From the NCBI RefSeq assembly GCF_014235875.1, contig NZ_JACJUK010000003.1, positions 310,001-374,000 on the forward strand: DNA of 64,000 nt, written 5' to 3'. A program made the position numbers and the translations under genes. Every line of letters begins with the position of its first letter. Within the stretch, counting starts at the first letter, position 1. Below the pieces are notes generated by a model. The model saw only the letters and a list, made by a program, of their open reading frames with translations. It was not told where the DNA came from and ran no database searches. Positions 1 to 64,000 of this stretch are shown here, one piece after another. The stretch is from Croceivirga lutea (GTDB lineage Bacteria > Bacteroidota > Bacteroidia > Flavobacteriales > Flavobacteriaceae).

Positions 1-28
1 TCTACTAAAATCGGTGGCAAGTAAAATG

Positions 29-231
29 GTTTCCTGCTTTCGCAGGAATGACAAAAACAGAACAAAAAGCATCTAAAACGCTAAATGTCATTTCGAACCG
101 AAACGCAGTGAAGCGTGAGAAATCTAGTTTGTTTTTGGGATTTCTCAATCGGCTCGCACCTCATACCAGAATGACATCCTAACTCATTAAAATGCTATAA
201 AAAAAAGGATTCCCGCTATCGCAGGAATGAC
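29..231. repeat. Dispersed palindromic repeats (two hairpins flanking an 89-bp element)
   Basis: Two short hairpins of the form TTCCTGC-loop-GCAGGAA followed by TGAC lie at about 29-52 and 208-231. Between them, 87-175 is an element starting GTCATTTCGA and ending AGAATGAC. Nearly the same element, with better matched ends (GTCATTTCGA and TCGAAATGAC), recurs at 14568-14656, and halves of it recur at 15414-15455, 15205-15243 and 16203-16244. The rest of 1-258 shows no gene. The units look like REP- or MITE-type intergenic repeats without any coding capacity. Their mobility is inferred from copy number only. Confidence 0.8.
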
Positions 232-258
232 AGCGTAAAAAATGGCGTATCCATCACC

Positions 259-816
259 TTACTCCGCCCCTAACTCCTTCATCTTGGTGGAAATAAGATT
301 GGCATACACTTCTATGGTATGGTCATAGGTATCGGCGTACACTTTATGCGTCCAGCGGTGGGCTTTTATTTTGTTCTTAATTATGTATAAATTCTTTTTG
401 ACCGATTCTAAAGTAGCCAAGTTATCGGCATCGGCTAAATAGATGTAGTACTGCTCCAGAATTACATTCCCGTAATAGGCAATTGCAAACGTCTCATTAC
501 GTCTACTATCAGGATATAATTTTTTAGAAAATTCTTGATTGCGCTTTAGCACGGTATCAAAGTCTTCTAGTAGTGCAGCCACATTCATTTCAATGCCCAC
601 CACCATCTGTAGAATAGAAAGCTCTTCTTCGGTTAGGCGTTTGGCCATTAACCTATTTTTGAGCGAATGAATATTAGCTAAGGCCGCATCGTAGTTTTTC
701 TGGGCGATGAGAATGTTGCTTTCTTCTACTTTTTTCATGGCATCCTCCCAAAAACGTGTCTGCCCATAACTAAGTCCGGCAACTACGAAGCAAAGCACTA
801 AAAACCATTTTTGCAT
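259..816 (-). CDS. Secreted protein of unknown function
   Basis: A 185-residue protein that begins with a clear signal peptide: a short basic start, a hydrophobic stretch to about residue 15, and a likely cleavage site after LSYGQ near residue 19. The mature part is mostly alpha-helical and rich in charged residues (for example around DAMKKVEESN), with no cysteine motif and no catalytic signature I recognise. It resembles helical or TPR-like periplasmic proteins in general character, but I cannot assign a family. It stands alone: the deaminase gene behind it has the same orientation and ends 79 bp upstream of its start codon, and repeats lie downstream. The start ATG at 816 is well supported by the signal peptide. 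Confidence 0.75.
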   Translation of the reverse strand: MQKWFLVLCFVVAGLSYGQTRFWEDAMKKVEESNILIAQKNYDAALANIHSLKNRLMAKRLTEEELSILQMVVGIEMNVAALLEDFDTVLKRNQEFSKKLYPDSRRNETFAIAYYGNVILEQYYIYLADADNLATLESVKKNLYIIKNKIKAHRWTHKVYADTYDHTIEVYANLISTKMKELGAE

Positions 817-895
817 ATGTTGGTAAATTTAAACGGGGAAGGTTAACACCCCTAAGATACTCCAATACGTTTTAGAACTAGGCGCAAGCCAAAAT

Positions 896-1330
896 TTATT
901 CCCACACCGCCACGGCTTCTTCAGCCAATAGCTGGGTCATCTTAAATTCTTGGTGCCGCAATTGCGTATTCATCTGGTAATAGCAATCGGAATATACGTA
1001 ACCGTATTTTTTAGCATCTTGGGCCGAAGCGCCAAAATAAATGGCTTTAAACTGCGCCCAATGGCAGGCACCTAAACACATCATACAGGGTTCGCAACTG
1101 GTATAGAGTACACATTCTTGTAGCGCTTTTTTACCCAGTTTTTTAGCGGCGATTTGTATGGCATGTAGCTCAGCATGTTGGGTAAGGTCTTGCTCTTTTT
1201 TTACCTGGTTATGCACAGCACATACCACTTGGTCTTTTAATACAATGACCGCTCCAAAAGCACCGCCGGTGGGCGAAGCCTTGCCTTCTTTTGCTTTGGC
1301 AATAGCCATGCGCATATACGTTTTATGCAT
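896..1330 (-). CDS. Nucleoside/guanine deaminase (CDA fold)
   Basis: A 144-residue member of the zinc-dependent cytidine-deaminase-like superfamily. The zinc site is intact: His52-Ala-Glu54 supplies one ligand and the proton-shuttle glutamate, and Cys79-Glu-Pro-Cys82 supplies the other two ligands. The sequence after the PCxxC motif (MCLGACHWA, then an aromatic-rich C-terminal tail with Tyr residues near 110-120) resembles bacterial guanine deaminase GuaD more than tRNA adenosine deaminase TadA, which would make xanthine from guanine in the cytosol for purine salvage. That substrate choice is inference from similarity to the Bacillus GuaD type. The length is close to the family's usual 150-160. 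The ATG at 1330 fits the family N-terminus (HKTYMRMAIAKA). Confidence 0.85.
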   Translation of the reverse strand: MHKTYMRMAIAKAKEGKASPTGGAFGAVIVLKDQVVCAVHNQVKKEQDLTQHAELHAIQIAAKKLGKKALQECVLYTSCEPCMMCLGACHWAQFKAIYFGASAQDAKKYGYVYSDCYYQMNTQLRHQEFKMTQLLAEEAVAVWE

Positions 1331-1781
1331 GTTTAGTTTTTTGTTTTTAAAGATAGTAGGATTACTCCAGTAACTGGCGCTCTACTACCAGAAGTATGAG
1401 TGCGTACCAAAAAAGCTTAGAATTTTGTAGTGTTCTTCTGCCTAAAAAATCTTAAAACCCCAGTTAGATTATAGGTAAACCTCAAATTACGGAAATCTGT
1501 TTTTTGTTTAGGGGGGATTGGTTAATTTGGGGGTACCGAAACCTATTATTAATCTCCCCCTTTTGTATTATTTATTTCTAAATGAAATTCAACGAAGACT
1601 CTAGAGTAAAACTTCCTGCAATACTGCATTTAACCCAACTTGGGTATACCTACATTTTTTTAAAAAATGCTGTTTAGGATGAAGAAACCTGTTAACCTTT
1701 TCAATATTTTTTTTCGAAGAACATTGACTTTAAATCTTTTGAACAATATCATTAATCTTTAAATTTTAGTATTTAACATAA
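1331..1781. other. Intergenic region between deaminase and hsdM
   Basis: About 450 bp between divergent genes. It holds an hsdR remnant at 1582-1677, described separately. An imperfect inverted repeat made of a G-run (1512-1520) and a C-run (1554-1560) could form a hairpin upstream of that remnant. No convincing TAnnTTTG promoter core is visible just before hsdM; the sequence TAATCTTTA near 1753 is the nearest thing and is imperfect. No RNA gene was recognised. Confidence 0.5.
1582..1677 (+). pseudogene. 5' remnant of an older type I restriction gene (hsdR)
   Basis: An ATG-initiated frame of 31 codons begins MKFNEDSRVKLPAILHL and continues QLGYTYIFLKNAV before a TAG stop. This closely matches the N-terminal signature of one family of type I restriction endonuclease R subunits (NEDSRVKIPAILHL followed by LGYxYLSLK), from memory of that family. 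It does not match the start of the intact HsdR encoded at 8737, so it is not a duplicate of the local gene. Only the very start of the protein survives; after the stop no further hsdR-like sequence is visible before hsdM at 1782. The simplest reading is that an earlier type I system stood here and was replaced or deleted when the present operon arrived. Confidence 0.7.
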
Positions 1782-3350
1782 ATGGCAAAACAAGAAAAAA
1801 CCAAATCCATAGAAGAAACATTATGGCAAGCCTGTGACAAGCTTAGAGGCTCTGTAGAATCAAGCGAATACAAACACGTTGTACTAGGTTTAATCTTCTT
1901 AAAATTTGCCAGCGATAAATTTGAAGAACGTAAAAAAGAGCTCATTGAAGAAGGAAAAGAGAAATATGTAGAAATGAAGGATTTCTACAATATGAAAAAT
2001 GTCTTTTTCTTAAATGAAAAATCTCGTTGGGAATACATAAAAAAATATGCAAAAGTTGAAAATGATGAGGTAGGAACAAATGCTACAAGAATAGATACTG
2101 CCTTACACAACATTGAAAAGAACAATCCTGCGCTTAAAGGTGCATTGCCAGATAATTATTTTTCACGATTAGGATTAGACAAAACCAAACTTGCATCGCT
2201 TATTGACCAAATAAGTGAAATAAACACCATTGCCGATAAACAAAATGATATTGTTGGTCGTGTATACGAATATTTTTTAGCCAAATTCGCTATCAAAGAA
2301 GGGAAAGGAAAAGGTGAATTCTACACCCCGAAAAGTATTGTAAATCTTATTGCTGAATTAATAGAACCTTATCAAGGTATTATTTACGACCCTGCTTGTG
2401 GTTCGGGGGGTATGTTTGTGCAATCGGTTAAGTTTATAGAAAACCATCACGGAAACAAAAAAGAGGTTTCTGTGTACGGGCAAGAATATACCAATACTAC
2501 GTATAAACTGGCAAAAATGAATTTAGCCATACGTGGTATTGCTGCCAATTTGGGCGAAAAAGCAGCCGATACTTTTGGAGCCGACCAACACCCAGATTTA
2601 AAAGCTGATTTTATAATGGCAAATCCACCTTTCAATCAAAAAGATTGGAGAGGTGAAAACGAATTAACGGATGACCCACGTTGGAGAGGTTATGATGTAC
2701 CTCCAAAAAGTAACGCCAACTACGGTTGGATTTTAAATATGGTATCTAAATTATCAGATAACGGTGTAGCTGGTTTTATATTGGCAAATGGTGCATTATC
2801 TGGTGGCGGTGAAGAATATAAAATACGTAAAAAATTGATTGAAAACAATTTGGTAGAAGCCATTGTCATTCTACCACAGAAAATGTTTTACACGACTGAT
2901 ATTTCGGTTACGCTTTGGATTTTAAATAATAACAAAACTGAAAAAACAGTCAACAAAGGAACGGAAACTAGAGAATACCGCTTTCGCGAAAGCGAAATAT
3001 TATTTATGGACTTACGCCAAAAAGGCGAGCCTTTTGAGAAGAAATATATACAGTTTTCAAATACCCAAATTGAGGATATTGCTAATACTTTCCATACGTG
3101 GCAGACTAATGAAGAAGCCTATGAAAACATTCCAGAATACTGCTATTCGGCTACCAAAGAGGAAGTGATTAAAAAAGACTACTCATTGGTACCAAGCAAG
3201 TATGTTGAGTTTGTAAACCAAGACGAAAACTTAGATTTTGACACCAAAATGACAGGTTTACAAACCGAATTAAAAGACCTTTTAGCACAAGAAGAAGCTT
3301 CTAAAACTGATTTGCAGAACGTTTTTAAAAGTTTAGGTTATGAACTATAA
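1782..3350 (+). CDS. hsdM: Type I restriction-modification, DNA methyltransferase subunit
   Basis: A 522-residue HsdM. Residues 8 to about 150 form the helical HsdM N-terminal domain (EETLWQACDKLRGSVE). The N6-adenine methyltransferase domain follows, with the S-adenosylmethionine motif DPACGSGGMF at 203-212 and the catalytic NPPF tetrad at 281-284. With HsdS it methylates adenine in both half-sites of a bipartite target, and with HsdR it forms the restriction complex. It is the first gene of the operon; the stop overlaps the hsdS start by 11 bp. A 16-bp perfect palindrome lies inside the gene at 2979-2994. Length and motifs are normal, so the enzyme should be active. Confidence 0.97.
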   Translation: MAKQEKTKSIEETLWQACDKLRGSVESSEYKHVVLGLIFLKFASDKFEERKKELIEEGKEKYVEMKDFYNMKNVFFLNEKSRWEYIKKYAKVENDEVGTNATRIDTALHNIEKNNPALKGALPDNYFSRLGLDKTKLASLIDQISEINTIADKQNDIVGRVYEYFLAKFAIKEGKGKGEFYTPKSIVNLIAELIEPYQGIIYDPACGSGGMFVQSVKFIENHHGNKKEVSVYGQEYTNTTYKLAKMNLAIRGIAANLGEKAADTFGADQHPDLKADFIMANPPFNQKDWRGENELTDDPRWRGYDVPPKSNANYGWILNMVSKLSDNGVAGFILANGALSGGGEEYKIRKKLIENNLVEAIVILPQKMFYTTDISVTLWILNNNKTEKTVNKGTETREYRFRESEILFMDLRQKGEPFEKKYIQFSNTQIEDIANTFHTWQTNEEAYENIPEYCYSATKEEVIKKDYSLVPSKYVEFVNQDENLDFDTKMTGLQTELKDLLAQEEASKTDLQNVFKSLGYEL

Positions 3351-4485
3351 GCGTTTAGGTGATTACATAAAAAGAATATCTGTAAAAAACACAGATGGTT
3401 TAGCAGAGATACTTTATGGAATTAATATTGATAAGTTTTTTATGCCTTCGGTGGCAAATGTAATTGGTACGGATTTGACAAGATATAAGGTAGTTTCAAA
3501 CAATCAATTTGCTTGTAATAGAATGCACGTTGGAAGAGACAAAAGACTGCCAATTGCACTTTCTGATAGAGATTACGATTTCATTGTTTCACCTGCTTAT
3601 GATGTTTTTGAAATTAATGATGTCAACGCATTATTACCAGAATACTTAATGATGTGGTTTACTCGTGAAGAGTTTGATAGAAATTGTTGGTTTCATACAG
3701 ATTCTGACGTGAGAGGTAAATTAGATTGGAATGCTTTTATGGATATGACGTTACCCATCCCATCCATAGAAAAACAACAACTAATAGTAGATGACTACAA
3801 CACGGTGACCAACCGCATACAACTCAACGAAAAAATAAACGCTAACCTAGAAGCTACTGCGCAAGCCTTATATAAAAAATTAGTGGCCGAAAATCAGTGC
3901 GAAGAATATTTATTAAAAGATTTGTGCTCATTTCAAGAAGGCTATGTTAATCCTTCTCAAAAATATCCCAATTATTTTGATGGAAATATAAAATGGCTTC
4001 GCGCTAATGATGTTAACGGAGGTTTTATTTTAAATACAAGTAGAACATTAACTGAAGAAGGCTTTGAAAGTGCAGGTGCCAGTGCATTACTTTTCGCACC
4101 GCATACTATCGTAATTACAAAATCAGGAACTATTGGAAGACTTGGTATTTTGAATGACTATATGTGTGGAAATAGAGCAGTGATAAATATTAAACCAAAA
4201 GAAGACAATAATTTACCTTTTATATTTTTCTCCTTAAAAAGTAGTTATAATGAGCTAATTGATTTGGCTACAGGTAGTGCTCAAAGGAATTTATACGTGC
4301 CAATTTTAGCAACAATGAAAATACAAGTACCAGACGAAGATGAGCTAACTAGTTTTTATTTAGTTTCTAAAAGTATTCTTAATTCAATTCAATTACAAAC
4401 TAAAGAAAACCAAACCCTCAAAGAACTACAAAGTCTGTTATTAGCTAAGATGACTCAAGTTGAACTTAAAACATTATCGTCTTAA
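3340..4485 (+). CDS. hsdS: Type I restriction-modification, specificity subunit
   Basis: A 381-residue HsdS with the usual two-half layout: a first target recognition domain (about 1-145), a central helical spacer (about 150-185, EKQQLIVDDYNTVTNRIQ), a second recognition domain (about 190-335) and a C-terminal helical arm (about 345-375, ENQTLKELQSLLLAKM). The recurring tail phrase 'LxxLxxxLLAKM' at the end is typical of the family. The two halves determine the two parts of the target; the sequence recognised cannot be predicted. The ATG at 3340 lies inside the end of hsdM. No inverted or tandem repeats that would suggest phase switching are visible. The TIR gene starts 3 bp after the stop. 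Confidence 0.95.
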   Translation: MNYKRLGDYIKRISVKNTDGLAEILYGINIDKFFMPSVANVIGTDLTRYKVVSNNQFACNRMHVGRDKRLPIALSDRDYDFIVSPAYDVFEINDVNALLPEYLMMWFTREEFDRNCWFHTDSDVRGKLDWNAFMDMTLPIPSIEKQQLIVDDYNTVTNRIQLNEKINANLEATAQALYKKLVAENQCEEYLLKDLCSFQEGYVNPSQKYPNYFDGNIKWLRANDVNGGFILNTSRTLTEEGFESAGASALLFAPHTIVITKSGTIGRLGILNDYMCGNRAVINIKPKEDNNLPFIFFSLKSSYNELIDLATGSAQRNLYVPILATMKIQVPDEDELTSFYLVSKSILNSIQLQTKENQTLKELQSLLLAKMTQVELKTLSS

Positions 4486-4488
4486 AAA

Positions 4489-5661
4489 ATGAAATATAAA
4501 TATCAACTCATAACATTAGGCTCAAACGTTCCTGAAAGACAAATAATTATTGACCAGATAAGGGAAGAATTAAGGAATCTCAAATTGCCTGAAGAGTTTA
4601 TTAAAGTTATTCCAGCATCTTCTATTGAAGATGAATATAAGGGTAACCAACCTGCATTTGCATTATATTTTGGAGACACTAATAGCGATTTTAAGGATTT
4701 AGATGTTACTCAAAGGCTTCTGAAAGATGGTACAATGATACTTCCAATCTTCTATGACAGTTTTGAAAATGATATTCCAAGCGTTTTAGAAAATCAAAAT
4801 GCTGTTAAATATTCAGAAAATGAAGTAAATAGAATTACTAATGTTGTCTTAGAAGCTTTTGAATTGTTACGAAGCACGAGAAAAGTATTTATTAGTTACC
4901 GAAGAGCAGAATCTACCGCTGTAGCTATTCAATTATACGAGGCTTTAGAAGCCTATAATTTTGATGTATTTCTAGATACGCATTCAATTCAGAAAGGAGA
5001 ACCCTTTCAAGATGAATTGTGGTATCGTATGACTGATTGTGATGTGATTGTGCTACTAAATACTCCTGGTTTTTTGGAAAGTCATTGGTGTAAAGAAGAA
5101 TTTGCAGAAGCAAGTGCTAAGCAAATAGGCATAGTACAATTGGTATGGCCAAATCATCAAATAAAGGATATAGACAAATCTTCTTATATAAGTTACCCAA
5201 TACAATTAACAGAAGATGACTTTGTCAATAACAGGTTAGATAGTACTGGTCGCTTTATTGAAGTAATGGTAGAAGGTGTGCTTACTGAAGTGGAATCTGT
5301 ACGCGCAAGAAATTTAGCAGCTAGACAAGATAATTTAATTACTGAATTTAGAAACATTGCAGAAAAGAATAATCGAAAGGTAACTGTACAACCTGAAAAG
5401 ATTTTAACAGAGGATTTACCGAATGGAGAACATATTATCTACATACCTACTATTGGTATCCCTCAATCTACTAGTTGTCAATCTGCCGAAATCAAAAAAG
5501 AGTTGATGGGATACGATGAAGTGTCTATACGATTGATATATGATGATTTGCGAATTCGTGATAAATGGTTGCAACATTTGGAATGGTTGAATGACAATTT
5601 CAAAAAGGATATAAAAACACTAAAAAAACAAGATTTTGAATTATGGCTACAAAAGGCATAA
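4489..5661 (+). CDS. TIR-domain protein with extra flanking domains
   Basis: A 390-residue protein with a canonical TIR domain in the middle (about 131-225). It opens with KVFISYRRAES, has the box FDVFLDTHSIQKGEPF at about 158-173, and ends with SHWCKEEF, where Glu204 is in the position of the catalytic glutamate of TIR NAD-cleaving enzymes. Residues 1-130 look like a separate alpha/beta domain (QLITLGSN, then DGTMILPIFYD) that may be a degenerate TIR or other Rossmann-type fold. Residues 235-390 form a third region with beta-rich (HIIYIPTIGIP) and helical parts that I do not recognise. It follows hsdS by 3 bp and overlaps the SLOG-like gene by 19 bp, so the two are probably translationally coupled. 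An NADase or nucleotide-signal-producing role in phage defence is inferred. Confidence 0.85.
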   Translation: MKYKYQLITLGSNVPERQIIIDQIREELRNLKLPEEFIKVIPASSIEDEYKGNQPAFALYFGDTNSDFKDLDVTQRLLKDGTMILPIFYDSFENDIPSVLENQNAVKYSENEVNRITNVVLEAFELLRSTRKVFISYRRAESTAVAIQLYEALEAYNFDVFLDTHSIQKGEPFQDELWYRMTDCDVIVLLNTPGFLESHWCKEEFAEASAKQIGIVQLVWPNHQIKDIDKSSYISYPIQLTEDDFVNNRLDSTGRFIEVMVEGVLTEVESVRARNLAARQDNLITEFRNIAEKNNRKVTVQPEKILTEDLPNGEHIIYIPTIGIPQSTSCQSAEIKKELMGYDEVSIRLIYDDLRIRDKWLQHLEWLNDNFKKDIKTLKKQDFELWLQKA

Positions 5662-6242
5662 AAAATATATTTCTATCTGCTAGTATTCCCTTGCCTAATA
5701 GAGATGTAAAGTATATAGAAACAGCAGACATTATTGCAATTCGTGACGCAGTTATTGCTCTGACAACAGTAGTATTGCCACATCATAGAATAATATGGGG
5801 TGGTCATCCCTCAATAACGCCATTAATTTATTACGTGATGCAAAAATTGGATATGAATATTCAAGAACACGTTACATTGTATCAATCAAAGTTATTTGAA
5901 AAGTTCTTTCCAGAAGATAATAATAAATTCGAAAATGTAATATTGACTGATATCATTGATAATAATAGAGACCTCTCTTTGCTTCATATGCGAGAAAGAA
6001 TGTTGAGTGAATCAGATTTTGCAGCAGGAGTTTTCATTGGAGGTATGGATGGTATTGAAGATGAATATAGAATGTTTAAAGAATATTACCCAGAAGCAAT
6101 ATTACTTCCTATAGCTAGTACCGGTGCGGCAACTAAATTAGTATATGAGAATTTATTTCCTCAAAACCTAAAAAACACTAGACTTGAAAAGGATTATGGG
6201 TATATGTCCTTGTTTCAGGATTTTTTAATGGATAAAATTTAA
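5643..6242 (+). CDS. SLOG-like Rossmannoid protein
   Basis: A 199-residue protein with features of the SLOG (SMF/DprA-LOG) superfamily: an early strand (NIFLSASIP), the phrase IIWGGHPSITPLI at about 50-62, which fits the glycine-rich nucleotide-binding loop, and a second loop FIGGMDGIEDEY at 131-142 with acidic residues that could contact a ligand. SLOG domains bind nucleotide-derived ligands; the SLOG domain of Thoeris ThsA senses a cyclic ADP-ribose isomer. Whether this protein senses a TIR product, or makes or cuts one, is not visible. There is no attached effector domain such as SIR2, which is unusual for a pure sensor. The start lies inside the TIR gene and the next TIR gene follows after 4 bp. 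The assignment rests on pattern recognition only. Confidence 0.6.
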   Translation: MATKGIKNIFLSASIPLPNRDVKYIETADIIAIRDAVIALTTVVLPHHRIIWGGHPSITPLIYYVMQKLDMNIQEHVTLYQSKLFEKFFPEDNNKFENVILTDIIDNNRDLSLLHMRERMLSESDFAAGVFIGGMDGIEDEYRMFKEYYPEAILLPIASTGAATKLVYENLFPQNLKNTRLEKDYGYMSLFQDFLMDKI

Positions 6243-6246
6243 AAGT

Positions 6247-6933
6247 ATGGCAAGAAAAGTATTCGTTTCATATAAATATTCTGACTCATTAGTACAAGAT
6301 TTAGATATATATGTAGACTCGATTTTTGGTAAAATAAAAATTGATACAACAGCAAGACATTATGTAGATGAAATTTCAAAGCATCTAACAGGTGATGACC
6401 ATATTTATAAAGGTGAAAATGATGATGAAAGTATGGAGAACTTGGCAGATTCTTCTATCAGTTCAAAATTAGGTGACAAGATTTTTGATAGTAGTGTTAC
6501 GGTTGTTTTGATTTCTAAAGGAATGAAGGAATCGTTTAAATCTGAAAAAGACCAATGGATTCCTTGGGAAGTTTCATATTCTTTAAAAAAGCAAACAAGA
6601 TTAGGCAGGACCAGTAGCACTAATGGTGTTATAGCCGTTATACTTCCAGATGAAAATGGAAGTTACGAATATTATATAACACGTGATAGCGAATGTAATT
6701 GTAGACAATTGAATACTCCTATTTTGTTTCAAATAATACGTGATAATATGTTCAATGTTAAAGAACCAAACAGAAGGGCTTGCAATGGCGGTTGGGTTTA
6801 CTCTGGCGATAGCTCTTATATTCAATCTGTAAAGTGGTCTGATTTTATAGTAAATCCTACAAAATATATTGACAAAGCAATAGAATTACGAGATAAGAAG
6901 GATGATTTTAACATTGTAAAAACAATTAGGTAA
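6247..6933 (+). CDS. MTH538-type TIR-like protein (ThsB-related family)
   Basis: A 228-residue protein of the MTH538/DUF1863 TIR-like family, to which the Thoeris protein ThsB belongs. The N-terminus RKVFVSYKYSDS at 3-14 is the family's first strand. A second conserved block runs DSSVTVVLISKGM at 81-93, followed by WIPWEVSYSL at 104-113, where Glu108 is the likely counterpart of the TIR catalytic glutamate. ThsB proteins sense infection and make a cyclic ADP-ribose-type signal; that this protein does so is inference. No ThsA gene is present in the window. It sits 4 bp after the SLOG-like gene and 3 bp before the DUF262 gene, so all are very likely on one transcript. Confidence 0.8.
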   Translation: MARKVFVSYKYSDSLVQDLDIYVDSIFGKIKIDTTARHYVDEISKHLTGDDHIYKGENDDESMENLADSSISSKLGDKIFDSSVTVVLISKGMKESFKSEKDQWIPWEVSYSLKKQTRLGRTSSTNGVIAVILPDENGSYEYYITRDSECNCRQLNTPILFQIIRDNMFNVKEPNRRACNGGWVYSGDSSYIQSVKWSDFIVNPTKYIDKAIELRDKKDDFNIVKTIR

Positions 6934-6936
6934 TTA

Positions 6937-8727
6937 ATGGCAAAATATAGCGTACACCAACAACCTGTAGAAACATTATTAAGTTGGATAAAATCTGGCG
7001 ATATCGCGATACCAGAAATACAGCGTCCTTTTGTATGGAAAGCTTCCAAGGTAAGAGATTTAATAGACTCTTTATACCAAGGCTATCCTGTAGGCTATAT
7101 TATTACTTGGCGCAACCATGATGTTAAATTAAAAAATGGAGAGTTATCTGCAGGTAAAAAAGTTTTAATAGATGGGCAACAGCGTATTACAGCCTTAACA
7201 GCCGCTATAGTAGGGCAACGTGTTTTAAACAAAAACTATAAAGAAATTAATATTCGTATTGCTTTTAATCCGTTAACTGAAGCTTTTGAAGTTTTAAATA
7301 AAGCCAAAGAAAGAAGTCCAGAATGGATTAACAATATCAATCCTATTGTAAATGATGAAATTTCTATTACCAAAGCCATTCGTCAATACCTAAAAGATAA
7401 CCCTGAGGCAGATGAAGATTTGGTTGAGGATAGAATAGAAAATCTTAAAAAAATAAAGAGTAAACAAGCTGGTATTATTGAGCTAGATGCCAGTTTAGAT
7501 ATAGATACAGTAACCGAAATTTTTATTCGTATCAATCAAAAAGGTGTGGTACTAAGTAATGCAGATTTTGTAATGTCTAAAATTGCTTCAGACGAGCAAT
7601 ACGGTGGTAACAAAATGCGCAAAATGGTAGATTATTTCTGCCGTTTATTGGTAGATAAAGGTTTCAACAAACATATTGTAGATAACGATACCAATTTTGC
7701 AGAAAGCAACTACTATAAAGCTATTAAATGGATGGCTACAGGTAATGACGACTTGTATTGCCCTGATTATATAGATATGCTCCGTGTGGCGTTCACTTTT
7801 AAATTTAGCCGCGGTAAGTTTAGTGATCTGGTCGCTTTATTATCTGGTAGAAATTTTGAAACCAGAACTTACGAAAATGAAATTGCAGCTGCCAGTTACA
7901 ATAGGCTTTCAGAAGGCTTAGAAGCCTTTGTTAACCAAACCAATTACCAAAGGTTTGTAATGATATTAAAATCGACTGGGTTAATAAGTAGAAAGCTTAT
8001 TTCATCACAAAACAGTTTAAACTTTGCCTACGCCTTATACCTAAAATTAAGGGATGAAGGAATGAGTGAACCAGAAATACAAGGTTATGTAAAAAGATGG
8101 ATGATATTATCCATTTTTATCGGTCGTTATTCAGGCTCAGCAGAATCTAGAATAGATGAAGATATCAAACAAATAAACACCAAGGGCATTGCAGCTTATT
8201 TGTTACAAATGGAGCAAGCGCATTTAGGAGAAGGCTTCTGGGATTTTGGTTTAATTAACGACTTGGAAAGTTCTAGTGTAAACAATAACGCCTATACCTT
8301 GTATTTGGCTGCTCAAGTAAATAGTAATGCCACAGCCTTCTTATCTAAATCAATGACTATTACTAGTCTTATTGAGCAACGAGGAGATGTTCATCACATT
8401 TTCCCTAAACAATACTTAATAGCCAACGGTTATCCGCAAAAAGCATACAACCAAGTAGCAAATTTTGTGTACACGGAGCAAGCAACTAATATAAAAGTAG
8501 GTAAAATGCCACCCGTAGAATACCTAAGCAAAATAGAAACCCAAATAAACGAAGGGATTAATGAAATTAGCACTATAGATACTAAAGATGCTTTACAAGA
8601 AAATATTAGAGCTAACGATATTCCGTCTTTTATTAAAGAATCAACACATCAAGATTACACAAGATTTTTAGAACAAAGGCGTAAGCTGATGTCTAAGAAA
8701 TTAAAAGCATATTACGAAAGTTTATAA
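6937..8727 (+). CDS. DUF262/HNH nuclease, GmrSD-like
   Basis: A 596-residue protein. The N-terminal DUF262 domain has its signature phrases PEIQRPFVW at 26-34 and IDGQQR at 78-83; in GmrS-type and SspE-type proteins this domain uses nucleotide hydrolysis or binding to gate cleavage. Near the C-terminus GDVHHIFPKQYL (His486, His487) is the DUF1524-type HNH motif, and Asn-rich text follows at about 505-520. This arrangement is that of fused GmrSD, a modification-dependent endonuclease, and of SspE. The substrate here is unknown; it could cut modified phage DNA that the type I enzyme cannot cut. It starts 3 bp after the MTH538-type TIR gene and ends 9 bp before hsdR. It is full length with no damage. 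Confidence 0.88.
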   Translation: MAKYSVHQQPVETLLSWIKSGDIAIPEIQRPFVWKASKVRDLIDSLYQGYPVGYIITWRNHDVKLKNGELSAGKKVLIDGQQRITALTAAIVGQRVLNKNYKEINIRIAFNPLTEAFEVLNKAKERSPEWINNINPIVNDEISITKAIRQYLKDNPEADEDLVEDRIENLKKIKSKQAGIIELDASLDIDTVTEIFIRINQKGVVLSNADFVMSKIASDEQYGGNKMRKMVDYFCRLLVDKGFNKHIVDNDTNFAESNYYKAIKWMATGNDDLYCPDYIDMLRVAFTFKFSRGKFSDLVALLSGRNFETRTYENEIAAASYNRLSEGLEAFVNQTNYQRFVMILKSTGLISRKLISSQNSLNFAYALYLKLRDEGMSEPEIQGYVKRWMILSIFIGRYSGSAESRIDEDIKQINTKGIAAYLLQMEQAHLGEGFWDFGLINDLESSSVNNNAYTLYLAAQVNSNATAFLSKSMTITSLIEQRGDVHHIFPKQYLIANGYPQKAYNQVANFVYTEQATNIKVGKMPPVEYLSKIETQINEGINEISTIDTKDALQENIRANDIPSFIKESTHQDYTRFLEQRRKLMSKKLKAYYESL

Positions 8728-8736
8728 ATGTAACGG

Positions 8737-11700
8737 ATGGGTCAAAAATTTACAGAAGCACAACTAGAAAATGTTTTTGGAGAGTTATTAGCAAATGAAG
8801 GCTATCCGCACCATTTAGGCACTACCCTAAATCGTGCAGAAGACGAAGTGATTTTGGAAGACGATTTACGTTTGTTTTTAGCTTCAAAATATGGCAGAGA
8901 AAACATTACTAGCACAGAAATAGACGGTATTATTTTACAATTAAAAACCTTGCCAGCTTCTGATTTATATGAAAGCAATAAACGTTTTATGCGTATGCTT
9001 TCTGATGGGTTTATACTAAAACGGGAAGACCCAAACCAAAAGGATATCTACGTACAATTAATAGATTTTTCTGGTTTAGAAAAACAAGTTCAGGGCGAAA
9101 ACCTAGAAACAATTAAAGTTTCAGAACCTGAACCTACCTTTGGCGATAACAACATTTATAAATTTGTAAATCAATTAGAAATTGTAGGTAGCCACAAACG
9201 TATTCCAGATGGTATTTTATATGTGAATGGTTTGCCTTTAGTGGTGTTTGAGTTCAAAACAGCTATTCAAGAAAACACAACCATCCATAACGCTTATGTA
9301 CAATTAACTACACGCTACAAGCGAGATATTCCGCAACTGTTTATATACAATACGTTTTGCGTAATAAGTGATGGCGTAAACAATAAAGCAGGTTCTTTTT
9401 TTGCACCTTATGAGTTTTATTATGCTTGGAGACGTGTTTCTGGATTAGCAAAAGATGTTGATGGCATAGATTCTATGTTTACACTCGTTCAAGGAATGTT
9501 ACACAAAAATCGTTTGCGAGACATTATTCGCAATTTCATTTACTTACCAGACAGTAGTAAAAAAGACGAAAAAATTGTGTGCCGTTATCCGCAGTATTAT
9601 GCAGCTAGAGCTTTGTACGAGAATATTAAACTAGCTCAAAAACCAGATGGTAACGGAAAAGGTGGAACCTATTTTGGTGCTACAGGTTGCGGAAAGAGTT
9701 TTACAATGTTGTTCTTAACGCGCTTATTAATGAAAAGCGAATATTTTAAAAACCCAACAATTGTTCTTATTACTGACCGCACCGATTTAGACGACCAATT
9801 ATCATCACAATTTACCAATGCAAAAAATTATGTTGGAGATAATGGCATTGTAAGTGTAGAAAGTCGTGACCATTTGCGAGAATTACTGCAAGGTTGTGAA
9901 TCTGGTGGTGTGTTTTTAACGACCATACACAAGTTTACCGAAGATTTAGAATTGCTCACAGAACGTACCAACGTCATTTGTATTTCTGACGAAGCACACA
10001 GAAGTCAAACCAATTTAGACCAAAAAATAAAAGTTACCGAAAAAGGGGTTAAGAAAACCTACGGTTTTGCAAAATACTTACACGATTCATTACCTAATGC
10101 AACCTTTGTTGGCTTTACTGGAACGCCCATTGATGCCACATTAGATGTATTTGGTAAAGTAGTAGATTCTTATACAATGACAGAATCTGTAAAAGATGAA
10201 ATCACCGTAAGAATTGTATATGAAGGACGAGCTGCAAAAGTGATTTTAAACAATAGCGAACTAGAAAAAATTGAGAAATACTACGAAGAAGCAGCCGAAG
10301 CTGGAGCCAATGAATATCAAGTAGAAGAAAGTAAAAAGCAATCGGCAAATATGAATGCTATTTTGGGTGACCCAGATGTGCTACAAAAAATTGCAGTTGA
10401 TTTTGTTAATCATTATGAAAACCGAATTAATGAAGGTGCAACTGTAAAAGGTAAAGCAATGTTTGTTTGCCCAAGTAGACCTATTGCTTACGAGTTTTAC
10501 AAAAACGTCATTGCATTACGACCAGAATGGGCAGAAATAAAACAAGCGGAAGACGGAGCAGAATTAACCGACAAAGAGAAACGAGAAATAAAACCAATGG
10601 AACGTGTTAAAATGATAATGACACGTGGAAAAGACGACCCAAAAGAACTGTATGAAGCTTTGGGTACAAAAGAGTATAGAAAAGAATTAGACCGTCAGTT
10701 CAAAAACGAAAAATCTAACTTTAAAATTGCCATTGTTGTAGATATGTGGTTAACAGGTTTTGATGTTCCTTTCTTAGACAGTATTTACATTTATAAACCT
10801 ATTCAACAACACAATTTAATTCAGACAATTTCTCGTGTAAACCGAAAATTTGCAGGAAAAAACAAAGGTTTAGTAGTTGATTATATTGGTATTAAAAAAG
10901 CTATGAATATGGCTTTAGCCAAATATGGAAAAGGCGACCAAGATAATTTTGAAGATATAGAATCGTCTTTAATTGTAGTTCGTAATCACTTAGATTTATT
11001 AGGTAAGTTCTTCCACAAATTTGACAATAGTAAATATTTTAATGGCTCTTCATTAGACCAATTACACACCTTAAATAAAGCAGCTGAATTTTCACAAGTA
11101 ACCAAAGAAGCTGAAACCCGTTTTATGGGCTTGGTTAAAAGGCTAAAAGCAGCTTACGACATTTGTGCAGGAAGTGAAAAGCTTACGCAAGAGGAAAGAG
11201 ATTACACGCATTTCTATTTAGCAGTTCGTTCTATCGTATTCAAATTAACTAAAGGTGATGCACCAGACACTGCTCAAATGAACGCAAAAGTGCGTGATAT
11301 GATTAAAGATGCCTTGCAAAGTGATGGCGTAGAAGAAATATTTAAACTAGGCGAAAACACAGAAGCTGAACAAGATATTTTTGATGATGATTATTTAGCC
11401 AAAATAGACAAGATAAAATTACCGAACACTAAAATTAAACTACTTCAAAAACTATTGGCAAAAGCCATTGGTGAAATGAAGAAAGTAAATAAGGTAAAAG
11501 GTGTTGATTTCACTAAAAAGATGGATGCTTTGGTAGCTAGATACAATGACAGAAGTGAAAACGACATTTTACGAAGTGAAGTTTACGAAGAAATGGCAGA
11601 AGCATTAACAGAGATGATAATGCAAGTTCGTGATGAATTTAAAGCAGGTGACAAGCTCGGTATTGACTTTGAAGAAAAAGCCTTTTATGATATTCTTTTA

Positions 11701-11949
11701 GAATTATGTGCTAAATATGATTTTACATATCCAGAAGACAAGTTAATTGAGTTAGCTAAGAAGGTAAAAGAATTAGTTGATAGTCAAGCAAAATTCCCTG
11801 ATTGGAGTAAACGAGACGATATTAAAGCAGCTTTAAAAGTTGGACTGATTCTACTCTTAGACGAATTTGGATATCCACCAGTAGAAAGAGACGAAGTTTA
11901 TGAAGAAATCTTCTCACAGGCGGAGAATTTTAAAAAACATTCCAGCTGA
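8737..11949 (+). CDS. hsdR: Type I restriction endonuclease, R subunit
   Basis: A 1070-residue HsdR. The N-terminal nuclease domain carries the PD-(D/E)xK core, with Asp near 159 and Glu172-x-Lys174 in VVFEFKTA. The translocase follows: Walker A GATGCGKS at 314-321, the DEAH box at 418-421, and a late helicase motif in TISRVNRKFAG. The C-terminal third (about 750-1070) is the helical domain that docks to the M2S core. It loops DNA past the bound complex using ATP and cuts at a distance from unmethylated sites. The ATG at 8737 agrees with the family (GQKFTEAQLENVFGELL). It is separated from hsdS by four accessory genes instead of adjoining it. It is intact, unlike the remnant at 1582. Confidence 0.97.
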   Translation: MGQKFTEAQLENVFGELLANEGYPHHLGTTLNRAEDEVILEDDLRLFLASKYGRENITSTEIDGIILQLKTLPASDLYESNKRFMRMLSDGFILKREDPNQKDIYVQLIDFSGLEKQVQGENLETIKVSEPEPTFGDNNIYKFVNQLEIVGSHKRIPDGILYVNGLPLVVFEFKTAIQENTTIHNAYVQLTTRYKRDIPQLFIYNTFCVISDGVNNKAGSFFAPYEFYYAWRRVSGLAKDVDGIDSMFTLVQGMLHKNRLRDIIRNFIYLPDSSKKDEKIVCRYPQYYAARALYENIKLAQKPDGNGKGGTYFGATGCGKSFTMLFLTRLLMKSEYFKNPTIVLITDRTDLDDQLSSQFTNAKNYVGDNGIVSVESRDHLRELLQGCESGGVFLTTIHKFTEDLELLTERTNVICISDEAHRSQTNLDQKIKVTEKGVKKTYGFAKYLHDSLPNATFVGFTGTPIDATLDVFGKVVDSYTMTESVKDEITVRIVYEGRAAKVILNNSELEKIEKYYEEAAEAGANEYQVEESKKQSANMNAILGDPDVLQKIAVDFVNHYENRINEGATVKGKAMFVCPSRPIAYEFYKNVIALRPEWAEIKQAEDGAELTDKEKREIKPMERVKMIMTRGKDDPKELYEALGTKEYRKELDRQFKNEKSNFKIAIVVDMWLTGFDVPFLDSIYIYKPIQQHNLIQTISRVNRKFAGKNKGLVVDYIGIKKAMNMALAKYGKGDQDNFEDIESSLIVVRNHLDLLGKFFHKFDNSKYFNGSSLDQLHTLNKAAEFSQVTKEAETRFMGLVKRLKAAYDICAGSEKLTQEERDYTHFYLAVRSIVFKLTKGDAPDTAQMNAKVRDMIKDALQSDGVEEIFKLGENTEAEQDIFDDDYLAKIDKIKLPNTKIKLLQKLLAKAIGEMKKVNKVKGVDFTKKMDALVARYNDRSENDILRSEVYEEMAEALTEMIMQVRDEFKAGDKLGIDFEEKAFYDILLELCAKYDFTYPEDKLIELAKKVKELVDSQAKFPDWSKRDDIKAALKVGLILLLDEFGYPPVERDEVYEEIFSQAENFKKHSS

Positions 11950-12055
11950 ATTTAGTTCATTTTAATTATGAAGATGGAAAGCTACTGTAGCTAATTGAAA
12001 AAGAATTATAAAAAAACTAATACCGTATTATGGTAGGCATTAAACACCTATAAAA

Positions 12056-12445
12056 ATGATTACATCTAAGATTAAAGCTTCATTCCAAGAAGAATTTGGG
12101 TCTATCACTCATCTTTTCACCATTATTGAAGAGCCCTTAAGTTCACTTGCCGCTTGTACTAAAACACATGTGTATAACCCAGGAGTCTATGTGTTTGTGT
12201 TAGACAATCAGGTAATCAAAGTGGGGCGTCACTTAACCAATAGCAGAAAACGAGCATTGGAACATATAAGAGATAATACTTCTGGGAAAGGTGTTTTTCA
12301 AATGAAATCCTTAGCAGATAAACCTGAGACAAAAGTGATACTTTTTAATGTTTCTGACCCTAAAAACTACCATTGGGTAGCTGCTGTAGAAATCTACTTA
12401 GAAAATAAACTTGAACCATTGATTAAATCGGGTAGAACGGGTTAA
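12056..12445 (+). CDS. GIY-YIG-like nuclease domain protein
   Basis: A 129-residue single-domain protein. Residues 42-75 read like the GIY-YIG core: PGVYVFVLDN (Gly43-Val-Tyr45 for GIY), then IKVGRHL (Lys55-Val-Gly57 for YIG), then a run of basic residues RKRALEHI with His70. A glutamate in AAVEIYLENKLEP (Glu112 or Glu116) is a plausible metal ligand. The domain is found in small nucleases and in restriction enzymes. It lies 106 bp downstream of hsdR in the same direction, so it could belong to the island, but a separate promoter is possible. No partner gene is visible. Substrate unknown. Confidence 0.65.
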   Translation: MITSKIKASFQEEFGSITHLFTIIEEPLSSLAACTKTHVYNPGVYVFVLDNQVIKVGRHLTNSRKRALEHIRDNTSGKGVFQMKSLADKPETKVILFNVSDPKNYHWVAAVEIYLENKLEPLIKSGRTG

Positions 12446-12464
12446 TTCTACCTAACGAGAAAAA

Positions 12465-13502
12465 CTACAACTCCACCCCATTCGCTACAATAAACCCTTC
12501 CACATGTTCGCGCATTTGTATGGTGGTTAAGCCCACTGGAGTATCTGGGTGGTAGAGCGTTTTAATAATTTCACGGTCAAAGTCGTTAAACTCTTGCGCC
12601 GCACCAGAACACATAACGCTGGTAATTTCGTCGGCACAGTACTGGTCAGAGGTATGCCCCAGCCCAATAATGTGGCCAAACTCGTGTTTAAAAAGGCCTT
12701 CGTCTTCGTAACCCATCCAAATTCTACCCTGAAAAATGTAATTGTCAAAGGTGGAGTTGTATAAGGCATAGCCCCCAAACTGGTTACTTTTAATAAACTC
12801 ATACATATCTGGCCACTGTTCTCGCACAGCTTCGGTTGGGCCAAAAATTACGTGTACGTTGGCCTCAGCTGCGGTATTTACCAACTGTATGGCGGTACCA
12901 TCGGTAATAAACCCGCGGTATTCGTCTAAAAAGCTGTTGAGGGTGTTTAGATAACTATCCGAAACCCCTTCGATATATACGTTAAGTACCCCTTGCCATT
13001 TTTCGCTTAGCGTACCCCCAGAAGCGGTTGGTGATAGTTTATAGGTAAGGTAAATGTATTCTTCTACAAATTCTTTTTGAGCATCGGTTAGTGGGCCATC
13101 CTCAACATTGAGCACGTTTAGCGTAATGGTTGCTGAAGCGGTAGCACTTTCAGCATCGCGCACGGTAATGGTAGCCTGTATGCTGCGGGTAGTTTAGTAA
13201 TCAAACACATTTTTAGCCACTGTAGACAGTACGCCGGTATTTAGATTAACCGCTAAAGGATAGTCACTTTCAATAAAATACTTAAGGGCGCCACCTTCAG
13301 GGTCAACGGCTTCTATTTGACCTATTTCTATAAAGCCGCCAATGGTTTCTAATACCTCAAAACTTTGGTCTTCAATTACGGGTCTGGCGTTTACGGGAAT
13401 CTCCTCCATAGGTTCGTCGCCGTCACTATCAGTAGAACAAGAAAATAGCAGTACGCCCATAAGGGCAATCCAAAAAGAGCGGTAGTGGTGTATCGTATTC
13501 AT
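12465..13502 (-). pseudogene. Metalloprotease lipoprotein gene interrupted by a nonsense codon
   Basis: One frame runs from an ATG at 13502 to a stop at 12465, interrupted only by a TAA at 13194-13196. The front part has a lipoprotein signal peptide (SFWIALMGVLLFSCS), an acidic linker and most of a cadherin-like domain ending NVFDY. The rear part resumes in the same frame with TTRSIQATITVRDAES, the expected end of that domain, and then a zinc protease of metzincin type with HEFGHIIGLGH and a Met near SVMCSG. Cadherin-like domains often read FDYE at this point, so a Glu codon GAA changed to TAA at base 13196 explains the break. It is either a recent pseudogene or a base-call error. An upstream ATG at 13553 is in frame but would put extra residues before the signal peptide. 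Confidence 0.8.
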
Positions 13503-13614
13503 AGGATGGATGGTTGGTACTTTAAAACTACTACTTTTAGCGAGTGCATACAAACGTAACCACAGTAAATGAAGCTTTTAGCCCTAAGAGCGCAGGTAGT
13601 ATCTTTAGCTTTAG

Positions 13615-14493
13615 ATGAACTCCAAAATGAATAAAGCCTTACAAAAACATTTAGCCTATGTGTTGTGTATTCGGGTGAACAGTATACGTGCTGTTTCGGG
13701 AGGCGATATTTCTGCTGCGTACGGTATTACCGCTGATACCGAACAGTTTTTTTGTAAGGTTAATGGGAGCCCGCAGGGCTTAGCCCTTTTTGAAGCTGAG
13801 CAACAAGGGTTGCAAGCGTTGCGCAAAACTAAGACCATAAGCGTACCTAAAGTGTTGTGGTGTGGTACATTTGAAGGTAACGCCATTTTGGTTATGGAGC
13901 ACATTACCGCTAAACAGGCCAGTGCGACCGACTTGGAAAAATTAGGGCAGCAGTTAGCGGTACTACATCAGTTGTCTGCACCACCAACATTCGGTTTTTC
14001 AAACGCTAATTTTATAGGTAGTCTGCCACAACAAAATCGTACGCATTCTAAATGGGTAGACTTTTTTGTGCAAGAGCGATTAGTACCCCAGTTTAAACTA
14101 GCTAGAGATACGCAACTAGTAACGGCTACGGAACTGCCAACTGAAAGTAAATTGCTCAAAAGATGTGAAGCGCTTTTCCCAGAGGTACAACCGGCACTCT
14201 TGCATGGCGATTTGTGGAGTGGTAACTATTTGATATCTGAAAACGGGGAACCGTATTTAATAGACCCATCAGTATATTATGGGCATGCTGAGGTGGACAT
14301 AGCTATGACGCGACTCTTTGGTGGATTTGGTCAGCGCTTTTATGATGCGTATCATGAAATTCGCCCAGAAGTCAGTGGTTGCAACGAACGCACAGCACTA
14401 TACCAATTGTATTATTTATTGGCACACCTGAATATGTTTGGGGTTTCGTATAAAAACTCTGTTCTCGAGATTGTTAAACGATATTTTTTGTGA
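13615..14493 (+). CDS. Fructosamine/ketosamine-3-kinase family protein
   Basis: A 292-residue protein of the fructosamine kinase family, with the aminoglycoside-phosphotransferase-like kinase fold. The catalytic loop HGDLWSGN at 197-204 holds the catalytic Asp199 and metal-binding Asn204, and LIDPSVYYGHAEVDIA at 215-230 supplies the DFG-equivalent Asp217 and a family-specific YGHxExD phrase. ILVMEHI at 91-97 is the hinge. These enzymes phosphorylate ketosamines on glycated amines or proteins so that they decay. The gene is single, in the cytosol, next to repeats on its 3' side. The sequence TATCTTTA about 15 bp before the ATG is a near match to the promoter core. An alternative ATG lies at 13627. 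Confidence 0.88.
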   Translation: MNSKMNKALQKHLAYVLCIRVNSIRAVSGGDISAAYGITADTEQFFCKVNGSPQGLALFEAEQQGLQALRKTKTISVPKVLWCGTFEGNAILVMEHITAKQASATDLEKLGQQLAVLHQLSAPPTFGFSNANFIGSLPQQNRTHSKWVDFFVQERLVPQFKLARDTQLVTATELPTESKLLKRCEALFPEVQPALLHGDLWSGNYLISENGEPYLIDPSVYYGHAEVDIAMTRLFGGFGQRFYDAYHEIRPEVSGCNERTALYQLYYLLAHLNMFGVSYKNSVLEIVKRYFL

Positions 14494-14725
14494 AGAAGTG
14501 AAAGCGGTTTTGGATTTCTACTTTCGCAGGTATTACGACATTAGAAAAGGCTTTCAGAACGCTAAAGGTCATTTCGAACCGAAACGCAGTGAAGCGTGAG
14601 AAATCTAGTTTGTTCTTGGGATTTCTCAATCGGCTCGCGCCTCATATCGAAATGACACTAAACTCCTTCCTCTGGTTAGGGGAAGGTGGACTGGCGATAG
14701 TCAGGATGGAAAGGGTTGTGTATCC

Positions 14726-14956
14726 GATTCTTGAAATCTAACGAAGTCTTTGGTCCGCATCGTCCAGACCGTTTCCGATGTCATCGGAATACTCTTTGGA
14801 CGATTTCCCTCAACCTTCTCAAATACTTCTTGATTTACTACAAATCTGAAAATAGGCCGGGCTTCCCTTTAATTGACCACTGTCATTCCCATGAAAATGG
14901 GAATCTTTTAAAAAGCAATTCTTAGCGTAATGGATTCCTGCTTTCGCAGGAATGAC
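14726..14956. repeat. Long direct repeat, copy 1
   Basis: Begins GATTCTTGAAATCTAACG and runs through a nested imperfect palindrome around TTTCCGATGTCATCGGAA to a hairpin ending GGAATGAC. It is nearly identical over more than 200 bp to copy 3 at 15875-16096 and shorter and more diverged in copy 2 at 15564-15745. It can be read as an open frame, but that frame is copied with the repeat and has no start signals. Confidence 0.85.
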
Positions 14957-15563
14957 AAAACCACGACGAAAAGGTTAATGTGTGGTTTTCTTTACAGAAG
15001 AATACATTGAGAAAGCTCGGAATGGTACCTGTTCCGTGAAACGGAACGGCCGAGTTTCGAGATGGGTTTTACGTAGTAAAAATTCCTGCTGGAAAGTCTC
15101 CTTTCTTTTGCTTACCAGCGCTACATCTCGCACATAAAATTTAAAGATGCACTGCATTTTTAAATTTTAGTCGTTGGAGAGCAAAGAAAATGAAGAAAAC
15201 CAAGAGATTTCTCATTCGGCTCGCGCCTCATATCGAAATGACACTAAACTCCTTCCCCTAGTTAGGCCTGAGCTTATCTTGATTCAGTAGAAAGGTGCAC
15301 TGACGATAGTCAGGACGGAAGGGGTTGTGTATCCGATACTTTTTTCATTGCTATAGTGGATTCCTGCCTTCGCAGGAATTATAGCATTAGAAAAGGCTTT
15401 CCGAACGCTAAATGTCATTTCGAACCAAAACGCAGTGAAGTGTGAGAAATCTAGTTGGTTTTTTGTTTTTTGTCGATAAAGGTTGGCGACCGTAGGCGTG
15501 GTTGTGTATCCGATACTTTTTTCATCGCCAAAAAAGTATCCAAAAAGTCTAGGCTGATTTTAT

Positions 15564-15745
15564 GATTCTTGAAATCTATCAAAGTTGTTGGTCCTCATCG
15601 CCCAGCCCGTTTCCGATGTTATCGGAATACTCTTTGGACGATTTCCTGCTGCTATACCCAACTACTTCTTGATTTACTACAAATCTGAAAATAGGCCGGG
15701 CTCCCTTTAATTGACCACTGTCATTCAAATGAACATGGGAATCCA
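15564..15745. repeat. Long direct repeat, copy 2 (diverged, shorter)
   Basis: Same unit as at 14726 but with several substitutions (for example AAATCTATCAAAG in place of AAATCTAACGAAG) and lacking the last 40-50 bp including the terminal hairpin. The TTTCCGATGTTATCGGAA inner palindrome is retained with one change. Confidence 0.8.
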
Positions 15746-15874
15746 AAACATCAAAAGAACTCCTTCCTCTGGTTAGGGGAAGGTGGACTGGCGATAGTCA
15801 GGATGGAAAGGGTTGTGTATCCGATACTTTTTTCATTGCCAAAAAAGTATCCAAAAAGTCTAGGCTGATTTTCC

Positions 15875-16096
15875 GATTCTTGAAATCTAACGAAGTCTTT
15901 GGTCCGCATCGTCCAGACCGTTTCCGATGTCATCGGAATACTCTTTGGACGATTTCCCTCAACCTTCTCAAATACTTCTTGATTTACTACAAATCTGAAA
16001 ATAGGCCGGATTCCCCTTTAATTAACCTCTGTCATTTCGATGAAAATGGGAATCTTTTAAAAAGCAATTCTTAGCGTAATGGATTCCTGCTGGAAA
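15875..16096. repeat. Long direct repeat, copy 3
   Basis: Nearly identical to copy 1 at 14726-14956, including the inner palindrome and the phrase TTCTTAGCGTAATGGATTCC near the end, but continuing into the 16083 unit in place of the hairpin GCAGGAATGAC. The block of unit C plus this repeat is duplicated as a whole (14661 onward and 15759 onward). Confidence 0.85.
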
Positions 16097-16379
16097 GTGT
16101 GTTTTCTTTTGCTTACCAGCGCTACATCTCGCACATAAAATTTAAAGATGCACTGCATTTTTAAATTTTAGTCGTTGCACAATCAAAGAAAATGAAGAAA
16201 ACTAAGAGATTTCTCAATCGGCTCGCGCCTCATATCGAAATGACAAATCGTGAAGTTGGTTTCACTGTCATTCCAATGAAAATAGAAAGCTAAAAACATA
16301 AAAAAAACTCCCTCCCCTAGTTAGGGGAAGGTGGACTGACGATAGTCAGGACGGAAGGGGTTGTGTTTGGTAACTAAAT

Positions 16380-16511
16380 GTCACTTCGAATAAATTTTCG
16401 AGGTGAATACGGAGCGCAGTCGAAGTATAGGAAAAAATTAGTATCGAGAAGCTTTTTCAACTCAACCAGTTCTCGATACAACCGCTCTTTCAGGCCGCCA
16501 CTCGAACTGAC
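16380..16511. repeat. Composite inverted-repeat element
   Basis: About 132 bp with related ends: GTCACTTCGA at the left and TCGAACTGAC at the right, an inverted pair with one or two mismatches. Inside, GTATCGAGAA (16441-16450) and TTCTCGATAC (16470-16479) form a second, perfect 10-bp inverted pair. The ends resemble those of the 89-bp element (GTCATTTCGA), so both may be recognised by the same transposase or REP-type nuclease encoded elsewhere. Only one copy was seen in this window. Confidence 0.6.
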
Positions 16512-16572
16512 AATCTAGTAACATAAAACAAAATCTTAGGTTAAAACCCAAAGAACCTAAGGTGTGCGAAAA

Positions 16573-17217
16573 CTACAACTTAGTAAAAGCAATCTCTTCA
16601 AAAGAGTGAATTACCTTATCCGCTTGTGAATAATCCTGATTTTTAGAGTTCGGACTATCATAACCCACACAGTAAATACCTGCAGCTTTAGCGGCTATAA
16701 TTCCGTTTGTAGAATCTTCAATAACCATGCAGTTTTCTTTTTTGTGGCCCGAAGCCGCGGCAGCTTTATTAAAAATTTCAGGATGCGGTTTAGATTGTTG
16801 TAAATCGGCCCCGCTCAATTTAGCTACAAAATATTGGTCTAAATTGAATCGTTTAAACACGTTATTTATATTGGGCATTGAGGCAGAACTCGCCAAAACT
16901 AGGGTTAATCCGTTTTCATAATAGTCTTGAATACGCTCTAAAACCCCATCAATCAATTGCAAATCGGGGTCGTTAAAAAATAAATCTTTAAAATGGCTAC
17001 GCTTACGAGCAACTAGTTCTTTTGCCTCGTAGTCAAGGTTAAAATGATCAACCAAAATTTGGCAGATAGGTAAGGTGGCCATGCCGGTAAAGCTTTCATA
17101 CAATGAAGCGTCAACGGTAATTCCAAAGTCCTTAAACATTTGATGATAGGCTTTATAATGCAGCGGTTCAGAGTTAATAATTACGCCGTCCATATCAAAA
17201 AGTACTGCTTTTACCAT
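16573..17217 (-). CDS. HAD-superfamily phosphatase, beta-phosphoglucomutase-like
   Basis: A 214-residue HAD hydrolase. Motif I is LFDMDGVIINSEPLHY with nucleophile Asp8 and general acid Asp10; motif II is VLASSAS with its Ser/Thr; motif III is the Lys in SKPHPEIF; motif IV is VIEDSTNGI with two acidic residues. The helical cap between motifs I and II (about 18-85) is of the beta-phosphoglucomutase / DL-glycerol-3-phosphatase type. The substrate is a small sugar phosphate or similar, not predictable further. The ATG at 17217 is preceded by the promoter core TATTTTTG at 17233-17240. It is monocistronic, facing the repeat region. Confidence 0.9.
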   Translation of the reverse strand: MVKAVLFDMDGVIINSEPLHYKAYHQMFKDFGITVDASLYESFTGMATLPICQILVDHFNLDYEAKELVARKRSHFKDLFFNDPDLQLIDGVLERIQDYYENGLTLVLASSASMPNINNVFKRFNLDQYFVAKLSGADLQQSKPHPEIFNKAAAASGHKKENCMVIEDSTNGIIAAKAAGIYCVGYDSPNSKNQDYSQADKVIHSFEEIAFTKL

Positions 17218-17232
17218 TCTTTAAATTTTGAG

Positions 17233-17240
17233 CAAAAATA
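17233..17240 (-). promoter_or_regulatory. Promoter core (TAnnTTTG) for the HAD gene
   Basis: On the minus strand the octamer reads TATTTTTG, ending 15 bp before the ATG at 17217. It is an exact match to the Bacteroidota housekeeping sigma -7 element; the upstream TTG box is not clear. Confidence 0.5.
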
Positions 17241-17323
17241 GTAGCTTCTGGCAAGTTACCTAGTATAACCTTTATTACGAAAAAGCTTAGCGTGTCAAAG
17301 CATTAAATTCTTCAATTTCTGTT

Positions 17324-17331
17324 TAACTTTG
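17324..17331 (+). promoter_or_regulatory. Promoter core (TAnnTTTG) for the 17357 gene pair
   Basis: The octamer TAACTTTG lies 25 bp before the TTG start codon at 17357. It supports transcription of the small gene and the FAD oxidoreductase as one unit. Confidence 0.5.
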
Positions 17332-17356
17332 AATTAATTTTTAATGAACAATTAAA

Positions 17357-17638
17357 TTGATTTATCAAGGTTTGCCTGAAAAGTTAGAAAAGCAGTATCC
17401 TGAGTTAAACTTTAGGAACCACTGCTATTTACGAATTGCCTTAGATAATACCCTAAAAACTAAATGGGACACTAAACTAAAAAAGCCTGCTTACAAGTAT
17501 TTGTTGCCTCACCAACTAATTGCAGTCATTAATCTATTAAAAAGCTATCAAAAGAGTAAAGAGGTGTTAATGCAGCACAATAGGCAATCGCTTAACTATA
17601 GAAAACTATGCAAAATACAACAGAGATTACCATTTTAG
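17357..17638 (+). CDS. Conserved hypothetical protein, cotranscribed with oxidoreductase
   Basis: A 93-residue basic protein (YQGLPEKLEKQYPELNF, then NHCYLRIALDN and a C-terminal RKLCKIQQRLPF). I recall similar small proteins of unknown function in other flavobacteria, but no function. The only usable start is TTG at 17357: an ATG at 17344 is in another frame that stops at once. The promoter core at 17324-17331 sits at a suitable distance. The last 31 bp overlap the start of the FAD oxidoreductase in another frame, which suggests translational coupling and a related job. A heptad-like run of Lys/Leu may form helices. No transmembrane segment. Confidence 0.65.
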   Translation: MIYQGLPEKLEKQYPELNFRNHCYLRIALDNTLKTKWDTKLKKPAYKYLLPHQLIAVINLLKSYQKSKEVLMQHNRQSLNYRKLCKIQQRLPF

Positions 17639-18807
17639 GAGCAGGTATTAGCGGATTATTAGCTGCTAAAACGTTGGAAGAACAGGGGTTTAACACCACC
17701 ATTATTGAAGCAACCAATGAGGTGGGCGGCAGAGTTAAAACTACTATTGAAAACGATATAGCCTTTGATCATGGTTTTCAGGTAATGCTAACTGCGTACC
17801 CACAAGTTCAAAAACACCTGGATTTAGAAGCTTTGGAACTACAGTATTTTAAACCGGGGGCTTTGATTTTTAAAAACGGAAAAACAACCAGAATTGGGGA
17901 CCCTTTACGGGATTTATCGGCTTTATGGCCTACACTAATTTCTACTGTTGGAACCTTAATAGACAAATGGAAAATTTTTAAACTAACCCAAGAATTAAAA
18001 AAACAATCCATTTCCAAAATTTTTGAGGCGGAAGATACCTCAACGATAACTTTCTTAAGGAATTATGGGTTTTCAGAAGCAATCATCAGTAACTTTTTTA
18101 AACCTTTTTTTACGGGTATATTTTTAGAGGAGGAGCTCCGAACGTCCTCTAGAATGTTCAATTTTATTTTTAAAATGTTTGCAGAAGGCTACGCAGCAGT
18201 TCCTAAAAAGGGTATTGGTGCAATAGCCCAGCAACTTAAAAATGGTTTGTCTACAGCCGTTTTCAAGTATAACACAAAAGTGGTTGCAGTAGCAAATGAA
18301 ACCCTCACGCTAAGTGATGGGAGTAGCATATCTCAAAAACCGATGCTATCAACATTTCCGTTAAACGAAAATGTAAAATGGAAAAGCTGCCACAACTTTT
18401 ACTTTAGAACAGCTGCTAAAACTTTTGATACTGGAATAATTGCTTTAATTGCTGATGAAAATTCGCTGGTTAATAATATGTACTATTTGTTTACTACAGA
18501 TTATCCCGTACTATCAGTAACCGTAGTTAAAGAAACTAATCTTTCTTTGCTTGAATTGGAAAAACAAGTTCGAAAAGAGTTGCAAGAATATTGTGGTTTA
18601 GAAGTGGGTATGCTTTTAAAACATTACGAAATTACCAAGGCATTACCCGAATTGCCCACAGTTACCATGCACCCAAAAGCTACATCACAACCAGAGGGTG
18701 TTTTTAAAGCTGGTGACTATACCTTAAATGGTTCATTAAATGCCGCAATGGCCTCAGGAGAAGCAGCAGCCTATGCTGCAATTACTTACTTGAGACAAAC
18801 AACTTAA
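17608..18807 (+). CDS. FAD-dependent amine oxidase / phytoene-desaturase-like oxidoreductase
   Basis: A 399-residue flavoprotein. ILGAGISGLLAAKTLEEQG at 9-27 is the dinucleotide-binding GxGxxG fold, and NEVGGRVKTT at 37-46 is the second FAD-contact motif of the amine oxidase/protoporphyrinogen oxidase superfamily. The C-terminus FKAGDYTLNGSLNAAMASGEAAAYA carries the FAD-closing GD and SGxxAA motif. The substrate is unknown; related proteins act on carotenoid-like or amine substrates. It is shorter than typical protoporphyrinogen oxidase and lacks clear similarity outside the FAD motifs, so I do not call it HemG/HemY although heme genes lie nearby. Its stop shares a TTAA with the convergent DUF2237 gene. 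Confidence 0.85.
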   Translation: MQNTTEITILGAGISGLLAAKTLEEQGFNTTIIEATNEVGGRVKTTIENDIAFDHGFQVMLTAYPQVQKHLDLEALELQYFKPGALIFKNGKTTRIGDPLRDLSALWPTLISTVGTLIDKWKIFKLTQELKKQSISKIFEAEDTSTITFLRNYGFSEAIISNFFKPFFTGIFLEEELRTSSRMFNFIFKMFAEGYAAVPKKGIGAIAQQLKNGLSTAVFKYNTKVVAVANETLTLSDGSSISQKPMLSTFPLNENVKWKSCHNFYFRTAAKTFDTGIIALIADENSLVNNMYYLFTTDYPVLSVTVVKETNLSLLELEKQVRKELQEYCGLEVGMLLKHYEITKALPELPTVTMHPKATSQPEGVFKAGDYTLNGSLNAAMASGEAAAYAAITYLRQTT

Positions 18808-19169
18808 TCAGTTGTACGTTTGTGTGCTAACAACATTTCAAAAGAAACATATTTAAGTGCTTTTTCGTGGGTAGCTTCTAATTTAACCGGAGGTGCAACC
18901 CCAGCATTATAGGCTTCTTTCCAACGAGAAACGCATAAACACCATTGGTCACCTGGTCGTAGCCCTGGAAACTGGTAAAAAGGAATAGGGGTAATCAAAT
19001 CGTTCCCTTTTTCCAATGTAAATCGAAGAAACTCTTCCGTCATTTCAGCACAAACTACGTGTGTTCCTGTATCTATATCACCAGTTTTACAAAAACCATC
19101 TCGGTAAAATCCAGTTTTTGGTTCAAAGCAGCAGGCCACCAATGGTGTACCCAGCACATTTTTAGGCAT
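18804..19169 (-). CDS. DUF2237 family protein
   Basis: A 121-residue protein that matches the DUF2237 family along its whole length: KNVLGTPLVACC at 3-14, GFYRDGFCKTGDID around 21-34, HVVCAEMTEEFL, and PGLRPGDQWCLCVSRWKEA, with several conserved cysteines. The function of the family is not established. A 48-codon gene ends inside its first codons, so the two are probably cotranslated. The convergent oxidoreductase gene ends in the same TTAA tetranucleotide (18804-18807). The ATG at 19169 is the family start. Confidence 0.9.
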   Translation of the reverse strand: MPKNVLGTPLVACCFEPKTGFYRDGFCKTGDIDTGTHVVCAEMTEEFLRFTLEKGNDLITPIPFYQFPGLRPGDQWCLCVSRWKEAYNAGVAPPVKLEATHEKALKYVSFEMLLAHKRTTD

Positions 19170-19308
19170 TGTTTTGTTGTTGATTTTTTACTTCAGAAAT
19201 CGTTTGTTGGTTTTTTAGTGCTTCTCTAATTGATTCACTAAAGCGCACACCGTCTGCATGCATGTCTGCTAAAGGGCGTTCTGTAATAAAGTGAGATTTC
19301 TTTTTCAT
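19162..19308 (-). CDS. Small protein cotranslated with DUF2237 gene
   Basis: A 48-codon frame with ATG at 19308 and TAA at 19162-19164, reading MKKKSHFITERPLADMHADG, then VRFSESIREALKN and a Gln-rich tail. Its last 8 bp overlap the DUF2237 start (the stop and the start ATG interleave), a usual sign of coupling. The charged, helical composition looks like a real polypeptide and not a random frame. I do not recognise a family. The low coding length makes the call uncertain. Confidence 0.5.
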   Translation of the reverse strand: MKKKSHFITERPLADMHADGVRFSESIREALKNQQTISEVKNQQQNNA

Positions 19309-19404
19309 AGCATTTGATTTTTAGGCAACCGTGAACTTTTAACGGTTATTTAGTACTTCTTTTTCCTAAGGTACCAAATTTTGTTTAACTTTTGTGTAAA
19401 TTTA

Positions 19405-19767
19405 TTAAACATTATGAAATTTTAGTAACCACAAGAAGAGTATCAAGTTTAAAACAGCATAAAAAGCAGCGGGGAGTGACTTACGTACGGAGTCTTTGAT
19501 TTTAATTCGGATAGCGAGTCCCATGAACATCAAAATAGAAAGTCCTAAACTGCCCACAATAGCTAAAGGTTTATAAAACAATCCGAGTAGTAAAGCTAAA
19601 GCTCCTAATAACTGTAAGTAACCTGTTAATCTTCTATAGTTTACTAATCCGTAACGTTTAAACTCCAATTTTAAGAATGGAGCGTAAAGGCAAGAAAAGC
19701 CAAAAAACACAAAAGAAATGGCAGAAAATAATTGAATTCCGATGAGGAATGGGTTTGCTACTGACAT
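19405..19767 (-). CDS. DoxX-like membrane protein
   Basis: A 120-residue protein with four hydrophobic segments (about 8-28, 48-63, 66-85 and 97-117). It resembles the DoxX/DoxX-like family in length and pattern, with FKRYGLVNYRRLTGYLQLLGA between the first two segments and the phrase IKIKDSVRKSLPAAF before the last. The role of such small proteins is mostly unknown; some are linked to oxidative stress. A divergent paralogue starts 43 bp away. The promoter core TATTTTTG ends 6 bp before the ATG, so the transcript may have almost no leader. Confidence 0.8.
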   Translation of the reverse strand: MSVANPFLIGIQLFSAISFVFFGFSCLYAPFLKLEFKRYGLVNYRRLTGYLQLLGALALLLGLFYKPLAIVGSLGLSILMFMGLAIRIKIKDSVRKSLPAAFYAVLNLILFLWLLKFHNV

Positions 19768-19773
19768 GAATTA

Positions 19774-19781
19774 CAAAAATA
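19774..19781 (-). promoter_or_regulatory. Promoter core (TAnnTTTG), near-leaderless
   Basis: TATTTTTG on the minus strand, 6 bp before the ATG of the 19405 DoxX gene at 19767. At the usual distance the transcript would start at or within the start codon. Confidence 0.5.
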
Positions 19782-19810
19782 CGAACGTAAAATTTTAAAA
19801 TAAAGACACT

Positions 19811-20188
19811 ATGGAATATCTATTCACTGCAATCAAGATTTTTATTTTTCTAAGCATTATTAATGTTTGGTTTATTCGATTTAACAAACCCACTGTATAC
19901 AGAGGCGGTGAAGCTAATAGCATGAAAGCCGAGTTTAAAAATTACGGCCTATCAGAAACTATAATGTATATAGTTGGCGGATTAAAAGTATTAAGTGCTC
20001 TTGGTATGGTGCTTTCTATATGGGTTCCTCAACTATTATTACCGGCGGCAATTGTAATGGCCATACTAATGGGTGGAGCTATTAGCATGCATTTAAAAAT
20101 TAAAGACCCCTTTAAAAAAGCTTTTCCAGCTTTTTCATTTTTGTTTTTGTCATTGTTACTCATCTTAAATTATACCGGCATTTTATAA
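19811..20188 (+). CDS. DoxX-like membrane protein, paralogue of the divergent gene
   Basis: A 125-residue protein with four hydrophobic segments (about 6-22, 48-66, 70-88 and 103-121). FKNYGLSETIMYIVGGLKVL and LKIKDPFKKAFPAF align with the same positions of the divergent protein at 19405 (FKRYGL, IKIKDSVRKSLPA), so the two are diverged paralogues. A charged loop RFNKPTVYRGGEAN at 23-36 is unique to this one. It lies in the inner membrane. It may be cotranscribed with the DUF427 gene 28 bp downstream. Confidence 0.8.
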   Translation: MEYLFTAIKIFIFLSIINVWFIRFNKPTVYRGGEANSMKAEFKNYGLSETIMYIVGGLKVLSALGMVLSIWVPQLLLPAAIVMAILMGGAISMHLKIKDPFKKAFPAFSFLFLSLLLILNYTGIL

Positions 20189-20216
20189 TCCTTATAGCTG
20201 AATTAAACCTATAACC

Positions 20217-20774
20217 ATGATGAAAAAAACCATCCCAAACTGGCTACAAAAAGCAAGAACACACTGGCAATTTAAAGGCGAACAACGACCAGATTTTGCC
20301 GAAACTCCAAATGAAGGTCAGCGCTCTGTATGGGATTTTCCCAGACCGCCAGTTCTAGAGAAAACCACAAAACTTATTAAAGTAAAATACAAAGGTGAGC
20401 TTATTGCTGGTAGTGCAGAGGCCATGATGCTTTTAGAAACGGCCCACCCTCCTACCTATTACATTCCGCCGCAACATGTAAAGCAGGATATTTTGGTGAA
20501 AATACCTGGTAAGTCCTCATTTTGCGAATGGAAAGGTGCTGCCACCTATTGGGCATTAAAAGACAAGCCACAACTCATGGTTGGGTGGTCATATGAAAAA
20601 CCGTATCAAGAGTTTTCAGAATTAACTGCGTATTATAGTTTTTATCCTGATGCATTGGATTGTTATGTTGATGATGAAAAAGCTCGAAGACAACCTGGCT
20701 GTTTCTATGCTGGATGGATTACAGATGAGTTTGTTGGCCCGTTTAAAGGAGAGCCTAAAACTGGTCATTGGTAA
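20217..20774 (+). CDS. DUF427 family protein
   Basis: A 185-residue protein. The core (about 55-165) is DUF427: VKYKGELIAGSAEAMMLLET, HPPTYYIPPQHV, CEWKGAATYW and YYSFYPDALDCYVD in the expected order. The N-terminal 50 residues (PNWLQKARTHWQFKGEQRP) are an extension with two WxxxG-like aromatic positions seen in some family members. The function is unknown; the fold is a small beta barrel. Cytoplasmic. It follows the DoxX gene by 28 bp. The ATG at 20217 follows another ATG-rich stretch (CCATGATGAAA); either ATG at 20217 or 20220 fits. Confidence 0.85.
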   Translation: MMKKTIPNWLQKARTHWQFKGEQRPDFAETPNEGQRSVWDFPRPPVLEKTTKLIKVKYKGELIAGSAEAMMLLETAHPPTYYIPPQHVKQDILVKIPGKSSFCEWKGAATYWALKDKPQLMVGWSYEKPYQEFSELTAYYSFYPDALDCYVDDEKARRQPGCFYAGWITDEFVGPFKGEPKTGHW

Positions 20775-20880
20775 ACAGTTACGTAGTGGTGTAACAATTC
20801 TTCACAAATTCACACTAACCTAAAGTGAAGCTTCTAGTTTTTTGTTAGCTTTAGCATTACAACTTGTAAACACTACATAA

Positions 20881-22020
20881 ATGGACATATTCGGAAAAAT
20901 TAAAGAAAAGCTTAGCAATGAGTTTATAGACATTGTTGAGTGGCTAGATTATACAGATGACACCATTGCACATCGTTTTGAACGCTACCAAAACGAGATA
21001 AAAAATGGAGCAAAACTTATTGTTAGAGAAGGACAAACCGCCGTTTTTGTTAATGAAGGTCAACTAGCGGACGTATTTACACCTGGTACTTACGACCTTA
21101 CTACGCAAAATTTACCTATTCTTTCTACACTTAAAGGATGGAAATACGGGTTTAACTCCCCTTTTAAAGCAGAAGTGTATTTTGTAAATACCCATTTATT
21201 TACCGATGAAAAATGGGGCACTAAAAACCCAATTACCTTAAGTGATGACCGTTTTGGTTTAGTAGAAATTCGTGCTTTTGGTACGTATGCATTTAGAATT
21301 TCGGATGCCGGAAAGTTTATCGTTGATATCGTAGGTACAGATAACAACTTTACCAACTTTGAAATCAATGAACATTTAAAAAGTCTAATTGCCACCCGTT
21401 TTACAGATACCGTTGGCGAAGCCAATTTACCAATTGAATTGTATGCTGCAAATACTTCTGAATTATCAGATACCTGTAGAGAGGTTATGGCACCAGAATT
21501 TGAAAGTGTTGGTATTGCTTTAGAGAAATTCTATATCGAGAATGTAAGCATGCCAGAAGATTTAAAGAAAGAAATCTTCGAATACAGTCGTTTAGACAAG
21601 TTAGACATGCAAAAACTAGCCCAATTTAAAGCGGCTAAAGCCATGGAATTAGCTGCAAAAAATGAAGGCGGAACTGCAGGTGCTGGTATGGGCATGGGTA
21701 TGGGCTTTGTATTAGCGCAACAAATGGGCGGTATGATGGGCGGCTCCCCAATGGGGCAACAGCAGTCTTTTCCGCAAGCAGGTAGTGCTGCAGCACCTCC
21801 ACCAATGCCAGTTGCCGTACAGTATTTCTATGCAGTAAATGGAACACAACAAGGTCCGGTTTCTTTTGATCAATTAAAAGCACTATTTGCCAACCGTACC
21901 ATTAATAGAGATAGTTTGGTGTGGAAACAAGGCATGGCCAATTGGACAGCTCTACAAGAAGTTGAAGAATTAAAGTCGTTTTTAGGCGGTAATACTCCAC
22001 CCCCATTACCTAACGCCTAA
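20881..22020 (+). CDS. SPFH-domain protein with C-terminal GYF-like domain
   Basis: A 379-residue protein. Residues 25-240 form an SPFH/Band-7 domain of the YdjI / virion-core-like type (IVREGQTAVFVNEGQLADVF, later EIRAFGTYAFRISDA). A Gly/Met-rich low-complexity linker with Pro and Gln runs from about 259 to 305. Residues 313-372 (YFYAVNGTQQGPVSFDQL, then VWKQGMANWTAL) form a GYF_2-type domain that binds proline-rich peptides. The last residues NTPPPLPNA contain a proline-rich tail that could itself be a ligand. These proteins form membrane-associated oligomers, often paired with a zinc-ribbon protein, as here (next gene after 92 bp). Confidence 0.85.
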   Translation: MDIFGKIKEKLSNEFIDIVEWLDYTDDTIAHRFERYQNEIKNGAKLIVREGQTAVFVNEGQLADVFTPGTYDLTTQNLPILSTLKGWKYGFNSPFKAEVYFVNTHLFTDEKWGTKNPITLSDDRFGLVEIRAFGTYAFRISDAGKFIVDIVGTDNNFTNFEINEHLKSLIATRFTDTVGEANLPIELYAANTSELSDTCREVMAPEFESVGIALEKFYIENVSMPEDLKKEIFEYSRLDKLDMQKLAQFKAAKAMELAAKNEGGTAGAGMGMGMGFVLAQQMGGMMGGSPMGQQQSFPQAGSAAAPPPMPVAVQYFYAVNGTQQGPVSFDQLKALFANRTINRDSLVWKQGMANWTALQEVEELKSFLGGNTPPPLPNA

Positions 22021-22085
22021 TTAATCTGGTTTTGTCTACCCTGTAAGGCTGTTCTCAAAGCTGTATCAGGGGAATTAAAGCAAAA

Positions 22086-22109
22086 GATTTCCGCTTACGC
22101 GGGAATGAC
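22086..22109. repeat. REP-like hairpin before the zinc-ribbon gene
   Basis: GATTTCCGC-TTAC-GCGGGAATGAC, the same type as the hairpins at 208-231 and 14932-14956, with the trailing TGAC. It ends 3 bp before the ATG at 22113, so in RNA it would fold directly in front of the start codon. Confidence 0.7.
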
Positions 22110-22112
22110 CAC

Positions 22113-23201
22113 ATGGAAGAAAACACCGTAAAAAATACCGAGCTCAAAAAACCCTGCATTAATTGCGGGGCAGAAATGAAATATCAACCCGGAACTACAA
22201 ATATTTCATGTGAATATTGCGGGCATCAAGAGACTATTATTAATGAAAATGGGTTTGAAGAATTAGAATTATACCCCTATTTAAATGCCATGGGGGCGCA
22301 GCGGCACAGTGAGGAAATTTCAATGCTCCAGTGCAAAAATTGTGGAGCCACTCAGCATATAGAAGAAAACTACAAGTCGTTACACTGTGTGTATTGCAGT
22401 ATGCCTCTGGTTTTAGAAGACCAGTATAAAGAAGAATGGATTTTACCTGGAGCGGTACTCCCTTTTCAAATAGATAAAAAGAAAAGTTACCAGATTTTTC
22501 AACGCTGGGTAAAGCGCTTATGGTTTGCGCCCAACAACCTCAAAAAAGCAGCTTTAGACCCACAGTTTACCAAAGGGCTTTATTTACCCTATTGGACGTT
22601 TGATGCTCAACTTTATGCGCAATACACCGGGCAGCGAGGCGAATATTATTATGAGACAAAAAGGGTACGTAACGCCAATGGTAAGATGGTAAGTAAGCGT
22701 GTTCGTAAAACCCGATGGTACCCCGCATCTGGCCAAGTATCTGGCTTTGTAGATGACACTTTAGTGGAAGCTTCAAAACAGCGAAAAGGTCGTGTGCCCT
22801 CTAAAATAGCACGTTGGAATTTAAAATTATTACAACCCTTTAATTCTAGTTTTTTAAGAGGTTTCGTTACTGAGAAATACACCATTCCGTTACGTCAAGG
22901 TCATTTATCAGCAAAGGGAGAAGCCGATCGAATTGCAAAGCGATGGTGCAGACAAGATATTGGCGGAGATACGCAACGGGTGAGCAGCATGCAGGTAAAA
23001 TTATCAGAGGAGACCTTTAAACATATTTTGTTGCCTGTTTACGTAAGTGCATACAGGTACAATGGAAAAGAATACAATTTCTTTGTCAATGGTGAAAACG
23101 GAACCATTTCTGGAACACGACCCTACAGTGCTTGGAAAATATTTTTTACCATACTAGCAGTACTTATTGTTATTGGTTTACTGGTCTTTTTTAACAAGTA
23201 A
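22113..23201 (+). CDS. Zinc-ribbon membrane-anchored protein
   Basis: A 362-residue protein with two Cys4 zinc ribbons near the N-terminus: CINCGAEM...CEYCG (residues about 15-38) and CKNCGATQ...CVYC (about 73-96). The middle part contains blocks such as LPYWTFDAQLYAQYTGQRG that are typical of a conserved family often annotated as primosomal protein N'-like or TFIIB-type zinc ribbon protein, but it has no helicase domain, so that name is misleading. A single transmembrane segment sits at the C-terminus (about 340-358, FFTILAVLIVIGLLVFF). It is the partner of the upstream SPFH gene; the role is unknown. A hairpin abuts the start codon. Confidence 0.8.
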   Translation: MEENTVKNTELKKPCINCGAEMKYQPGTTNISCEYCGHQETIINENGFEELELYPYLNAMGAQRHSEEISMLQCKNCGATQHIEENYKSLHCVYCSMPLVLEDQYKEEWILPGAVLPFQIDKKKSYQIFQRWVKRLWFAPNNLKKAALDPQFTKGLYLPYWTFDAQLYAQYTGQRGEYYYETKRVRNANGKMVSKRVRKTRWYPASGQVSGFVDDTLVEASKQRKGRVPSKIARWNLKLLQPFNSSFLRGFVTEKYTIPLRQGHLSAKGEADRIAKRWCRQDIGGDTQRVSSMQVKLSEETFKHILLPVYVSAYRYNGKEYNFFVNGENGTISGTRPYSAWKIFFTILAVLIVIGLLVFFNK

Positions 23202-23257
23202 CCCAACTAATTGGTGTGGTTTTCTTTATTTTTAAAGGATTCTATACCAAACCTCCC

Positions 23258-23704
23258 ATGAAAAAATTAGTTGTGATTAGTCTGCTTTTGGTGTTTGCCT
23301 TTCCTAGTAATGCTCAGGATACTGCTTATGAAAAAGATAGAAACGCCATTCTTAAAATTTTAAAAGCCCAAGAAGATGCATGGAACAACTATGACATTGA
23401 AACCTTTATGGAAGGTTATTGGAAATCTGACGAACTTACTTTTTATGGAAGTGGCGGAGTAATTAAAGGTTGGCAGGCAACTCTTGAAAGATACCGAAAG
23501 AGCTATCCTTCAAAAGAACATTTTGGCACCTTAAAATTTAAATTCAATGAGATTGCGCCAATTGCTGAAGAAAGCTACTATGTAATGGGAGAATACCATT
23601 TAACCCGAAGCGTGGGCGATACTAACGGTATTTTTATGCTTGTTTTAAAGCAAATTAACGGTGAATGGAAAGTAATTGCTGATACCTCAGCAAAAATTAA
23701 TTGA
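23258..23704 (+). CDS. Secreted NTF2-like (DUF4440/SnoaL-type) protein
   Basis: A 148-residue protein when started at the ATG at 23258, which gives a clean signal peptide (KKLVVISLLLVFAFPSNAQ). The longest frame starts at 23216 but would place 14 extra residues before it. The mature part has the NTF2 cone pattern: ILKAQEDAWNNYDIETFMEGYW, FYGSGG, then beta strands ending VLKQINGEWKVIADTSA. This fold supports many small-molecule binding or ketosteroid-isomerase-like roles; the ligand is unknown. Followed after 4 bp by a DUF2306 gene. Confidence 0.8.
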   Translation: MKKLVVISLLLVFAFPSNAQDTAYEKDRNAILKILKAQEDAWNNYDIETFMEGYWKSDELTFYGSGGVIKGWQATLERYRKSYPSKEHFGTLKFKFNEIAPIAEESYYVMGEYHLTRSVGDTNGIFMLVLKQINGEWKVIADTSAKIN

Positions 23705-23708
23705 AGCA

Positions 23709-24095
23709 ATGAACTACGACACCCTTATGTATCTACATTTAGTAACTGTGGTTCCTTGTATTTTTTTAGGGGCTTATGGTCTGTTTGGTAAAAAAGGAAC
23801 AGCTATCCATAGAACTTTAGGAAAAGTTTACATGGTACTCATGCTATTTACCGCGATAATTAGCCTGTTTATGCCCGCAAGAGTTGGTAGTCAGTTTTTA
23901 CATCACTTTGGATGGATTCACCTTTTTAGCTTTTTAACTATTTGGACTGTACCTACAGCCTATACCGCTATTAAAAAAGGAAAAATTAAATCACATCAAC
24001 GAAAAATGGTGTTGCTCTACATAGGAGCAATTGGCATAGCCGGTGGATTTACTCTAGCTCCAGGCCGCTATTTGCATGAGTTGTTTTTTGGTTAA
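23709..24095 (+). CDS. DUF2306-like integral membrane protein
   Basis: A 128-residue protein from the ATG at 23709 (the longer frame to 23676 would overlap the preceding gene). Four hydrophobic segments at about 6-24, 38-55, 65-85 and 101-118, with KKGTAIHRTLGKVYM, HHFGWIH and KSHQRKMVLLY in the loops, match the DUF2306/HrtA-like pattern of small membrane proteins with histidines that could coordinate heme or metal. The function is unknown. Its stop shares TTAA (24092-24095) with the convergent lactonase gene. Confidence 0.7.
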   Translation: MNYDTLMYLHLVTVVPCIFLGAYGLFGKKGTAIHRTLGKVYMVLMLFTAIISLFMPARVGSQFLHHFGWIHLFSFLTIWTVPTAYTAIKKGKIKSHQRKMVLLYIGAIGIAGGFTLAPGRYLHELFFG

Positions 24096-25180
24096 TTAAA
24101 CACCAAACAAACAGGCGCTTCAATTTTATACTCATGAGTATAAATTAAGCCGCCAGAATCTAAATCTCTTTTAAAAACAGTGATGTTATTGCTTTTTTGA
24201 TTGGCAACAAGTAAAAATTTACCATCAGGGGATAACGTGAAATTTCGGGGCCAATCTCCTTGTACACTTTCTCTACCTACAGTTGCAATCTTACCAGAAT
24301 CTTTATCAACTTTAAAGATGACAATTGTATTTTCACCTCGGTTAGAACCGTATAAAAAATTTCCGTCTGGGGATAAATGTACATCCGCACAAAAACTTTC
24401 ACCGTTAAAACCTTCAGCCAATGTAGATATGTTTTGAATTTGACGGTAACTACCCTCTGCATTTTGTTCAAAAACAGTGAGTGTAGCATTCAATTCGTTA
24501 ATTACATATAAAAAAGAAGCATCAGCGTTAAATACAAAATGTCTGGGGCCTGCACCTTTTGGAAATTCCAGTGTTGCTTGGTTGGCAGGAATCCAGCCAT
24601 AAGGTTGTTTTGCATATCGTTTTACGGCATCTAAACCCAAATCTGCCACAAATAAGGCGTTTTTATTAAAAATGGCTTTATGTACATGAGCAACACCTGT
24701 AGTGTCTGCAGGATTGTGCTGTAGTAATTGACGGTCTGATAAACCGCCCTCAGCAGCTATATCAAAAACGGCTAGGTTGCCACCACTATAATTACTGACC
24801 GCTAATTGCCCATTATTAGACAAGGCAACATGGCAAGGATGTGCCCCACCAGTACCCTTTGTATTTATTTCTTCTAACTGCTCCCCAGTAATTTTAAATG
24901 CCGTAATTCCTCCGCCATCAGCATCAAAATCGGCTGTTTCTTGAACTGCATAAAGCCTAGTTTTATCTTGAGATAAGGCTAAAAAAGAAGGGTTTGGGAG
25001 CTTCGCTTTTAATTGCAATGAATCCAATTCGCCCGTTTCTGGATTGAACTTTACCGTATAAATTCCTTCACTTTGACCATCAGTATATGTGCCTATATAA
25101 ATTTTCATCCAAGGAGTTTTATCAGTTGTACAAGAAAAAAGCAGTAAACTGCTAACCAGCAGTATATAAAAAGATTTCAT
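24092..25180 (-). CDS. Lactonase family beta-propeller lipoprotein
   Basis: A 362-residue protein. The signal peptide SFYILLVSSLLLFSC ends in a lipobox Cys near residue 17, so it is anchored in a membrane. The rest is a seven-bladed propeller of the 6-phosphogluconolactonase/YbhE family: IYIGTYTDGQSEGIYTVKF, YAVQE, HPCHVALSNNGQLAVSNYSGGNL, GPRHFVFNADASFLYVINEL, and NFTLSPDGKFLLVANQKSNN. Family members open sugar lactones. As a surface lipoprotein it may act on extracellular lactones, unlike cytosolic YbhE. It is single, with its stop interleaved with DUF2306. Confidence 0.88.
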   Translation of the reverse strand: MKSFYILLVSSLLLFSCTTDKTPWMKIYIGTYTDGQSEGIYTVKFNPETGELDSLQLKAKLPNPSFLALSQDKTRLYAVQETADFDADGGGITAFKITGEQLEEINTKGTGGAHPCHVALSNNGQLAVSNYSGGNLAVFDIAAEGGLSDRQLLQHNPADTTGVAHVHKAIFNKNALFVADLGLDAVKRYAKQPYGWIPANQATLEFPKGAGPRHFVFNADASFLYVINELNATLTVFEQNAEGSYRQIQNISTLAEGFNGESFCADVHLSPDGNFLYGSNRGENTIVIFKVDKDSGKIATVGRESVQGDWPRNFTLSPDGKFLLVANQKSNNITVFKRDLDSGGLIYTHEYKIEAPVCLVFN

Positions 25181-25215
25181 GGTTTGGCTTTTAAAAATTC
25201 TAAAATACGGAATAG

Positions 25216-26601
25216 CTAGTTAGTTGGTGTCAATTTATAGTGTACTTCTTTCCATAGATAAATTCCAGTAACAATAGTTGCCAAAACATCGGCAATCGGA
25301 AAAGAGAGCCACACCCCAAGTTCACCCAAAAAATTGGGCAACAGCAGAATAAGCGGAATAAAGAAAAATCCTTGTCTCGTTAAGGTTAGTAACAAAGCTG
25401 GCACAGCCTTCCCTATGGCTTGAAAATAAGCAGAACCTATAAGCTGAAGGGCAATTATTGGGGTTGCCGCAAATACCAGCCGCATTGCTAAAGGTGCATG
25501 TTCTAGTACAAAAGCGTTAGTTTCTTTATCCTTAAGAGGTAAATCGGGCCTATCACTTAAGAACAAACTAGCGATATCCGCTGGAAAAACCATTAAAATG
25601 ATAAAAACCAAAGTAGCCACTAAGGCCGCATACTTAATAGCGGTGTAGATAGATTCTTTAACACGCTCAAATTTATGCGCGCCGTAATTAAAACCAGCAA
25701 TGGGTAAAAACCCTTGTGTGACCCCAAAAACTGGAAACAACGCAAACATTAACATACGCCCAATTATTGCATAAACCGCAACTAGAGCTTCGCCACCTAA
25801 ACTGAATAGAATATTGTTAAGGAGCAAGTAAATTATACTTGTAACGGCTTGCCTAGCAAGAGTAACAAAGCCTAAAGACCCCATTTCTTTTAGAATAGGA
25901 AAGTCTAGACCAAGATGAGTAAGGCTAGGTTTAAGTTCTGAGTTTTTTGATAGAAAAAAGTAAAAAATATAGCCAAAGCACAAGAGATAACCTGCCGTTG
26001 TTGCCCAAGCTGCACCGTGCATACCCCAGTCTAACAGATATATAAAAACGTAATCTAAAATCAGATTACCAATAGACGGTATAATCATGGCCATCATAGC
26101 AAACTTAGGTTTGCCTTCTGCTCTAATAACTGCATTACCCATCATACAAAGCGCTAGAAAAGGCACTCCATATAAAACAATTACATAATAAATTTTAGCC
26201 GGTTCAAAGATGGCACCTTTACCACCAAAAGCAGGAATTAGGGTATCTACAAAATACAAGCCTACGGTAACCATAGTAATGGTCACCAGAAGTGTTAAGG
26301 TAATTTGGTTCCCAAAGGTTTTTAGGGCTTTTTCTTTATTATCTGCACCTAAAGCTCTAGAAATTATACTTGCTCCTCCAATACCTATTGCCATACCCAA
26401 AGCAGCAATAAAAAAAGAAACGGGTAAGACTACATTAATCGCGGCAATGGCAATAGAACCAATCCAATTACCCACGAAAATAGAATCGACTAAAACGTTC
26501 AATGACATTACCAAGATACCTATAGAAGCTGGTACCGCCTGTTTTACAAGCAATTTACCAATAGGTTCTATTCCTAATTCTTCAGAGGTTACTTTGGCCA
26601 T
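25216..26601 (-). CDS. MATE family efflux transporter
   Basis: A 461-residue inner-membrane protein with about twelve hydrophobic segments in two halves. The MATE features are present: a first segment with VLVDSIFVGNWIG at about 35-48, the GMAIGIGGASIISRALGAD loop, and the second half beginning near FPILKEMGSLGFVTLARQAV. It exports drugs or metabolites using Na+ or H+; the substrate is unknown. The promoter core TATCTTTG ends 5 bp before the ATG at 26601, so the message is nearly leaderless. The DUF3050 gene stop lies within that promoter, which is thus inside the previous operon's end. Confidence 0.9.
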   Translation of the reverse strand: MAKVTSEELGIEPIGKLLVKQAVPASIGILVMSLNVLVDSIFVGNWIGSIAIAAINVVLPVSFFIAALGMAIGIGGASIISRALGADNKEKALKTFGNQITLTLLVTITMVTVGLYFVDTLIPAFGGKGAIFEPAKIYYVIVLYGVPFLALCMMGNAVIRAEGKPKFAMMAMIIPSIGNLILDYVFIYLLDWGMHGAAWATTAGYLLCFGYIFYFFLSKNSELKPSLTHLGLDFPILKEMGSLGFVTLARQAVTSIIYLLLNNILFSLGGEALVAVYAIIGRMLMFALFPVFGVTQGFLPIAGFNYGAHKFERVKESIYTAIKYAALVATLVFIILMVFPADIASLFLSDRPDLPLKDKETNAFVLEHAPLAMRLVFAATPIIALQLIGSAYFQAIGKAVPALLLTLTRQGFFFIPLILLLPNFLGELGVWLSFPIADVLATIVTGIYLWKEVHYKLTPTN

Positions 26602-26606
26602 TGAAG

Positions 26607-26614
26607 CAAAGATA
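26607..26614 (-). promoter_or_regulatory. Promoter core (TAnnTTTG), near-leaderless
   Basis: TATCTTTG on the minus strand, 5 bp upstream of the MATE ATG at 26601 and adjacent to the DUF3050 stop codon. An exact match to the core. Confidence 0.55.
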
Positions 26615-26616
26615 CA

Positions 26617-27402
26617 TTAGGCTTCTACTAAACCTGTCTTTTTATGTTTGATGCGCTCAGCAATACTATTCCATAGCACAATTCTTTTTTCTAAAGCTTT
26701 TTTACTGTATACCGCAACTTCATTCCATTTAAAATGGTCATTACCACAAAGCTCCTGTATCATTTTCAGCGCAAGCGGTCCGTGGTCGTCACCATCTAAT
26801 TCAATATGCCTTTTTAAATAATAAGCAAGCTTAGGAAAGCTACTTCCTTGAGCTTCGGCACCTTCAATTATTTTTAAAAACATGTCTGGAATTAAGTCTT
26901 CACGACCAAAAGTAAAGGCAGCTGCTATAATATGAGGTTCTTGTGTTTGAATAACAGAAAACGTAAACTTTAAAAAATCTCGTTCTGCTGGTAATAAATT
27001 GGCTACCTCTAAAGTGGTATCAAAATTGTCCAAATCCTTAAAATCGGTTAACAACATCTGAATTCTTTGAACATCAGCACCAGCTTCAACCATTGCTTCG
27101 AGATACATTTCAAAATGACTTTGCGGAAGCCCATTCACATTAACATCACTTTCTTCTTCTAAGACAATTTCATTAATGAATCTGGCAGCAGCCGAATTCA
27201 ATTTAGGTTTCCAAGGAAGTGTAGTTGTGGTTAACTGATTTTGCAATGCCTTAAGTAACGACATAAAATCCCATACCGCATACACATGACTTTCCATAAA
27301 AAGTCGAATATCATTTATAGATGAAAGTTCTGCGTATAATTCGTGATTTTTTAACTGATTTCTAAGTGGTAAAAGTTCTTTTTCAATAGTTTCAATAGTC
27401 AT
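26617..27402 (-). CDS. DUF3050 family protein
   Basis: A 261-residue protein when started at ATG 27402, which begins TIETIEKELLPLRNQLKNH. The longer frame back to 27492 would run deep into hemH and has no support. The sequence matches DUF3050: LFMESHVYAVWDFMSLLKALQ, EIVLEEESDVN, HFEMYLEAMVEAG and HIELDGDDHGPLALKM. Its many conserved His/Glu positions (EExxD, HxxxDxxxH) suggest a heme-oxygenase-like helical metal-binding fold; that is inference. It starts 15 bp after hemH ends, so it is cotranscribed with ferrochelatase. Confidence 0.85.
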   Translation of the reverse strand: MTIETIEKELLPLRNQLKNHELYAELSSINDIRLFMESHVYAVWDFMSLLKALQNQLTTTTLPWKPKLNSAAARFINEIVLEEESDVNVNGLPQSHFEMYLEAMVEAGADVQRIQMLLTDFKDLDNFDTTLEVANLLPAERDFLKFTFSVIQTQEPHIIAAAFTFGREDLIPDMFLKIIEGAEAQGSSFPKLAYYLKRHIELDGDDHGPLALKMIQELCGNDHFKWNEVAVYSKKALEKRIVLWNSIAERIKHKKTGLVEA

Positions 27403-27416
27403 AGCACTTATTTTTT

Positions 27417-28463
27417 CTAACGAATGTGTAGTTGAGGGAGTTGACCGTCTTTTTCCCAGTTTGTAATCCAATTTACCATTAAGTCTGCCCAATCATCACG
27501 GTCATTTAAACAAGCAATGTGTTTGTAAGATTCTCCACCCGCCTCTTTAAATTCTTCTTCACCTTCCATAGCAATTTCTTCTAGAGTTTCTAAACAATCA
27601 GAAACAAATGCAGGTGTAATCACAGCCAATTTGGTTTTACCTTCTTTAGCTAATCTTTCAAATTCATAATCAGTATAAGGTTTTAACCAAGGGTCTCCTG
27701 CTAAACGAGACTGAAATGAAGTACTATATTTTTCTGGCGCAATACCTAATTCTTTTACGACTAACTCTGTAGTGTCGTAACACTGATGACGGTAGCAGGT
27801 GTGATGTGCAACTGAATTAACTTTACAACAGGTACCATCGATTTTACAATGAAACTTTGTAGGGTCAGATTTTCTAATGTGCCTTTCAGGAATACCGTGA
27901 TAGGAAAACAACACATGGTCATACGCAAACCCTTCTAAACCTTCAGCAATACTTTTTGCTAAAACCTTAATATAATCTTGATTACTATAAAAAGCAGGCA
28001 TGGTAGTTACTTTAACCTCAGGAAAAAACTGCTGTTGGTCTTCTAAAGCCTTAACCACCACAGTTTCGTATGAAGACATGGCATAATGTGGATATAATGG
28101 CACCAATAACACTTCGTCTACACCTTTGTTCACGAGTTCTTGAAAACCTTCTTTAATGCTACCACTACCATAACGCATACCTAAAGCAACAGGCATATTT
28201 AATTTATCGGCCACTTTTTCTTTAAAGCGTTCAGAAATTATTATCAAAGGAGAGCCTTCATCCCACCAGATTTTAGCGTATGCCTTTGCAGATTTTTTAG
28301 GACGTGTATTTAATATAATACCTCTAACCAGTAGATTTCTCAACAATGGAGGAACGTCTATAACCCTCTCGTCCATTAAAAATTGGTCTAGGTAAGGTTT
28401 AACGTCTTTTTTTGTTGGACTATCTGGTGACCCAAGATTAACAAGAAGAACTCCTTTTTTCAT
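27417..28463 (-). CDS. hemH: Ferrochelatase
   Basis: A 348-residue ferrochelatase that inserts Fe2+ into protoporphyrin IX, the last step of heme synthesis. Landmarks are LLVNLGSPDSPT at 5-16, the phrase FSYHGIPERHIRKSDP with the catalytic His, the Cys-rich block with HCKIDGTCCKVN, TCYRHQC, and ITPAFVSDCLETLEEI. The start is ATG 28463 instead of the longest frame at 28484: the promoter core TATTTTTG at 28482-28489 would otherwise lie inside the coding region. Several conserved cysteines leave open an Fe-S cluster as in some ferrochelatases. It is in an operon with DUF3050 and lies 2.3 kb from the main heme cluster on the opposite strand. Confidence 0.96.
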   Translation of the reverse strand: MKKGVLLVNLGSPDSPTKKDVKPYLDQFLMDERVIDVPPLLRNLLVRGIILNTRPKKSAKAYAKIWWDEGSPLIIISERFKEKVADKLNMPVALGMRYGSGSIKEGFQELVNKGVDEVLLVPLYPHYAMSSYETVVVKALEDQQQFFPEVKVTTMPAFYSNQDYIKVLAKSIAEGLEGFAYDHVLFSYHGIPERHIRKSDPTKFHCKIDGTCCKVNSVAHHTCYRHQCYDTTELVVKELGIAPEKYSTSFQSRLAGDPWLKPYTDYEFERLAKEGKTKLAVITPAFVSDCLETLEEIAMEGEEEFKEAGGESYKHIACLNDRDDWADLMVNWITNWEKDGQLPQLHIR

Positions 28464-28481
28464 AGCAGATTTTCGTTTTAA

Positions 28482-28489
28482 CAAAAATA
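28482..28489 (-). promoter_or_regulatory. Promoter core (TAnnTTTG) for hemH
   Basis: TATTTTTG on the minus strand, 18 bp upstream of the ATG at 28463. It decides the hemH start. Confidence 0.5.
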
Positions 28490-28589
28490 CGACAGCACAG
28501 ATTTACTTACGGAATTATGAATTAAGAAGTTTTTTATTGGGAATCAATTTTTCCTATGGCTAACTTGTACACCTATCAATTTAGCAGCT

Positions 28590-29669
28590 ATGCAGCAACT
28601 AATGAAAATCTTAACCCAAGACCACCTCTATATTCTTGTTACCATTCTTTTATTATTTATTAGCTATGGTTTGGTTTCTTTCTTTCTTAGAAAAATAGGT
28701 AGAAACCCAAAATATTTGCTACCAAAAGGTTCTTTTAAAAAACTTTCTTGGCCGTTGATAATTATTCTATTATCCATTTTTATACGAATTGAATCTTTTA
28801 GGGACCTATTGGGTTTAAGTGAATTTGCTTTTTGGTTTAAAAAAGGAAGTACATTACTATTTATTTTTTCATTCACCTGGTTTTTGTTGGTATTGTTAGG
28901 GATTGTGAAAAAAATTGTTACCAGCATGTACAATATTGATGAGGCAGACAATCTAAAAGCAAGGCAAGTATACACCCAATTTAATATTTTAGAACGCATT
29001 GGAATTTTTGTCATAGTTATTTTAGCCTTGGGCGCGGCATTAATGACATTTGAGTCTATAAGGGAAATAGGCGTAAGTGTATTTGCATCAGCCGGGGTTG
29101 CGGGTATTATCATAGGTTTTTCTGCTCAAAAATTTATAGGAACCATAATTGCAGGAATTCAAATTGCCATTGCCCAACCCATTAAATTAGATGATGTAGT
29201 TATTGTTGAAGGCGAGTGGGGCCGAATTGAAGAAATAACGTTAACCTATGTGGTCGTAAAAATTTGGGATAAACGACGGTTAATTGTGCCCACCCCCTAT
29301 TTTATTGATCAACCTTTTCAAAACTGGACCAAAACCAATTCAGATATTTTGGGTACGGTATTTTTATATACCGATTACGATATTCCGTTTGAAGCATTGA
29401 GAGCAGAGCTCGACCGTATATTAAACAATACTGATTTGTGGGATGGCGAATTGGGTATCATTCAAGTAACCGATACTAAACCTGCCCATGTAGAAAGCAG
29501 AATTTTAGTTAGTGCTAAAGATGCCTCAACCGCTTGGGATTTACGAGTTCATATCCGTGAAAAAATGGTAGTATTTATTCAAAACACATATCCACAAAGT
29601 ATTGCCAGAACGCGAGTGCGTTTAGAGGACAGTTCTTTAGAAAAACAAAAAGGCGACAGAAATTCTTAA
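28590..29669 (+). CDS. MscS-family mechanosensitive channel
   Basis: A 359-residue inner-membrane protein with hydrophobic segments near 10-32, 50-70, 85-105 and 135-155. The MscS core follows: the pore helix ASAGVAGIIIGFSAQKFIGTI at about 167-187 with small residues, then IAIAQPIKLDDVVIVEGEWGRIEEI in the beta domain, and IVPTPYFIDQPFQNWTK. It releases ions under osmotic stress. Glycines and alanines of the pore helix are kept. The stop shares TTAA with the convergent AraC gene. Possible -7 box TAACTTGT about 25 bp upstream of the start. Confidence 0.92.
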   Translation: MQQLMKILTQDHLYILVTILLLFISYGLVSFFLRKIGRNPKYLLPKGSFKKLSWPLIIILLSIFIRIESFRDLLGLSEFAFWFKKGSTLLFIFSFTWFLLVLLGIVKKIVTSMYNIDEADNLKARQVYTQFNILERIGIFVIVILALGAALMTFESIREIGVSVFASAGVAGIIIGFSAQKFIGTIIAGIQIAIAQPIKLDDVVIVEGEWGRIEEITLTYVVVKIWDKRRLIVPTPYFIDQPFQNWTKTNSDILGTVFLYTDYDIPFEALRAELDRILNNTDLWDGELGIIQVTDTKPAHVESRILVSAKDASTAWDLRVHIREKMVVFIQNTYPQSIARTRVRLEDSSLEKQKGDRNS

Positions 29670-30541
29670 ATAGAACTCAGGTATTTTTTAGGAGTAGTAC
29701 CGTATTTCTTCTTAAACGAAGCTATAAAATGGCTAGCCGTGCTATACCCTACTTTTAATCCAACCTCATTAACATTGTAGCTACCACTTTCGAGCAGCTT
29801 GCGGGCATAATCCATCTTATGGTCTAATAAAAATCCGTACACAGAATCGCCATAAATTTGTTTAAAACCCTCTTTCAATTTTTTAACCCCCAACCCAATT
29901 TCTTCAGAAAGCTCATTTAAGGTAGGTGGTTCAGCCATACGTTCTATAATAATGTCTTTGGCTAATTTTATTTTACGAACGTTTTCTTCATCAGCCAGAA
30001 ACGGGCATTGTTGTAAATCGGCATCGTTATTTTTATTAAAATACAGCGCAATAAGTTCATAAACCTTGGCCTTTACGTAGAGCTTTTCCATAGATGGATG
30101 CAATACATTACTCATTAACTGGCTAATTACAACCGCCATAGCAGGGGTTAATAGCTCTTGCCCATAATACTTTTTTTCACCAAAAGAAGGGTCTAAAAAG
30201 GGTATATGACCAGCATCACTAGAGAAAAGAGAATGAAATTTTTGAATAGACATAATTACAGATACCACCCACGTATTTGGCTGCAAAACCACATCTAAAG
30301 GAAGGTCTTTTTGGGTGTTATAGAGTAATAAAGAATTTTCTTCGGTTACTTGTAACTGATAGCTACGATTATTAAAATTAAACACAGCTTCGCCTTTTAA
30401 GGAGAAATGCATTTGAATAACTGTTTTATCTAAAAAACGTTCAAAAGCAAAGAGTTCATTACTATCGTTCTGAATACGAAGCAAATAAAAATCATTTTCA
30501 AGTTTAATTTCCTTAACGGAACCTTCAGCGATACTTTTCAT
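29666..30541 (-). CDS. AraC-family transcriptional regulator
   Basis: A 291-residue protein with a C-terminal AraC DNA-binding domain (about 190-290): two helix-turn-helices with PTLNELSEEIGLGVKKLKEGF and SYNVNEVGLKVGYSTASHFIASFKKKYG followed by TTPKKYL. The N-terminal 180 residues form a ligand or dimer domain (EGSVKEIKLENDFYLLRIQ) without a recognisable sensor. It is divergent from hemA with a 195-bp gap, so a role in heme gene control is possible. The C-terminal sequence resembles siderophore/pyochelin-receptor regulators (PchR type), which would fit iron or heme control; this is inference. Confidence 0.9.
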   Translation of the reverse strand: MKSIAEGSVKEIKLENDFYLLRIQNDSNELFAFERFLDKTVIQMHFSLKGEAVFNFNNRSYQLQVTEENSLLLYNTQKDLPLDVVLQPNTWVVSVIMSIQKFHSLFSSDAGHIPFLDPSFGEKKYYGQELLTPAMAVVISQLMSNVLHPSMEKLYVKAKVYELIALYFNKNNDADLQQCPFLADEENVRKIKLAKDIIIERMAEPPTLNELSEEIGLGVKKLKEGFKQIYGDSVYGFLLDHKMDYARKLLESGSYNVNEVGLKVGYSTASHFIASFKKKYGTTPKKYLSSI

Positions 30542-30711
30542 TTCTAAATAAATTTAAATCCTTTCAAATGATTATTAAGAATCAGTATAAATAACGAATG
30601 TGAAACACTATAAAACCTGATAATCCCAATCTTTTAACCATTCAACTACAAAATTACAACATATAGATATTAATTGAACCGCTAGCGTTATTTTTTGCGC
30701 AATTGTAATTA

Positions 30712-30719
30712 TATTTTTG
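30712..30719 (+). promoter_or_regulatory. Promoter core (TAnnTTTG) for the hem operon
   Basis: TATTTTTG, 17 bp upstream of the hemA ATG at 30737. It lies within the longest hemA open frame, so it argues for the later start. A clear TTG -33 box was not found. Confidence 0.5.
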
Positions 30720-30736
30720 CATGCATTATATTTCGA

Positions 30737-31993
30737 ATGAAAGCCTATAACCTTTCTAGACATCATTCTTTTTACGCTGTAGGACTAAGTTACAAGAAGG
30801 CAGATGCCTTACTACGTGGCAAATTTAGTTTAGACGTGCCAGCAATCGATAGGGTTTCTTTAGAAGCCAAAAAGATTGGTGTAGACGGCTTATTAATCAT
30901 TTCTACCTGCAACAGAACCGAGCTTTATGGCTTTGCACAACATCCTTACGAATTAATTAAATTGTTATGTGATGAAACAAAAGGGTCTGTTGAAGAGTTT
31001 CAACAAGTATCTTACGTTTATAAAAACCAAGAAGCGATTGATCATCTTTTCAAAGTTGGTACCGGTTTAGATAGTCAAATACTTGGTGATTTTGAAATTA
31101 CGAGTCAGATAAAACAAAGTTTCTTTCGTTCCAAAAAGCTAGCGTTAACAAATCACTTTATTGAAAGGTTATGCAATGCAGTGCTTCAGGCAAGTAAACG
31201 TATTAAAAACGAAACCGAACTATCAACTGGGGCTACTTCTGTGGCTTTTGCTGCGGTAAAATATATTTTAGACAACGTTGACCAAGTTTCAGACAAGAAT
31301 ATTTTACTTTTTGGAACTGGTAAAATTGGCAGAAATACCTGTGAGAATTTGGTTAAACACACCGCAAACTCGCACATAACTTTAATTAATAGAACTAAAG
31401 AAAAAGCAGATAAAATTGCTGGTAAGTTTAATTTAAATGTTCAACCATATGGTCAATTACAATCTGAAATTCGCAAATGCGATATATTAATGGTTGCCAC
31501 CGGAGCCCAATTACCTACCGTTTCTAAAGCATTACTGCATACTAAAAAACCATTACTAATTTTAGATTTATCAGTTCCTAAAAATGTAGACGATAATGTT
31601 ACAGATTTAGACAATGTAACCCTGCTACATTTAGACCAACTTTCTCAAATGACTGATGAAACTCTGGAACGTAGAAAAACATTTATTCCCAAAGCTGAAA
31701 AGATAATAAGCGAGGTAAAAGCTGATTTTCAAAAATGGCTAGAGACCAGAAAATTTGCTCCAGTAATTAGTGCTTTAAAAGATAAATTGAAAGAAATAAA
31801 GTCAGAAGAACTTGATTTTCAATCAAAAAAATTAGCTGATTTTAATGAACAGCAAGCTGAAATAATTTCTGACCGAATTATTCAAAAAATAACAAAGCAG
31901 TTTGCCAACCATTTACGCGACCCTAACGTTGATACCGAAGACAGTTTAGAATGGATTCAACAAGTTTTTCATCTTGAAATTCAATCTAAATGA
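30737..31993 (+). CDS. hemA: Glutamyl-tRNA reductase
   Basis: A 418-residue enzyme that reduces glutamyl-tRNA(Glu) to glutamate-1-semialdehyde, the first committed step of the C5 heme route. The catalytic Cys58 is in STCNRTELYGF at 57-67; the NADPH domain shows LFGTGKIGRNTCENL; the C-terminal dimer helix is present. The frame extends to 30695 from TTG, but the ATG at 30737 starts at the expected place (KAYNLSRHHSFYAVGLS) and the promoter core lies before it. First gene of the hem cluster; it overlaps hemC by 4 bp. Confidence 0.96.
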   Translation: MKAYNLSRHHSFYAVGLSYKKADALLRGKFSLDVPAIDRVSLEAKKIGVDGLLIISTCNRTELYGFAQHPYELIKLLCDETKGSVEEFQQVSYVYKNQEAIDHLFKVGTGLDSQILGDFEITSQIKQSFFRSKKLALTNHFIERLCNAVLQASKRIKNETELSTGATSVAFAAVKYILDNVDQVSDKNILLFGTGKIGRNTCENLVKHTANSHITLINRTKEKADKIAGKFNLNVQPYGQLQSEIRKCDILMVATGAQLPTVSKALLHTKKPLLILDLSVPKNVDDNVTDLDNVTLLHLDQLSQMTDETLERRKTFIPKAEKIISEVKADFQKWLETRKFAPVISALKDKLKEIKSEELDFQSKKLADFNEQQAEIISDRIIQKITKQFANHLRDPNVDTEDSLEWIQQVFHLEIQSK

Positions 31994-32910
31994 GTAAAGT
32001 AATTCGAATAGGAACTCGTGATAGTGAACTTGCTTTATGGCAAGCTACTACTGTTCAAAACAAACTAGAAGAACTTGGGTTTGCCACAGTACTAGTTCCT
32101 GTAAAATCTGATGGCGATTTAATCTTAGATAAGCCCTTGTATGAATTGGGAATTACAGGCGTTTTTACCAAAACCTTAGATATCGCCTTAATCAAAGGAG
32201 ACATAGACATTGCCGTACACTCAATGAAAGACGTACCAACAGCATTGCCTAAAGGTGTAGTTCAGACAGCTGTTTTAGAACGTGCAGCTAATACAGATGT
32301 ATTGGTTCATTTAGGTCTTGATTTTTTAGAGGGTACTGGAACATTAGCTACAGGTAGTTTGCGAAGAAGAGCACAATGGTTGAACCGCTACCCTTCACAT
32401 AATGTTGTGGACTTAAGAGGAAATGTGAACACAAGACTGATTAAGATTATTGAAAATGGGTATAACGGTGCTATTTTCGCTAAGGCTGGTCTACAACGCA
32501 TTAAATTATTACCAAAAGATGCTGTAGAGCTAGATTGGATGATTCCTGCTCCTGCGCAAGGCGCAATGTTAATAGTGGCATTAGAAAACAACAAAGAGGC
32601 TATAACTGCCACAAAAAAGTTAAATCACCCTGAAAGTGAAATTGCCGTTACTGTAGAAAGACAGTTTTTACGCACCTTAGAAGGTGGTTGTACCGCACCT
32701 ATTGGTGCTATTGCAACCATTAAAGAACAAACGGTATTTTTTAAAGGCGCGCTATTTTCTTTAGATGGTAAAACTAAAATTGAAATTGAAAAAACATGTC
32801 CGTTAGCCAAAGTAAAAGACTTTGGAGCGCATTGTGCCAAGTTAGTACTTGCTGATGGTGGTAAAGAATTGATGGAAAGTATTAAAAATGAAATCAGTTC
32901 TATCAACTAA
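31990..32910 (+). CDS. hemC: Porphobilinogen deaminase (hydroxymethylbilane synthase)
   Basis: A 306-residue enzyme that joins four porphobilinogens to hydroxymethylbilane. IRIGTRDSELALWQA at the N-terminus and HSMKDVPTALPKG in the middle are signatures. Cys234 in LEGGCTAPIGA is the residue that carries the dipyrromethane cofactor. It overlaps hemA by 4 bp (ATGA) and hemD by 23 bp. Length and motifs are normal. Confidence 0.97.
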   Translation: MSKVIRIGTRDSELALWQATTVQNKLEELGFATVLVPVKSDGDLILDKPLYELGITGVFTKTLDIALIKGDIDIAVHSMKDVPTALPKGVVQTAVLERAANTDVLVHLGLDFLEGTGTLATGSLRRRAQWLNRYPSHNVVDLRGNVNTRLIKIIENGYNGAIFAKAGLQRIKLLPKDAVELDWMIPAPAQGAMLIVALENNKEAITATKKLNHPESEIAVTVERQFLRTLEGGCTAPIGAIATIKEQTVFFKGALFSLDGKTKIEIEKTCPLAKVKDFGAHCAKLVLADGGKELMESIKNEISSIN

Positions 32911-33541
32911 AATATTGACCACCGCCCAACAACATCTTTTATTAAACGCTGGGTTAGGCTTTGTACATTACAATGCCATAGAAACAAAACCAATTGGTTT
33001 TGAAATACCCAAAAAGCCTTTTGACTATTATATTTTTACGAGTAAAAATGCCGTAAAATCATATGTTAATCAATACGCTGATAAGAAACCTTGTTTTTGT
33101 GTTGGTGAAAAAACTAAAGAATTTTTAGAGCTAAATGGATTTGAAATAATTCAACAATTTAAGTACGCGGCTGATTTAGCTGCATATATTACTGAACATT
33201 ACAAGGATACATCTTTTCTTTTTTTATCTGGTAATCTAAGAAAAGAAGACATACCAAGGCTTTGCGAAAACAAAACTCTTGAGCTTAAAGAGGTGGTGAC
33301 TTACGAAACCGCATTTAATCCAAAATCTTTTGAGCAAGATTTTGACGGACTTCTTTTTTACAGTCCTAGTGGTGTTCAAAGTTTTACAAAACAAAACAAG
33401 GTAAAAGGAACGTGTTTTTGCATTGGAGAAACCACGGCAACCGAAGCAAAAAAACATACAAATAAAATTAAAATTGCTACTAAGCAAACCATTGAAAATG
33501 TACTTGTTCAGGCAATTAAACACTTAAAACAAAATGATTAA
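32888..33541 (+). CDS. hemD: Uroporphyrinogen-III synthase
   Basis: A 217-residue protein in the hemD position. The family is poorly conserved; the supporting features are [13 protein letters not shown] (about 49-61), [32 protein letters not shown] and [16 protein letters not shown], which are the typical paired-domain turns. It closes hydroxymethylbilane with inversion of ring D. The start overlaps hemC by 23 bp and its end overlaps hemE by 8 bp, so translation is coupled on both sides. Confidence 0.9.
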
Positions 33542-34559
33542 AAACGATTTATTTCTGCGAGCCTTAAAAGGAGAAACTGTTACTAGGCCTCCTGTTTGGA
33601 TGATGCGCCAAGCAGGTAGATATTTACCAGAGTTTATGGAGTTAAAAAATAAATATGACTTCTTTACCCGCTGCCAAACACCCGAATTAGCCTCAGAAAT
33701 TACAGTACAACCCATTCGCAGATACGGCATGGATGCGGCAATATTATTCAGTGATATTTTGGTGATTCCACAAGCCATGAATATTGATGTAGAAATGAAA
33801 CCAAATTTTGGTCCGTATTTACCTAATCCCATTCGTAACGAAGCAGACTTAGCCAATGTAATTGTACCAGACATTCAAGATAGCTTAGGATATGTATTGG
33901 ATGCTATAAAAATGACTAAAGAGAAACTCAATAATGAAATTCCGTTAATTGGTTTTGCAGGTTCTCCATGGACAATTTTGTGTTACTGTGTACAAGGCCA
34001 AGGCAGTAAAAACTTTGATTTAGCTAAGGGATTATGTTTTTCAGACCCTAAAACCGCTCATGCGTTACTTCAAAAAATAACAGACACAACTATTGCATAT
34101 TTAAAAGAAAAAGTAAAAGCTGGTTGTAATGCCATTCAAGTTTTTGACTCTTGGGGTGGAATGCTATCGCCGGTAGATTACCAAGAATTCTCAATGCAAT
34201 ATATGCAGCAAATTGTAGATGCGCTTAAAGATGAAATTCCTGTTATTCTATTTGGCAAAGGGTGCTGGTTTGCTTTAAATGATATGGCTAAGAGCGGTGC
34301 TTCTGCCTTGGGTGTAGATTGGACATGCTCACCAAAAAACGCGAGATATTTATCAGGAGGTCAAATAACACTACAAGGTAACTTTGACCCCTCTAGATTA
34401 CTTTCACCCCCTGCAGCTATCAAAAAAATGGTAAAACAGATGATAGATGAGTTTGGCAAAGACCGTTACATAGTAAATTTAGGACATGGTATTTTACCTA
34501 ATATACCCATAGAAAACGCAGGTGCCTTTATTGAAGCAGTCAAAGAATATAGTGCCTAA
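33534..34559 (+). CDS. hemE: Uroporphyrinogen decarboxylase
   Basis: A 341-residue enzyme that decarboxylates the four acetate chains of uroporphyrinogen [19 protein letters not shown] at about 20-35 is the diagnostic motif, followed by [28 protein letters not shown], and [12 protein letters not shown]; the catalytic Asp is in the ILFSDIL motif. Overlaps hemD by 8 bp. A GNAT gene follows after 9 bp. Confidence 0.97.
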
Positions 34560-34568
34560 TACACTGCA

Positions 34569-35120
34569 ATGAATATTTCAATAGCAAACTATAGCCTGGC
34601 TCCCATTCATGAAAAAGATGCGTGGCGCTTATGCAATTTTGTAGTTTCTAACGAAAGCCGATTAAAAACCTATTTTCCTAAAACTTTAGAACAAAACCTA
34701 ACACCAACTTTAGCCGAAATTTTTGTTGCTAAAAAAGTAAAGCAATTCCATACCAATGAAGAGTATTTGTTTGTAATTAAAGAAAATGAAAATAGAACAA
34801 TAATAGGACTGGTATATCTAAAAGAACTTCAAAAGAAACAAGGACAAGGTGAATTGGCCTATTGTATTGGATACCAATATGAAAATAAAGGAATCATTAG
34901 TGCTTTTTTAAAGCGAATAATTTCTTGGAGCTTAACTGAAATAGGACTCGACACTTTACAAATTATGGTACATAAAAGTAATGTGGCCAGTATAAAAGTT
35001 GCTTTAAAAAATAACTTTCATTTTGTAAAGCAGGCACCAAAGGCTCATCAATTACCTAATGGAGAATTAGTTACTATGCAGTTGTATGAACTTAATTATA
35101 TCTCAAAAAATAACCTTTGA
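34569..35120 (+). CDS. GNAT-family N-acetyltransferase (RimJ/RimL-like)
   Basis: A 183-residue acetyltransferase. The acetyl-CoA region around 105-135 reads AYCIGYQYENKGIISAFLK, a weak form of the Q/RxxGxG/A loop, and the last strand ends with VALKNNFHFVKQAP. The N-terminal part YSLAPIHEKDAWRLCNFV is the RimJ-type start. The substrate is unknown. It sits inside the hem operon between hemE and hemF but has no known link to porphyrins. The stop overlaps the start of the next gene. Confidence 0.85.
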   Translation: MNISIANYSLAPIHEKDAWRLCNFVVSNESRLKTYFPKTLEQNLTPTLAEIFVAKKVKQFHTNEEYLFVIKENENRTIIGLVYLKELQKKQGQGELAYCIGYQYENKGIISAFLKRIISWSLTEIGLDTLQIMVHKSNVASIKVALKNNFHFVKQAPKAHQLPNGELVTMQLYELNYISKNNL

Positions 35121-35626
35121 AGATTACAACGCTAATAAAGAGTTTTAAAAGGTTACAATGGGTAGAGCTCATCAAATTAGTAAAGCTGGGTATGCAACAT
35201 TTACCCTTTATATTACCCACTTACAGGGCAACAAAAAGCTGCATGATAGTTTCTACAGCTAATTTTGGTAGAGCACATTATAAAAATGGACCTGCAAATG
35301 CTTTTAGACATGCCTATTGGAACTATGCTATTGCCAAAGCATGTGAAAAGTATAGTACAAACACCAAAAAAATTGTTTCTTGGACAAAAGATATAACAGA
35401 TTGGCATGAGTTTGCTTTTCCTAACAGAGAGTTAGCAAAAGTTATGGACTGTCATAACAACTTAGTAGGTTTAGTAACCTACCAAGAACAATCTTTTTCA
35501 ACTTCAGAAGAAGCAATTAACTATTTTTTAGAACTTGCAGAAAACTCTGTAAAAATTAAGCATTCAAACGAAACAAAAAACTTAAAATACTCATTGGTAC
35601 ATATTACAGCGTCAGATGAAAGATAA
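35117..35626 (+). CDS. DUF6973-like protein
   Basis: A 169-residue protein starting from TTG at 35117, interlocked with the GNAT stop. The core is NGPANAFRHAYWNYAIAKAC at about 57-76, then DWHEFAF and MDCHNNLVGL, a pattern of conserved His, Asn and Glu that I associate with the DUF6973 family. It may bind metal. A downstream ATG (at MQHLPF) would remove the first 25 residues and is possible. Its function is unknown. It overlaps hemF by 11 bp, so it is firmly built into the operon. Confidence 0.7.
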   Translation: MKITTLIKSFKRLQWVELIKLVKLGMQHLPFILPTYRATKSCMIVSTANFGRAHYKNGPANAFRHAYWNYAIAKACEKYSTNTKKIVSWTKDITDWHEFAFPNRELAKVMDCHNNLVGLVTYQEQSFSTSEEAINYFLELAENSVKIKHSNETKNLKYSLVHITASDER

Positions 35627-36518
35627 ATTTTACACCTACATCCAAGAATTACAAAATACCATAACCCATAGGCTTGAAACCATTGATGGAAAAGCAAAAT
35701 TTCAGGAAGATGTATGGCAAAGACCAGAAGGTGGTGGTGGCAGAACTAGAGTTATTGAAAATGGAAATGTGTTTGAAAAAGGTGGTGTAAATATCTCCGC
35801 GGTTCATGGCGCCTTACCAGAAAGTATGCAAAAGTATTTTGGAGTAAAAGATGCTGATTTCTTTGCCTGCGGGTTAAGTCTGGTTTTACATCCAAAAAAT
35901 CCGTTTGTACCAACTGTACATGCAAATTGGCGTTATTTTGAGATGTATGACAAAAACGGAAACATTGTTGATCAATGGTTTGGTGGAGGTCAAGACTTAA
36001 CGCCATATTATTTATTTGAAGAAGATGCAAAGCATTTTCATTCCATTTGTAAAAAAGCTTGTGACGCGCATGACGCTAATTTTTATGCTAATTATAAAAA
36101 ACGTTGTGACGAATACTTTTACAACACCCATAGAAATGAAGCCCGAGGTATTGGAGGTTTGTTCTTTGACTATCTAAAAAAAGACAAACAAATGCAGATG
36201 CAAGACTGGTATAGTTTTGTGACAGCTGTTGGTGATAGTTTTCTTGATGCTTATGTGCCTATTGTTTTAAAGCGAAAAGATATAGCGTACACAGAAGAGC
36301 ACCGTAACTGGCAAGAAATTAGAAGAGGCAGATATGTTGAATTTAATTTAGTGCATGATAAAGGAACACTTTTTGGGTTAAGAACTAATGGAAGAATTGA
36401 AAGCATACTAATGAGTTTGCCTCCATATGTACAATGGGTCTACAATCACACCCCTGAACCGGGAAGCGAAGAAGAAAAATTAGTTCAAGTATTACAAAAA
36501 CCTAAAACTTGGGTTTAA
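35616..36518 (+). CDS. hemF: Oxygen-dependent coproporphyrinogen III oxidase
   Basis: A 300-residue enzyme that turns coproporphyrinogen III into protoporphyrinogen IX with O2. The family block VPTVHANWRYFEMYD, WFGGGQDLTPYYLFEED, ARGIGGLFFDYL, and GRYVEFNLVHDKGTLFGL are all present. The N-terminus with QRPEGGGGRTRVIENG is the usual Gly-rich loop. It indicates aerobic heme synthesis; no hemN is seen in this window. Start overlaps the DUF6973-like gene by 11 bp. Confidence 0.97.
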   Translation: MKDKFYTYIQELQNTITHRLETIDGKAKFQEDVWQRPEGGGGRTRVIENGNVFEKGGVNISAVHGALPESMQKYFGVKDADFFACGLSLVLHPKNPFVPTVHANWRYFEMYDKNGNIVDQWFGGGQDLTPYYLFEEDAKHFHSICKKACDAHDANFYANYKKRCDEYFYNTHRNEARGIGGLFFDYLKKDKQMQMQDWYSFVTAVGDSFLDAYVPIVLKRKDIAYTEEHRNWQEIRRGRYVEFNLVHDKGTLFGLRTNGRIESILMSLPPYVQWVYNHTPEPGSEEEKLVQVLQKPKTWV

Positions 36519-36534
36519 TACCTAAATTTAAGAC

Positions 36535-37323
36535 ATGAAATTAACGCTTTACCAAGTTGATGCTTTTGCAGAAAAGGTTTTTGAAGGTAACCCGGCGGCT
36601 ATTTGCCCCTTAGAAGAATGGTTACCAACAGTTACGATGCAAAAAATTGCTCAAGAAAATAACCTTTCAGAAACTGCCTTTATCTTACGTAAAAACGATG
36701 GCTTTGAGATTCGATGGTTTACTGCCGAGATTGAGGTAGATTTATGCGGCCATGCCACACTAGCTGCCGCCCATGCAATATTCAATTACCTGAATTACCA
36801 AGAGAATACCATTCAGTTTTTTTCTCCTCGTAGTGGTAAGTTATCAGTATTTAAGGATGAAAATAATTTATTAACCCTAGACTTTCCTACTGATGAGACA
36901 ACAATTCTTGAAAATAAAAATGAAATAAATGAAGCCATTGGTCTAGCTCCTCTTGTAACTATCAAAGGCAAAACAGACTATTTACTTATCTACAGAAGTC
37001 AAAAAGAAATTGAAGCCATTACTCCAAATTTCCATTTAGTAAATCAGTTAGATTGTCGTGGGGTTATTGTAAGCGCACCAGGTGAAAAAGTTGATTTTGT
37101 TTCACGCTTTTTTGCGCCACAATGCAGTATACCTGAAGACCCAGTAACAGGCTCGGCACACACTACTATGATTCCGTACTGGTCTAAAGAATTAGGAAAA
37201 ACTAAACTTACCGCCAAACAACTTTCTGAACGTGGTGGTTATTTGGTTTGTGAGTTCTTAGGAGACCGTGTTAAAATTGCTGGTAACGCAGTTACCTATT
37301 TAATTGGGGAGATATACATATAA
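36535..37323 (+). CDS. PhzF-family isomerase
   Basis: A 262-residue protein of the PhzF/DapF-like fold. It begins LYQVDAFAEKVFEGNPAAI, has the conserved catalytic glutamate in NLSETAFIL (Glu46), and later GCDLCGHATLA-like LCGHATLAAAHAIF and DPVTGSAH. PhzF proteins isomerise small substrates; the substrate here is unknown. It sits between hemF and hemB, 16 bp after hemF, without a known heme role. Confidence 0.9.
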   Translation: MKLTLYQVDAFAEKVFEGNPAAICPLEEWLPTVTMQKIAQENNLSETAFILRKNDGFEIRWFTAEIEVDLCGHATLAAAHAIFNYLNYQENTIQFFSPRSGKLSVFKDENNLLTLDFPTDETTILENKNEINEAIGLAPLVTIKGKTDYLLIYRSQKEIEAITPNFHLVNQLDCRGVIVSAPGEKVDFVSRFFAPQCSIPEDPVTGSAHTTMIPYWSKELGKTKLTAKQLSERGGYLVCEFLGDRVKIAGNAVTYLIGEIYI

Positions 37324-37366
37324 TTCATCTTAATCCTAACAACTTAATACTCATAACAAAAGAACA

Positions 37367-38359
37367 ATGTATCCACTTATAAGAAACAGAAGATTACGTC
37401 AATCAGAAGCTATTAGAAGATTAGTTCGTGAAACCATTATCACTCCAGATGATTTTTTAGTTCCTCTGTTTGTCGTTGAAGGCAAAAATGTAAAAGAAGA
37501 AATTACATCAATGCCAAACTATTATCGCCTAAGTCTTGATAATTTAGAAAAAGAGGTAAAAGAATTATGGCAAATGGGTTTGTGCTCAGTTTTGTTATTT
37601 GTAAAGGTACCAGATAATTTAAAAGACAATAAAGGAACCGAAGCTCTTAATGCTGATGGATTAATGCAGCGTGCTATTAAAACAGTAAAAAATGCCTGCC
37701 CAAGTATGCTGGTTATGACTGATGTAGCTTTAGATCCTTTTTCAACTTACGGGCATGATGGTATTGTGGCCGAAGGTCAGATTTTAAATGATGAAACTTC
37801 AGATGTTTTAGCAGAAATGAGCATTAGCCACGCCAAAGCAGGAGCCGATGTTGTTGCCCCTAGTGATATGATGGATGGTAGAATTCTGACGATTAGAGAA
37901 GCGTTAGAAGATGAAGGATTTACCAATACCGGAATTATGAGTTATTCTGCTAAATACGCTAGTGCGTTTTACGGGCCATTTAGAGATGCCTTAGATTCTG
38001 CACCTGTTGCTATTAAAGACGTGCCTAAGGATAAGAAAACCTATCAAATGGATTATGCCAACCGGTATGAAGCTATTAAAGAAACCCAAATGGATGTTGA
38101 TGAAGGTGCTGATATTGTAATGGTAAAACCCGGTTTATGTTATTTAGATATTGTTAGAGAAATACGCAATGAGGTTGAAGTACCTGTTGCTGTTTACCAA
38201 GTTTCAGGAGAGTATGCTATGCTAAAAGCTGCTGCTGAAAAAGGATGGTTAGACCATGATGCCGTAATGTTAGAACAGGTAACAGCTATCAAACGTGCTG
38301 GCGCAAACATTATAGCTTCTTATTTTGCAAAAGATGTTGTTCGGCTATTAGACCACTAA
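37367..38359 (+). CDS. hemB: Delta-aminolevulinic acid dehydratase (porphobilinogen synthase)
   Basis: A 330-residue HemB that condenses two aminolevulinate molecules to porphobilinogen. The two Schiff-base lysines lie in SYSAKYASAFYGPFRDA and MVKPG. The metal-site region reads TDVALDPFSTYGHDG at 118-132, with Asp residues where zinc-type enzymes have cysteines, so it is probably of the Mg2+ type as in Pseudomonas. It is the last gene of the hem cluster, 43 bp after the PhzF gene. Length normal. Confidence 0.96.
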   Translation: MYPLIRNRRLRQSEAIRRLVRETIITPDDFLVPLFVVEGKNVKEEITSMPNYYRLSLDNLEKEVKELWQMGLCSVLLFVKVPDNLKDNKGTEALNADGLMQRAIKTVKNACPSMLVMTDVALDPFSTYGHDGIVAEGQILNDETSDVLAEMSISHAKAGADVVAPSDMMDGRILTIREALEDEGFTNTGIMSYSAKYASAFYGPFRDALDSAPVAIKDVPKDKKTYQMDYANRYEAIKETQMDVDEGADIVMVKPGLCYLDIVREIRNEVEVPVAVYQVSGEYAMLKAAAEKGWLDHDAVMLEQVTAIKRAGANIIASYFAKDVVRLLDH

Positions 38360-38410
38360 TAATCTAGTTTTGTTGTAAATAGCAACGCAGATTAAGAGGT
38401 TGATTACTGT

Positions 38411-38629
38411 TTACAAGAGTTCTTCGCAACTAAATCCGTTCCTGTTTAACAACGCAGAAACTGCATTTGGGTCAGGGCTAAGAGTTTCAACCCGGAGGAT
38501 ATTATCGCAATCCTCCAAGTCAAAATTCCAGTGTCCGTTTTTATTGATTAATCGGTTTAAGTAGGGGGTTAATAGATTAATACTCCCTTTATTCCGTACA
38601 GAAGTTTTAAAAACCAATACTGTTTTCAT
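38411..38629 (-). CDS. Small conserved protein, HMA-like
   Basis: A 72-residue protein (KTVLVFKTSV, then HWNFDLEDCDNILRVE). The beta-alpha-beta-type order and the phrase DLEDCDNILRV are shared with small flavobacterial proteins that look like the ferredoxin-like fold of heavy-metal chaperones, but the metal-binding CxxC is absent. Function unknown. It is 2 bp downstream of the DinB gene and so in the same operon, under the likely operators at 39165-39226. Confidence 0.65.
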   Translation of the reverse strand: MKTVLVFKTSVRNKGSINLLTPYLNRLINKNGHWNFDLEDCDNILRVETLSPDPNAVSALLNRNGFSCEELL

Positions 38630-38631
38630 TT

Positions 38632-39114
38632 TTAATCTCTTTCGTAAAACAATGGCGGTTCAATACCTAAAGACCTTAAATACACATAGCCTTGTCCTCG
38701 GTGGTGAATTTCGTTTTCAATAAAGTAGGCTAAAGCCGACTGTACCGTGCCAGGAAACTGACCAAAAGACATAATTTCTTTATTAAAATCAATTGCATCT
38801 ATTTTTTCCCAATGCGCATTAATCTTTTGAGTTGCATTATCCCACGCTTCAAGAATATTCTGCTTTTTATTTTCGTGATTCATTTGTTCATTAAGTTCAG
38901 CAGAAATACCAGTTACTATTTCTCGCAAACCTGGTTCAGCAATACCTAAAAGTTCCATAGCCATTTCAGAAAATGGTCGCATTCCACCAATTGAATAATT
39001 AAAAAATTCTTTTTCAGGAAAAGCTTCAATAACCTTTCTAGTTAATCTTCTATGCGCTTGCCAATCTTTTAAAAGTTGGTCTTTTGTAATTACTTCATTT
39101 ACTGTTTTTTCCAT
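38632..39114 (-). CDS. DinB/DUF1572-like four-helix protein
   Basis: A 160-residue protein of the DinB superfamily: KDQLLKDWQAHRRLTRKVIEAFPE at the N-terminus, then SIGGMRPFSEMAMELL, and IENEIHHRGQGYVYLRSLG near the C-terminus, where HHRGQ is the conserved metal-ligand helix. The fold is a four-helix bundle; family members act in thiol-dependent or other transfer reactions. The promoter core TAGTTTTG at 39146-39153 precedes it. It is divergent from a WYL regulator that likely controls it. Confidence 0.88.
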   Translation of the reverse strand: MEKTVNEVITKDQLLKDWQAHRRLTRKVIEAFPEKEFFNYSIGGMRPFSEMAMELLGIAEPGLREIVTGISAELNEQMNHENKKQNILEAWDNATQKINAHWEKIDAIDFNKEIMSFGQFPGTVQSALAYFIENEIHHRGQGYVYLRSLGIEPPLFYERD

Positions 39115-39145
39115 GATTTAAAGAGTTTATTTTTGATTACAGCAA

Positions 39146-39153
39146 CAAAACTA
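39146..39153 (-). promoter_or_regulatory. Promoter core (TAnnTTTG) for the DinB operon
   Basis: TAGTTTTG on the minus strand, 31 bp upstream of the DinB ATG at 39114. The proximal operator-like palindrome starts 11 bp further upstream, overlapping the expected -33 region. Confidence 0.5.
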
Positions 39154-39164
39154 AAAGTGACTAG

Positions 39165-39180
39165 TGACAGCCCTTTGTCA
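39165..39180. promoter_or_regulatory. Operator-like inverted repeat TGACA-N6-TGTCA, site 1
   Basis: TGACA-GCCCTT-TGTCA, flanked by CTAG and GTAG so that the palindrome extends to 9 bp per arm with one mismatch. It is placed where the -33 region of the DinB promoter would be, so a bound regulator would block polymerase. A second copy with the same geometry lies 46 bp away. Confidence 0.7.
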
Positions 39181-39210
39181 GTAGTAAAAAATAAATTCTA
39201 AAAAAGCACC

Positions 39211-39226
39211 TGACATACGGTTGTCA
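39211..39226. promoter_or_regulatory. Operator-like inverted repeat TGACA-N6-TGTCA, site 2
   Basis: TGACA-TACGGT-TGTCA, same arms and same 6-bp spacer as the site at 39165-39180, with an unrelated spacer sequence. Centre-to-centre distance is 46 bp. It lies 77 bp upstream of the WYL regulator's promoter core. Confidence 0.7.
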
Positions 39227-39302
39227 TTAGGTACATATAGCTTAGCACATTAGATATATTTTTATGAAAAACAAAAGGCCTGTAGACTTTAGTCTGAAAT
39301 CC

Positions 39303-39310
39303 TATCTTTG
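39303..39310 (+). promoter_or_regulatory. Promoter core (TAnnTTTG) for the WYL regulator
   Basis: TATCTTTG, 25 bp upstream of the ATG at 39336. It lies inside the longest open frame (from 39264), which argues for the shorter protein. Confidence 0.5.
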
Positions 39311-39335
39311 GAATATAGGCCACTTACTTATGGGT

Positions 39336-40286
39336 ATGGATACTGTTAAAAGATTTGACCGCATTGTTGCAATCCTAATTCAATTGCAATCTAAACGTAT
39401 TGTAAAAGCCCAAGAATTAGCCGATCGCTTTGAAGTTAGTCTACGAACCATCTACAGAGATGTTAGAACTTTAGAGGCTGCAGGAGTTCCTATAGTGAGT
39501 GAGGCAGGCATTGGTTATTCTATAATGGATGGCTATCGGTTACCGCCTGTAATGTTTACCAAAGAAGAAGCGGGTAGTTTTGTAGCCGCAGAAAAACTAA
39601 TGCAAAATTTTACTGATAAGTCGTTAGGTGCTTATCATGAATCTGCCATGCTTAAATTAAAATCAGTGCTTCGGGGTGCAGAAAAAGACTGGATTGAAAG
39701 TCTTGAAAATCAAATACAAATTTCACCTTCGCAAGAAATATTTAATACTGCCGTACCAAACGCTTTAGAAGTTCTATTCGAAAGTATAGCCGAGAAAAAA
39801 CAAGTTAAAGTAAACTATGAATCTATACAGGCAGACAAACCAACTGAACGGATTCTAGAGCCTGTAGGGGTTTTTAATGAAAATAACTTTTGGTATGTTT
39901 TAGCCTATTGCCAGTTAAGACAAGCTTATCGGCAATTTAGAACAGACAGAATTCATCACATTCAGCGAACCAACACGCCTTTTTTACAAAGTCATAAGTC
40001 TGTAGACGAATTGCGAGACAAACAACCTAGTCAAAAAACTAAAGTGCGAATTTTAGTAGATAAAAGAATTGCAAAATATTTAAAAGGAAGTCGTAAAAGT
40101 TTAGGTTTTGTTTCTGAAATTAAACATGACACTCAATTAGAAATGGTTTTTATGGTTGATGATGTAGAGAATCATTTTGCTAGATGGTATATTTCTTTTG
40201 GCGATTATGCCCGTATTTTAGAACCAGATTCATTAAAACACAGAATTAAAAGTTTAATTGAAAAACAACAAGCACGATTAGCTTAA
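39336..40286 (+). CDS. WYL-domain (YafY-type) transcriptional regulator
   Basis: A 316-residue regulator. The N-terminus is a DeoR-like winged helix (VKRFDRIVAILIQLQSKR, KAQELADRFEVSLRTIYRDVR), followed by the phrase GYRLPPVMFTKEEA, and then a WYL domain (PVGVFNENNFWYVLAYC, RQFRTDRIHHI). These regulators respond to nucleotides or ssDNA and repress DinB or similar genes. The longer frame from 39264 is rejected because the promoter core is inside it; ATG 39330 is an alternative two codons upstream. It probably binds the paired TGACA-N6-TGTCA sites and controls its own gene and the divergent operon. Confidence 0.92.
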   Translation: MDTVKRFDRIVAILIQLQSKRIVKAQELADRFEVSLRTIYRDVRTLEAAGVPIVSEAGIGYSIMDGYRLPPVMFTKEEAGSFVAAEKLMQNFTDKSLGAYHESAMLKLKSVLRGAEKDWIESLENQIQISPSQEIFNTAVPNALEVLFESIAEKKQVKVNYESIQADKPTERILEPVGVFNENNFWYVLAYCQLRQAYRQFRTDRIHHIQRTNTPFLQSHKSVDELRDKQPSQKTKVRILVDKRIAKYLKGSRKSLGFVSEIKHDTQLEMVFMVDDVENHFARWYISFGDYARILEPDSLKHRIKSLIEKQQARLA

Positions 40287-40288
40287 AA

Positions 40289-41554
40289 ATGAAATTCACA
40301 CACTCCATATTGTTGATTTGTTTGTTGTGCTTCAATACAGTTATAAACGCACAAAACATTAGCAAGCAACAATTTGAGTATCAGATTGTTTCAATTATAA
40401 CAAATGGTATACACAATGAAGCATTCCCCGGCGCACAGCTTTTAGTAGCTCAAAATGATAGTATAGTTTATCATCAAGCCTTTGGACATCATACCTATGA
40501 CAGTGTACAAAAAGTGAATATTACTGATTTGTATGATTTAGCCTCGGTAACTAAAATTACAGGTGCTTTACCAGCATTGATGAAACTTGTTGATGAAGGA
40601 TTTGTTGACCTAGACGAACCATTTTCAAAGTACTGGAAACCCTGGAGAAAAAGAAAAAACAAACAAGAACTTACACTAAGAGAAATATTGGCACACCAAG
40701 CAGGTTTAGCGCCTTATATTGTATTTCTTACTAAAGTAACAAAGAAAAATGGAAAGCTAAAAAAGCGTTTTGTTAGGTCTACACCTCAAAAAAGGTATTC
40801 AACACAAGCTTACGAAGCTATCTATATCAAAGATGGATTTAAGAATAAAGTGTACCGTAACATCAACCGCTCTAACGTTTCTGATGATAAAACCTATAGG
40901 TATTCCGGCTTATCTTTTCTAATTTACCCCAAACTTATAGAAGACCTTACCGGTACAACATATACTGCATATCTTAAGAATAATTTTTATCAACCAGTGG
41001 GAGCAACTACTTTAGGTTATTTGCCAATGAAAAAAAGCTATCCCAACCAAATTGTTCCAACAGAACAAGACACTTTGTTTAGACATACCTTAACTAAAGG
41101 TTGGGTACACGATGAAAACGCGGCACTACTTGGTGGTATATCTGGCAATGCCGGACTTTTTGGAACTGCTGATGATCTATTTAAAATTATGTTGCTATAC
41201 CAGAATTTTGGAAAATTGGGTAATCAACGCCTACTATCAGAAAGTGTGGTAAAAGAATTTACCAAAATTCAATTTCCTGAAAATGATAACAGACGAGGGC
41301 TAGGATTTGACAAACCTTTATTAGGCAATGATACCATTCCCCTCTCAAAAGCCTACCCCGCCCCATCTGCAAGCACCTCTAGTTTTGGCCATGCAGGATT
41401 TACAGGAACATTTGTTTGGGCTGACCCTGAACACCAACTTATTTTTATCTTTCTTTCTAATAGAGTATACCCCACAAGAGCAAATAGGAACCTTTATGCC
41501 TTAAATATTCGAACCAAATTGCATCAGTTATGTTATGATTACTTAATTGAGTAG
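40289..41554 (+). CDS. Secreted serine hydrolase (class C beta-lactamase family)
   Basis: A 421-residue protein. The signal peptide is HSILLICLLCFNTVINAQ at 5-22. The penicillin-binding fold has the nucleophile in SVTKITGALPALMKL (SxxK at about 87-90), a Tyr in the YSGLSFLIYP block (YxG-type second motif), and the third motif near HAGFTGT (HxG). It acts outside the cytoplasm on peptides, lactams or esters; the substrate is unknown. It is 2 bp after the WYL gene, so it might be cotranscribed with it. Confidence 0.9.
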   Translation: MKFTHSILLICLLCFNTVINAQNISKQQFEYQIVSIITNGIHNEAFPGAQLLVAQNDSIVYHQAFGHHTYDSVQKVNITDLYDLASVTKITGALPALMKLVDEGFVDLDEPFSKYWKPWRKRKNKQELTLREILAHQAGLAPYIVFLTKVTKKNGKLKKRFVRSTPQKRYSTQAYEAIYIKDGFKNKVYRNINRSNVSDDKTYRYSGLSFLIYPKLIEDLTGTTYTAYLKNNFYQPVGATTLGYLPMKKSYPNQIVPTEQDTLFRHTLTKGWVHDENAALLGGISGNAGLFGTADDLFKIMLLYQNFGKLGNQRLLSESVVKEFTKIQFPENDNRRGLGFDKPLLGNDTIPLSKAYPAPSASTSSFGHAGFTGTFVWADPEHQLIFIFLSNRVYPTRANRNLYALNIRTKLHQLCYDYLIE

Positions 41555-41611
41555 CAATAATAACCCTAGTCAAACTATTTTTTGGCTATTTTTATCGCAA
41601 TTAAACATTCT

Positions 41612-42694
41612 ATGGGTCTACTCATTTTTTACGCAGTTATTTCAATCTTTTTTTCATTTCTGTGTTCCATTCTAGAAGCCGTTTTGCTTAGTGTAACACC
41701 AACTTTTGTTAATGTAAAAAAGAATGAGGGTAAAGCATTTGCCTTTGAACTAGAGAAATTAAAGAAAGACGTTGATAAACCTTTAATTGCTATTTTAACC
41801 CTTAATACAATTGCCCATACCGTTGGGGCAATTTTAGTTGGTGGACAGGCAGAGGTTTTATATGGTGATGGGGAAGGTTATGGGGTATTTATTATATCTG
41901 CCGTAATGACGATTTTAATCTTAGTAGCTTCTGAAATTATTCCAAAAACAATTGGAGCAACTTATTGGAAACAACTCTCAAATTTTACTGCTAAAGCTTT
42001 AAATATCATGGTATTTATCATGAAATGGACCGGGTTACTTTGGGTCTTACAACTATTCACCAAATTAATAGGCTCTAAAGGTGAACACGGCAGCGTACTA
42101 AGTAGAGAAGACTTTTCTGCAATGACAGATATTGCCCATGAAGAAGGTGTTTTTGAAGAGTCAGAATCAAAAGTGATAAAGAATTTATTGTCTTTTGATG
42201 AAATATTAGCAAAAGATGTAATGACTCCCAGAACAGTTATGAAAATTGCATCTGAAGACACCTCAATTGCAGATTTCTTCGAGGCTAACAAACCATTGCG
42301 GTTTTCTAGAATTCCTGTTTTTAAAGACAGAGCTGATAACATTACTGGTTTTATCTTAAAAGACGAAATGCTTGAAGCCATTGTAAACAAAGAAGGAAAA
42401 AATCCGTTGGGCACAATAAAAAGAGAAATGTTGGTGTCTAGCAGAACCAAGCCTATCCCAGATTTACTAAAAATGTTTGTAGAGAAAAAAGAACAAATAA
42501 CTTTGGTTGTAGACGAGTATGGTTCCGTTAGTGGATTGGTAACCATGGAAGATGTTATTGAAACACTCTTAGGTTTAGAAATTATGGATGAGATGGATAA
42601 TGTTGAAGATTTACAAGTACTTGCTCGCAAAAACTGGGAAACTAGGGCTAAACGTTTGGGCTTGATTCCAGAGCAAAGTCCAGACGAAGAATAA
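41612..42694 (+). CDS. CNNM/CBS-domain protein (CorC/TlyC type)
   Basis: A 360-residue membrane protein. The start at ATG 41612 gives a first transmembrane helix (LLIFYAVISIFFSFLCSILEA), whereas the longer frame from 41582 starts with TTG. The N-terminal CNNM (DUF21) domain with 3-4 helices runs to about 160, followed by two CBS domains (about 190-330) with DVMTPRTVM and RIPVFKD. Members are linked to magnesium or divalent metal transport. It ends 4 bp before ogt. Confidence 0.92.
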   Translation: MGLLIFYAVISIFFSFLCSILEAVLLSVTPTFVNVKKNEGKAFAFELEKLKKDVDKPLIAILTLNTIAHTVGAILVGGQAEVLYGDGEGYGVFIISAVMTILILVASEIIPKTIGATYWKQLSNFTAKALNIMVFIMKWTGLLWVLQLFTKLIGSKGEHGSVLSREDFSAMTDIAHEEGVFEESESKVIKNLLSFDEILAKDVMTPRTVMKIASEDTSIADFFEANKPLRFSRIPVFKDRADNITGFILKDEMLEAIVNKEGKNPLGTIKREMLVSSRTKPIPDLLKMFVEKKEQITLVVDEYGSVSGLVTMEDVIETLLGLEIMDEMDNVEDLQVLARKNWETRAKRLGLIPEQSPDEE

Positions 42695-42698
42695 CCTT

Positions 42699-43169
42699 AT
42701 GGAAACAGCCATTTTAAACACCCCCTTAGGATTTACCCAGATTGAAGGTAATGAAAATGGAATTGCTTCAATAACTGTATTCGACGAGGACTTGCAATCT
42801 GATATTGTACCTGAAGTATTACAGGATGCTGTATATCAATTACAAGAATATTTTGAAGGCAAACGAACTTCTTTTGACCTAACGCTTAATCCACAAGGAA
42901 CCGATTTTCAAAAGCGAGTTTGGACCGCTTTACAACAAATTCCTTACGGCAAAACCACCTCATATTTAGAACTTTCAAAAACCCTTGGCGATGTAAAAGC
43001 CATTAGAGCCGTTGCTGCCGCAAATGGTAAGAACCCCTTATGGATTGTTATTCCTTGTCACCGAGTAATTGGTAGTAATGGTGATTTAACGGGTTATGCA
43101 GGTGGCCTACATCGTAAAAAATGGTTACTAAATCACGAAAGTCCGGTTAAACAACAAAGCTTGTTTTAA
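42699..43169 (+). CDS. ogt: Methylated-DNA-protein cysteine methyltransferase
   Basis: A 156-residue O6-alkylguanine repair protein. The acceptor Cys120 is in VIPCHRVIG at 117-125, preceded by IPYGKTTSYLELSK with the DNA-contact helix and RAVAAANGKNP. It transfers the methyl group of O6-methylguanine to its own cysteine. Length is normal for Ogt. It follows the CNNM gene by 4 bp. No Ada-type N-domain is present. Confidence 0.95.
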   Translation: METAILNTPLGFTQIEGNENGIASITVFDEDLQSDIVPEVLQDAVYQLQEYFEGKRTSFDLTLNPQGTDFQKRVWTALQQIPYGKTTSYLELSKTLGDVKAIRAVAAANGKNPLWIVIPCHRVIGSNGDLTGYAGGLHRKKWLLNHESPVKQQSLF

Positions 43170-43197
43170 CAACTAAAGTTTTTTGTAACTTTCTTAA

Positions 43198-43911
43198 ATG
43201 CTAACCAGAATACTATTAGAAAACATACTGTTTCTAGATATAGAAACCGTACCAGAGTTTAAAGAATTTTCTACGCTAACTGAAGAAAAACAACAACTTT
43301 GGGAACAAAAGACGGCCTATCAACGAAAAGAAGAAATAAGTGCAGACGACTTTTACAAACGTGCAGGTATTTGGGCAGAGTTCGGTAAAATTGTATGCAT
43401 ATCTGTAGGTTACTTTGTTTTTAAAGGTGACATTAGAAACTTTAGAGTCACTAGTTTTTCAGGTGAAGAAATCTCTTTACTCAAAGAATTTAGAAACGTA
43501 CTCAATCAACATTTTAATCAAGCCAAACATTTACTTTGCGCGCATAACGGTAAAGAATTTGATTTTCCGTACATAGCCCGTAGAATGCTTATTCACGGTG
43601 TTACATTACCCTACAAATTAGATTTGTTTGGTAAAAAACCATGGGAAGTTCCTCACCTAGATACCATGGAACTATGGAAGTTTGGAGATTATAAACACTA
43701 TACTTCTTTAAAATTGATGGCAAATGTATTGGGCATTCCTTCCCCTAAAGAAGATATGGATGGTAGCATGGTGCGTGATGTATTTTATAAAGAAAACGAT
43801 TTGGAACGAATTGTTACCTATTGTGAGCTAGATGTTGTTACTACAGCTCAAGTGTTTTTACGCTTACGGGGAGATGAATTATTAGCTGATAATGAAATTA
43901 AGAAAGTGTAG
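43198..43911 (+). CDS. DnaQ-like 3'-5' exonuclease (PolB-exo2 type)
   Basis: A 237-residue exonuclease. Exo I is LFLDIETVPE with Asp14 and Glu16; Exo II is in LLCAHNGKEFDFPYIARRML; Exo III is in YCELDVVTTAQVF with the final Asp. It matches the predicted PolB-like 3'-5' exonuclease family (DNA_pol_B_exo2). It probably acts in repair, given its proximity to ogt. TAACTTTC, a near match to the promoter core, lies about 10 bp before the ATG. The stop interlocks with the GTG start of the VOC gene (TAGTG). Confidence 0.88.
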   Translation: MLTRILLENILFLDIETVPEFKEFSTLTEEKQQLWEQKTAYQRKEEISADDFYKRAGIWAEFGKIVCISVGYFVFKGDIRNFRVTSFSGEEISLLKEFRNVLNQHFNQAKHLLCAHNGKEFDFPYIARRMLIHGVTLPYKLDLFGKKPWEVPHLDTMELWKFGDYKHYTSLKLMANVLGIPSPKEDMDGSMVRDVFYKENDLERIVTYCELDVVTTAQVFLRLRGDELLADNEIKKV

Positions 43912-44273
43912 TGTCTAACTTTATTCAGATTGAACCAGTCTTACCATCATTAAATATTAAAAATGATATTGCTTGGCATAAAAAATATACTGGATTTGAA
44001 GCCGTCTTTGGTGATGAAATGTATGCTGGGTTGAAAAGAGACCATTTATGCATTCATCTACAATGGCATGCAGACACCAATGATGACCCGTTACTTGGAG
44101 GTTCAGTAATTAAACTTTTTGTAAAAGATATATACCCCATTTTTGAAGAATTCATGGGAAGAGGTACGGTAACCAAAGATAAATTACGATTAAATACCCC
44201 CTGGGGGACCCATGAATTTGGTTTTTATGATTTAAACCAAAACAGCATTTATATAGTTAAAGACGTGTCTTAA
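43911..44273 (+). CDS. VOC-superfamily (glyoxalase/bleomycin-resistance-like) protein
   Basis: A 120-residue protein with the short betaalphabetabetabeta pattern of the glyoxalase/VOC fold: FIQIEPVLPSLNIKNDIAWHKK, LCIHLQWHAD, and WGTHEFGFYDLNQNSIYIV. The start is GTG 43911, interlocked with the exonuclease stop. Metal ligands are not obvious as a full set, so it may be a binding protein and not an enzyme. Its stop shares TTAA with the convergent peptidase gene. Confidence 0.8.
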   Translation: MSNFIQIEPVLPSLNIKNDIAWHKKYTGFEAVFGDEMYAGLKRDHLCIHLQWHADTNDDPLLGGSVIKLFVKDIYPIFEEFMGRGTVTKDKLRLNTPWGTHEFGFYDLNQNSIYIVKDVS

Positions 44274-46435
44274 TGTTTAATAAACTTCTTTGTTTTTGTT
44301 TTTCCTTCATCATGAATAGAAATAAAATATACTCCTGAAGCTAGGTCTGAAACCTTTACAGAACCTTGAAACCTACCCTGTTTAATAATAAAACCAGCCT
44401 GGTCTAAAACCTGATAGTACGTATTTCGAGAACGCTCTGTAGCAATCATCAACTCGCTTTCAACTGGGTTTGGGTAAAGTACTAATTGCATTTTTTCCCA
44501 TTGGGTTGCATCACCTATTTGTGTAGCTCCGCCATCAAAAACAAAACTAATTTCTTCTGAAAATTCAGATACTAAATTCTCACTACACACACTTCTAACC
44601 CTTGCCTTATAGCGTACGCCTTTTTGTAATCCTAAAAGTTCAAATCTATTATCGAATAAAGCTTGTACTGCCCATAACTCATCATCTTCTGCTTTATATT
44701 GAACCTCATAAAGTGTTTCATCAGATTTATTCCAAAGCAATGTTCCTCCGTTATCAGTAACGGCTGCAATTTTAAAGTCAGTTGGTACATCAATATTGCA
44801 ATTGCTGTTTTTGATTCCAGAAACTAAGAGTGAAAAATCTTGTAGTGCATTTGTTAATTCTCCTTTATAAGTAACTGTTATGGTATAGAAACCTTCCGGA
44901 TTTTCAATATTGATTCTTTCATAAGGGTCAACCGTGTTGTCACCCTTAAAAGCAGGTAAATTGGCTTTTGAAGGATTCAATTTCCATGGATAAAAAGTTT
45001 CACCGTCTTTAGTTATACGCACATCCAAATCGTTCACCAATCTAGATTTGTAATCATTAGCCTTACCTGATTCTTGTAACTCACCTTCTACATCTGTCCA
45101 TGATAAAGATGCCGTTAGGGGCTGATTACCCTTTGCTTCTACCGTAATGGAATAAGTGTTTTCTTCGCCTAATCTTTCTTCTATTAAAAAAGTACTGTAG
45201 TCTACCCGTTGTAAAAATTGTGCTGCCTTCTTGGTATTTAAAACGCCCCATCCTAATTTATAATCAGGACCAGGAGCAAGAACATCGTCTGCAGTATGTA
45301 GTGCTAGGCCCTTAAGTGTAGCCGCTTTCATAAAAGAGCCAAACAGTTGTTCGTAATATTGTTGTAAAAGTAGTAGCGACGCCGATACACCTGGAGTAGC
45401 CATTGAAGTTCCAATAGATGTTCCATAGCTTGAGTTATTAGTGGAGGTAGTTGTATACACCGCTGCACCATCACCTGCTAAATCTGGTTTAATACGGCCA
45501 TCATCTGTTGGTCCGTAACTACTATAGCTAGTGGTTTTAGCACTAATTAAATTTCCATTATCGTCTAACTCAGCCTGTGCACTAGTGACTACAAGTCCGT
45601 TCTTAGCTGTTGTAAAACCAACCAATAAATCAAAGCCATCTTCACTCTTACCAGAAATCGGTTCTTGGTTGTGTTTTGATTGTTGGGCGTTACCAGCAGC
45701 AGAAACCATTAAATAATAAGGTGCATTATACATAATTTTGTCCCAAGCTCTCGAAATTGGCAAATAGGCACCAAAATACCAGTCTGGTACATTTGAAGTT
45801 TTAATCCCATAAGAATGATTAGAAACTAATAAACCGTCTAGGGCGGCATCAATAACTTCAGTTTTGTCATTAGTCCAATCAAAGCTTAAAACTTCCGCAT
45901 CATACGCTACCCCTTTTGCTTTTTCGTTTATGCCAGTTGCAGAGATTATACCAGTAACCATGGTGGCATGGTTATCAACCTCAATATCAATTTCAGAAGT
46001 GGAAATTCTAGTACTAAATTCTTGATGCGATGCTAACGCACTACCAGCATCCCAAATACCCATTGTCATGTTCTCACCTGAAATACCCAAATCTAAACTA
46101 CCATTCCAATACAAATGATTAGCTCTTGTATTTATACTACTAATTGAAACTAATGTGGTATAAAAGATTGGTTCCCCAGCAGCATCAAAATCTAGAACAC
46201 TTATGGTATTACCATTTGAAGCCTTTTGAAATTTAGGAATTTGTTTATCTAGTAAATAGCTATTTATTTTTTTATCAATTTTATTTTGTTCTAGTTTAAA
46301 TTCAGTTTTTAATTGATTTAAAACTTCCGCATTGTAAGAAGTGGTGTGTTCTACAGCGTTTGATTGTGCACTGACTATACAAGTAAATGCAAACAATATC
46401 CCGAGTAAGGAATTATGTACATTTTTAAAAAGCAT
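44270..46435 (-). CDS. S8 subtilisin-family peptidase with T9SS sorting domain
   Basis: A 721-residue secreted protease. The start at ATG 46435 gives a signal peptide (NSLLGILFAFTCIVSAQ). The catalytic triad is Asp129 (MGIWDAG), His156 (DNHATMVTG) and Ser344 (GTSMATPG). A fibronectin-type or propeller-like domain region follows (about 420-640), with CNIDVPTDFKIAAVTDNGGT. The last 75 residues form a T9SS type A sorting domain: LVLYPNPVESEL, then SDLASGVYFISI and TKKFIKH. It would be exported by type IX secretion. The stop overlaps the VOC gene stop in TTAA. Confidence 0.93.
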   Translation of the reverse strand: MLFKNVHNSLLGILFAFTCIVSAQSNAVEHTTSYNAEVLNQLKTEFKLEQNKIDKKINSYLLDKQIPKFQKASNGNTISVLDFDAAGEPIFYTTLVSISSINTRANHLYWNGSLDLGISGENMTMGIWDAGSALASHQEFSTRISTSEIDIEVDNHATMVTGIISATGINEKAKGVAYDAEVLSFDWTNDKTEVIDAALDGLLVSNHSYGIKTSNVPDWYFGAYLPISRAWDKIMYNAPYYLMVSAAGNAQQSKHNQEPISGKSEDGFDLLVGFTTAKNGLVVTSAQAELDDNGNLISAKTTSYSSYGPTDDGRIKPDLAGDGAAVYTTTSTNNSSYGTSIGTSMATPGVSASLLLLQQYYEQLFGSFMKAATLKGLALHTADDVLAPGPDYKLGWGVLNTKKAAQFLQRVDYSTFLIEERLGEENTYSITVEAKGNQPLTASLSWTDVEGELQESGKANDYKSRLVNDLDVRITKDGETFYPWKLNPSKANLPAFKGDNTVDPYERINIENPEGFYTITVTYKGELTNALQDFSLLVSGIKNSNCNIDVPTDFKIAAVTDNGGTLLWNKSDETLYEVQYKAEDDELWAVQALFDNRFELLGLQKGVRYKARVRSVCSENLVSEFSEEISFVFDGGATQIGDATQWEKMQLVLYPNPVESELMIATERSRNTYYQVLDQAGFIIKQGRFQGSVKVSDLASGVYFISIHDEGKTKTKKFIKH

Positions 46436-46600
46436 TTTGTGGACAAATGCGATAGTCATAAAACAGTAGATTATGTTAGATTTGGGATAGCTAACTTATT
46501 TAATCTACCACTTTTGTTAGATGAAATGAAGGATTAATTCGATGAATTACGTAGGTTTTTTCTTACCTATGTTGTAAATCATACATTATTTGATGTAAGA

Positions 46601-47551
46601 CTATTCAAAATATTTTAAAATCAAATAAACTGGAAAGTGGTCGCTATAACCTCCAAGATATTTTTTGCCAGCAAATGTTCTAAACGGACTCCCCTTGTAT
46701 TTACCTTTCCATTCTTTTAAAAAATCCGGAGCAAAAATTCTCGCTTTTTCAAATGTATGTGTACCTTTTTCTAAATTTAAAAAGCTATGAGAAATAAGAA
46801 TTTGATCAAATAAATTCCATTTGCCTTTATACTTAGCACTTCCAGAATACGGTGATAATAATTTTTGCATAGGATTAATAAATAACCCTGATTGCATTAG
46901 GTATTTTATACTTGCAGAATTAGGGTCATCATTAAAATCTCCCATGATTATACAGTTTAACGATTCGGGCGACTCTTGTATAGTTTCAATCTTTTGAAGA
47001 ATCAATTTAGCGGCCTTTACACGCTTATATTCAGTTGCTGAAGCACCATCTCTACGAGAAGGCCAATGATTTACAAAAATGTGCACCTCCTCACCATTCA
47101 ACTCACCATGAACGTATAAGATATCTCTAGTATAATCTCGCTTACCAAAACCATTGGTTATGAGTAAAGGCATTGTTTCTGAAGAAAGCACTTTAAAATG
47201 ACGGGTATTATAAATTAATCCTGTGTCAATACCTCTTTCATCAGGAGAATCAAAATGAACAAAATCATAAGGTTCATTTTTTAATGCATCTTGCGTTATT
47301 AGTTTTCGAACAACATTGCTATTTTCAACCTCAGCGATTCCTAATAGAATTGGAGGAGCCACCATATCATATTCGCCAATTTTTGAAATGGCATAGGCTA
47401 ATTTTTTTAATTTTCTACGATACCTTTTATCTTTCCATTTATTAAAACCTTTTGGAGTAAAATTATCATCTAGTAAATGTGGGTCATCTACTGTATCAAA
47501 AAGGTTTTCTAAATTGTAAAAGGCTATACCATAGGTGTTTTTCTGCTGCAT
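46601..47551 (-). CDS. Endonuclease/exonuclease/phosphatase-family protein
   Basis: A 316-residue protein of the EEP (exonuclease III / sphingomyelinase) fold. Catalytic phrases are YNLENLFDT (first Asn-Glu), FVNHWPSRRDG, IIMGDFNDDPNS (Asp-Asn) and GGYSDHFPVYLIL (Asp-His). The substrate may be nucleic acid or a phosphoester. No signal peptide is seen. The start ATG 47551 is divergent from hflX; a near-match core TATTTTTC lies about 40 bp upstream. Confidence 0.9.
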   Translation of the reverse strand: MQQKNTYGIAFYNLENLFDTVDDPHLLDDNFTPKGFNKWKDKRYRRKLKKLAYAISKIGEYDMVAPPILLGIAEVENSNVVRKLITQDALKNEPYDFVHFDSPDERGIDTGLIYNTRHFKVLSSETMPLLITNGFGKRDYTRDILYVHGELNGEEVHIFVNHWPSRRDGASATEYKRVKAAKLILQKIETIQESPESLNCIIMGDFNDDPNSASIKYLMQSGLFINPMQKLLSPYSGSAKYKGKWNLFDQILISHSFLNLEKGTHTFEKARIFAPDFLKEWKGKYKGSPFRTFAGKKYLGGYSDHFPVYLILKYFE

Positions 47552-47611
47552 CTACTTTTCTGCGTTAACTGCTAAAAGTTGAAAAATACAAAATGCATCA
47601 TAAACATTGTT

Positions 47612-47619
47612 TAGCTTTG
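47612..47619 (+). promoter_or_regulatory. Promoter core (TAnnTTTG) for hflX
   Basis: TAGCTTTG, 17 bp upstream of the ATG at 47637. It lies inside the longest hflX frame. Confidence 0.5.
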
Positions 47620-47636
47620 CCATTCCAATAAAATAT

Positions 47637-48857
47637 ATGCTAGAACAAAAATCAATAGAATACGAAAAAACGGTTTTAATTGGTGTTATCAATCAAAAAC
47701 AAACTGCTGAAAAAGTTGATGAATATTTAGATGAACTTGAATTTCTAACTTATACTGCGGGTGGAGAGGTAACTAAACGTTTTGTTCAAAAAGTTGATGT
47801 ACCCAATCCAAAAACCTATATCGGTAGCGGTAAAATGGAAGAGGTTAGAACTTACGTAAAAGAGAATGAAATAGGTTCTGTAATCTTTGATGATGAACTA
47901 ACCCCTGCGCAACAAAACAACATTGAAAAACTGCTAAAATGTAAGATTTTAGACCGTACAGGACTAATACTAGACATTTTTGCCCAACGAGCGCAGACAA
48001 GTTACGCAAGAACACAAGTTGAACTAGCCCAATATGAATATTTATTACCTCGGCTAACGGGTTTATGGACACACCTAGAAAGACAACGAGGTGGTATTGG
48101 TATGAGAGGTCCTGGTGAAACAGAAATTGAAACTGATAGACGTATTGTAAGAGACCGCATTGCGTTATTAAAAAAGAAGCTCACCAAAATAGACCGCCAA
48201 ATGGAAACCCAACGAAGCAATAGGGGTGCTTTGGTACGTGTTGCCTTAGTAGGTTACACCAATGTTGGAAAGTCCACTTTAATGAATGTGATTAGTAAAA
48301 GTGAGGTTTTTGCTGAAAATAAACTTTTTGCCACATTAGATACAACGGTTCGTAAAGTGGTATTAGGCAACTTGCCCTTTCTTTTAAGTGATACAGTAGG
48401 ATTTATTCGAAAACTACCAACACAACTTGTAGAAAGCTTTAAAAGTACTTTAGATGAGGTGCGGGAAGCTGATTTATTGTTACACGTAGTAGATATTTCT
48501 CACCCAAATTTTGAAGAGCACGTTGATTCTGTAAATGCTATTCTTGAAGATATTAAAAGTATAAACAAGCCTACCATTATGGTCTTTAATAAAATAGATC
48601 AGTATCAACCCGAGCAATTAGATGAAGATGATTTGGTTACTGAAAGAACAACTGCGCATTTTACCCTTGATGAATGGAAAAAAACATGGTTCAACAAAAT
48701 GGGAGATGCTGTGCTTTTTATATCTGCGCTAAATAAAGAGAACCTTGATGAGTTTCGAAAAAAAGTTTATCAGAAAGTGCGAGAAATTCATGTGACCCGT
48801 TTTCCGTACAACAACTTTTTATATCCAGAAAATTTAGATGAATATTCTCAAGAATAA
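47637..48857 (+). CDS. hflX: GTPase HflX
   Basis: A 406-residue ribosome-associated GTPase. The N-terminal HflX domain (VLIGVINQKQTAEKVDEYL, later TYIGSGKMEEV) precedes a middle helical linker, then the G domain with P-loop GYTNVGKST, switch DTVGFIRKLP and NKID. HflX splits or rescues stalled 70S ribosomes under stress. The start ATG 47637 is chosen because the longer frame (47607) contains the promoter core. It is monocistronic with a hairpin terminator at 49017-49040. Confidence 0.95.
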   Translation: MLEQKSIEYEKTVLIGVINQKQTAEKVDEYLDELEFLTYTAGGEVTKRFVQKVDVPNPKTYIGSGKMEEVRTYVKENEIGSVIFDDELTPAQQNNIEKLLKCKILDRTGLILDIFAQRAQTSYARTQVELAQYEYLLPRLTGLWTHLERQRGGIGMRGPGETEIETDRRIVRDRIALLKKKLTKIDRQMETQRSNRGALVRVALVGYTNVGKSTLMNVISKSEVFAENKLFATLDTTVRKVVLGNLPFLLSDTVGFIRKLPTQLVESFKSTLDEVREADLLLHVVDISHPNFEEHVDSVNAILEDIKSINKPTIMVFNKIDQYQPEQLDEDDLVTERTTAHFTLDEWKKTWFNKMGDAVLFISALNKENLDEFRKKVYQKVREIHVTRFPYNNFLYPENLDEYSQE

Positions 48858-49016
48858 GATTTTAAAGATTTCTCTGATTTACCACAGAAATAGCTCATTT
48901 TACATCAAAAAAGATAGCGTTTCAAAAACAGAAACTACATTTGACACTGTAATGATTCCCCCAAATATCGTTATGTCTAACTAAATAACCATCCAACCAA
49001 ACTTAACTGCAAAGAA

Positions 49017-49040
49017 AAAGCCCCGAAATATCGGGGCTTT
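49017..49040. terminator. Bidirectional hairpin terminator
   Basis: AAAGCCCCGA-AATA-TCGGGGCTTT, a perfect 10-bp stem with a 4-nt loop, followed by T-rich sequence on both strands. It lies between the convergent hflX and DUF3078 genes and should stop transcription from both. Confidence 0.9.
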
Positions 49041-49063
49041 CTTGTTTATATATATCTCTTTTA

Positions 49064-49969
49064 CTAGAATGAGTAGCTCAAGCCTACGGTATAAAATGAC
49101 TGTAATTCATTATCTGCATCTTCTAATGCTACACCTTGAAAGTTGGCTGCTTCTTGTCTACTATTACGTAAACCAAAATCAAAACCAACGCCAATACCTT
49201 TCCATAACGTATATGAGAAATTATTAACCCAAGTCCAGTTGCTTAAATCACTTGTTTCGTAGCTTAAAAATGCAGAAAGGTTAGTTTTAAAACCAATAGC
49301 TCCAATCTTACGAGTGTAATCAGCAACAATTTTTGCGCCCAATGAAGATTCAAAAACAGAATCGTTATCCGCAAAAACAAAATTGTAGTTTAAAGGATGA
49401 ATTACAACTACCATATTAGTAATTGGAGTCCAAGTAGCACCAACACCCAAATCTAAATAACCGGGATCATTAAAGTTATTTAAAAGTGTAGTTCTGTATT
49501 CTCCAAGGGCAGAAATTGCGAATTTATCGCTCAATCTTCTACCGTATAATGAAGTAAGTTGAAAAACATCTGTCAATGCTTCAAAATCTTCTGAGTCAGT
49601 ATCAATATCTTTATTATCTAATTTAACCCAACCAAGATTTAAGTTTAAAGAGTTATTCCAAAAAAACTTATCGTCTTGAAGATTAGCAAAAGCGTTTCCT
49701 GTAATACCTATATTACCAGAACTGTTGTTAGGAGTGCCCTGAGCAAACCAGTTATTAAAATTTGAAAGGCTACCCCCTATAGTACCAAAAGCGCCAGTTT
49801 TCCACCCGGGTAGGGCATCAATTTGTGCTTGTATTGCATCTGCTCTACCTTGTATAGCCGCAATAGAATCCTGTTTTTCTTTTAAAGTGGTTTTTAACTC
49901 ATCTTCTGTTTGTGCCACAGCAAAATTTGCTACAAAACAAAAGGCAATTAATGCAAAAATCTTTTTCAT
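49064..49969 (-). CDS. DUF3078 outer-membrane beta-barrel protein
   Basis: A 301-residue protein. The start at ATG 49969 gives the signal peptide KIFALIAFCFVANFAVAQ. A short coiled-coil (about 20-50, ELKTTLKEKQDSIAAIQ) is followed by amphipathic beta strands typical of a barrel: WKTGAFGTIGGSLSNFNNWF and many aromatic alternations, ending SFYTVGLSYSF with a terminal Phe. DUF3078 proteins are common in Bacteroidota outer membranes. The -7 core TACATTTG at 50012-50019 precedes it, so it may be transcribed separately from the suf genes. Confidence 0.9.
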   Translation of the reverse strand: MKKIFALIAFCFVANFAVAQTEDELKTTLKEKQDSIAAIQGRADAIQAQIDALPGWKTGAFGTIGGSLSNFNNWFAQGTPNNSSGNIGITGNAFANLQDDKFFWNNSLNLNLGWVKLDNKDIDTDSEDFEALTDVFQLTSLYGRRLSDKFAISALGEYRTTLLNNFNDPGYLDLGVGATWTPITNMVVVIHPLNYNFVFADNDSVFESSLGAKIVADYTRKIGAIGFKTNLSAFLSYETSDLSNWTWVNNFSYTLWKGIGVGFDFGLRNSRQEAANFQGVALEDADNELQSFYTVGLSYSF

Positions 49970-50011
49970 GATTAATGTGTTTAGATTACTGTTCATCGAT
50001 TTTTAGACGCG

Positions 50012-50019
50012 CAAATGTA
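50012..50019 (-). promoter_or_regulatory. Promoter core (TAnnTTTG) for DUF3078 gene
   Basis: TACATTTG on the minus strand, 42 bp upstream of the ATG at 49969. Confidence 0.45.
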
Positions 50020-50043
50020 TAAAAAGTCACACGTATGTTAGAT

Positions 50044-50550
50044 TTATTTTCTTTTAAAAAGAGGAACTGAGGAGCAAGCCTCGCCGTACATTACGCTTTT
50101 GGCAACTGCCTGTATCTTTTCAATTGCCATTAAATAAGCATTTTGGGGAACTGGTTTATTACTACAACCTTTAATAATTACAGGCTTATCTTTAAATTGT
50201 GATATATCAAGAGAATTTAGAATTTCTGCATAAAGCAACGTATTTAACTCTTCTAAACTACCAACAATAACTTTTTTGGCAAAGGTATTTGCGTGCGAAG
50301 CTATGAGCATGTAAGCCCACCCAGGAATAATGGCATCTGTACTGCAGGTTAAGGCTAAATAGGTATCTTGATACTGTTCCCAGTTATGCGCGTTTACTAA
50401 TTTTCTAAATTCTTTTTCTCTTAAAAGTAAACCTTCAAACAACCAATTAGAAATGTCTAAAACAAGGCGTTGCCCTGGAGGAAAGTGCTCTTCTAAATCA
50501 AACGTAATTAGTTTGCTTTGTGCTACCCTATTTATAATTTCTTCAGCCAT
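50044..50550 (-). CDS. DUF2480 family protein
   Basis: A 168-residue protein matching DUF2480: EEIINRVAQSKLITFDLEEH, then LVLDISNWLFEGLLLREKEFR, PGWAYMLIASHANTFAKK and IIKGCSNKPVPQNAYL. One conserved Cys pair may be involved in metal or Fe-S handling; this is inference from its location at the end of the SUF operon. The start is 2 bp after the SufT-like gene ends. No signal peptide. Confidence 0.85.
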   Translation of the reverse strand: MAEEIINRVAQSKLITFDLEEHFPPGQRLVLDISNWLFEGLLLREKEFRKLVNAHNWEQYQDTYLALTCSTDAIIPGWAYMLIASHANTFAKKVIVGSLEELNTLLYAEILNSLDISQFKDKPVIIKGCSNKPVPQNAYLMAIEKIQAVAKSVMYGEACSSVPLFKRK

Positions 50551-50552
50551 AT

Positions 50553-50879
50553 TTAAAGTAATCCTAACTCTAATTTTGCTTCTTCACTCATTAAATCTTG
50601 AGTCCATGTGGGGTCAAATGTAATTTCAACCTCAGCATCTTTAATTTCGTTAATAGACTTCACCTTTTCTTCTACTTCCACTGGCAATGTTTCTGCTACA
50701 GGGCAATTAGGTGAAGTTAAGGTCATTAGTATTTTTACCTCATTATCTTCATTAACCAACACATCATAAATTAGTCCTAATTCATAGATGTCTACTGGTA
50801 TTTCGGGGTCATAAATAGTTTTTAGCACTCGAACTATTTTCTCGCCTAAATCTTCTGTATCTATAGTTTCTTCGCTCAT
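50553..50879 (-). CDS. SufT-like (DUF59/MIP18) iron-sulfur assembly protein
   Basis: A 108-residue MIP18/DUF59 protein: VLKTIYDPEIPVDIYELGLIYDV is the family signature, and TSPNCPVAETLPVEV carries the conserved Cys. SufT helps load Fe-S clusters onto recipient proteins. It lies between sufE and the DUF2480 gene in the SUF operon with gaps of 1-2 bp. Confidence 0.93.
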   Translation of the reverse strand: MSEETIDTEDLGEKIVRVLKTIYDPEIPVDIYELGLIYDVLVNEDNEVKILMTLTSPNCPVAETLPVEVEEKVKSINEIKDAEVEITFDPTWTQDLMSEEAKLELGLL

Positions 50880-50880
50880 T

Positions 50881-51303
50881 TTAATTTAATTGTGTTTGAT
50901 ACGCTACGGCGTAAAGTTTCAATTGTTTTATCATACTTACTAACCCATTGGCTCTAGTTGGAGACAAATGTTCTTTTAAACCAATTTCATCAATAAAATC
51001 AGTATCCGCATCAATAATTTCTTGAGGTTTTTGATTGCTAAACACTCTAATAAGCACGGCAATTATACCTTTAGTAATTATAGCGTCGCTATCTGCTGTA
51101 AAGACAAGTCTGTCTTTATCTAATTCTGCATGTACCCAAACTTTACTCTGACAACCTTTGATTATATTATCATCTGTTTTGTAGTTTTCATCAATCAAGG
51201 GTAAAGATTTACCCATTTCAATGATGTACTCATACTTCTGCATCCAATCATCAAACATTGAGAATTCATCTACAACTTCGTTTTGTATTTCAGAAATGGT
51301 CAT
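50881..51303 (-). CDS. sufE: SufE sulfur-transfer protein
   Basis: A 140-residue SufE from ATG 51303; the frame extends to 51327 but only with an unlikely start. The active-site Cys is in IIKGCQSKVWVHAE. It takes persulfide sulfur from SufS and passes it to SufB. It is separated from sufS by a porP-like gene. Length and motif normal. Confidence 0.94.
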   Translation of the reverse strand: MTISEIQNEVVDEFSMFDDWMQKYEYIIEMGKSLPLIDENYKTDDNIIKGCQSKVWVHAELDKDRLVFTADSDAIITKGIIAVLIRVFSNQKPQEIIDADTDFIDEIGLKEHLSPTRANGLVSMIKQLKLYAVAYQTQLN

Positions 51304-51412
51304 GTTATTTTTTTTGTAAAAATACAATTCGTTAAAAAGGGAATCAAAACATTAGCAAAACCTTACAACAAATTGCATTGTAAAAAGGTACAGAAGTCTT
51401 TTAAATATTGAA

Positions 51413-52342
51413 TCAAAAACGTGTAAATAGTTTACTGCCACGTTTTAAAACGTTTTCATAACGAAGTGTTATTTGAAAAATACCGTCATTACTTATGGCT
51501 AGGCCCTCTGTTCTAAGACTTGTTTGATTACCATACCCAAAACTCACCAATAACGAATCAAATACTTGAAAGTTTGTGAAAATACTGTAAGAGTCACCTA
51601 GTCGATATACTCCACTTACACCAAACTTGTCTTTCATTAAAAAGTTCAACCCTAAATCAATATCCGCTTGTTCTTTGTCTTGAAATCTGGTAAAAAAGGT
51701 TGGCATTACCGAGAAATCATTACCTAATAAAAATACATATCCACTGTGAAAAACAATTGGCAATTTTCTTGTATCTACTTGTAATTCACCAATATCATAA
51801 TGCAAAGTGTTTAAAAAACTAGGTATCGAGGCACCAGCAAAAAACCAATCATTACTGTATACTACTCCGGCTCCTATATTAAAAACAAATCTATTTACTA
51901 AGCCGTTATAAAAATCTTGTAAAGGCCTACTTGCCGTCTCTGGAAAACGGTGGTCCAATAAGTTACCCCTTAATTTTAACCCAAAAGACACATCAGAATC
52001 ATTTGCCAGCTTTAACACATAGGCAGAAGCCAAGTCGAAATAGGTGTATTGAATATTATCAAACTCATCATTAATAATTGAAAAACCAAAAGCCAGTTTC
52101 TTTTTAGCCGGAAAACTAACTAAAGCAGCTTCTCTAGTGTAGTGGTTAAAATCTCGAATTAATTCGGTGCGGTAATTAATGGTAAAATTAGGAGTGCCTT
52201 CGATACCCGTCATTGCCGGATTTACGGTAAACGAGTTGTACATATATTGAGAAAACTCAATATTCTCAGCTTCATTATACTGTTGTGCATTTACTAGCGT
52301 AAATACTAAAAATAGCGCTATGATTGCGATTGTATCTCTCAC
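51413..52342 (-). CDS. PorP/SprF-family type IX secretion membrane protein
   Basis: A 309-residue protein of the PorP/SprF family: signal peptide (IAIIALFLVFTLVNAQ), then QYNEAENIEFSQYMYNSFTVNPAMTGIEGTPNFTINYR, the family's opening, and a beta barrel to the end. Such proteins sit in the outer membrane and support T9SS or gliding. The start codon is GTG at 52342. It is unusual to see it between sufS and sufE. No Fe-S motif. Confidence 0.9.
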   Translation of the reverse strand: MRDTIAIIALFLVFTLVNAQQYNEAENIEFSQYMYNSFTVNPAMTGIEGTPNFTINYRTELIRDFNHYTREAALVSFPAKKKLAFGFSIINDEFDNIQYTYFDLASAYVLKLANDSDVSFGLKLRGNLLDHRFPETASRPLQDFYNGLVNRFVFNIGAGVVYSNDWFFAGASIPSFLNTLHYDIGELQVDTRKLPIVFHSGYVFLLGNDFSVMPTFFTRFQDKEQADIDLGLNFLMKDKFGVSGVYRLGDSYSIFTNFQVFDSLLVSFGYGNQTSLRTEGLAISNDGIFQITLRYENVLKRGSKLFTRF

Positions 52343-52395
52343 CTAAAGCAAAAACGGAAGAATATAAATCCTATTGTTAACGAAAATCTACGACA

Positions 52396-53622
52396 CTACA
52401 ATAACATAGTTTTAGCACGTTCAATACCTGCCACTAAGACATCAATCTCTTCTTTGGTATTGTAAAAACTAAAACTAGCTCTAACCGTACCAGGTATTTG
52501 ATAAAAATCCATAATTGGCTGGGTACAATGGTGCCCTGTTCTTACAGCAATACCTAATTTATCTAAAATAGAGCCTATATCGTACGGATGAATACCCTCA
52601 ATATTAAATGAAATTACTGATGCTTTGTGTTGCTTAGGGCCATAAATTTTTAAACCATCAATGGCTAGGAGTTTTTCGGTACCATAGGTAAGTAATTCAT
52701 GCTCATAAGCTGCAATAGCATCAAAACCGATGGAATTCATATAGTCAATTGCTGCTCCAAATGCAATTCCGCCACAAATATTTGGTGTACCGGCCTCAAA
52801 TTTATGAGGTAAATCAGCATAAGTAGTTTTTTCAAAGGTTACTTCCGCTATCATCTCACCTCCACCTTGATACGGTGGTAATTTTTTTAACCACTCTTCT
52901 TTACCATAAAGCATGCCAACACCTGTTGGACCGCACATTTTATGTGCAGATACGGTATAAAAGTCAACATTTAAGGCTTGTACATCTGCTTTTCTATGCG
53001 GGGCTGCTTGAGCACCATCTATTAGTACAGCTGCTCCAACATTGTGTGCAGCATCAATAATTTCTTTGATAGGATTTATAGTTCCTAAGGCATTTGAGAC
53101 GTGATTACAAAAAACAAGTTTTGTTTTGGAAGACAGTAGCTTATAGAATTCTGTCATTATTAGCTCGCCATCTAAACTCATTGGAATTACCTTGAGTACC
53201 GCACCTGTGCGCTCACAAAGCATTTGCCACGGCACAATATTACTATGATGTTCCAAAGCAGAAACCAAAATTTCATCACCTTTTTCTAGAATAGTAGCAA
53301 AGCCATTGGCCACTAAATTGATACTGTGAGTAGTGCCCGAAGTAAATAATATCTCATGAGCTTTAGCTGCATTAAAATGATTTTGAATTTTTTTACGCGC
53401 TTGCTCATAAGCATCAGTAGCTTCTTGTGACAACGTATGTACACCACGATGAATGTTAGCATTGTAATTTTGATAATATGCTACAATTACATCTATTACC
53501 TGTTGTGGTGTTTGTGATGTTGCTGCATTATCAAAATACACTAATGGTTTACCATTAACTTCTCTATTAAGAATAGGGAAATCTTTTCTAATTGTTTGTA
53601 TATCAAGAGTAGTGTTAGCCAT
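52396..53622 (-). CDS. sufS: Cysteine desulfurase
   Basis: A 408-residue group II cysteine desulfurase. The PLP Lys228 is in TVSAHKMCGPTGVG and the catalytic Cys366 is in VRTGHHCTQPI. It takes sulfur from cysteine and hands it to SufE. The start ATG at 53622 is directly preceded by a hairpin plus T-run (53625-53650), described separately. The gene is fully intact. Confidence 0.97.
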   Translation of the reverse strand: MANTTLDIQTIRKDFPILNREVNGKPLVYFDNAATSQTPQQVIDVIVAYYQNYNANIHRGVHTLSQEATDAYEQARKKIQNHFNAAKAHEILFTSGTTHSINLVANGFATILEKGDEILVSALEHHSNIVPWQMLCERTGAVLKVIPMSLDGELIMTEFYKLLSSKTKLVFCNHVSNALGTINPIKEIIDAAHNVGAAVLIDGAQAAPHRKADVQALNVDFYTVSAHKMCGPTGVGMLYGKEEWLKKLPPYQGGGEMIAEVTFEKTTYADLPHKFEAGTPNICGGIAFGAAIDYMNSIGFDAIAAYEHELLTYGTEKLLAIDGLKIYGPKQHKASVISFNIEGIHPYDIGSILDKLGIAVRTGHHCTQPIMDFYQIPGTVRASFSFYNTKEEIDVLVAGIERAKTMLL

Positions 53623-53624
53623 AA

Positions 53625-53650
53625 AAAAAGATTCCCGCTGAAGCGGGAAT
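53625..53650 (-). terminator. Terminator/attenuator-like hairpin abutting sufS start
   Basis: On the minus strand ATTCCCGCT-TC-AGCGGGAAT is followed by C and then seven T before the sufS ATG. The stem is 8-9 bp and the T-run touches the start codon. It has the form of an intrinsic terminator placed between sufD and sufS. The arms match the dispersed repeat hairpins of this window (GCGGGAAT type). Confidence 0.75.
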
Positions 53651-53657
53651 TTAAATT

Positions 53658-54974
53658 TTATAATTCGAACCCGAGTCTTACCCCAAGTTTATTCGCAATT
53701 AGTTTATTGACCCTTGCTTTAAGTTCTGGTATTCGAACACTTTCTAAAACATTGTTTGCAAAAGCGTACATTAAAAGTGCCCCTGCCTCCTTTTTAGGAA
53801 TACCTCTAGACTGTAAATAAAACAAAGCATCTTCATCTAACTGACCTATAGTACAACCGTGAGAACATTTTACATCATCTGCAAATATTTCTAATTGTGG
53901 TTTTGTATTTAAAGTAGCCTTATCGCTAATTAAAACATTATTATTCTGTTGAAAAGCGTCTGTTTTTTGGGCAATTTTGTCTACAAGAATTTTACCATTG
54001 AAAACGCCCGTAGAACTACCGTCATAAATACCCTTATAGTCTTGATGACTTTCACAATTCGGCTGCGCATGATGCACTAAAGTGTAATGGTCAACGTGTT
54101 GTTTGCCATCTAAAATAGTTATCCCTTTAAGCGTTGAATCTATACGTTCACCATTTTGATAATAGTTCAAATTATTGCGGGTAAGTTTACCTCCAAAAGA
54201 AAAGGTGTGTACACGAACAACGCTATTATCTTTTTGGTCTATATAAGTGTTATCAATTAAAGAAGCGTTTGCGTTATCGTTTTGCAATTTATAGTAATCT
54301 ACACGGGCATCTTTAGCCGCAAAAATTTCAGTTACAGAGTTTGTAAATACTTCATTAGAAGTTAAACTCTGATGACGCTCTATTACTTGTACTTCAGCAT
54401 TTTCTTCAGCAATTATTAAGTTTCTTGGTTGAAGCATCAAAGATGCCTCATTACCAGTTGCTAAATGTAAAATTTGAATTGGTTTTCTAGGTGCTTTATT
54501 CTTTGGAATATAAATGTAAGCGCCTTCTTTGCTAAACGCCGTATTTAAAGAGGTTAAAGAATCCTCTTTTTTAGCTATTTTATTGAAATACAACTCAATA
54601 ATCTGACGGTACATGGGCTTTGTTAATGCCGAACTCATAAGGCAAACATCAACACCATCATGTGTGGTTTCAGATAAATAGCTACTGTAAATACCGTCAA
54701 CAAAAACTATTTTGTAGGTATCTATCTCATGTAGAAAATACTTTTTAATGTCTTTATATTCTAAAGCGCTTTCTTGCTTAGGAAAAACACTAAAGTCTAT
54801 TTTCTGTAAATTATTTAATGAAGTATACTTCCAAGCTTCCTCTTTTTTAGAAGGAAAACCTTTTGTTTCAAAATTCTTAATGGCTTCAGAACGAATGTCG
54901 TGAACAGGGTCATTAACATCAATACCGTCTTCAAAAGCCATAAAGGATGAAACCAATTTGTCTTTTAAATCCAT
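53658..54974 (-). CDS. sufD: SufD, Fe-S scaffold subunit
   Basis: A 438-residue SufD from ATG 54974; an extra TTG at 54983 precedes it in frame but lies inside sufC. The C-terminal core has KCSHGCTIGQLDEDALFYLQSRG (family hallmark) and the beta-helix region. With SufB and SufC it forms the SufBC2D scaffold. It overlaps no gene; sufC ends 2 bp upstream. Confidence 0.95.
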   Translation of the reverse strand: MDLKDKLVSSFMAFEDGIDVNDPVHDIRSEAIKNFETKGFPSKKEEAWKYTSLNNLQKIDFSVFPKQESALEYKDIKKYFLHEIDTYKIVFVDGIYSSYLSETTHDGVDVCLMSSALTKPMYRQIIELYFNKIAKKEDSLTSLNTAFSKEGAYIYIPKNKAPRKPIQILHLATGNEASLMLQPRNLIIAEENAEVQVIERHQSLTSNEVFTNSVTEIFAAKDARVDYYKLQNDNANASLIDNTYIDQKDNSVVRVHTFSFGGKLTRNNLNYYQNGERIDSTLKGITILDGKQHVDHYTLVHHAQPNCESHQDYKGIYDGSSTGVFNGKILVDKIAQKTDAFQQNNNVLISDKATLNTKPQLEIFADDVKCSHGCTIGQLDEDALFYLQSRGIPKKEAGALLMYAFANNVLESVRIPELKARVNKLIANKLGVRLGFEL

Positions 54975-54975
54975 C

Positions 54976-55728
54976 TTAAGCAACCGTTTCTTGTTTAACC
55001 CAATCGTAACCTTTCTCTTCTAACTCTAGAGCTAGTTCTTTACCACCAGATTTGACAATTTTACCATCATGTAAAACATGAACAAAATCTGGAACAATGT
55101 AATCTAACAAACGTTGGTAGTGCGTAATAACAATGATAGCATTATCTGAACCACGTAGTTTGTTTACACCATTGGCTACAATACGCAAAGCATCAATATC
55201 TAAACCAGAATCTGTTTCATCTAAAATGGCCAGTTTAGGTTCTAGCATTGCCATCTGAAAGATTTCATTTCTTTTCTTTTCACCACCAGAAAAACCTTCG
55301 TTTAATGATCGCGACAAAAATTTTCTATCAATCTCTAACAATTCTGCCTTTTCACGAATCTTTTTAAGCATTTCGTTAGCGGGCATATCTTCTAAGCCTT
55401 GTGCTTTGCGAGATTCGTTAATGGCTGTTTTAATAAAATTAGTTACTGAAACACCTGGAATTTCAACTGGATATTGAAATGATAAAAAGATACCATTATG
55501 AGATCGCTCTTCTGGAGCCATTTCTTCGATATCTTCGCCATCTAGTTCAATATTTCCTTTTTTAATTTCAAATTCTTCTTTACCAGCAATAACCGAAGCC
55601 AAGGTACTTTTACCTGAACCGTTTGGACCCATGATAGCGTGTACTTCGCCAGGTTTCACCTCAAGATTTATTCCTTTTAATATTTTTTTACCCTCAATAC
55701 CGGCGTGTAAATCGTTTATTTTAAGCAT
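54976..55728 (-). CDS. sufC: SufC, ATPase of the Fe-S scaffold
   Basis: A 250-residue ABC-type ATPase. Walker A is GPNGSGKST at 34-42, the signature [15 protein letters not shown] lies around 142-156, and the Walker B stretch is [11 protein letters not shown]. It powers cluster assembly on SufB-SufD. The gene is 16 bp downstream of sufB. Confidence 0.97.
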
Positions 55729-55744
55729 TTTCTTTTTCGATTAA

Positions 55745-57190
55745 TTATCCTACAGAACCTTCTAGGCTTATTTCTAATAATTTTTGTGCTTCAACTGCAA
55801 ACTCCATAGGGAGCTTGTTCAATACTTCTTTACTAAAACCATTTACAATTAAAGCAATAGCTTTTTCAGTATCGATACCTCTTTGGTTACAATAGAAAAT
55901 TTGGTCTTCACCAATTTTACTAGTTGTAGCCTCATGCTCAATTTGAGCTGATTTATTTTTGGTTTCTATGTACGGAAATGTATGCGCACCGCACTCATTA
56001 CCCATTAGTAAAGAATCACATTGCGAAAAATTTCGTGCATTTTCAGCGCGACTGTTCACTTGTACCAAACCTCGATAACTATTTTGTGACTTACCCGCAG
56101 AAATTCCTTTTGAAATAATGGTACTCTTGGTGTTTTTACCAAGGTGAATCATTTTAGTACCTGTATCTGCTTGTTGATAGTTGTTAGTAACGGCAATGGA
56201 ATAGAATTCTCCAATAGAATTGTTTCCTTTTAAAACACAAGAAGGATATTTCCAAGTTACTGCAGAACCCGTTTCTACTTGTGTCCAAGATATTTTAGCA
56301 TTGTTTTCGCAAAGTCCTCTTTTGGTAACAAAATTGAAAACTCCACCTTTTCCTTCTTTATTACCAGGGAACCAGTTTTGAACGGTAGAATACTTAATTT
56401 CTGCATCATCTAACGCAATTAATTCTACTACAGCTGCATGCAGCTGATTTTCATCTCTCATTGGTGCTGTACAACCTTCAAGGTAACTTACGTAACTACC
56501 TTCATCTGCAACTACCAATGTTCTTTCAAACTGACCTGTACCTGCTTGGTTAATTCTGAAATAGGTAGAAAGTTCCATTGGACAACGCACTCCTTTAGGA
56601 ATGTAGCAAAAACTACCATCAGAAAAAACTGCAGAATTTAATGCTGCGTAAAAATTGTCTTTTTGAGGTACAACGGAGCCAATATATTTTTTTACCAAAT
56701 CTGGGTGCTCTTGAATAGCTTCAGATATGGAACAAAAAATGATTCCTTTTTCTGCAAGGGTCTTTTTAAACGTAGTTGCTACAGAAACAGAATCCATAAC
56801 CACATCAACGGCAACCCCAGCTAACTTTTTTTGTTCATCTAAAGAAATACCTAATTTTTTAAAGGTATCTAACAGCTCAGGGTCAACCTCATCAAGGCTC
56901 TCGTATTTTGGTTTTTTATTTGGAGCTGAATAGTATGATATCGCCTGAAAATCAGGTTTCTCATAAGTAACATTAGCCCATTCTGGCTCTTCCATTTCTT
57001 GCCAAATACGAAAAGCTTCTAGTCGCCATTCTGTCATCCATTCAGGCTCATTTTTCTTAAGAGATATTGCCTTAACAATATCTTCATTTAAACCCTTAGG
57101 AAGTGTATCAGACTCAATATCTGTGTAGAAACCATACTCATATTCTTTGGTTTCCAACTCTTTTTTTAATTCTTCTTCGGTATAAGCCAT
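55745..57190 (-). CDS. sufB: SufB, Fe-S scaffold subunit
   Basis: A 481-residue SufB with [21 protein letters not shown], the Cys-containing scaffold motif, and [20 protein letters not shown], both family marks, and [19 protein letters not shown] near the C-terminus. It is the main place of cluster building. It starts 18 bp after the sufA-like gene. Length normal. Confidence 0.97.
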
Positions 57191-57208
57191 GTTCTCTTAG
57201 TTCAATAT

Positions 57209-57538
57209 TTAGAGTGAAAAACTTTCACCACATCCGCATGTTCTTTGTGCATTAGGATTGTTAAAAACAAAACCTTTACCATTAAGACCACCAGAATATT
57301 CCAATGTTGTACCAACCAAATAGAGAAAACTCTTTTTGTCTACAACTATTCTAACTGCATTATCTTCAAAGACCTTATCGCCTTCTAAAGTAGCTTCATC
57401 AAATTTTAGTTCATATGATAATCCACTGCAGCCACCACTTTTAACACCAACACGCACAAAGTCTTTGGTGGCATCAAAACCTTCTTCGGTCATTAAAGCC
57501 ACTACTTTTCTGCGAGCTTGTTCAGAAACTTTAATCAT
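57209..57538 (-). CDS. HesB/IscA-type Fe-S carrier
   Basis: A 109-residue A-type carrier with the three conserved cysteines: Cys37 in KSGGCSGLSYEL and Cys101 and Cys103 in TCGCGESFSL. It is the first gene of the SUF operon. SufA and ErpA functions cannot be told apart by sequence alone. A promoter core TATATTTG lies upstream at 57565-57572. Confidence 0.94.
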   Translation of the reverse strand: MIKVSEQARRKVVALMTEEGFDATKDFVRVGVKSGGCSGLSYELKFDEATLEGDKVFEDNAVRIVVDKKSFLYLVGTTLEYSGGLNGKGFVFNNPNAQRTCGCGESFSL

Positions 57539-57564
57539 GTATTATCAATCTATTAAAAAGTGCA

Positions 57565-57572
57565 CAAATATA
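57565..57572 (-). promoter_or_regulatory. Promoter core (TAnnTTTG) for the SUF operon
   Basis: TATATTTG on the minus strand, 26 bp upstream of the first ATG (57538). No second operator-like palindrome was recognised in the 104-bp leader region. Confidence 0.55.
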
Positions 57573-57642
57573 CCGCATTAGTAGCATTTTACTATTATCC
57601 CTAACATTATTATAACGAATGAGCTAATAAGGTTTTTTTATG

Positions 57643-58992
57643 CTATTGATTCGCCTTTAATTTCAAGACAACCAGATCTTGTCCTCCCTTGTTTTCAACC
57701 ATTGGAAAATCTGTACTTGAGGTTTCACCAACTAATAGTATGGAGCTGTCAGAAGTTTCTATTACATCATAGGCAAAATCTAGACCAGTACCGCCTATAC
57801 TTTGTTGCCATAACAATTGACCATCTTGATTGATTTTGAACACCCAAAAATCATTTTCACCAAAATTTTGAGTGGCATCACCATCAAAGCTTTTTGAATT
57901 ACCTGCAACCAAAAAACCTCCGTCTTTTGAAGGTTTAATACTATGAGCGGCATCAAAACCAGAACCCCCAAAACTTTTTTGCCATAATAGATTTCCAACA
58001 CCATCTATTTTAACTACCCAAATATCAGAAACACCGTAGTTTGTAGTTACTTGAACATCTTCACTAAAGGTATTTCCAACAATTAAATAACCGCCATCAA
58101 TTGTTTTTGAAATGTCTTGGGCTTGGTCTATGCCAGTTCCTCCAAAAGATTGTTCCCATTCCAACGCTCCATTTTTATCAATTTTTACTACCCAGAAATC
58201 GTAACTTCCTTTAGAGTTGGAGATATCAAAATCATCACTTTCTGTAAACCCAGCCATTACATAACCGCCATCATGGCCATGTACAGCTGCATAAGCTCTA
58301 TCGTTATTAGTTCCTCCAAAATATTTGCGCCATTCTAATTCACCGGCAACATTTACTTTTGTACCCCAAAATTCACCAACCCCGTGGGCAGCTAAGCTAG
58401 ACTTCTCAGTAGCTCCTTCGCCATTTGATGAGGTAACATCTAAAAACCCAGAGAAAAATAAACCCCCATCAATAGTTTCAAGCAAATCATAAGAGTGGTC
58501 ATGGCCAGAAAATCCAAAACTCTTTTCCCATAAAATATTTCCTGAGCCATCAAGTTTTAAAATCCAGTTATCATGAAAACCTTCATTATTACTGGCATCG
58601 CCATCTGAACTTTGCGCATAGCCGGTTATAGCATAGCCCCCATCTGAAGTTTGTACAACCGCTTGCCCTTTATCATCACGGCTACCCCCATACGTCTTTT
58701 GCCATTGTAATTTTCCTGCGGCGTCAAATTTTAAAAGCCAATAGTCGTTAACCGCTAAATTTTTTGTGCTTAGGTCTTGGTCTATGCTATTGGTAAAACC
58801 GAAAACTGCAAAACCGCCATCACTAGTCGAAATTATAGATCTAGGCGTATCATCACCAGAACCTCCAATACCTTTAATGTATTCAATATTTGAAAAGCTA
58901 GCCGGAATTGAGTCAACGCCTTCTACGGTGTACGAATCATCGATACAAGACATGAAAAGAATAGCACAAATAAAATATAAGGCATTTTTCAT
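57643..58992 (-). CDS. Seven-repeat beta-propeller lipoprotein
   Basis: A 449-residue lipoprotein: signal NALYFICAILFMSC with lipobox Cys at about 16, followed by seven repeats of about 55 residues with the form GGSGxDxAxxIxxTxDGGYxxxGxTxSxDGD...DxWxxKxDxxGxLxWQKSFGG. The first is at about residue 40 and the last ends at about 445, suggesting a seven-bladed propeller. It is likely displayed on the cell surface; the ligand is unknown. It begins 3 bp before the next lipoprotein gene ends, so both belong to one operon. Confidence 0.85.
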   Translation of the reverse strand: MKNALYFICAILFMSCIDDSYTVEGVDSIPASFSNIEYIKGIGGSGDDTPRSIISTSDGGFAVFGFTNSIDQDLSTKNLAVNDYWLLKFDAAGKLQWQKTYGGSRDDKGQAVVQTSDGGYAITGYAQSSDGDASNNEGFHDNWILKLDGSGNILWEKSFGFSGHDHSYDLLETIDGGLFFSGFLDVTSSNGEGATEKSSLAAHGVGEFWGTKVNVAGELEWRKYFGGTNNDRAYAAVHGHDGGYVMAGFTESDDFDISNSKGSYDFWVVKIDKNGALEWEQSFGGTGIDQAQDISKTIDGGYLIVGNTFSEDVQVTTNYGVSDIWVVKIDGVGNLLWQKSFGGSGFDAAHSIKPSKDGGFLVAGNSKSFDGDATQNFGENDFWVFKINQDGQLLWQQSIGGTGLDFAYDVIETSDSSILLVGETSSTDFPMVENKGGQDLVVLKLKANQ

Positions 58993-58995
58993 CTT

Positions 58996-60252
58996 CTATT
59001 CTGATTTTGTAACAATAAACAAACCTGAATTGCTATCGCTAATCAAAATTTTACCACTTTCGAAATAGGGATACACACTCCAGACCCCATCAAAACGAGC
59101 AGAATCATTCTGTGGATAAGTATCAAAAAATCCTATTTCATTAAGATTTCCATTTTCAATATCTGTGATATCAATTAGGCGCATACCAGCGGTATAATTT
59201 GCCAAATAAAACTCATCACCTAAAACATAGCCGTTATGGTCGATTGCTGCTGTAGAACCCAAATAAACCGTGTGTAAAACCGGATTGTCTAAATCTTGCA
59301 TATCAAAAACCAATGTTCTAGAATTAAACCCAAAGTTAACCTCATCTAGTTCGTCACCTAACAAGAAAAAACGTTGGTCTTCTGTAAACCAACCTTGATG
59401 TGTATAGGCCAATTGGGAATAATTTAAAGATGAAATAGCAACAGGATTATTCTTGTCTGTAAAATCAGCTACAGCAACAACATCTTCATTGGCGCCTATG
59501 AATATTTCTCTTCCCACATAGTCAGTATCTGGGCCGTTATAAGTTATCACTTGAGCATCATGAGAATACCCATCTACCCCATAGCCACCTGCGGGGGTAG
59601 GGTTTAATGGGTCTTGAATATTTACAAAATGAACGCCTCCATTGTAAGCATCTAATCTATCAGTGCCTACAGGATAGGCAAAGCCTTCGTCTTCATTAAT
59701 TACAATATTATGAGCATTGGTAATATTAGAATAATAAGCATCTTGGGTAAATGTTTCTGGTGCATTAGCTACATTTCTAAGCTTTGTTAAATCAAAAACT
59801 TGCATGCCATGATTACTAGCCTCTGAAACTATAAAGGCATGGTTGCCATAGATTTTTACATCTCTCCATATACTATTAGTAGTTGCGGTAGATAGTTTTC
59901 CCAAATAAATAGGTTCATCAGCAGAGATATCTATAAATGCCGTACCATTATCTAAACCTACCAAAGCATATTCTACCCCTGTTTGTTCATCTTTCCAACC
60001 CCATACATCATTAGCCAATTCAGCATCCATTGTATTCAAGCTTACAAGAGCCAATAAATCAAAACCGTTACAAGGATACATAAGTGCCATACCATTCTCG
60101 CAAGGCGTTTTTGAACTTATTGCAATATCATCATCTGACATAGATTGATCATCATCTGTGATATTGGTTGGTGTAGAAGGAGATTCATTTTTATCACAAG
60201 AATACAAAAATACTAACCCTAAGAAAAGTAGGGTGGTAGCTGAAAATTTCAT
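58996..60252 (-). CDS. Choice-of-anchor-B family lipoprotein (LVIVD repeats)
   Basis: A 418-residue lipoprotein (signal ending FLYSC near residue 19) with a linker of Ser/Asp-rich residues and then beta-propeller blades of the LVIVD type: GVEYALVGLDNGTAFIDIS, FIVSEASNHGMQVFDLTKL, HIVINEDEGFAYPVGTDR, HTVYLGSTAAIDHNGYVLGDE. Its N-terminal linker with DDDQSMSDDD-like composition and its lipobox point to outer-membrane attachment. The function is unknown. It lies upstream of, and in an operon with, the seven-repeat lipoprotein. Confidence 0.88.
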   Translation of the reverse strand: MKFSATTLLFLGLVFLYSCDKNESPSTPTNITDDDQSMSDDDIAISSKTPCENGMALMYPCNGFDLLALVSLNTMDAELANDVWGWKDEQTGVEYALVGLDNGTAFIDISADEPIYLGKLSTATTNSIWRDVKIYGNHAFIVSEASNHGMQVFDLTKLRNVANAPETFTQDAYYSNITNAHNIVINEDEGFAYPVGTDRLDAYNGGVHFVNIQDPLNPTPAGGYGVDGYSHDAQVITYNGPDTDYVGREIFIGANEDVVAVADFTDKNNPVAISSLNYSQLAYTHQGWFTEDQRFFLLGDELDEVNFGFNSRTLVFDMQDLDNPVLHTVYLGSTAAIDHNGYVLGDEFYLANYTAGMRLIDITDIENGNLNEIGFFDTYPQNDSARFDGVWSVYPYFESGKILISDSNSGLFIVTKSE

Positions 60253-60296
60253 AGCAAAAACAGTTTAAAGTAAAGTTACAAATTAATTTTAGCCAT

Positions 60297-60304
60297 TACC
60301 TTTG
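60297..60304 (+). promoter_or_regulatory. Promoter core (TAnnTTTG), near-leaderless, for thiL
   Basis: TACCTTTG ends only 4 bp before the thiL ATG at 60309. A TTTA about 20 bp upstream may be the -33 box. Transcription would begin at or inside the start codon. Confidence 0.55.
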
Positions 60305-60308
60305 CAAA

Positions 60309-61352
60309 ATGCTAGAGAACAAAGACAAACAACTTACGCCGTTAGAACAAATGGGTGAGTTTGGACTAATAAAACATCTTACCAAAGATTTTAAGCTAAA
60401 CCAAGAAACCACTGAATTAGGTATTGGTGACGATGCAGCTGTTCTTGATTTTAAAACCAAGAAAACCGTTATTTCTACAGATTTACTGATTGAAGGTGTA
60501 CATTTTGATTTAGCCTATATGCCGTTGAAACATCTTGGCTACAAGGCAGTAATAGTAAACCTATCTGACATTTATGCCATGAATGCCTTGGCAACACAAA
60601 TTACAGTTTCTATTGCCATTTCAAACAGATTTCCTCTTGAAGCTTTAGAAGAATTTTATGCTGGTGTAGCTATGGCCTGCAAAATTTACAATGTAGACTT
60701 GGTAGGTGGAGATACCACCTCATCTACAAAAGGTATGCTAATTAGCGTTACAGCAATGGGTATTGTTGATGAAGACAAACTCACTTACCGCTCTGGCGCT
60801 AAACCTAATGATTTACTTGTAGTTTCTGGAGACTTAGGTGGTGCTTATTTTGGTTTACAAGTTTTGGAACGTGAAAAAGAAGTTTTTAAAGTAAACCCTA
60901 ATAACCAGCCCGATTTAGAACCCTACTCTTATGTTGTAGAAAGACAATTAAAACCCGAAGCTCGTAAAGATATTGTAACCATTCTAGAAAAGTTAGAAGT
61001 TAAACCTACTGCTATGATTGATATAAGCGATGGATTATCTTCTGAAATTTTACATTTATGTAATTCTAGCAATTTGGGTTGTAATTTATTTGAAGAAAAA
61101 ATACCCTTAGACCCAACAGTTATAAATGCTGCAGAAGAATTTTCTATAGATAGCACAATGGTAGCTTTAAGTGGAGGTGAAGATTACGAATTGTTATTTA
61201 CAATTGCGCAAGCAGATTATGATAAAATAAAAGGCAATCCGAACCTTACAGTAATTGGTCATATGACAGATGCTGACCAAGGAGCACATCTAGTAACTCG
61301 AGGAAACGAGAAAATAGAATTGAAAGCAAGGGGTTGGAATTCTTTTAGTTAA
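60309..61352 (+). CDS. thiL: Thiamine-phosphate kinase
   Basis: A 347-residue ThiL that phosphorylates thiamine phosphate to thiamine diphosphate. ELGIGDDAAVLDFK at about 36-49 carries the metal-binding Asp pair, VNLSDIYAMNA and DLVGGDTTSS are family motifs, and ALSGGEDYELLFTI in the C-terminal half is a hallmark. The start ATG 60309 agrees with the family (LEQMGEFGLIKHL). No TPP riboswitch is visible, and the upstream promoter suggests almost no leader. Confidence 0.95.
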   Translation: MLENKDKQLTPLEQMGEFGLIKHLTKDFKLNQETTELGIGDDAAVLDFKTKKTVISTDLLIEGVHFDLAYMPLKHLGYKAVIVNLSDIYAMNALATQITVSIAISNRFPLEALEEFYAGVAMACKIYNVDLVGGDTTSSTKGMLISVTAMGIVDEDKLTYRSGAKPNDLLVVSGDLGGAYFGLQVLEREKEVFKVNPNNQPDLEPYSYVVERQLKPEARKDIVTILEKLEVKPTAMIDISDGLSSEILHLCNSSNLGCNLFEEKIPLDPTVINAAEEFSIDSTMVALSGGEDYELLFTIAQADYDKIKGNPNLTVIGHMTDADQGAHLVTRGNEKIELKARGWNSFS

Positions 61353-61354
61353 GA

Positions 61355-61627
61355 TTATGCAACACGCCTTTTAGGTTGTTTAATAGGAGCCAACCTACGA
61401 TTACGCTTTACATACATTTCATGTAAGGTAGCATTTACTGTTTTGAGTTTTTCAGTCAAAATTGCAAGTTTACCCTCGGCACTGGTAGTGACCTCTTTGT
61501 GGCAATGTGCGCAACGATATTCTTTTACGTGACTAGTAACTTGTTTTGAAATAACATAACGGTGGCCGAATAACTGACAGAAAAATCCGGAAATTTTACC
61601 ACCCTCGGGGGAAGTAGTTTTAGGCAT
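61355..61627 (-). CDS. Small zinc-ribbon-like protein
   Basis: A 90-residue basic protein with GFFCQLFGHRYVISK and EYRCAHCHKEV, a CxxC plus single Cys/His set that could form a small zinc site. The C-terminus is Arg/Lys-rich (RNRRLAPIKQPKRRVA), fitting nucleic-acid contact. I do not recognise a named family beyond zinc-ribbon-like small proteins. It is convergent with thiL, 2 bp away from the thiL stop. Confidence 0.65.
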   Translation of the reverse strand: MPKTTSPEGGKISGFFCQLFGHRYVISKQVTSHVKEYRCAHCHKEVTTSAEGKLAILTEKLKTVNATLHEMYVKRNRRLAPIKQPKRRVA

Positions 61628-61776
61628 AAGTTTTTAGTTCTTTGATTGTAAGATTCAATTGGGGCAGAATTTTACAATTGTTATTTGTTCATTTTTAACC
61701 AATTAGGCATTAGTATTATACGTAACGGTTTTAATCTAAGTATTATTTTATGTAATAAATTGGTATTTAGTTAAAT

Positions 61777-61798
61777 TTTGCTTTGCTTAGAAAGCAAA
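61777..61798. other. Hairpin in the brnQ upstream region
   Basis: TTTGCTTT (61777-61784) and AAAGCAAA (61791-61798) form an 8-bp inverted repeat with a 6-nt loop, and flanking A/T can extend it. It lies about 70 bp upstream of brnQ. No T-run follows, so a terminator is unlikely; it may be an operator or RNA stem. Confidence 0.4.
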
Positions 61799-61864
61799 TT
61801 CAACAATTTCTTATACGTGGAAATATACAGCTTTGTATTTTTTTAACAAATTATTAGCAAGAAA

Positions 61865-63142
61865 ATGTTCAAAAAAAATGTGCTTTTGATAGGGTTTGCC
61901 CTGTTCTCTCTATTTTTTGGGGCCGGCAATCTTATTTTACCCCCAATGCTTGGTTTTAAAGGTGGAGTAGATTGGTTTGTGTTATTATTGGGTTTTTTAC
62001 TTTCTGCAGTTTTTATTCCTTTATTGGGTATACGAGCACATGCAAGATTACAAGGCACTTTATTTGATTTTGCTAAAAAGGTATCGCCCAATTTCAGCCT
62101 TATTTATGCTGTAATTATTTATGTGATTTCTGTTGCATTGCCTTCACCAAGAACAGCTTCTGTAACTCATGAAATGGCAATTGCTCCTTTTTTTACATCT
62201 TCAACTTGGCTAACCAGCAGTATCTTCTTTGTACTTGTTTTAATCTTTGTTCTCAATAGATCAAAAATTTTAGACCTCATCGGTAAATTTCTTACTCCGG
62301 CAATTTTCTTAATTCTTTTAGCAATAATTGGCATAGCTGTTTTCTCTTTTGAATTTACCTATCAACCTTCAACTTTAAATAATGCACTGGCCATGGGCAT
62401 CTTAGAAGGCTATCAAACATTTGATGCTATTGGTGCCGTTGTTGTTGGTGGTGTAATTATTGTATCTATTAATCTAAAACACACCCATGAAACTTTTGAG
62501 GCAAAGAGAGAACTAATTGCCAAAGGCGGATTATGGGCTGCAATTGCACTTTTATTGGTATATGGTGGCCTAATTTACACAGGTGCTTTATTTCAAAAAT
62601 CATTTGATACTGACATTACAAGAAGTAATCTTTTAAATGCTATTAGTCTTGAAACACTCGGAGATAAAGCCACTATTTTTTTAAGTATTCTAGTGAGTCT
62701 TGCTTGTTTTACAACAGCAGTAGGTATAATTACAGGCGCTTCTGATTTTTCAAAAAGTAGACTAAATAATTCAGAAAAAGCGTATACAATTACTGCAATC
62801 TTAAGCTGTATATTAGGTATTTTAATAGGACAGTTTAACGTTGGTTACATCATAGCAATTGCTGTACCTGCATTAATGCTAATATATCCTATTACCATTG
62901 TCTTAATTCTATTAAACAATTTACCAGAACGCTTGGCAACAAAGAGCGTATTTAAATGGGTTGTTTTGGTAACAGTTTTCTTTAGCTTACCTGATTTTTT
63001 AGGAAGTATTGGATTTGGTGAGGCTATTCAAGGTCTTGCAAAATGGATTCCTTTAAGTAAATATCAAATGGGGTGGGTACTGCCTGCTTTAGTAACCTTT
63101 TTAGGTTTAATACTTCTACAAGTACAAACAAAACACAAATAA
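61865..63142 (+). CDS. brnQ: Branched-chain amino acid carrier (LIVCS family)
   Basis: A 425-residue inner-membrane transporter with about twelve hydrophobic segments. It starts NVLLIGFALFSLFFGAGNLILPPMLG, the typical BrnQ opening with GAGN, and has SVALPSPRTASVTHEMAIAP and GVIIVSINLKHTHET further on. It imports leucine, isoleucine and valine with Na+ or H+. The start ATG 61865 is the family start. It ends 3 bp before the convergent small gene. Confidence 0.93.
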   Translation: MFKKNVLLIGFALFSLFFGAGNLILPPMLGFKGGVDWFVLLLGFLLSAVFIPLLGIRAHARLQGTLFDFAKKVSPNFSLIYAVIIYVISVALPSPRTASVTHEMAIAPFFTSSTWLTSSIFFVLVLIFVLNRSKILDLIGKFLTPAIFLILLAIIGIAVFSFEFTYQPSTLNNALAMGILEGYQTFDAIGAVVVGGVIIVSINLKHTHETFEAKRELIAKGGLWAAIALLLVYGGLIYTGALFQKSFDTDITRSNLLNAISLETLGDKATIFLSILVSLACFTTAVGIITGASDFSKSRLNNSEKAYTITAILSCILGILIGQFNVGYIIAIAVPALMLIYPITIVLILLNNLPERLATKSVFKWVVLVTVFFSLPDFLGSIGFGEAIQGLAKWIPLSKYQMGWVLPALVTFLGLILLQVQTKHK

Positions 63143-63145
63143 ATT

Positions 63146-63319
63146 CTAAGATTCTTTATTCTTCTTTTTAACGTAATAAATAGCATAAACAAAAGCTACC
63201 AACACTATTACGGGCAAATACGCACCAATGGTTACTCCAATTTCATAAGAACTATCGGGAGCATCTTTAATTTTTTGTTCAATATCAGCTTGCAACAATA
63301 GAAGTAATATGACTTTCAT
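63146..63319 (-). CDS. Small single-span membrane protein
   Basis: A 57-codon frame from ATG 63319 to TAG 63146-63148: KVILLLLLQADIEQKIKDA, then a helix YLPVIVLVAFVYAIYYVKKKN near the C-terminus with a positively charged end. It has an N-terminal hydrophobic run and a clear transmembrane segment, so it may be a real small membrane protein. It is in the same direction as the aminopeptidase gene, 20 bp downstream of it. No family recognised. Confidence 0.5.
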   Translation of the reverse strand: MKVILLLLLQADIEQKIKDAPDSSYEIGVTIGAYLPVIVLVAFVYAIYYVKKKNKES

Positions 63320-63339
63320 AATAGATTTTAGTTTTAGAA

Positions 63340-64000
63340 TTAAGAATTGGAATTCATCAATTCTTCAATTTCATCTGCTTCAATGGGAATATTCTTCATT
63401 AAATTAAAGGGTTCTCCTGTTTCTTGGATGACCACATCATCTTCCAATCGAATACCAAAACCTTCATTTGGAATATAAATTCCAGGTTCTACTGTAAAAA
63501 CCATATTTGCTTGCATTGGGGTTTTTAGTTCTCCATAATCATGGGTATCTAGACCTATATGATGACTAGTACCATGCATAAAATATTTTTTATAAGCTGG
63601 TTGGTCTGGGTTTTCATTTTTGACAACTTCTTGGTCTAATAATCCTAAACCTATGAGTTCTGAAGTCATAATCTTACCAACCTCTTTGTGATATTCTGCC
63701 CATATGGTACCGGGAACTAACATTTTTGTAGCTTCATTTTTTACACGAAGTACTGCATTGTATACTTCTTTTTGCCTCGCTGTAAATTTTCCGCTAACCG
63801 GAATGGTTCTAGTCATATCACTAGAATAGTTAGCATATTCGGCACCAACATCCATAAGAATTAAATCACCAGATTTACATTGTTGGTTATTTTCTACATA
63901 ATGTAAAACATTGGCGTTATTACCAGAAGCAATAATTGGGGTATAGGCAAATCCTTTACTTCTATTTCTAATAAATTCATGAAGAAATTCAGCCTCTAAC
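63340..64000 (-). CDS. M24 Xaa-Pro aminopeptidase, partial (5' end beyond window)
   Basis: The 3' part (about 220 codons) of an M24 metallopeptidase. The frame runs open from the window edge: SGNNANVLHYVEN, then LMDVGAEYANYSSDMTRTIPVSG with the two metal Asp residues, MHGTSHHIGLDTHDYGE with His, FTVEPGIYIPNEG with Glu, and IRLEDDVVI with the last Glu. The active-site set is complete. It removes an N-terminal residue before proline. The start is not in the window; an internal ATG at 63855 is not the true start because the conserved part begins upstream of it. Confidence 0.95.
   Translation of the reverse strand, partial: LEAEFLHEFIRNRSKGFAYTPIIASGNNANVLHYVENNQQCKSGDLILMDVGAEYANYSSDMTRTIPVSGKFTARQKEVYNAVLRVKNEATKMLVPGTIWAEYHKEVGKIMTSELIGLGLLDQEVVKNENPDQPAYKKYFMHGTSHHIGLDTHDYGELKTPMQANMVFTVEPGIYIPNEGFGIRLEDDVVIQETGEPFNLMKNIPIEADEIEELMNSNS

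Follow-up and report, generated by a model that had tools for sequence, protein, structure and literature searches.

The window, a stretch of 64,000 nucleotides from Croceivirga lutea, contains seven genes on the + strand between positions 1782 and 11949, in which a block encoding a 390 aa TIR protein, a 199 aa SLOG protein, a 228 aa TIR protein and a DUF262 protein lies between hsdS and hsdR:

1782..3350, + strand: hsdM, type I methyltransferase subunit, 522 aa (N6_Mtase 339.5 bits, HsdM_N 85.4 bits)
3340..4485, + strand: hsdS, specificity subunit, 381 aa (Methylase_S 78 bits)
4486..8736, + strand: hsdS/hsdR cargo slot, about 4.25 kb (blastn against the insert-free relative G044, locus L114)
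4489..5661, + strand: thcB4, TIR protein extended at both termini, 390 aa (NF058526, PADLOC ThsB)
5643..6242, + strand: thcA, single-domain SLOG protein, 199 aa (NF058525, Pfam LD_cluster3)
6247..6933, + strand: ThsB-type TIR protein, 228 aa (PADLOC ThsB, PDB 9vyl_A)
6937..8727, + strand: DUF262/GmrSD-like protein, 596 aa (GmrSD_N 115 bits)
8737..11949, + strand: hsdR, restriction subunit, 1070 aa (HSDR_N, SWI2_SNF2, T1RH-like_C; PADLOC REase_I 1273 bits)

The presence of hsdM, hsdS and hsdR together in one operon identifies a type I restriction-modification system, and the profiles of all three subunits agree with the original prediction that the block is located inside such an operon. The predicted arrangement of genes that overlap or are separated by 3–9 nt from hsdS to hsdR was also reproduced, with 3 nt between hsdS and thcB4, a 19 nt overlap of thcB4 and thcA, 4 nt between thcA and the 228 aa TIR gene, 3 nt between the latter and the DUF262 gene, and 9 nt between this gene and hsdR. 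Upstream, hsdM and hsdS overlap by 11 nt. Judging from the spacing, the seven genes would be transcribed as a single unit. Promoter-like matches in the window numbered 44, as compared to a mean of 45.5 in shuffled sequence; one such match, at positions 1724-1752, is situated directly before hsdM. With a promoter pattern of the Bacteroidota type and a spacer of fixed length, 0 matches were obtained versus 2.5 expected. Terminator-like matches (10 versus 6.0 expected) were all within coding sequence, and a scan of the window against Rfam at gathering scores gave no match.

The 390 aa protein was identified as ThcB4 by the NCBIfam model NF058526 (445 bits, cut-off 220), and the 199 aa protein as ThcA of Thoeris type III by NF058525 (266 bits, cut-off 110). 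Since these equivalog models score about twice their cut-offs or more, the block was assigned to Thoeris type III. Thus, the suspected relationship to Thoeris was correct, whereas the statement that no named system has this composition was not. We estimate a probability of roughly 0.6 for the reading that type III Thoeris, made up of thcB4-thcA and one TIR gene of the ThsB type, is carried together with a separate DUF262 gene in the hsdS/hsdR slot of a type I operon, is most likely co-expressed with the restriction genes, and works on its own by an NAD+ mechanism of ThcA and ThcB4. PMC12390725 mentions Thoeris type III, which it names as what the phage protein TadIII targets, and PMC13232231 cites a Yirmiya 2025 preprint that is a likely source on this type. 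None of the papers among the matches listed dealt with the mechanism of type III Thoeris or its nesting in hsd operons, which is a statement about those matches and not about the printed literature, and the main text of PMC10889362 contains no mention of Thoeris.

ThcA matched the Pfam SLOG profile LD_cluster3 at 217 bits (cut-off 25), which places it in the SLOG superfamily at the profile level, and it was aligned by hhalign to the SLOG domain of ThsA with a probability of 93% (E 3.2e-7). This homology agrees with the earlier suggestion that the SLOG part resides on a separate protein. The absence of a SIR2-type effector was likewise confirmed: the block contains no SIR2, and no match to STALD, the SIR2-linked SLOG profile, was found in the whole genome at E 0.001. 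ThcA of the window scored 16.2 bits against STALD, below the cut-off of 24, and ThcA of genome G014 scored 24.3 bits. When a profile of 21 ThcA rows was searched against the PDB, the best matches were non-SLOG proteins (E 0.031), and 7uxt_B ('USG protein'), which we take to be a ThsA, appeared at E 0.19; with the window ThcA only, the best match had an E of 0.28.

The residues Arg117, Glu141 and G133-G134-M135 were invariant in 78 of 78 ThcA rows, a count that leaves out three rows under the score threshold, and also in an alignment of 60 rows. The matching Arg and Glu are present in all 3 rows of the ThsA SLOG domain, and ThcA is likely to be the signal receptor, as far as sequence relationships can indicate. 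Arg117 and Glu141 would also be compatible with an enzymatic SLOG protein. LOG enzymes carry an Arg and a PGGxGTxxE motif, which Arg117, Glu141 and the GGM motif of ThcA resemble. ThcA might then serve as the effector by hydrolysing nucleotides in the manner of a LOG enzyme, with ThcB4 as one more signal-maker. The NCBIfam names are in keeping with this, as ThcA bears the letter used for the effector and ThcB4 the one used for TIR proteins. We consider this improbable, given that the ThsA SLOG domain, which shares the Arg and Glu, is taken to be a sensor. A plain LOG enzyme was rejected as a candidate identity for ThcA, the comparison with the LOG protein of the same genome being not significant (probability 0.5%, with a one-sequence template).

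The 390 aa and 228 aa proteins are two distinct TIR-type proteins with Glu204 and Glu108 in the catalytic positions, as the original prediction had it. For ThcB4, the scores were 59.8 bits with Pfam TIR_2 and 437 bits with PADLOC ThsB, and Glu204 was conserved in 81 of 81 rows; rows for both TIR families and for ThcA were those that exceeded score thresholds fixed in advance in the script. The best matches by sequence among solved structures were SARM1 NAD hydrolases (E 2.5e-5). The gene thcB4 adjoins thcA in all 80 genome loci (the best 80 of 288 relatives), in the 12 plasmid loci read from 29 matched plasmid records, and in 3 of 3 viral contigs. Because ThcB4 is constant, our guess is that this protein, rather than ThcA, may be the killing part. 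No ThcB4-ThcA fusion was found among 92 loci, and contact between the two proteins is therefore hypothetical.

The 228 aa protein scored 22.7 bits with Pfam ThsB_TIR (cut-off 21.2) and 274 bits with PADLOC ThsB, and is related to PDB 9vyl_A, a 'putative cyclic ADP-D-ribose synthase TIR1' (216 bits). Glu108 was kept in 54 of 55 rows of this family, and the protein is probably an exchangeable signal-maker. One to five further TIR genes, of three kinds, were present in 72 of the 77 loci not marked as short-flanked; the other five had no further TIR gene near thcB4-thcA, and the pair may therefore not always need a separate signal-maker. Locus L034 encodes a ThcB4 that is 95% identical to that of the window and a 228 aa TIR that is only 50% identical, whereas the corresponding values for L072 are 47% and 89%. 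As expected for exchangeable sensors feeding one core, the 228 aa TIR is thus swapped separately from ThcB4. None of the 13 accessory TIR proteins scanned, the 228 aa TIR of the window among them, received a ThcB1-3 name from the NCBIfam models. From the number in ThcB4, we presume that ThcB1-3 are further TIR proteins of type III.

According to the mechanism that we propose, the 228 aa TIR would produce an ADP-ribose-type signal from NAD+ upon infection. This signal would be bound by ThcA, which is related in sequence to the SLOG domain of ThsA and would activate its constant partner ThcB4. The TIR domain of ThcB4 would then destroy NAD+ and halt phage growth, so that ThcB4 and ThcA jointly stand in for the SIR2-SLOG protein ThsA of type I. 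Cleavage of unmethylated DNA by the hsd enzyme would come first, with Thoeris serving as a second line.

The DUF262 protein was originally described as DUF262/HNH and as part of the module. The DUF262 assignment holds for the N-terminal domain (GmrSD_N, 115 bits), whereas the HNH part was recognized by eye only, from an HNH-like motif (HHIFPK), with no C-terminal match in Pfam, where GmrSD-type (type IV) restriction enzymes have a DUF1524/HNH domain. The protein also matched HEC-05 in part (100 bits across 4 stretches). Its adjacency in the window and the occurrence of window-type DUF262 genes in 6 of 21 hsd-embedded relatives could suggest that the Thoeris module has its missing effector in this protein. 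However, the gene is absent from the other 15 embedded relatives and from all 56 Thoeris loci outside this hsd arrangement, and the same 596 aa protein is encoded in three Thoeris-free hsd slots (L121, L124, L128). A role as Thoeris effector is thus most improbable and was rejected. The DUF262 gene is separate cargo that, by its distribution, follows the hsd slot and not Thoeris.

As the original prediction asked where the set occurs, the genomic context was compared across relatives, where it was found both inside and outside hsd operons. Among 62 decidable loci, ThcB4-ThcA was located in the hsdS/hsdR gap in 21, from 14 named genera, and had no such hsd genes alongside in 41; these loci are from the best 80 of 288 by likeness to the window, and the share in hsd operons is probably lower for Thoeris III as a whole. 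The hsd genes were sought with phmmer (E 0.001) using those of the window, so that other hsd families may be missed. L067 was counted as hsd-free, yet hsd genes with weak matches are located further upstream in this locus; L089 was counted as partial, with another hsd set preceding ThcB4. The sample includes near copies (L058/L060 and L079/L080) and identical loci (L109-L111), and L036, L038 and L043 are surely the genomes G172, G370 and G216. A genome search gave 11 matches including the window's own genome, of which 5 were in hsd operons, 1 (G407) was on a cut contig with hsdR downstream, and 5 had no hsd genes in the stretch read, two of them (G636 and G645) being cut by contig ends.

The same slot was seen empty, filled and decayed. 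In genome G044 (L114), hsdR is 96% identical to that of the window and the gap has no insert: window positions 1781-3876, 4353-4473 and 8734-11943 align in line by blastn, whereas 4474-8733 and the variable hsdS part 3877-4352 are unmatched. Among 19 related Thoeris-free hsd operons, this one included, other cargo was present in the gap in 17, and was of defence type in 15. In G388, positions 5835-8197 of the window are lost and both ThcA and DUF262 are cut, with the hsd genes retained. The hsdS proteins of 23 hsd-embedded relatives are 21-44% identical to that of the window, as is usual for specificity genes.

The highly varied cargo and the decayed copy next to retained hsd genes are what would be seen if the gap simply tolerates insertions and defence genes gather there without any regulatory or functional link. 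We regard mere neighbourhood as doubtful, however. The embedded copies are on the same strand, 19 of the 21 start within 40 nt of the hsdS stop, and the tree requires 10–12 changes of context. The shared strand, the tight spacing and the at least 10 changes of context suggest selection for co-expression.

The many context changes could also mean that the nested Thoeris system watches the restriction enzyme, such that a phage anti-restriction protein binding HsdMSR would release or trigger the TIR and SLOG proteins. A precedent is PrrC, the gene of which lies within a type Ic locus and which becomes active once a phage peptide neutralizes the enzyme (PMC2610378, PMC12707154); DarTG2 occupies the same hsdS/hsdR gap (PMC12255303), and the cargo in the slot of L125 is a PDC-S06-type AAA_13 protein that matches PrrC weakly (31 bits). 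Against such a guard function, the 41 loci have no such hsd genes in cis, though action in trans is possible, and the identities of the module and of the hsd genes are discordant between relatives. We consider a guard function possible but unlikely. A bolder version, which we hold to be quite unlikely, is that, in Bacteroidota, abortive systems have a dedicated loading dock in the gap between hsdS and hsdR of this type I family, with Thoeris wired to HsdMSR, the inhibition or overload of which by a phage would set off the TIR signal, and ThcA and ThcB4 forming a split SLOG-TIR effector. If true, it would be a nucleotide-signalling counterpart of PrrC.

Under the preferred reading of an independent, co-expressed type III Thoeris system, TIR signalling of a recently named type is linked to a classical restriction operon, repeatedly and in an orderly fashion, in a slot that is filled by many different anti-phage genes in relatives. 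Slots next to related hsdR genes that are empty, loaded with Thoeris, loaded with other cargo or decayed provide a natural set for distinguishing a guard from an independent second line. The constancy of ThcB4-ThcA and the exchange of the other TIR proteins narrow the search for the receptor and the effector.

In comparison with known systems, the block is like Thoeris type III in that ThcA and ThcB4 score far above the cut-offs, are adjacent and are accompanied by a further TIR protein; it differs in having one such protein, with up to 5 in relatives, and in being nested in an hsd operon. Like Thoeris type I (ThsB and the SIR2-SLOG protein ThsA), it has TIR proteins as well as a SLOG domain with homology to the one in ThsA, but the SLOG domain is on a separate protein, without SIR2 or a genomic STALD match. 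Payne 2024 reportedly presented 'guilt-by-embedding' candidates (HEC, PDC) as inserts in type I and other defence operons; these represent other protein families, with a partial match of the DUF262 protein to HEC-05. In enteropathogenic E. coli, the type I operon of the RptR-RMS-DarTG-M48 island likewise carries its cargo between hsdS and hsdR, but DarTG2 is a toxin-antitoxin system without TIR or SLOG proteins. The prr locus (PrrC and EcoprrI) also has a defence gene within a type I locus (PMC2610378, PMC12707154). The restriction enzyme keeps PrrC, an anticodon nuclease, silent, whereas any such tie to the hsd proteins is only hypothetical for the window. Finally, the rlo genes of Campylobacter jejuni are inserts in type I operons, as here, but belong to other protein families (PMC2610378).

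From hsdM to hsdR, the genes either overlap (by 11 or 19 nt) or lie 3-9 nt apart (sequence coordinates), so that the predicted placement of a tightly spaced four-gene block within an hsd operon holds.

Genes of the operon (window positions)
1782-3350, + strand: hsdM, the first gene, 5' of hsdS
3340-4485, + strand: hsdS, bordering the four-gene block on its 5' side
4489-8727, + strand: four-gene block of open frames between hsdS and hsdR (390 aa TIR, 199 aa SLOG, 228 aa TIR and 596 aa DUF262 proteins)
8737-11949, + strand: hsdR, bordering the block on its 3' side

Directly 3' of hsdR lies a 129 aa open frame (12056-12445), which had no Pfam match at E 1 and which, by eye, may resemble a GIY-YIG-type nuclease. 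Further downstream, 14511-16377 holds dispersed direct repeats (3 x 229 nt, 4 x 72 nt and others) and inverted repeats, and looks like a block of intergenic repeat elements.

The Pfam domains across 4489-8727 are, in order, TIR_2, LD_cluster3 (SLOG cluster3), ThsB_TIR and GmrSD_N. The ThsB_TIR match of the 228 aa protein is weak (22.7 bits, cut-off 21.2); the PADLOC ThsB scores were 437 bits for the 390 aa protein and 274 bits for the 228 aa protein. Two equivalog models of NCBIfam 20.0 were applied, and scores were about twice the cut-offs or above: 266 bits for the 199 aa protein with Thoeris_type3_ThcA (cut-off 110) and 445 bits for the 390 aa protein with Thoeris_type3_ThcB4 (cut-off 220). 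The NCBIfam scan assigned no name to the 228 aa protein; its residues 1-226 are related, at 216 bits, to PDB entry 9vyl, titled 'putative cyclic ADP-D-ribose synthase TIR1'. Thus, the original prediction was right to propose a Thoeris-like module; it knew of no named system with such a composition, but the core fits both type III models and its composition is already known. At the sequence level, the two TIR genes and the SLOG gene are assigned to type III Thoeris; their frames are open and their key residues conserved.

The proposed SLOG relation of ThcA, the 199 aa protein, was borne out by a score of 217 bits with LD_cluster3 and by a profile-profile alignment of 60 ThcA sequences to three ThsA SLOG domains of relatives (probability 93%, E 3.2e-7, 142 columns). 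The same Arg and Glu columns are shared, as the residues opposite ThcA Arg117 and Glu141 are kept in 3/3 ThsA rows. The STALD profile gave 24.3 bits on the ThcA of G014, a related genome (cut-off 24), and 16.2 bits, below this cut-off, on that of the window; a STALD search of the window's genome, which holds a single ThcA copy, found no match at E 0.001. Arg117, Glu141 and G133-G134-M135 are invariant in 78/78 ThcA rows, Glu204 is kept in 81/81 rows of ThcB4, the 390 aa protein, and Glu108 in 54/55 rows of the 228 aa TIR family.

GTDB species genomes were scanned by pattern with a ThcA alignment, and the best 80 of 288 relatives were kept. In all 80 loci ThcB4 immediately precedes ThcA, with the 19 nt overlap of the window in 49 of them when starts are taken as the first possible start codons. 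The pair is also present in 12/12 plasmid loci read (29 plasmid records matched) and in 3/3 viral contigs (L144, L145 and L146 from IMG/VR, classed as viral by the database only), which also carry TIR genes. Between one and five additional TIR genes, matching three profiles built here, were found nearby in 72 of 77 loci, a count that includes matches as weak as about 20 bits; the 77 are those not marked as short-flanked, comprising 65 genome loci (including the partial L077, with 2 kb flanks only) and 12 plasmid loci. The three-profile search detected no additional TIR in the other five (L007, L102, L109, L110 and L111). Compared with the window, L034 has a 95% identical ThcB4 and a 50% identical 228 aa TIR, and L072 shows 47% and 89%, respectively. 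These sequence comparisons indicate that the additional TIRs are exchanged separately from the core. Such exchange fits a mechanism, which we propose, where exchangeable TIR sensors would feed one ThcB4-ThcA receptor-effector core. Three plasmid loci (L009, L010 and L016) have a gene annotated as a CBASS cGAMP-activated phospholipase near the pair, and no cyclase is named in their incomplete gene table; the phospholipase might serve type III Thoeris as a further effector.

The ThcB4-ThcA pair occurs both inside and outside hsd operons. Among the best 80 of 288 relatives, 21 loci are flanked on the same strand by hsdM and hsdS on the upstream side and by hsdR on the downstream side; three have a partial hsd context (L061, L077 and L089) and 56 have no such hsd genes. 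As one flank is shorter than 4.5 kb in 15 of the 56, the embedded loci amount to 21 of 62 decidable ones. Among them are 14 named genera in five named families, all Bacteroidota, and in 19/21 the ThcB4 start and the hsdS stop are no more than 40 nt apart. On a ThcB4+ThcA tree (83 rows, quick method, long branches among outliers), the hsd context has to change 12 times, starred branches forcing 10 of these changes, and 10 times without the uncertain rows; the counts pool gains and losses. Clustering of the hsd label exceeds that of shuffled labels (mean 20.9; 0/500 as low), which near copies alone could cause.

A rival to a Thoeris cargo working on its own is a PrrC-like guard of the restriction enzyme. 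Relative to the window, L063 has 81% identity in HsdM and 82% in HsdR, yet 54% in ThcB4, and L034 has 72% in HsdM, yet 95% in ThcB4. Over 276 pairs, identities correlate at 0.38 for HsdM-ThcB4 and 0.61 for HsdM-HsdR; the value for ThcA-ThcB4 is only 0.39 in the same table, which counts against a simple reading. The identities suggest that the hsd genes and the Thoeris module have partly different histories.

In G044, a genome whose HsdR is 96% identical to that of the window, hsdS continues straight into hsdR, and alignment to this hsd operon showed no counterpart of window 4474-8733. The G388:C10 locus (L023) is 99% identical to the window in ThcB4 and 94% in the start of ThcA; here 5835-8197 of the window is deleted, so that ThcA and the DUF262 gene are cut and the 228 aa TIR is gone, with hsdM, hsdS and hsdR kept. 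Judged by this alignment, it is a decayed copy of the window's arrangement.

The gap between hsdS and hsdR (the slot) was surveyed for one HsdR family in 299 genomes of the bacterial family, scoring no more than two candidates in each. HsdR matched at E 1e-100 in 42/299 genomes, and 24 matches were at least 57% identical; three of these have Thoeris (G000, the window's own genome, G014 and G172), G022 and G146 were left out because of a contig end at or near the gene, and 19 others were fetched. Two of the 19 operons have no cargo gene (L114, that of G044, and L115) and 17 are loaded. ThcA was found in 0/17 cargoes, and 15/17 include a defence-type family, by scan or by blastp cluster of a scanned protein.

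Cargo of the loaded slots
L132: CBASS with patatin, CD-NTase and E1-E2
L126: AAA-TOPRIM and UvrD, Gabija-like
L127: AAA-TOPRIM and UvrD, Gabija-like; AAA protein by blastp cluster
L118: reverse transcriptase UG39
L130: AIPR/AbiU and reverse transcriptase
L125: AAA_13 PDC-S06
L122: HerA
L128: KAP
L129, L131: AbiEii by blastp cluster
L116, L119, L121, L123, L124, L131: other AAA or AAA-OLD proteins
L117, L120: no family above cut-off in the scan

In L132 (G013:C19:337300-357200), the CBASS set between hsdS and hsdR of this related type I operon includes a 156 aa gene, and between hsdM and hsdS lies a gene that falls into the SLFN_AlbA blastp cluster. AbiEii, SLFN_AlbA, RhuM and PDDEXK families occur behind Thoeris in some embedded loci.

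The 596 aa DUF262 protein, plausibly a type IV-like nuclease, had been counted as a member of the Thoeris set, which did not stand. Counterparts 75-82% identical occur in six embedded Thoeris loci, three slots that lack Thoeris hold it at full length (L121, L124 and L128), and it was found in 0/56 Thoeris loci outside the hsd arrangement. This distribution points to a slot cargo of its own.

Thoeris types I, II and IV are summarized in PMC12948488, PMC12847820 and PMC11204291, and PMC12390725 gives type III Thoeris as a target of TadIII. Type I loci with PrrC and rlo inserts appear in PMC2610378 and PMC12707154. In PMC12255303, DarTG2 of enteropathogenic E. coli is placed between hsdS and hsdR, where, its authors remark, defence systems may have a hotspot of recombination; defence discovery by embedding is credited to Payne et al. 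2024. The nesting raises the testable question of a guard versus an independent second line. The place of type III Thoeris here is unusual yet recurrent; the composition of the system is known, and its repeated nesting in the slot of a type I operon is, as far as the literature located shows, a new variation.
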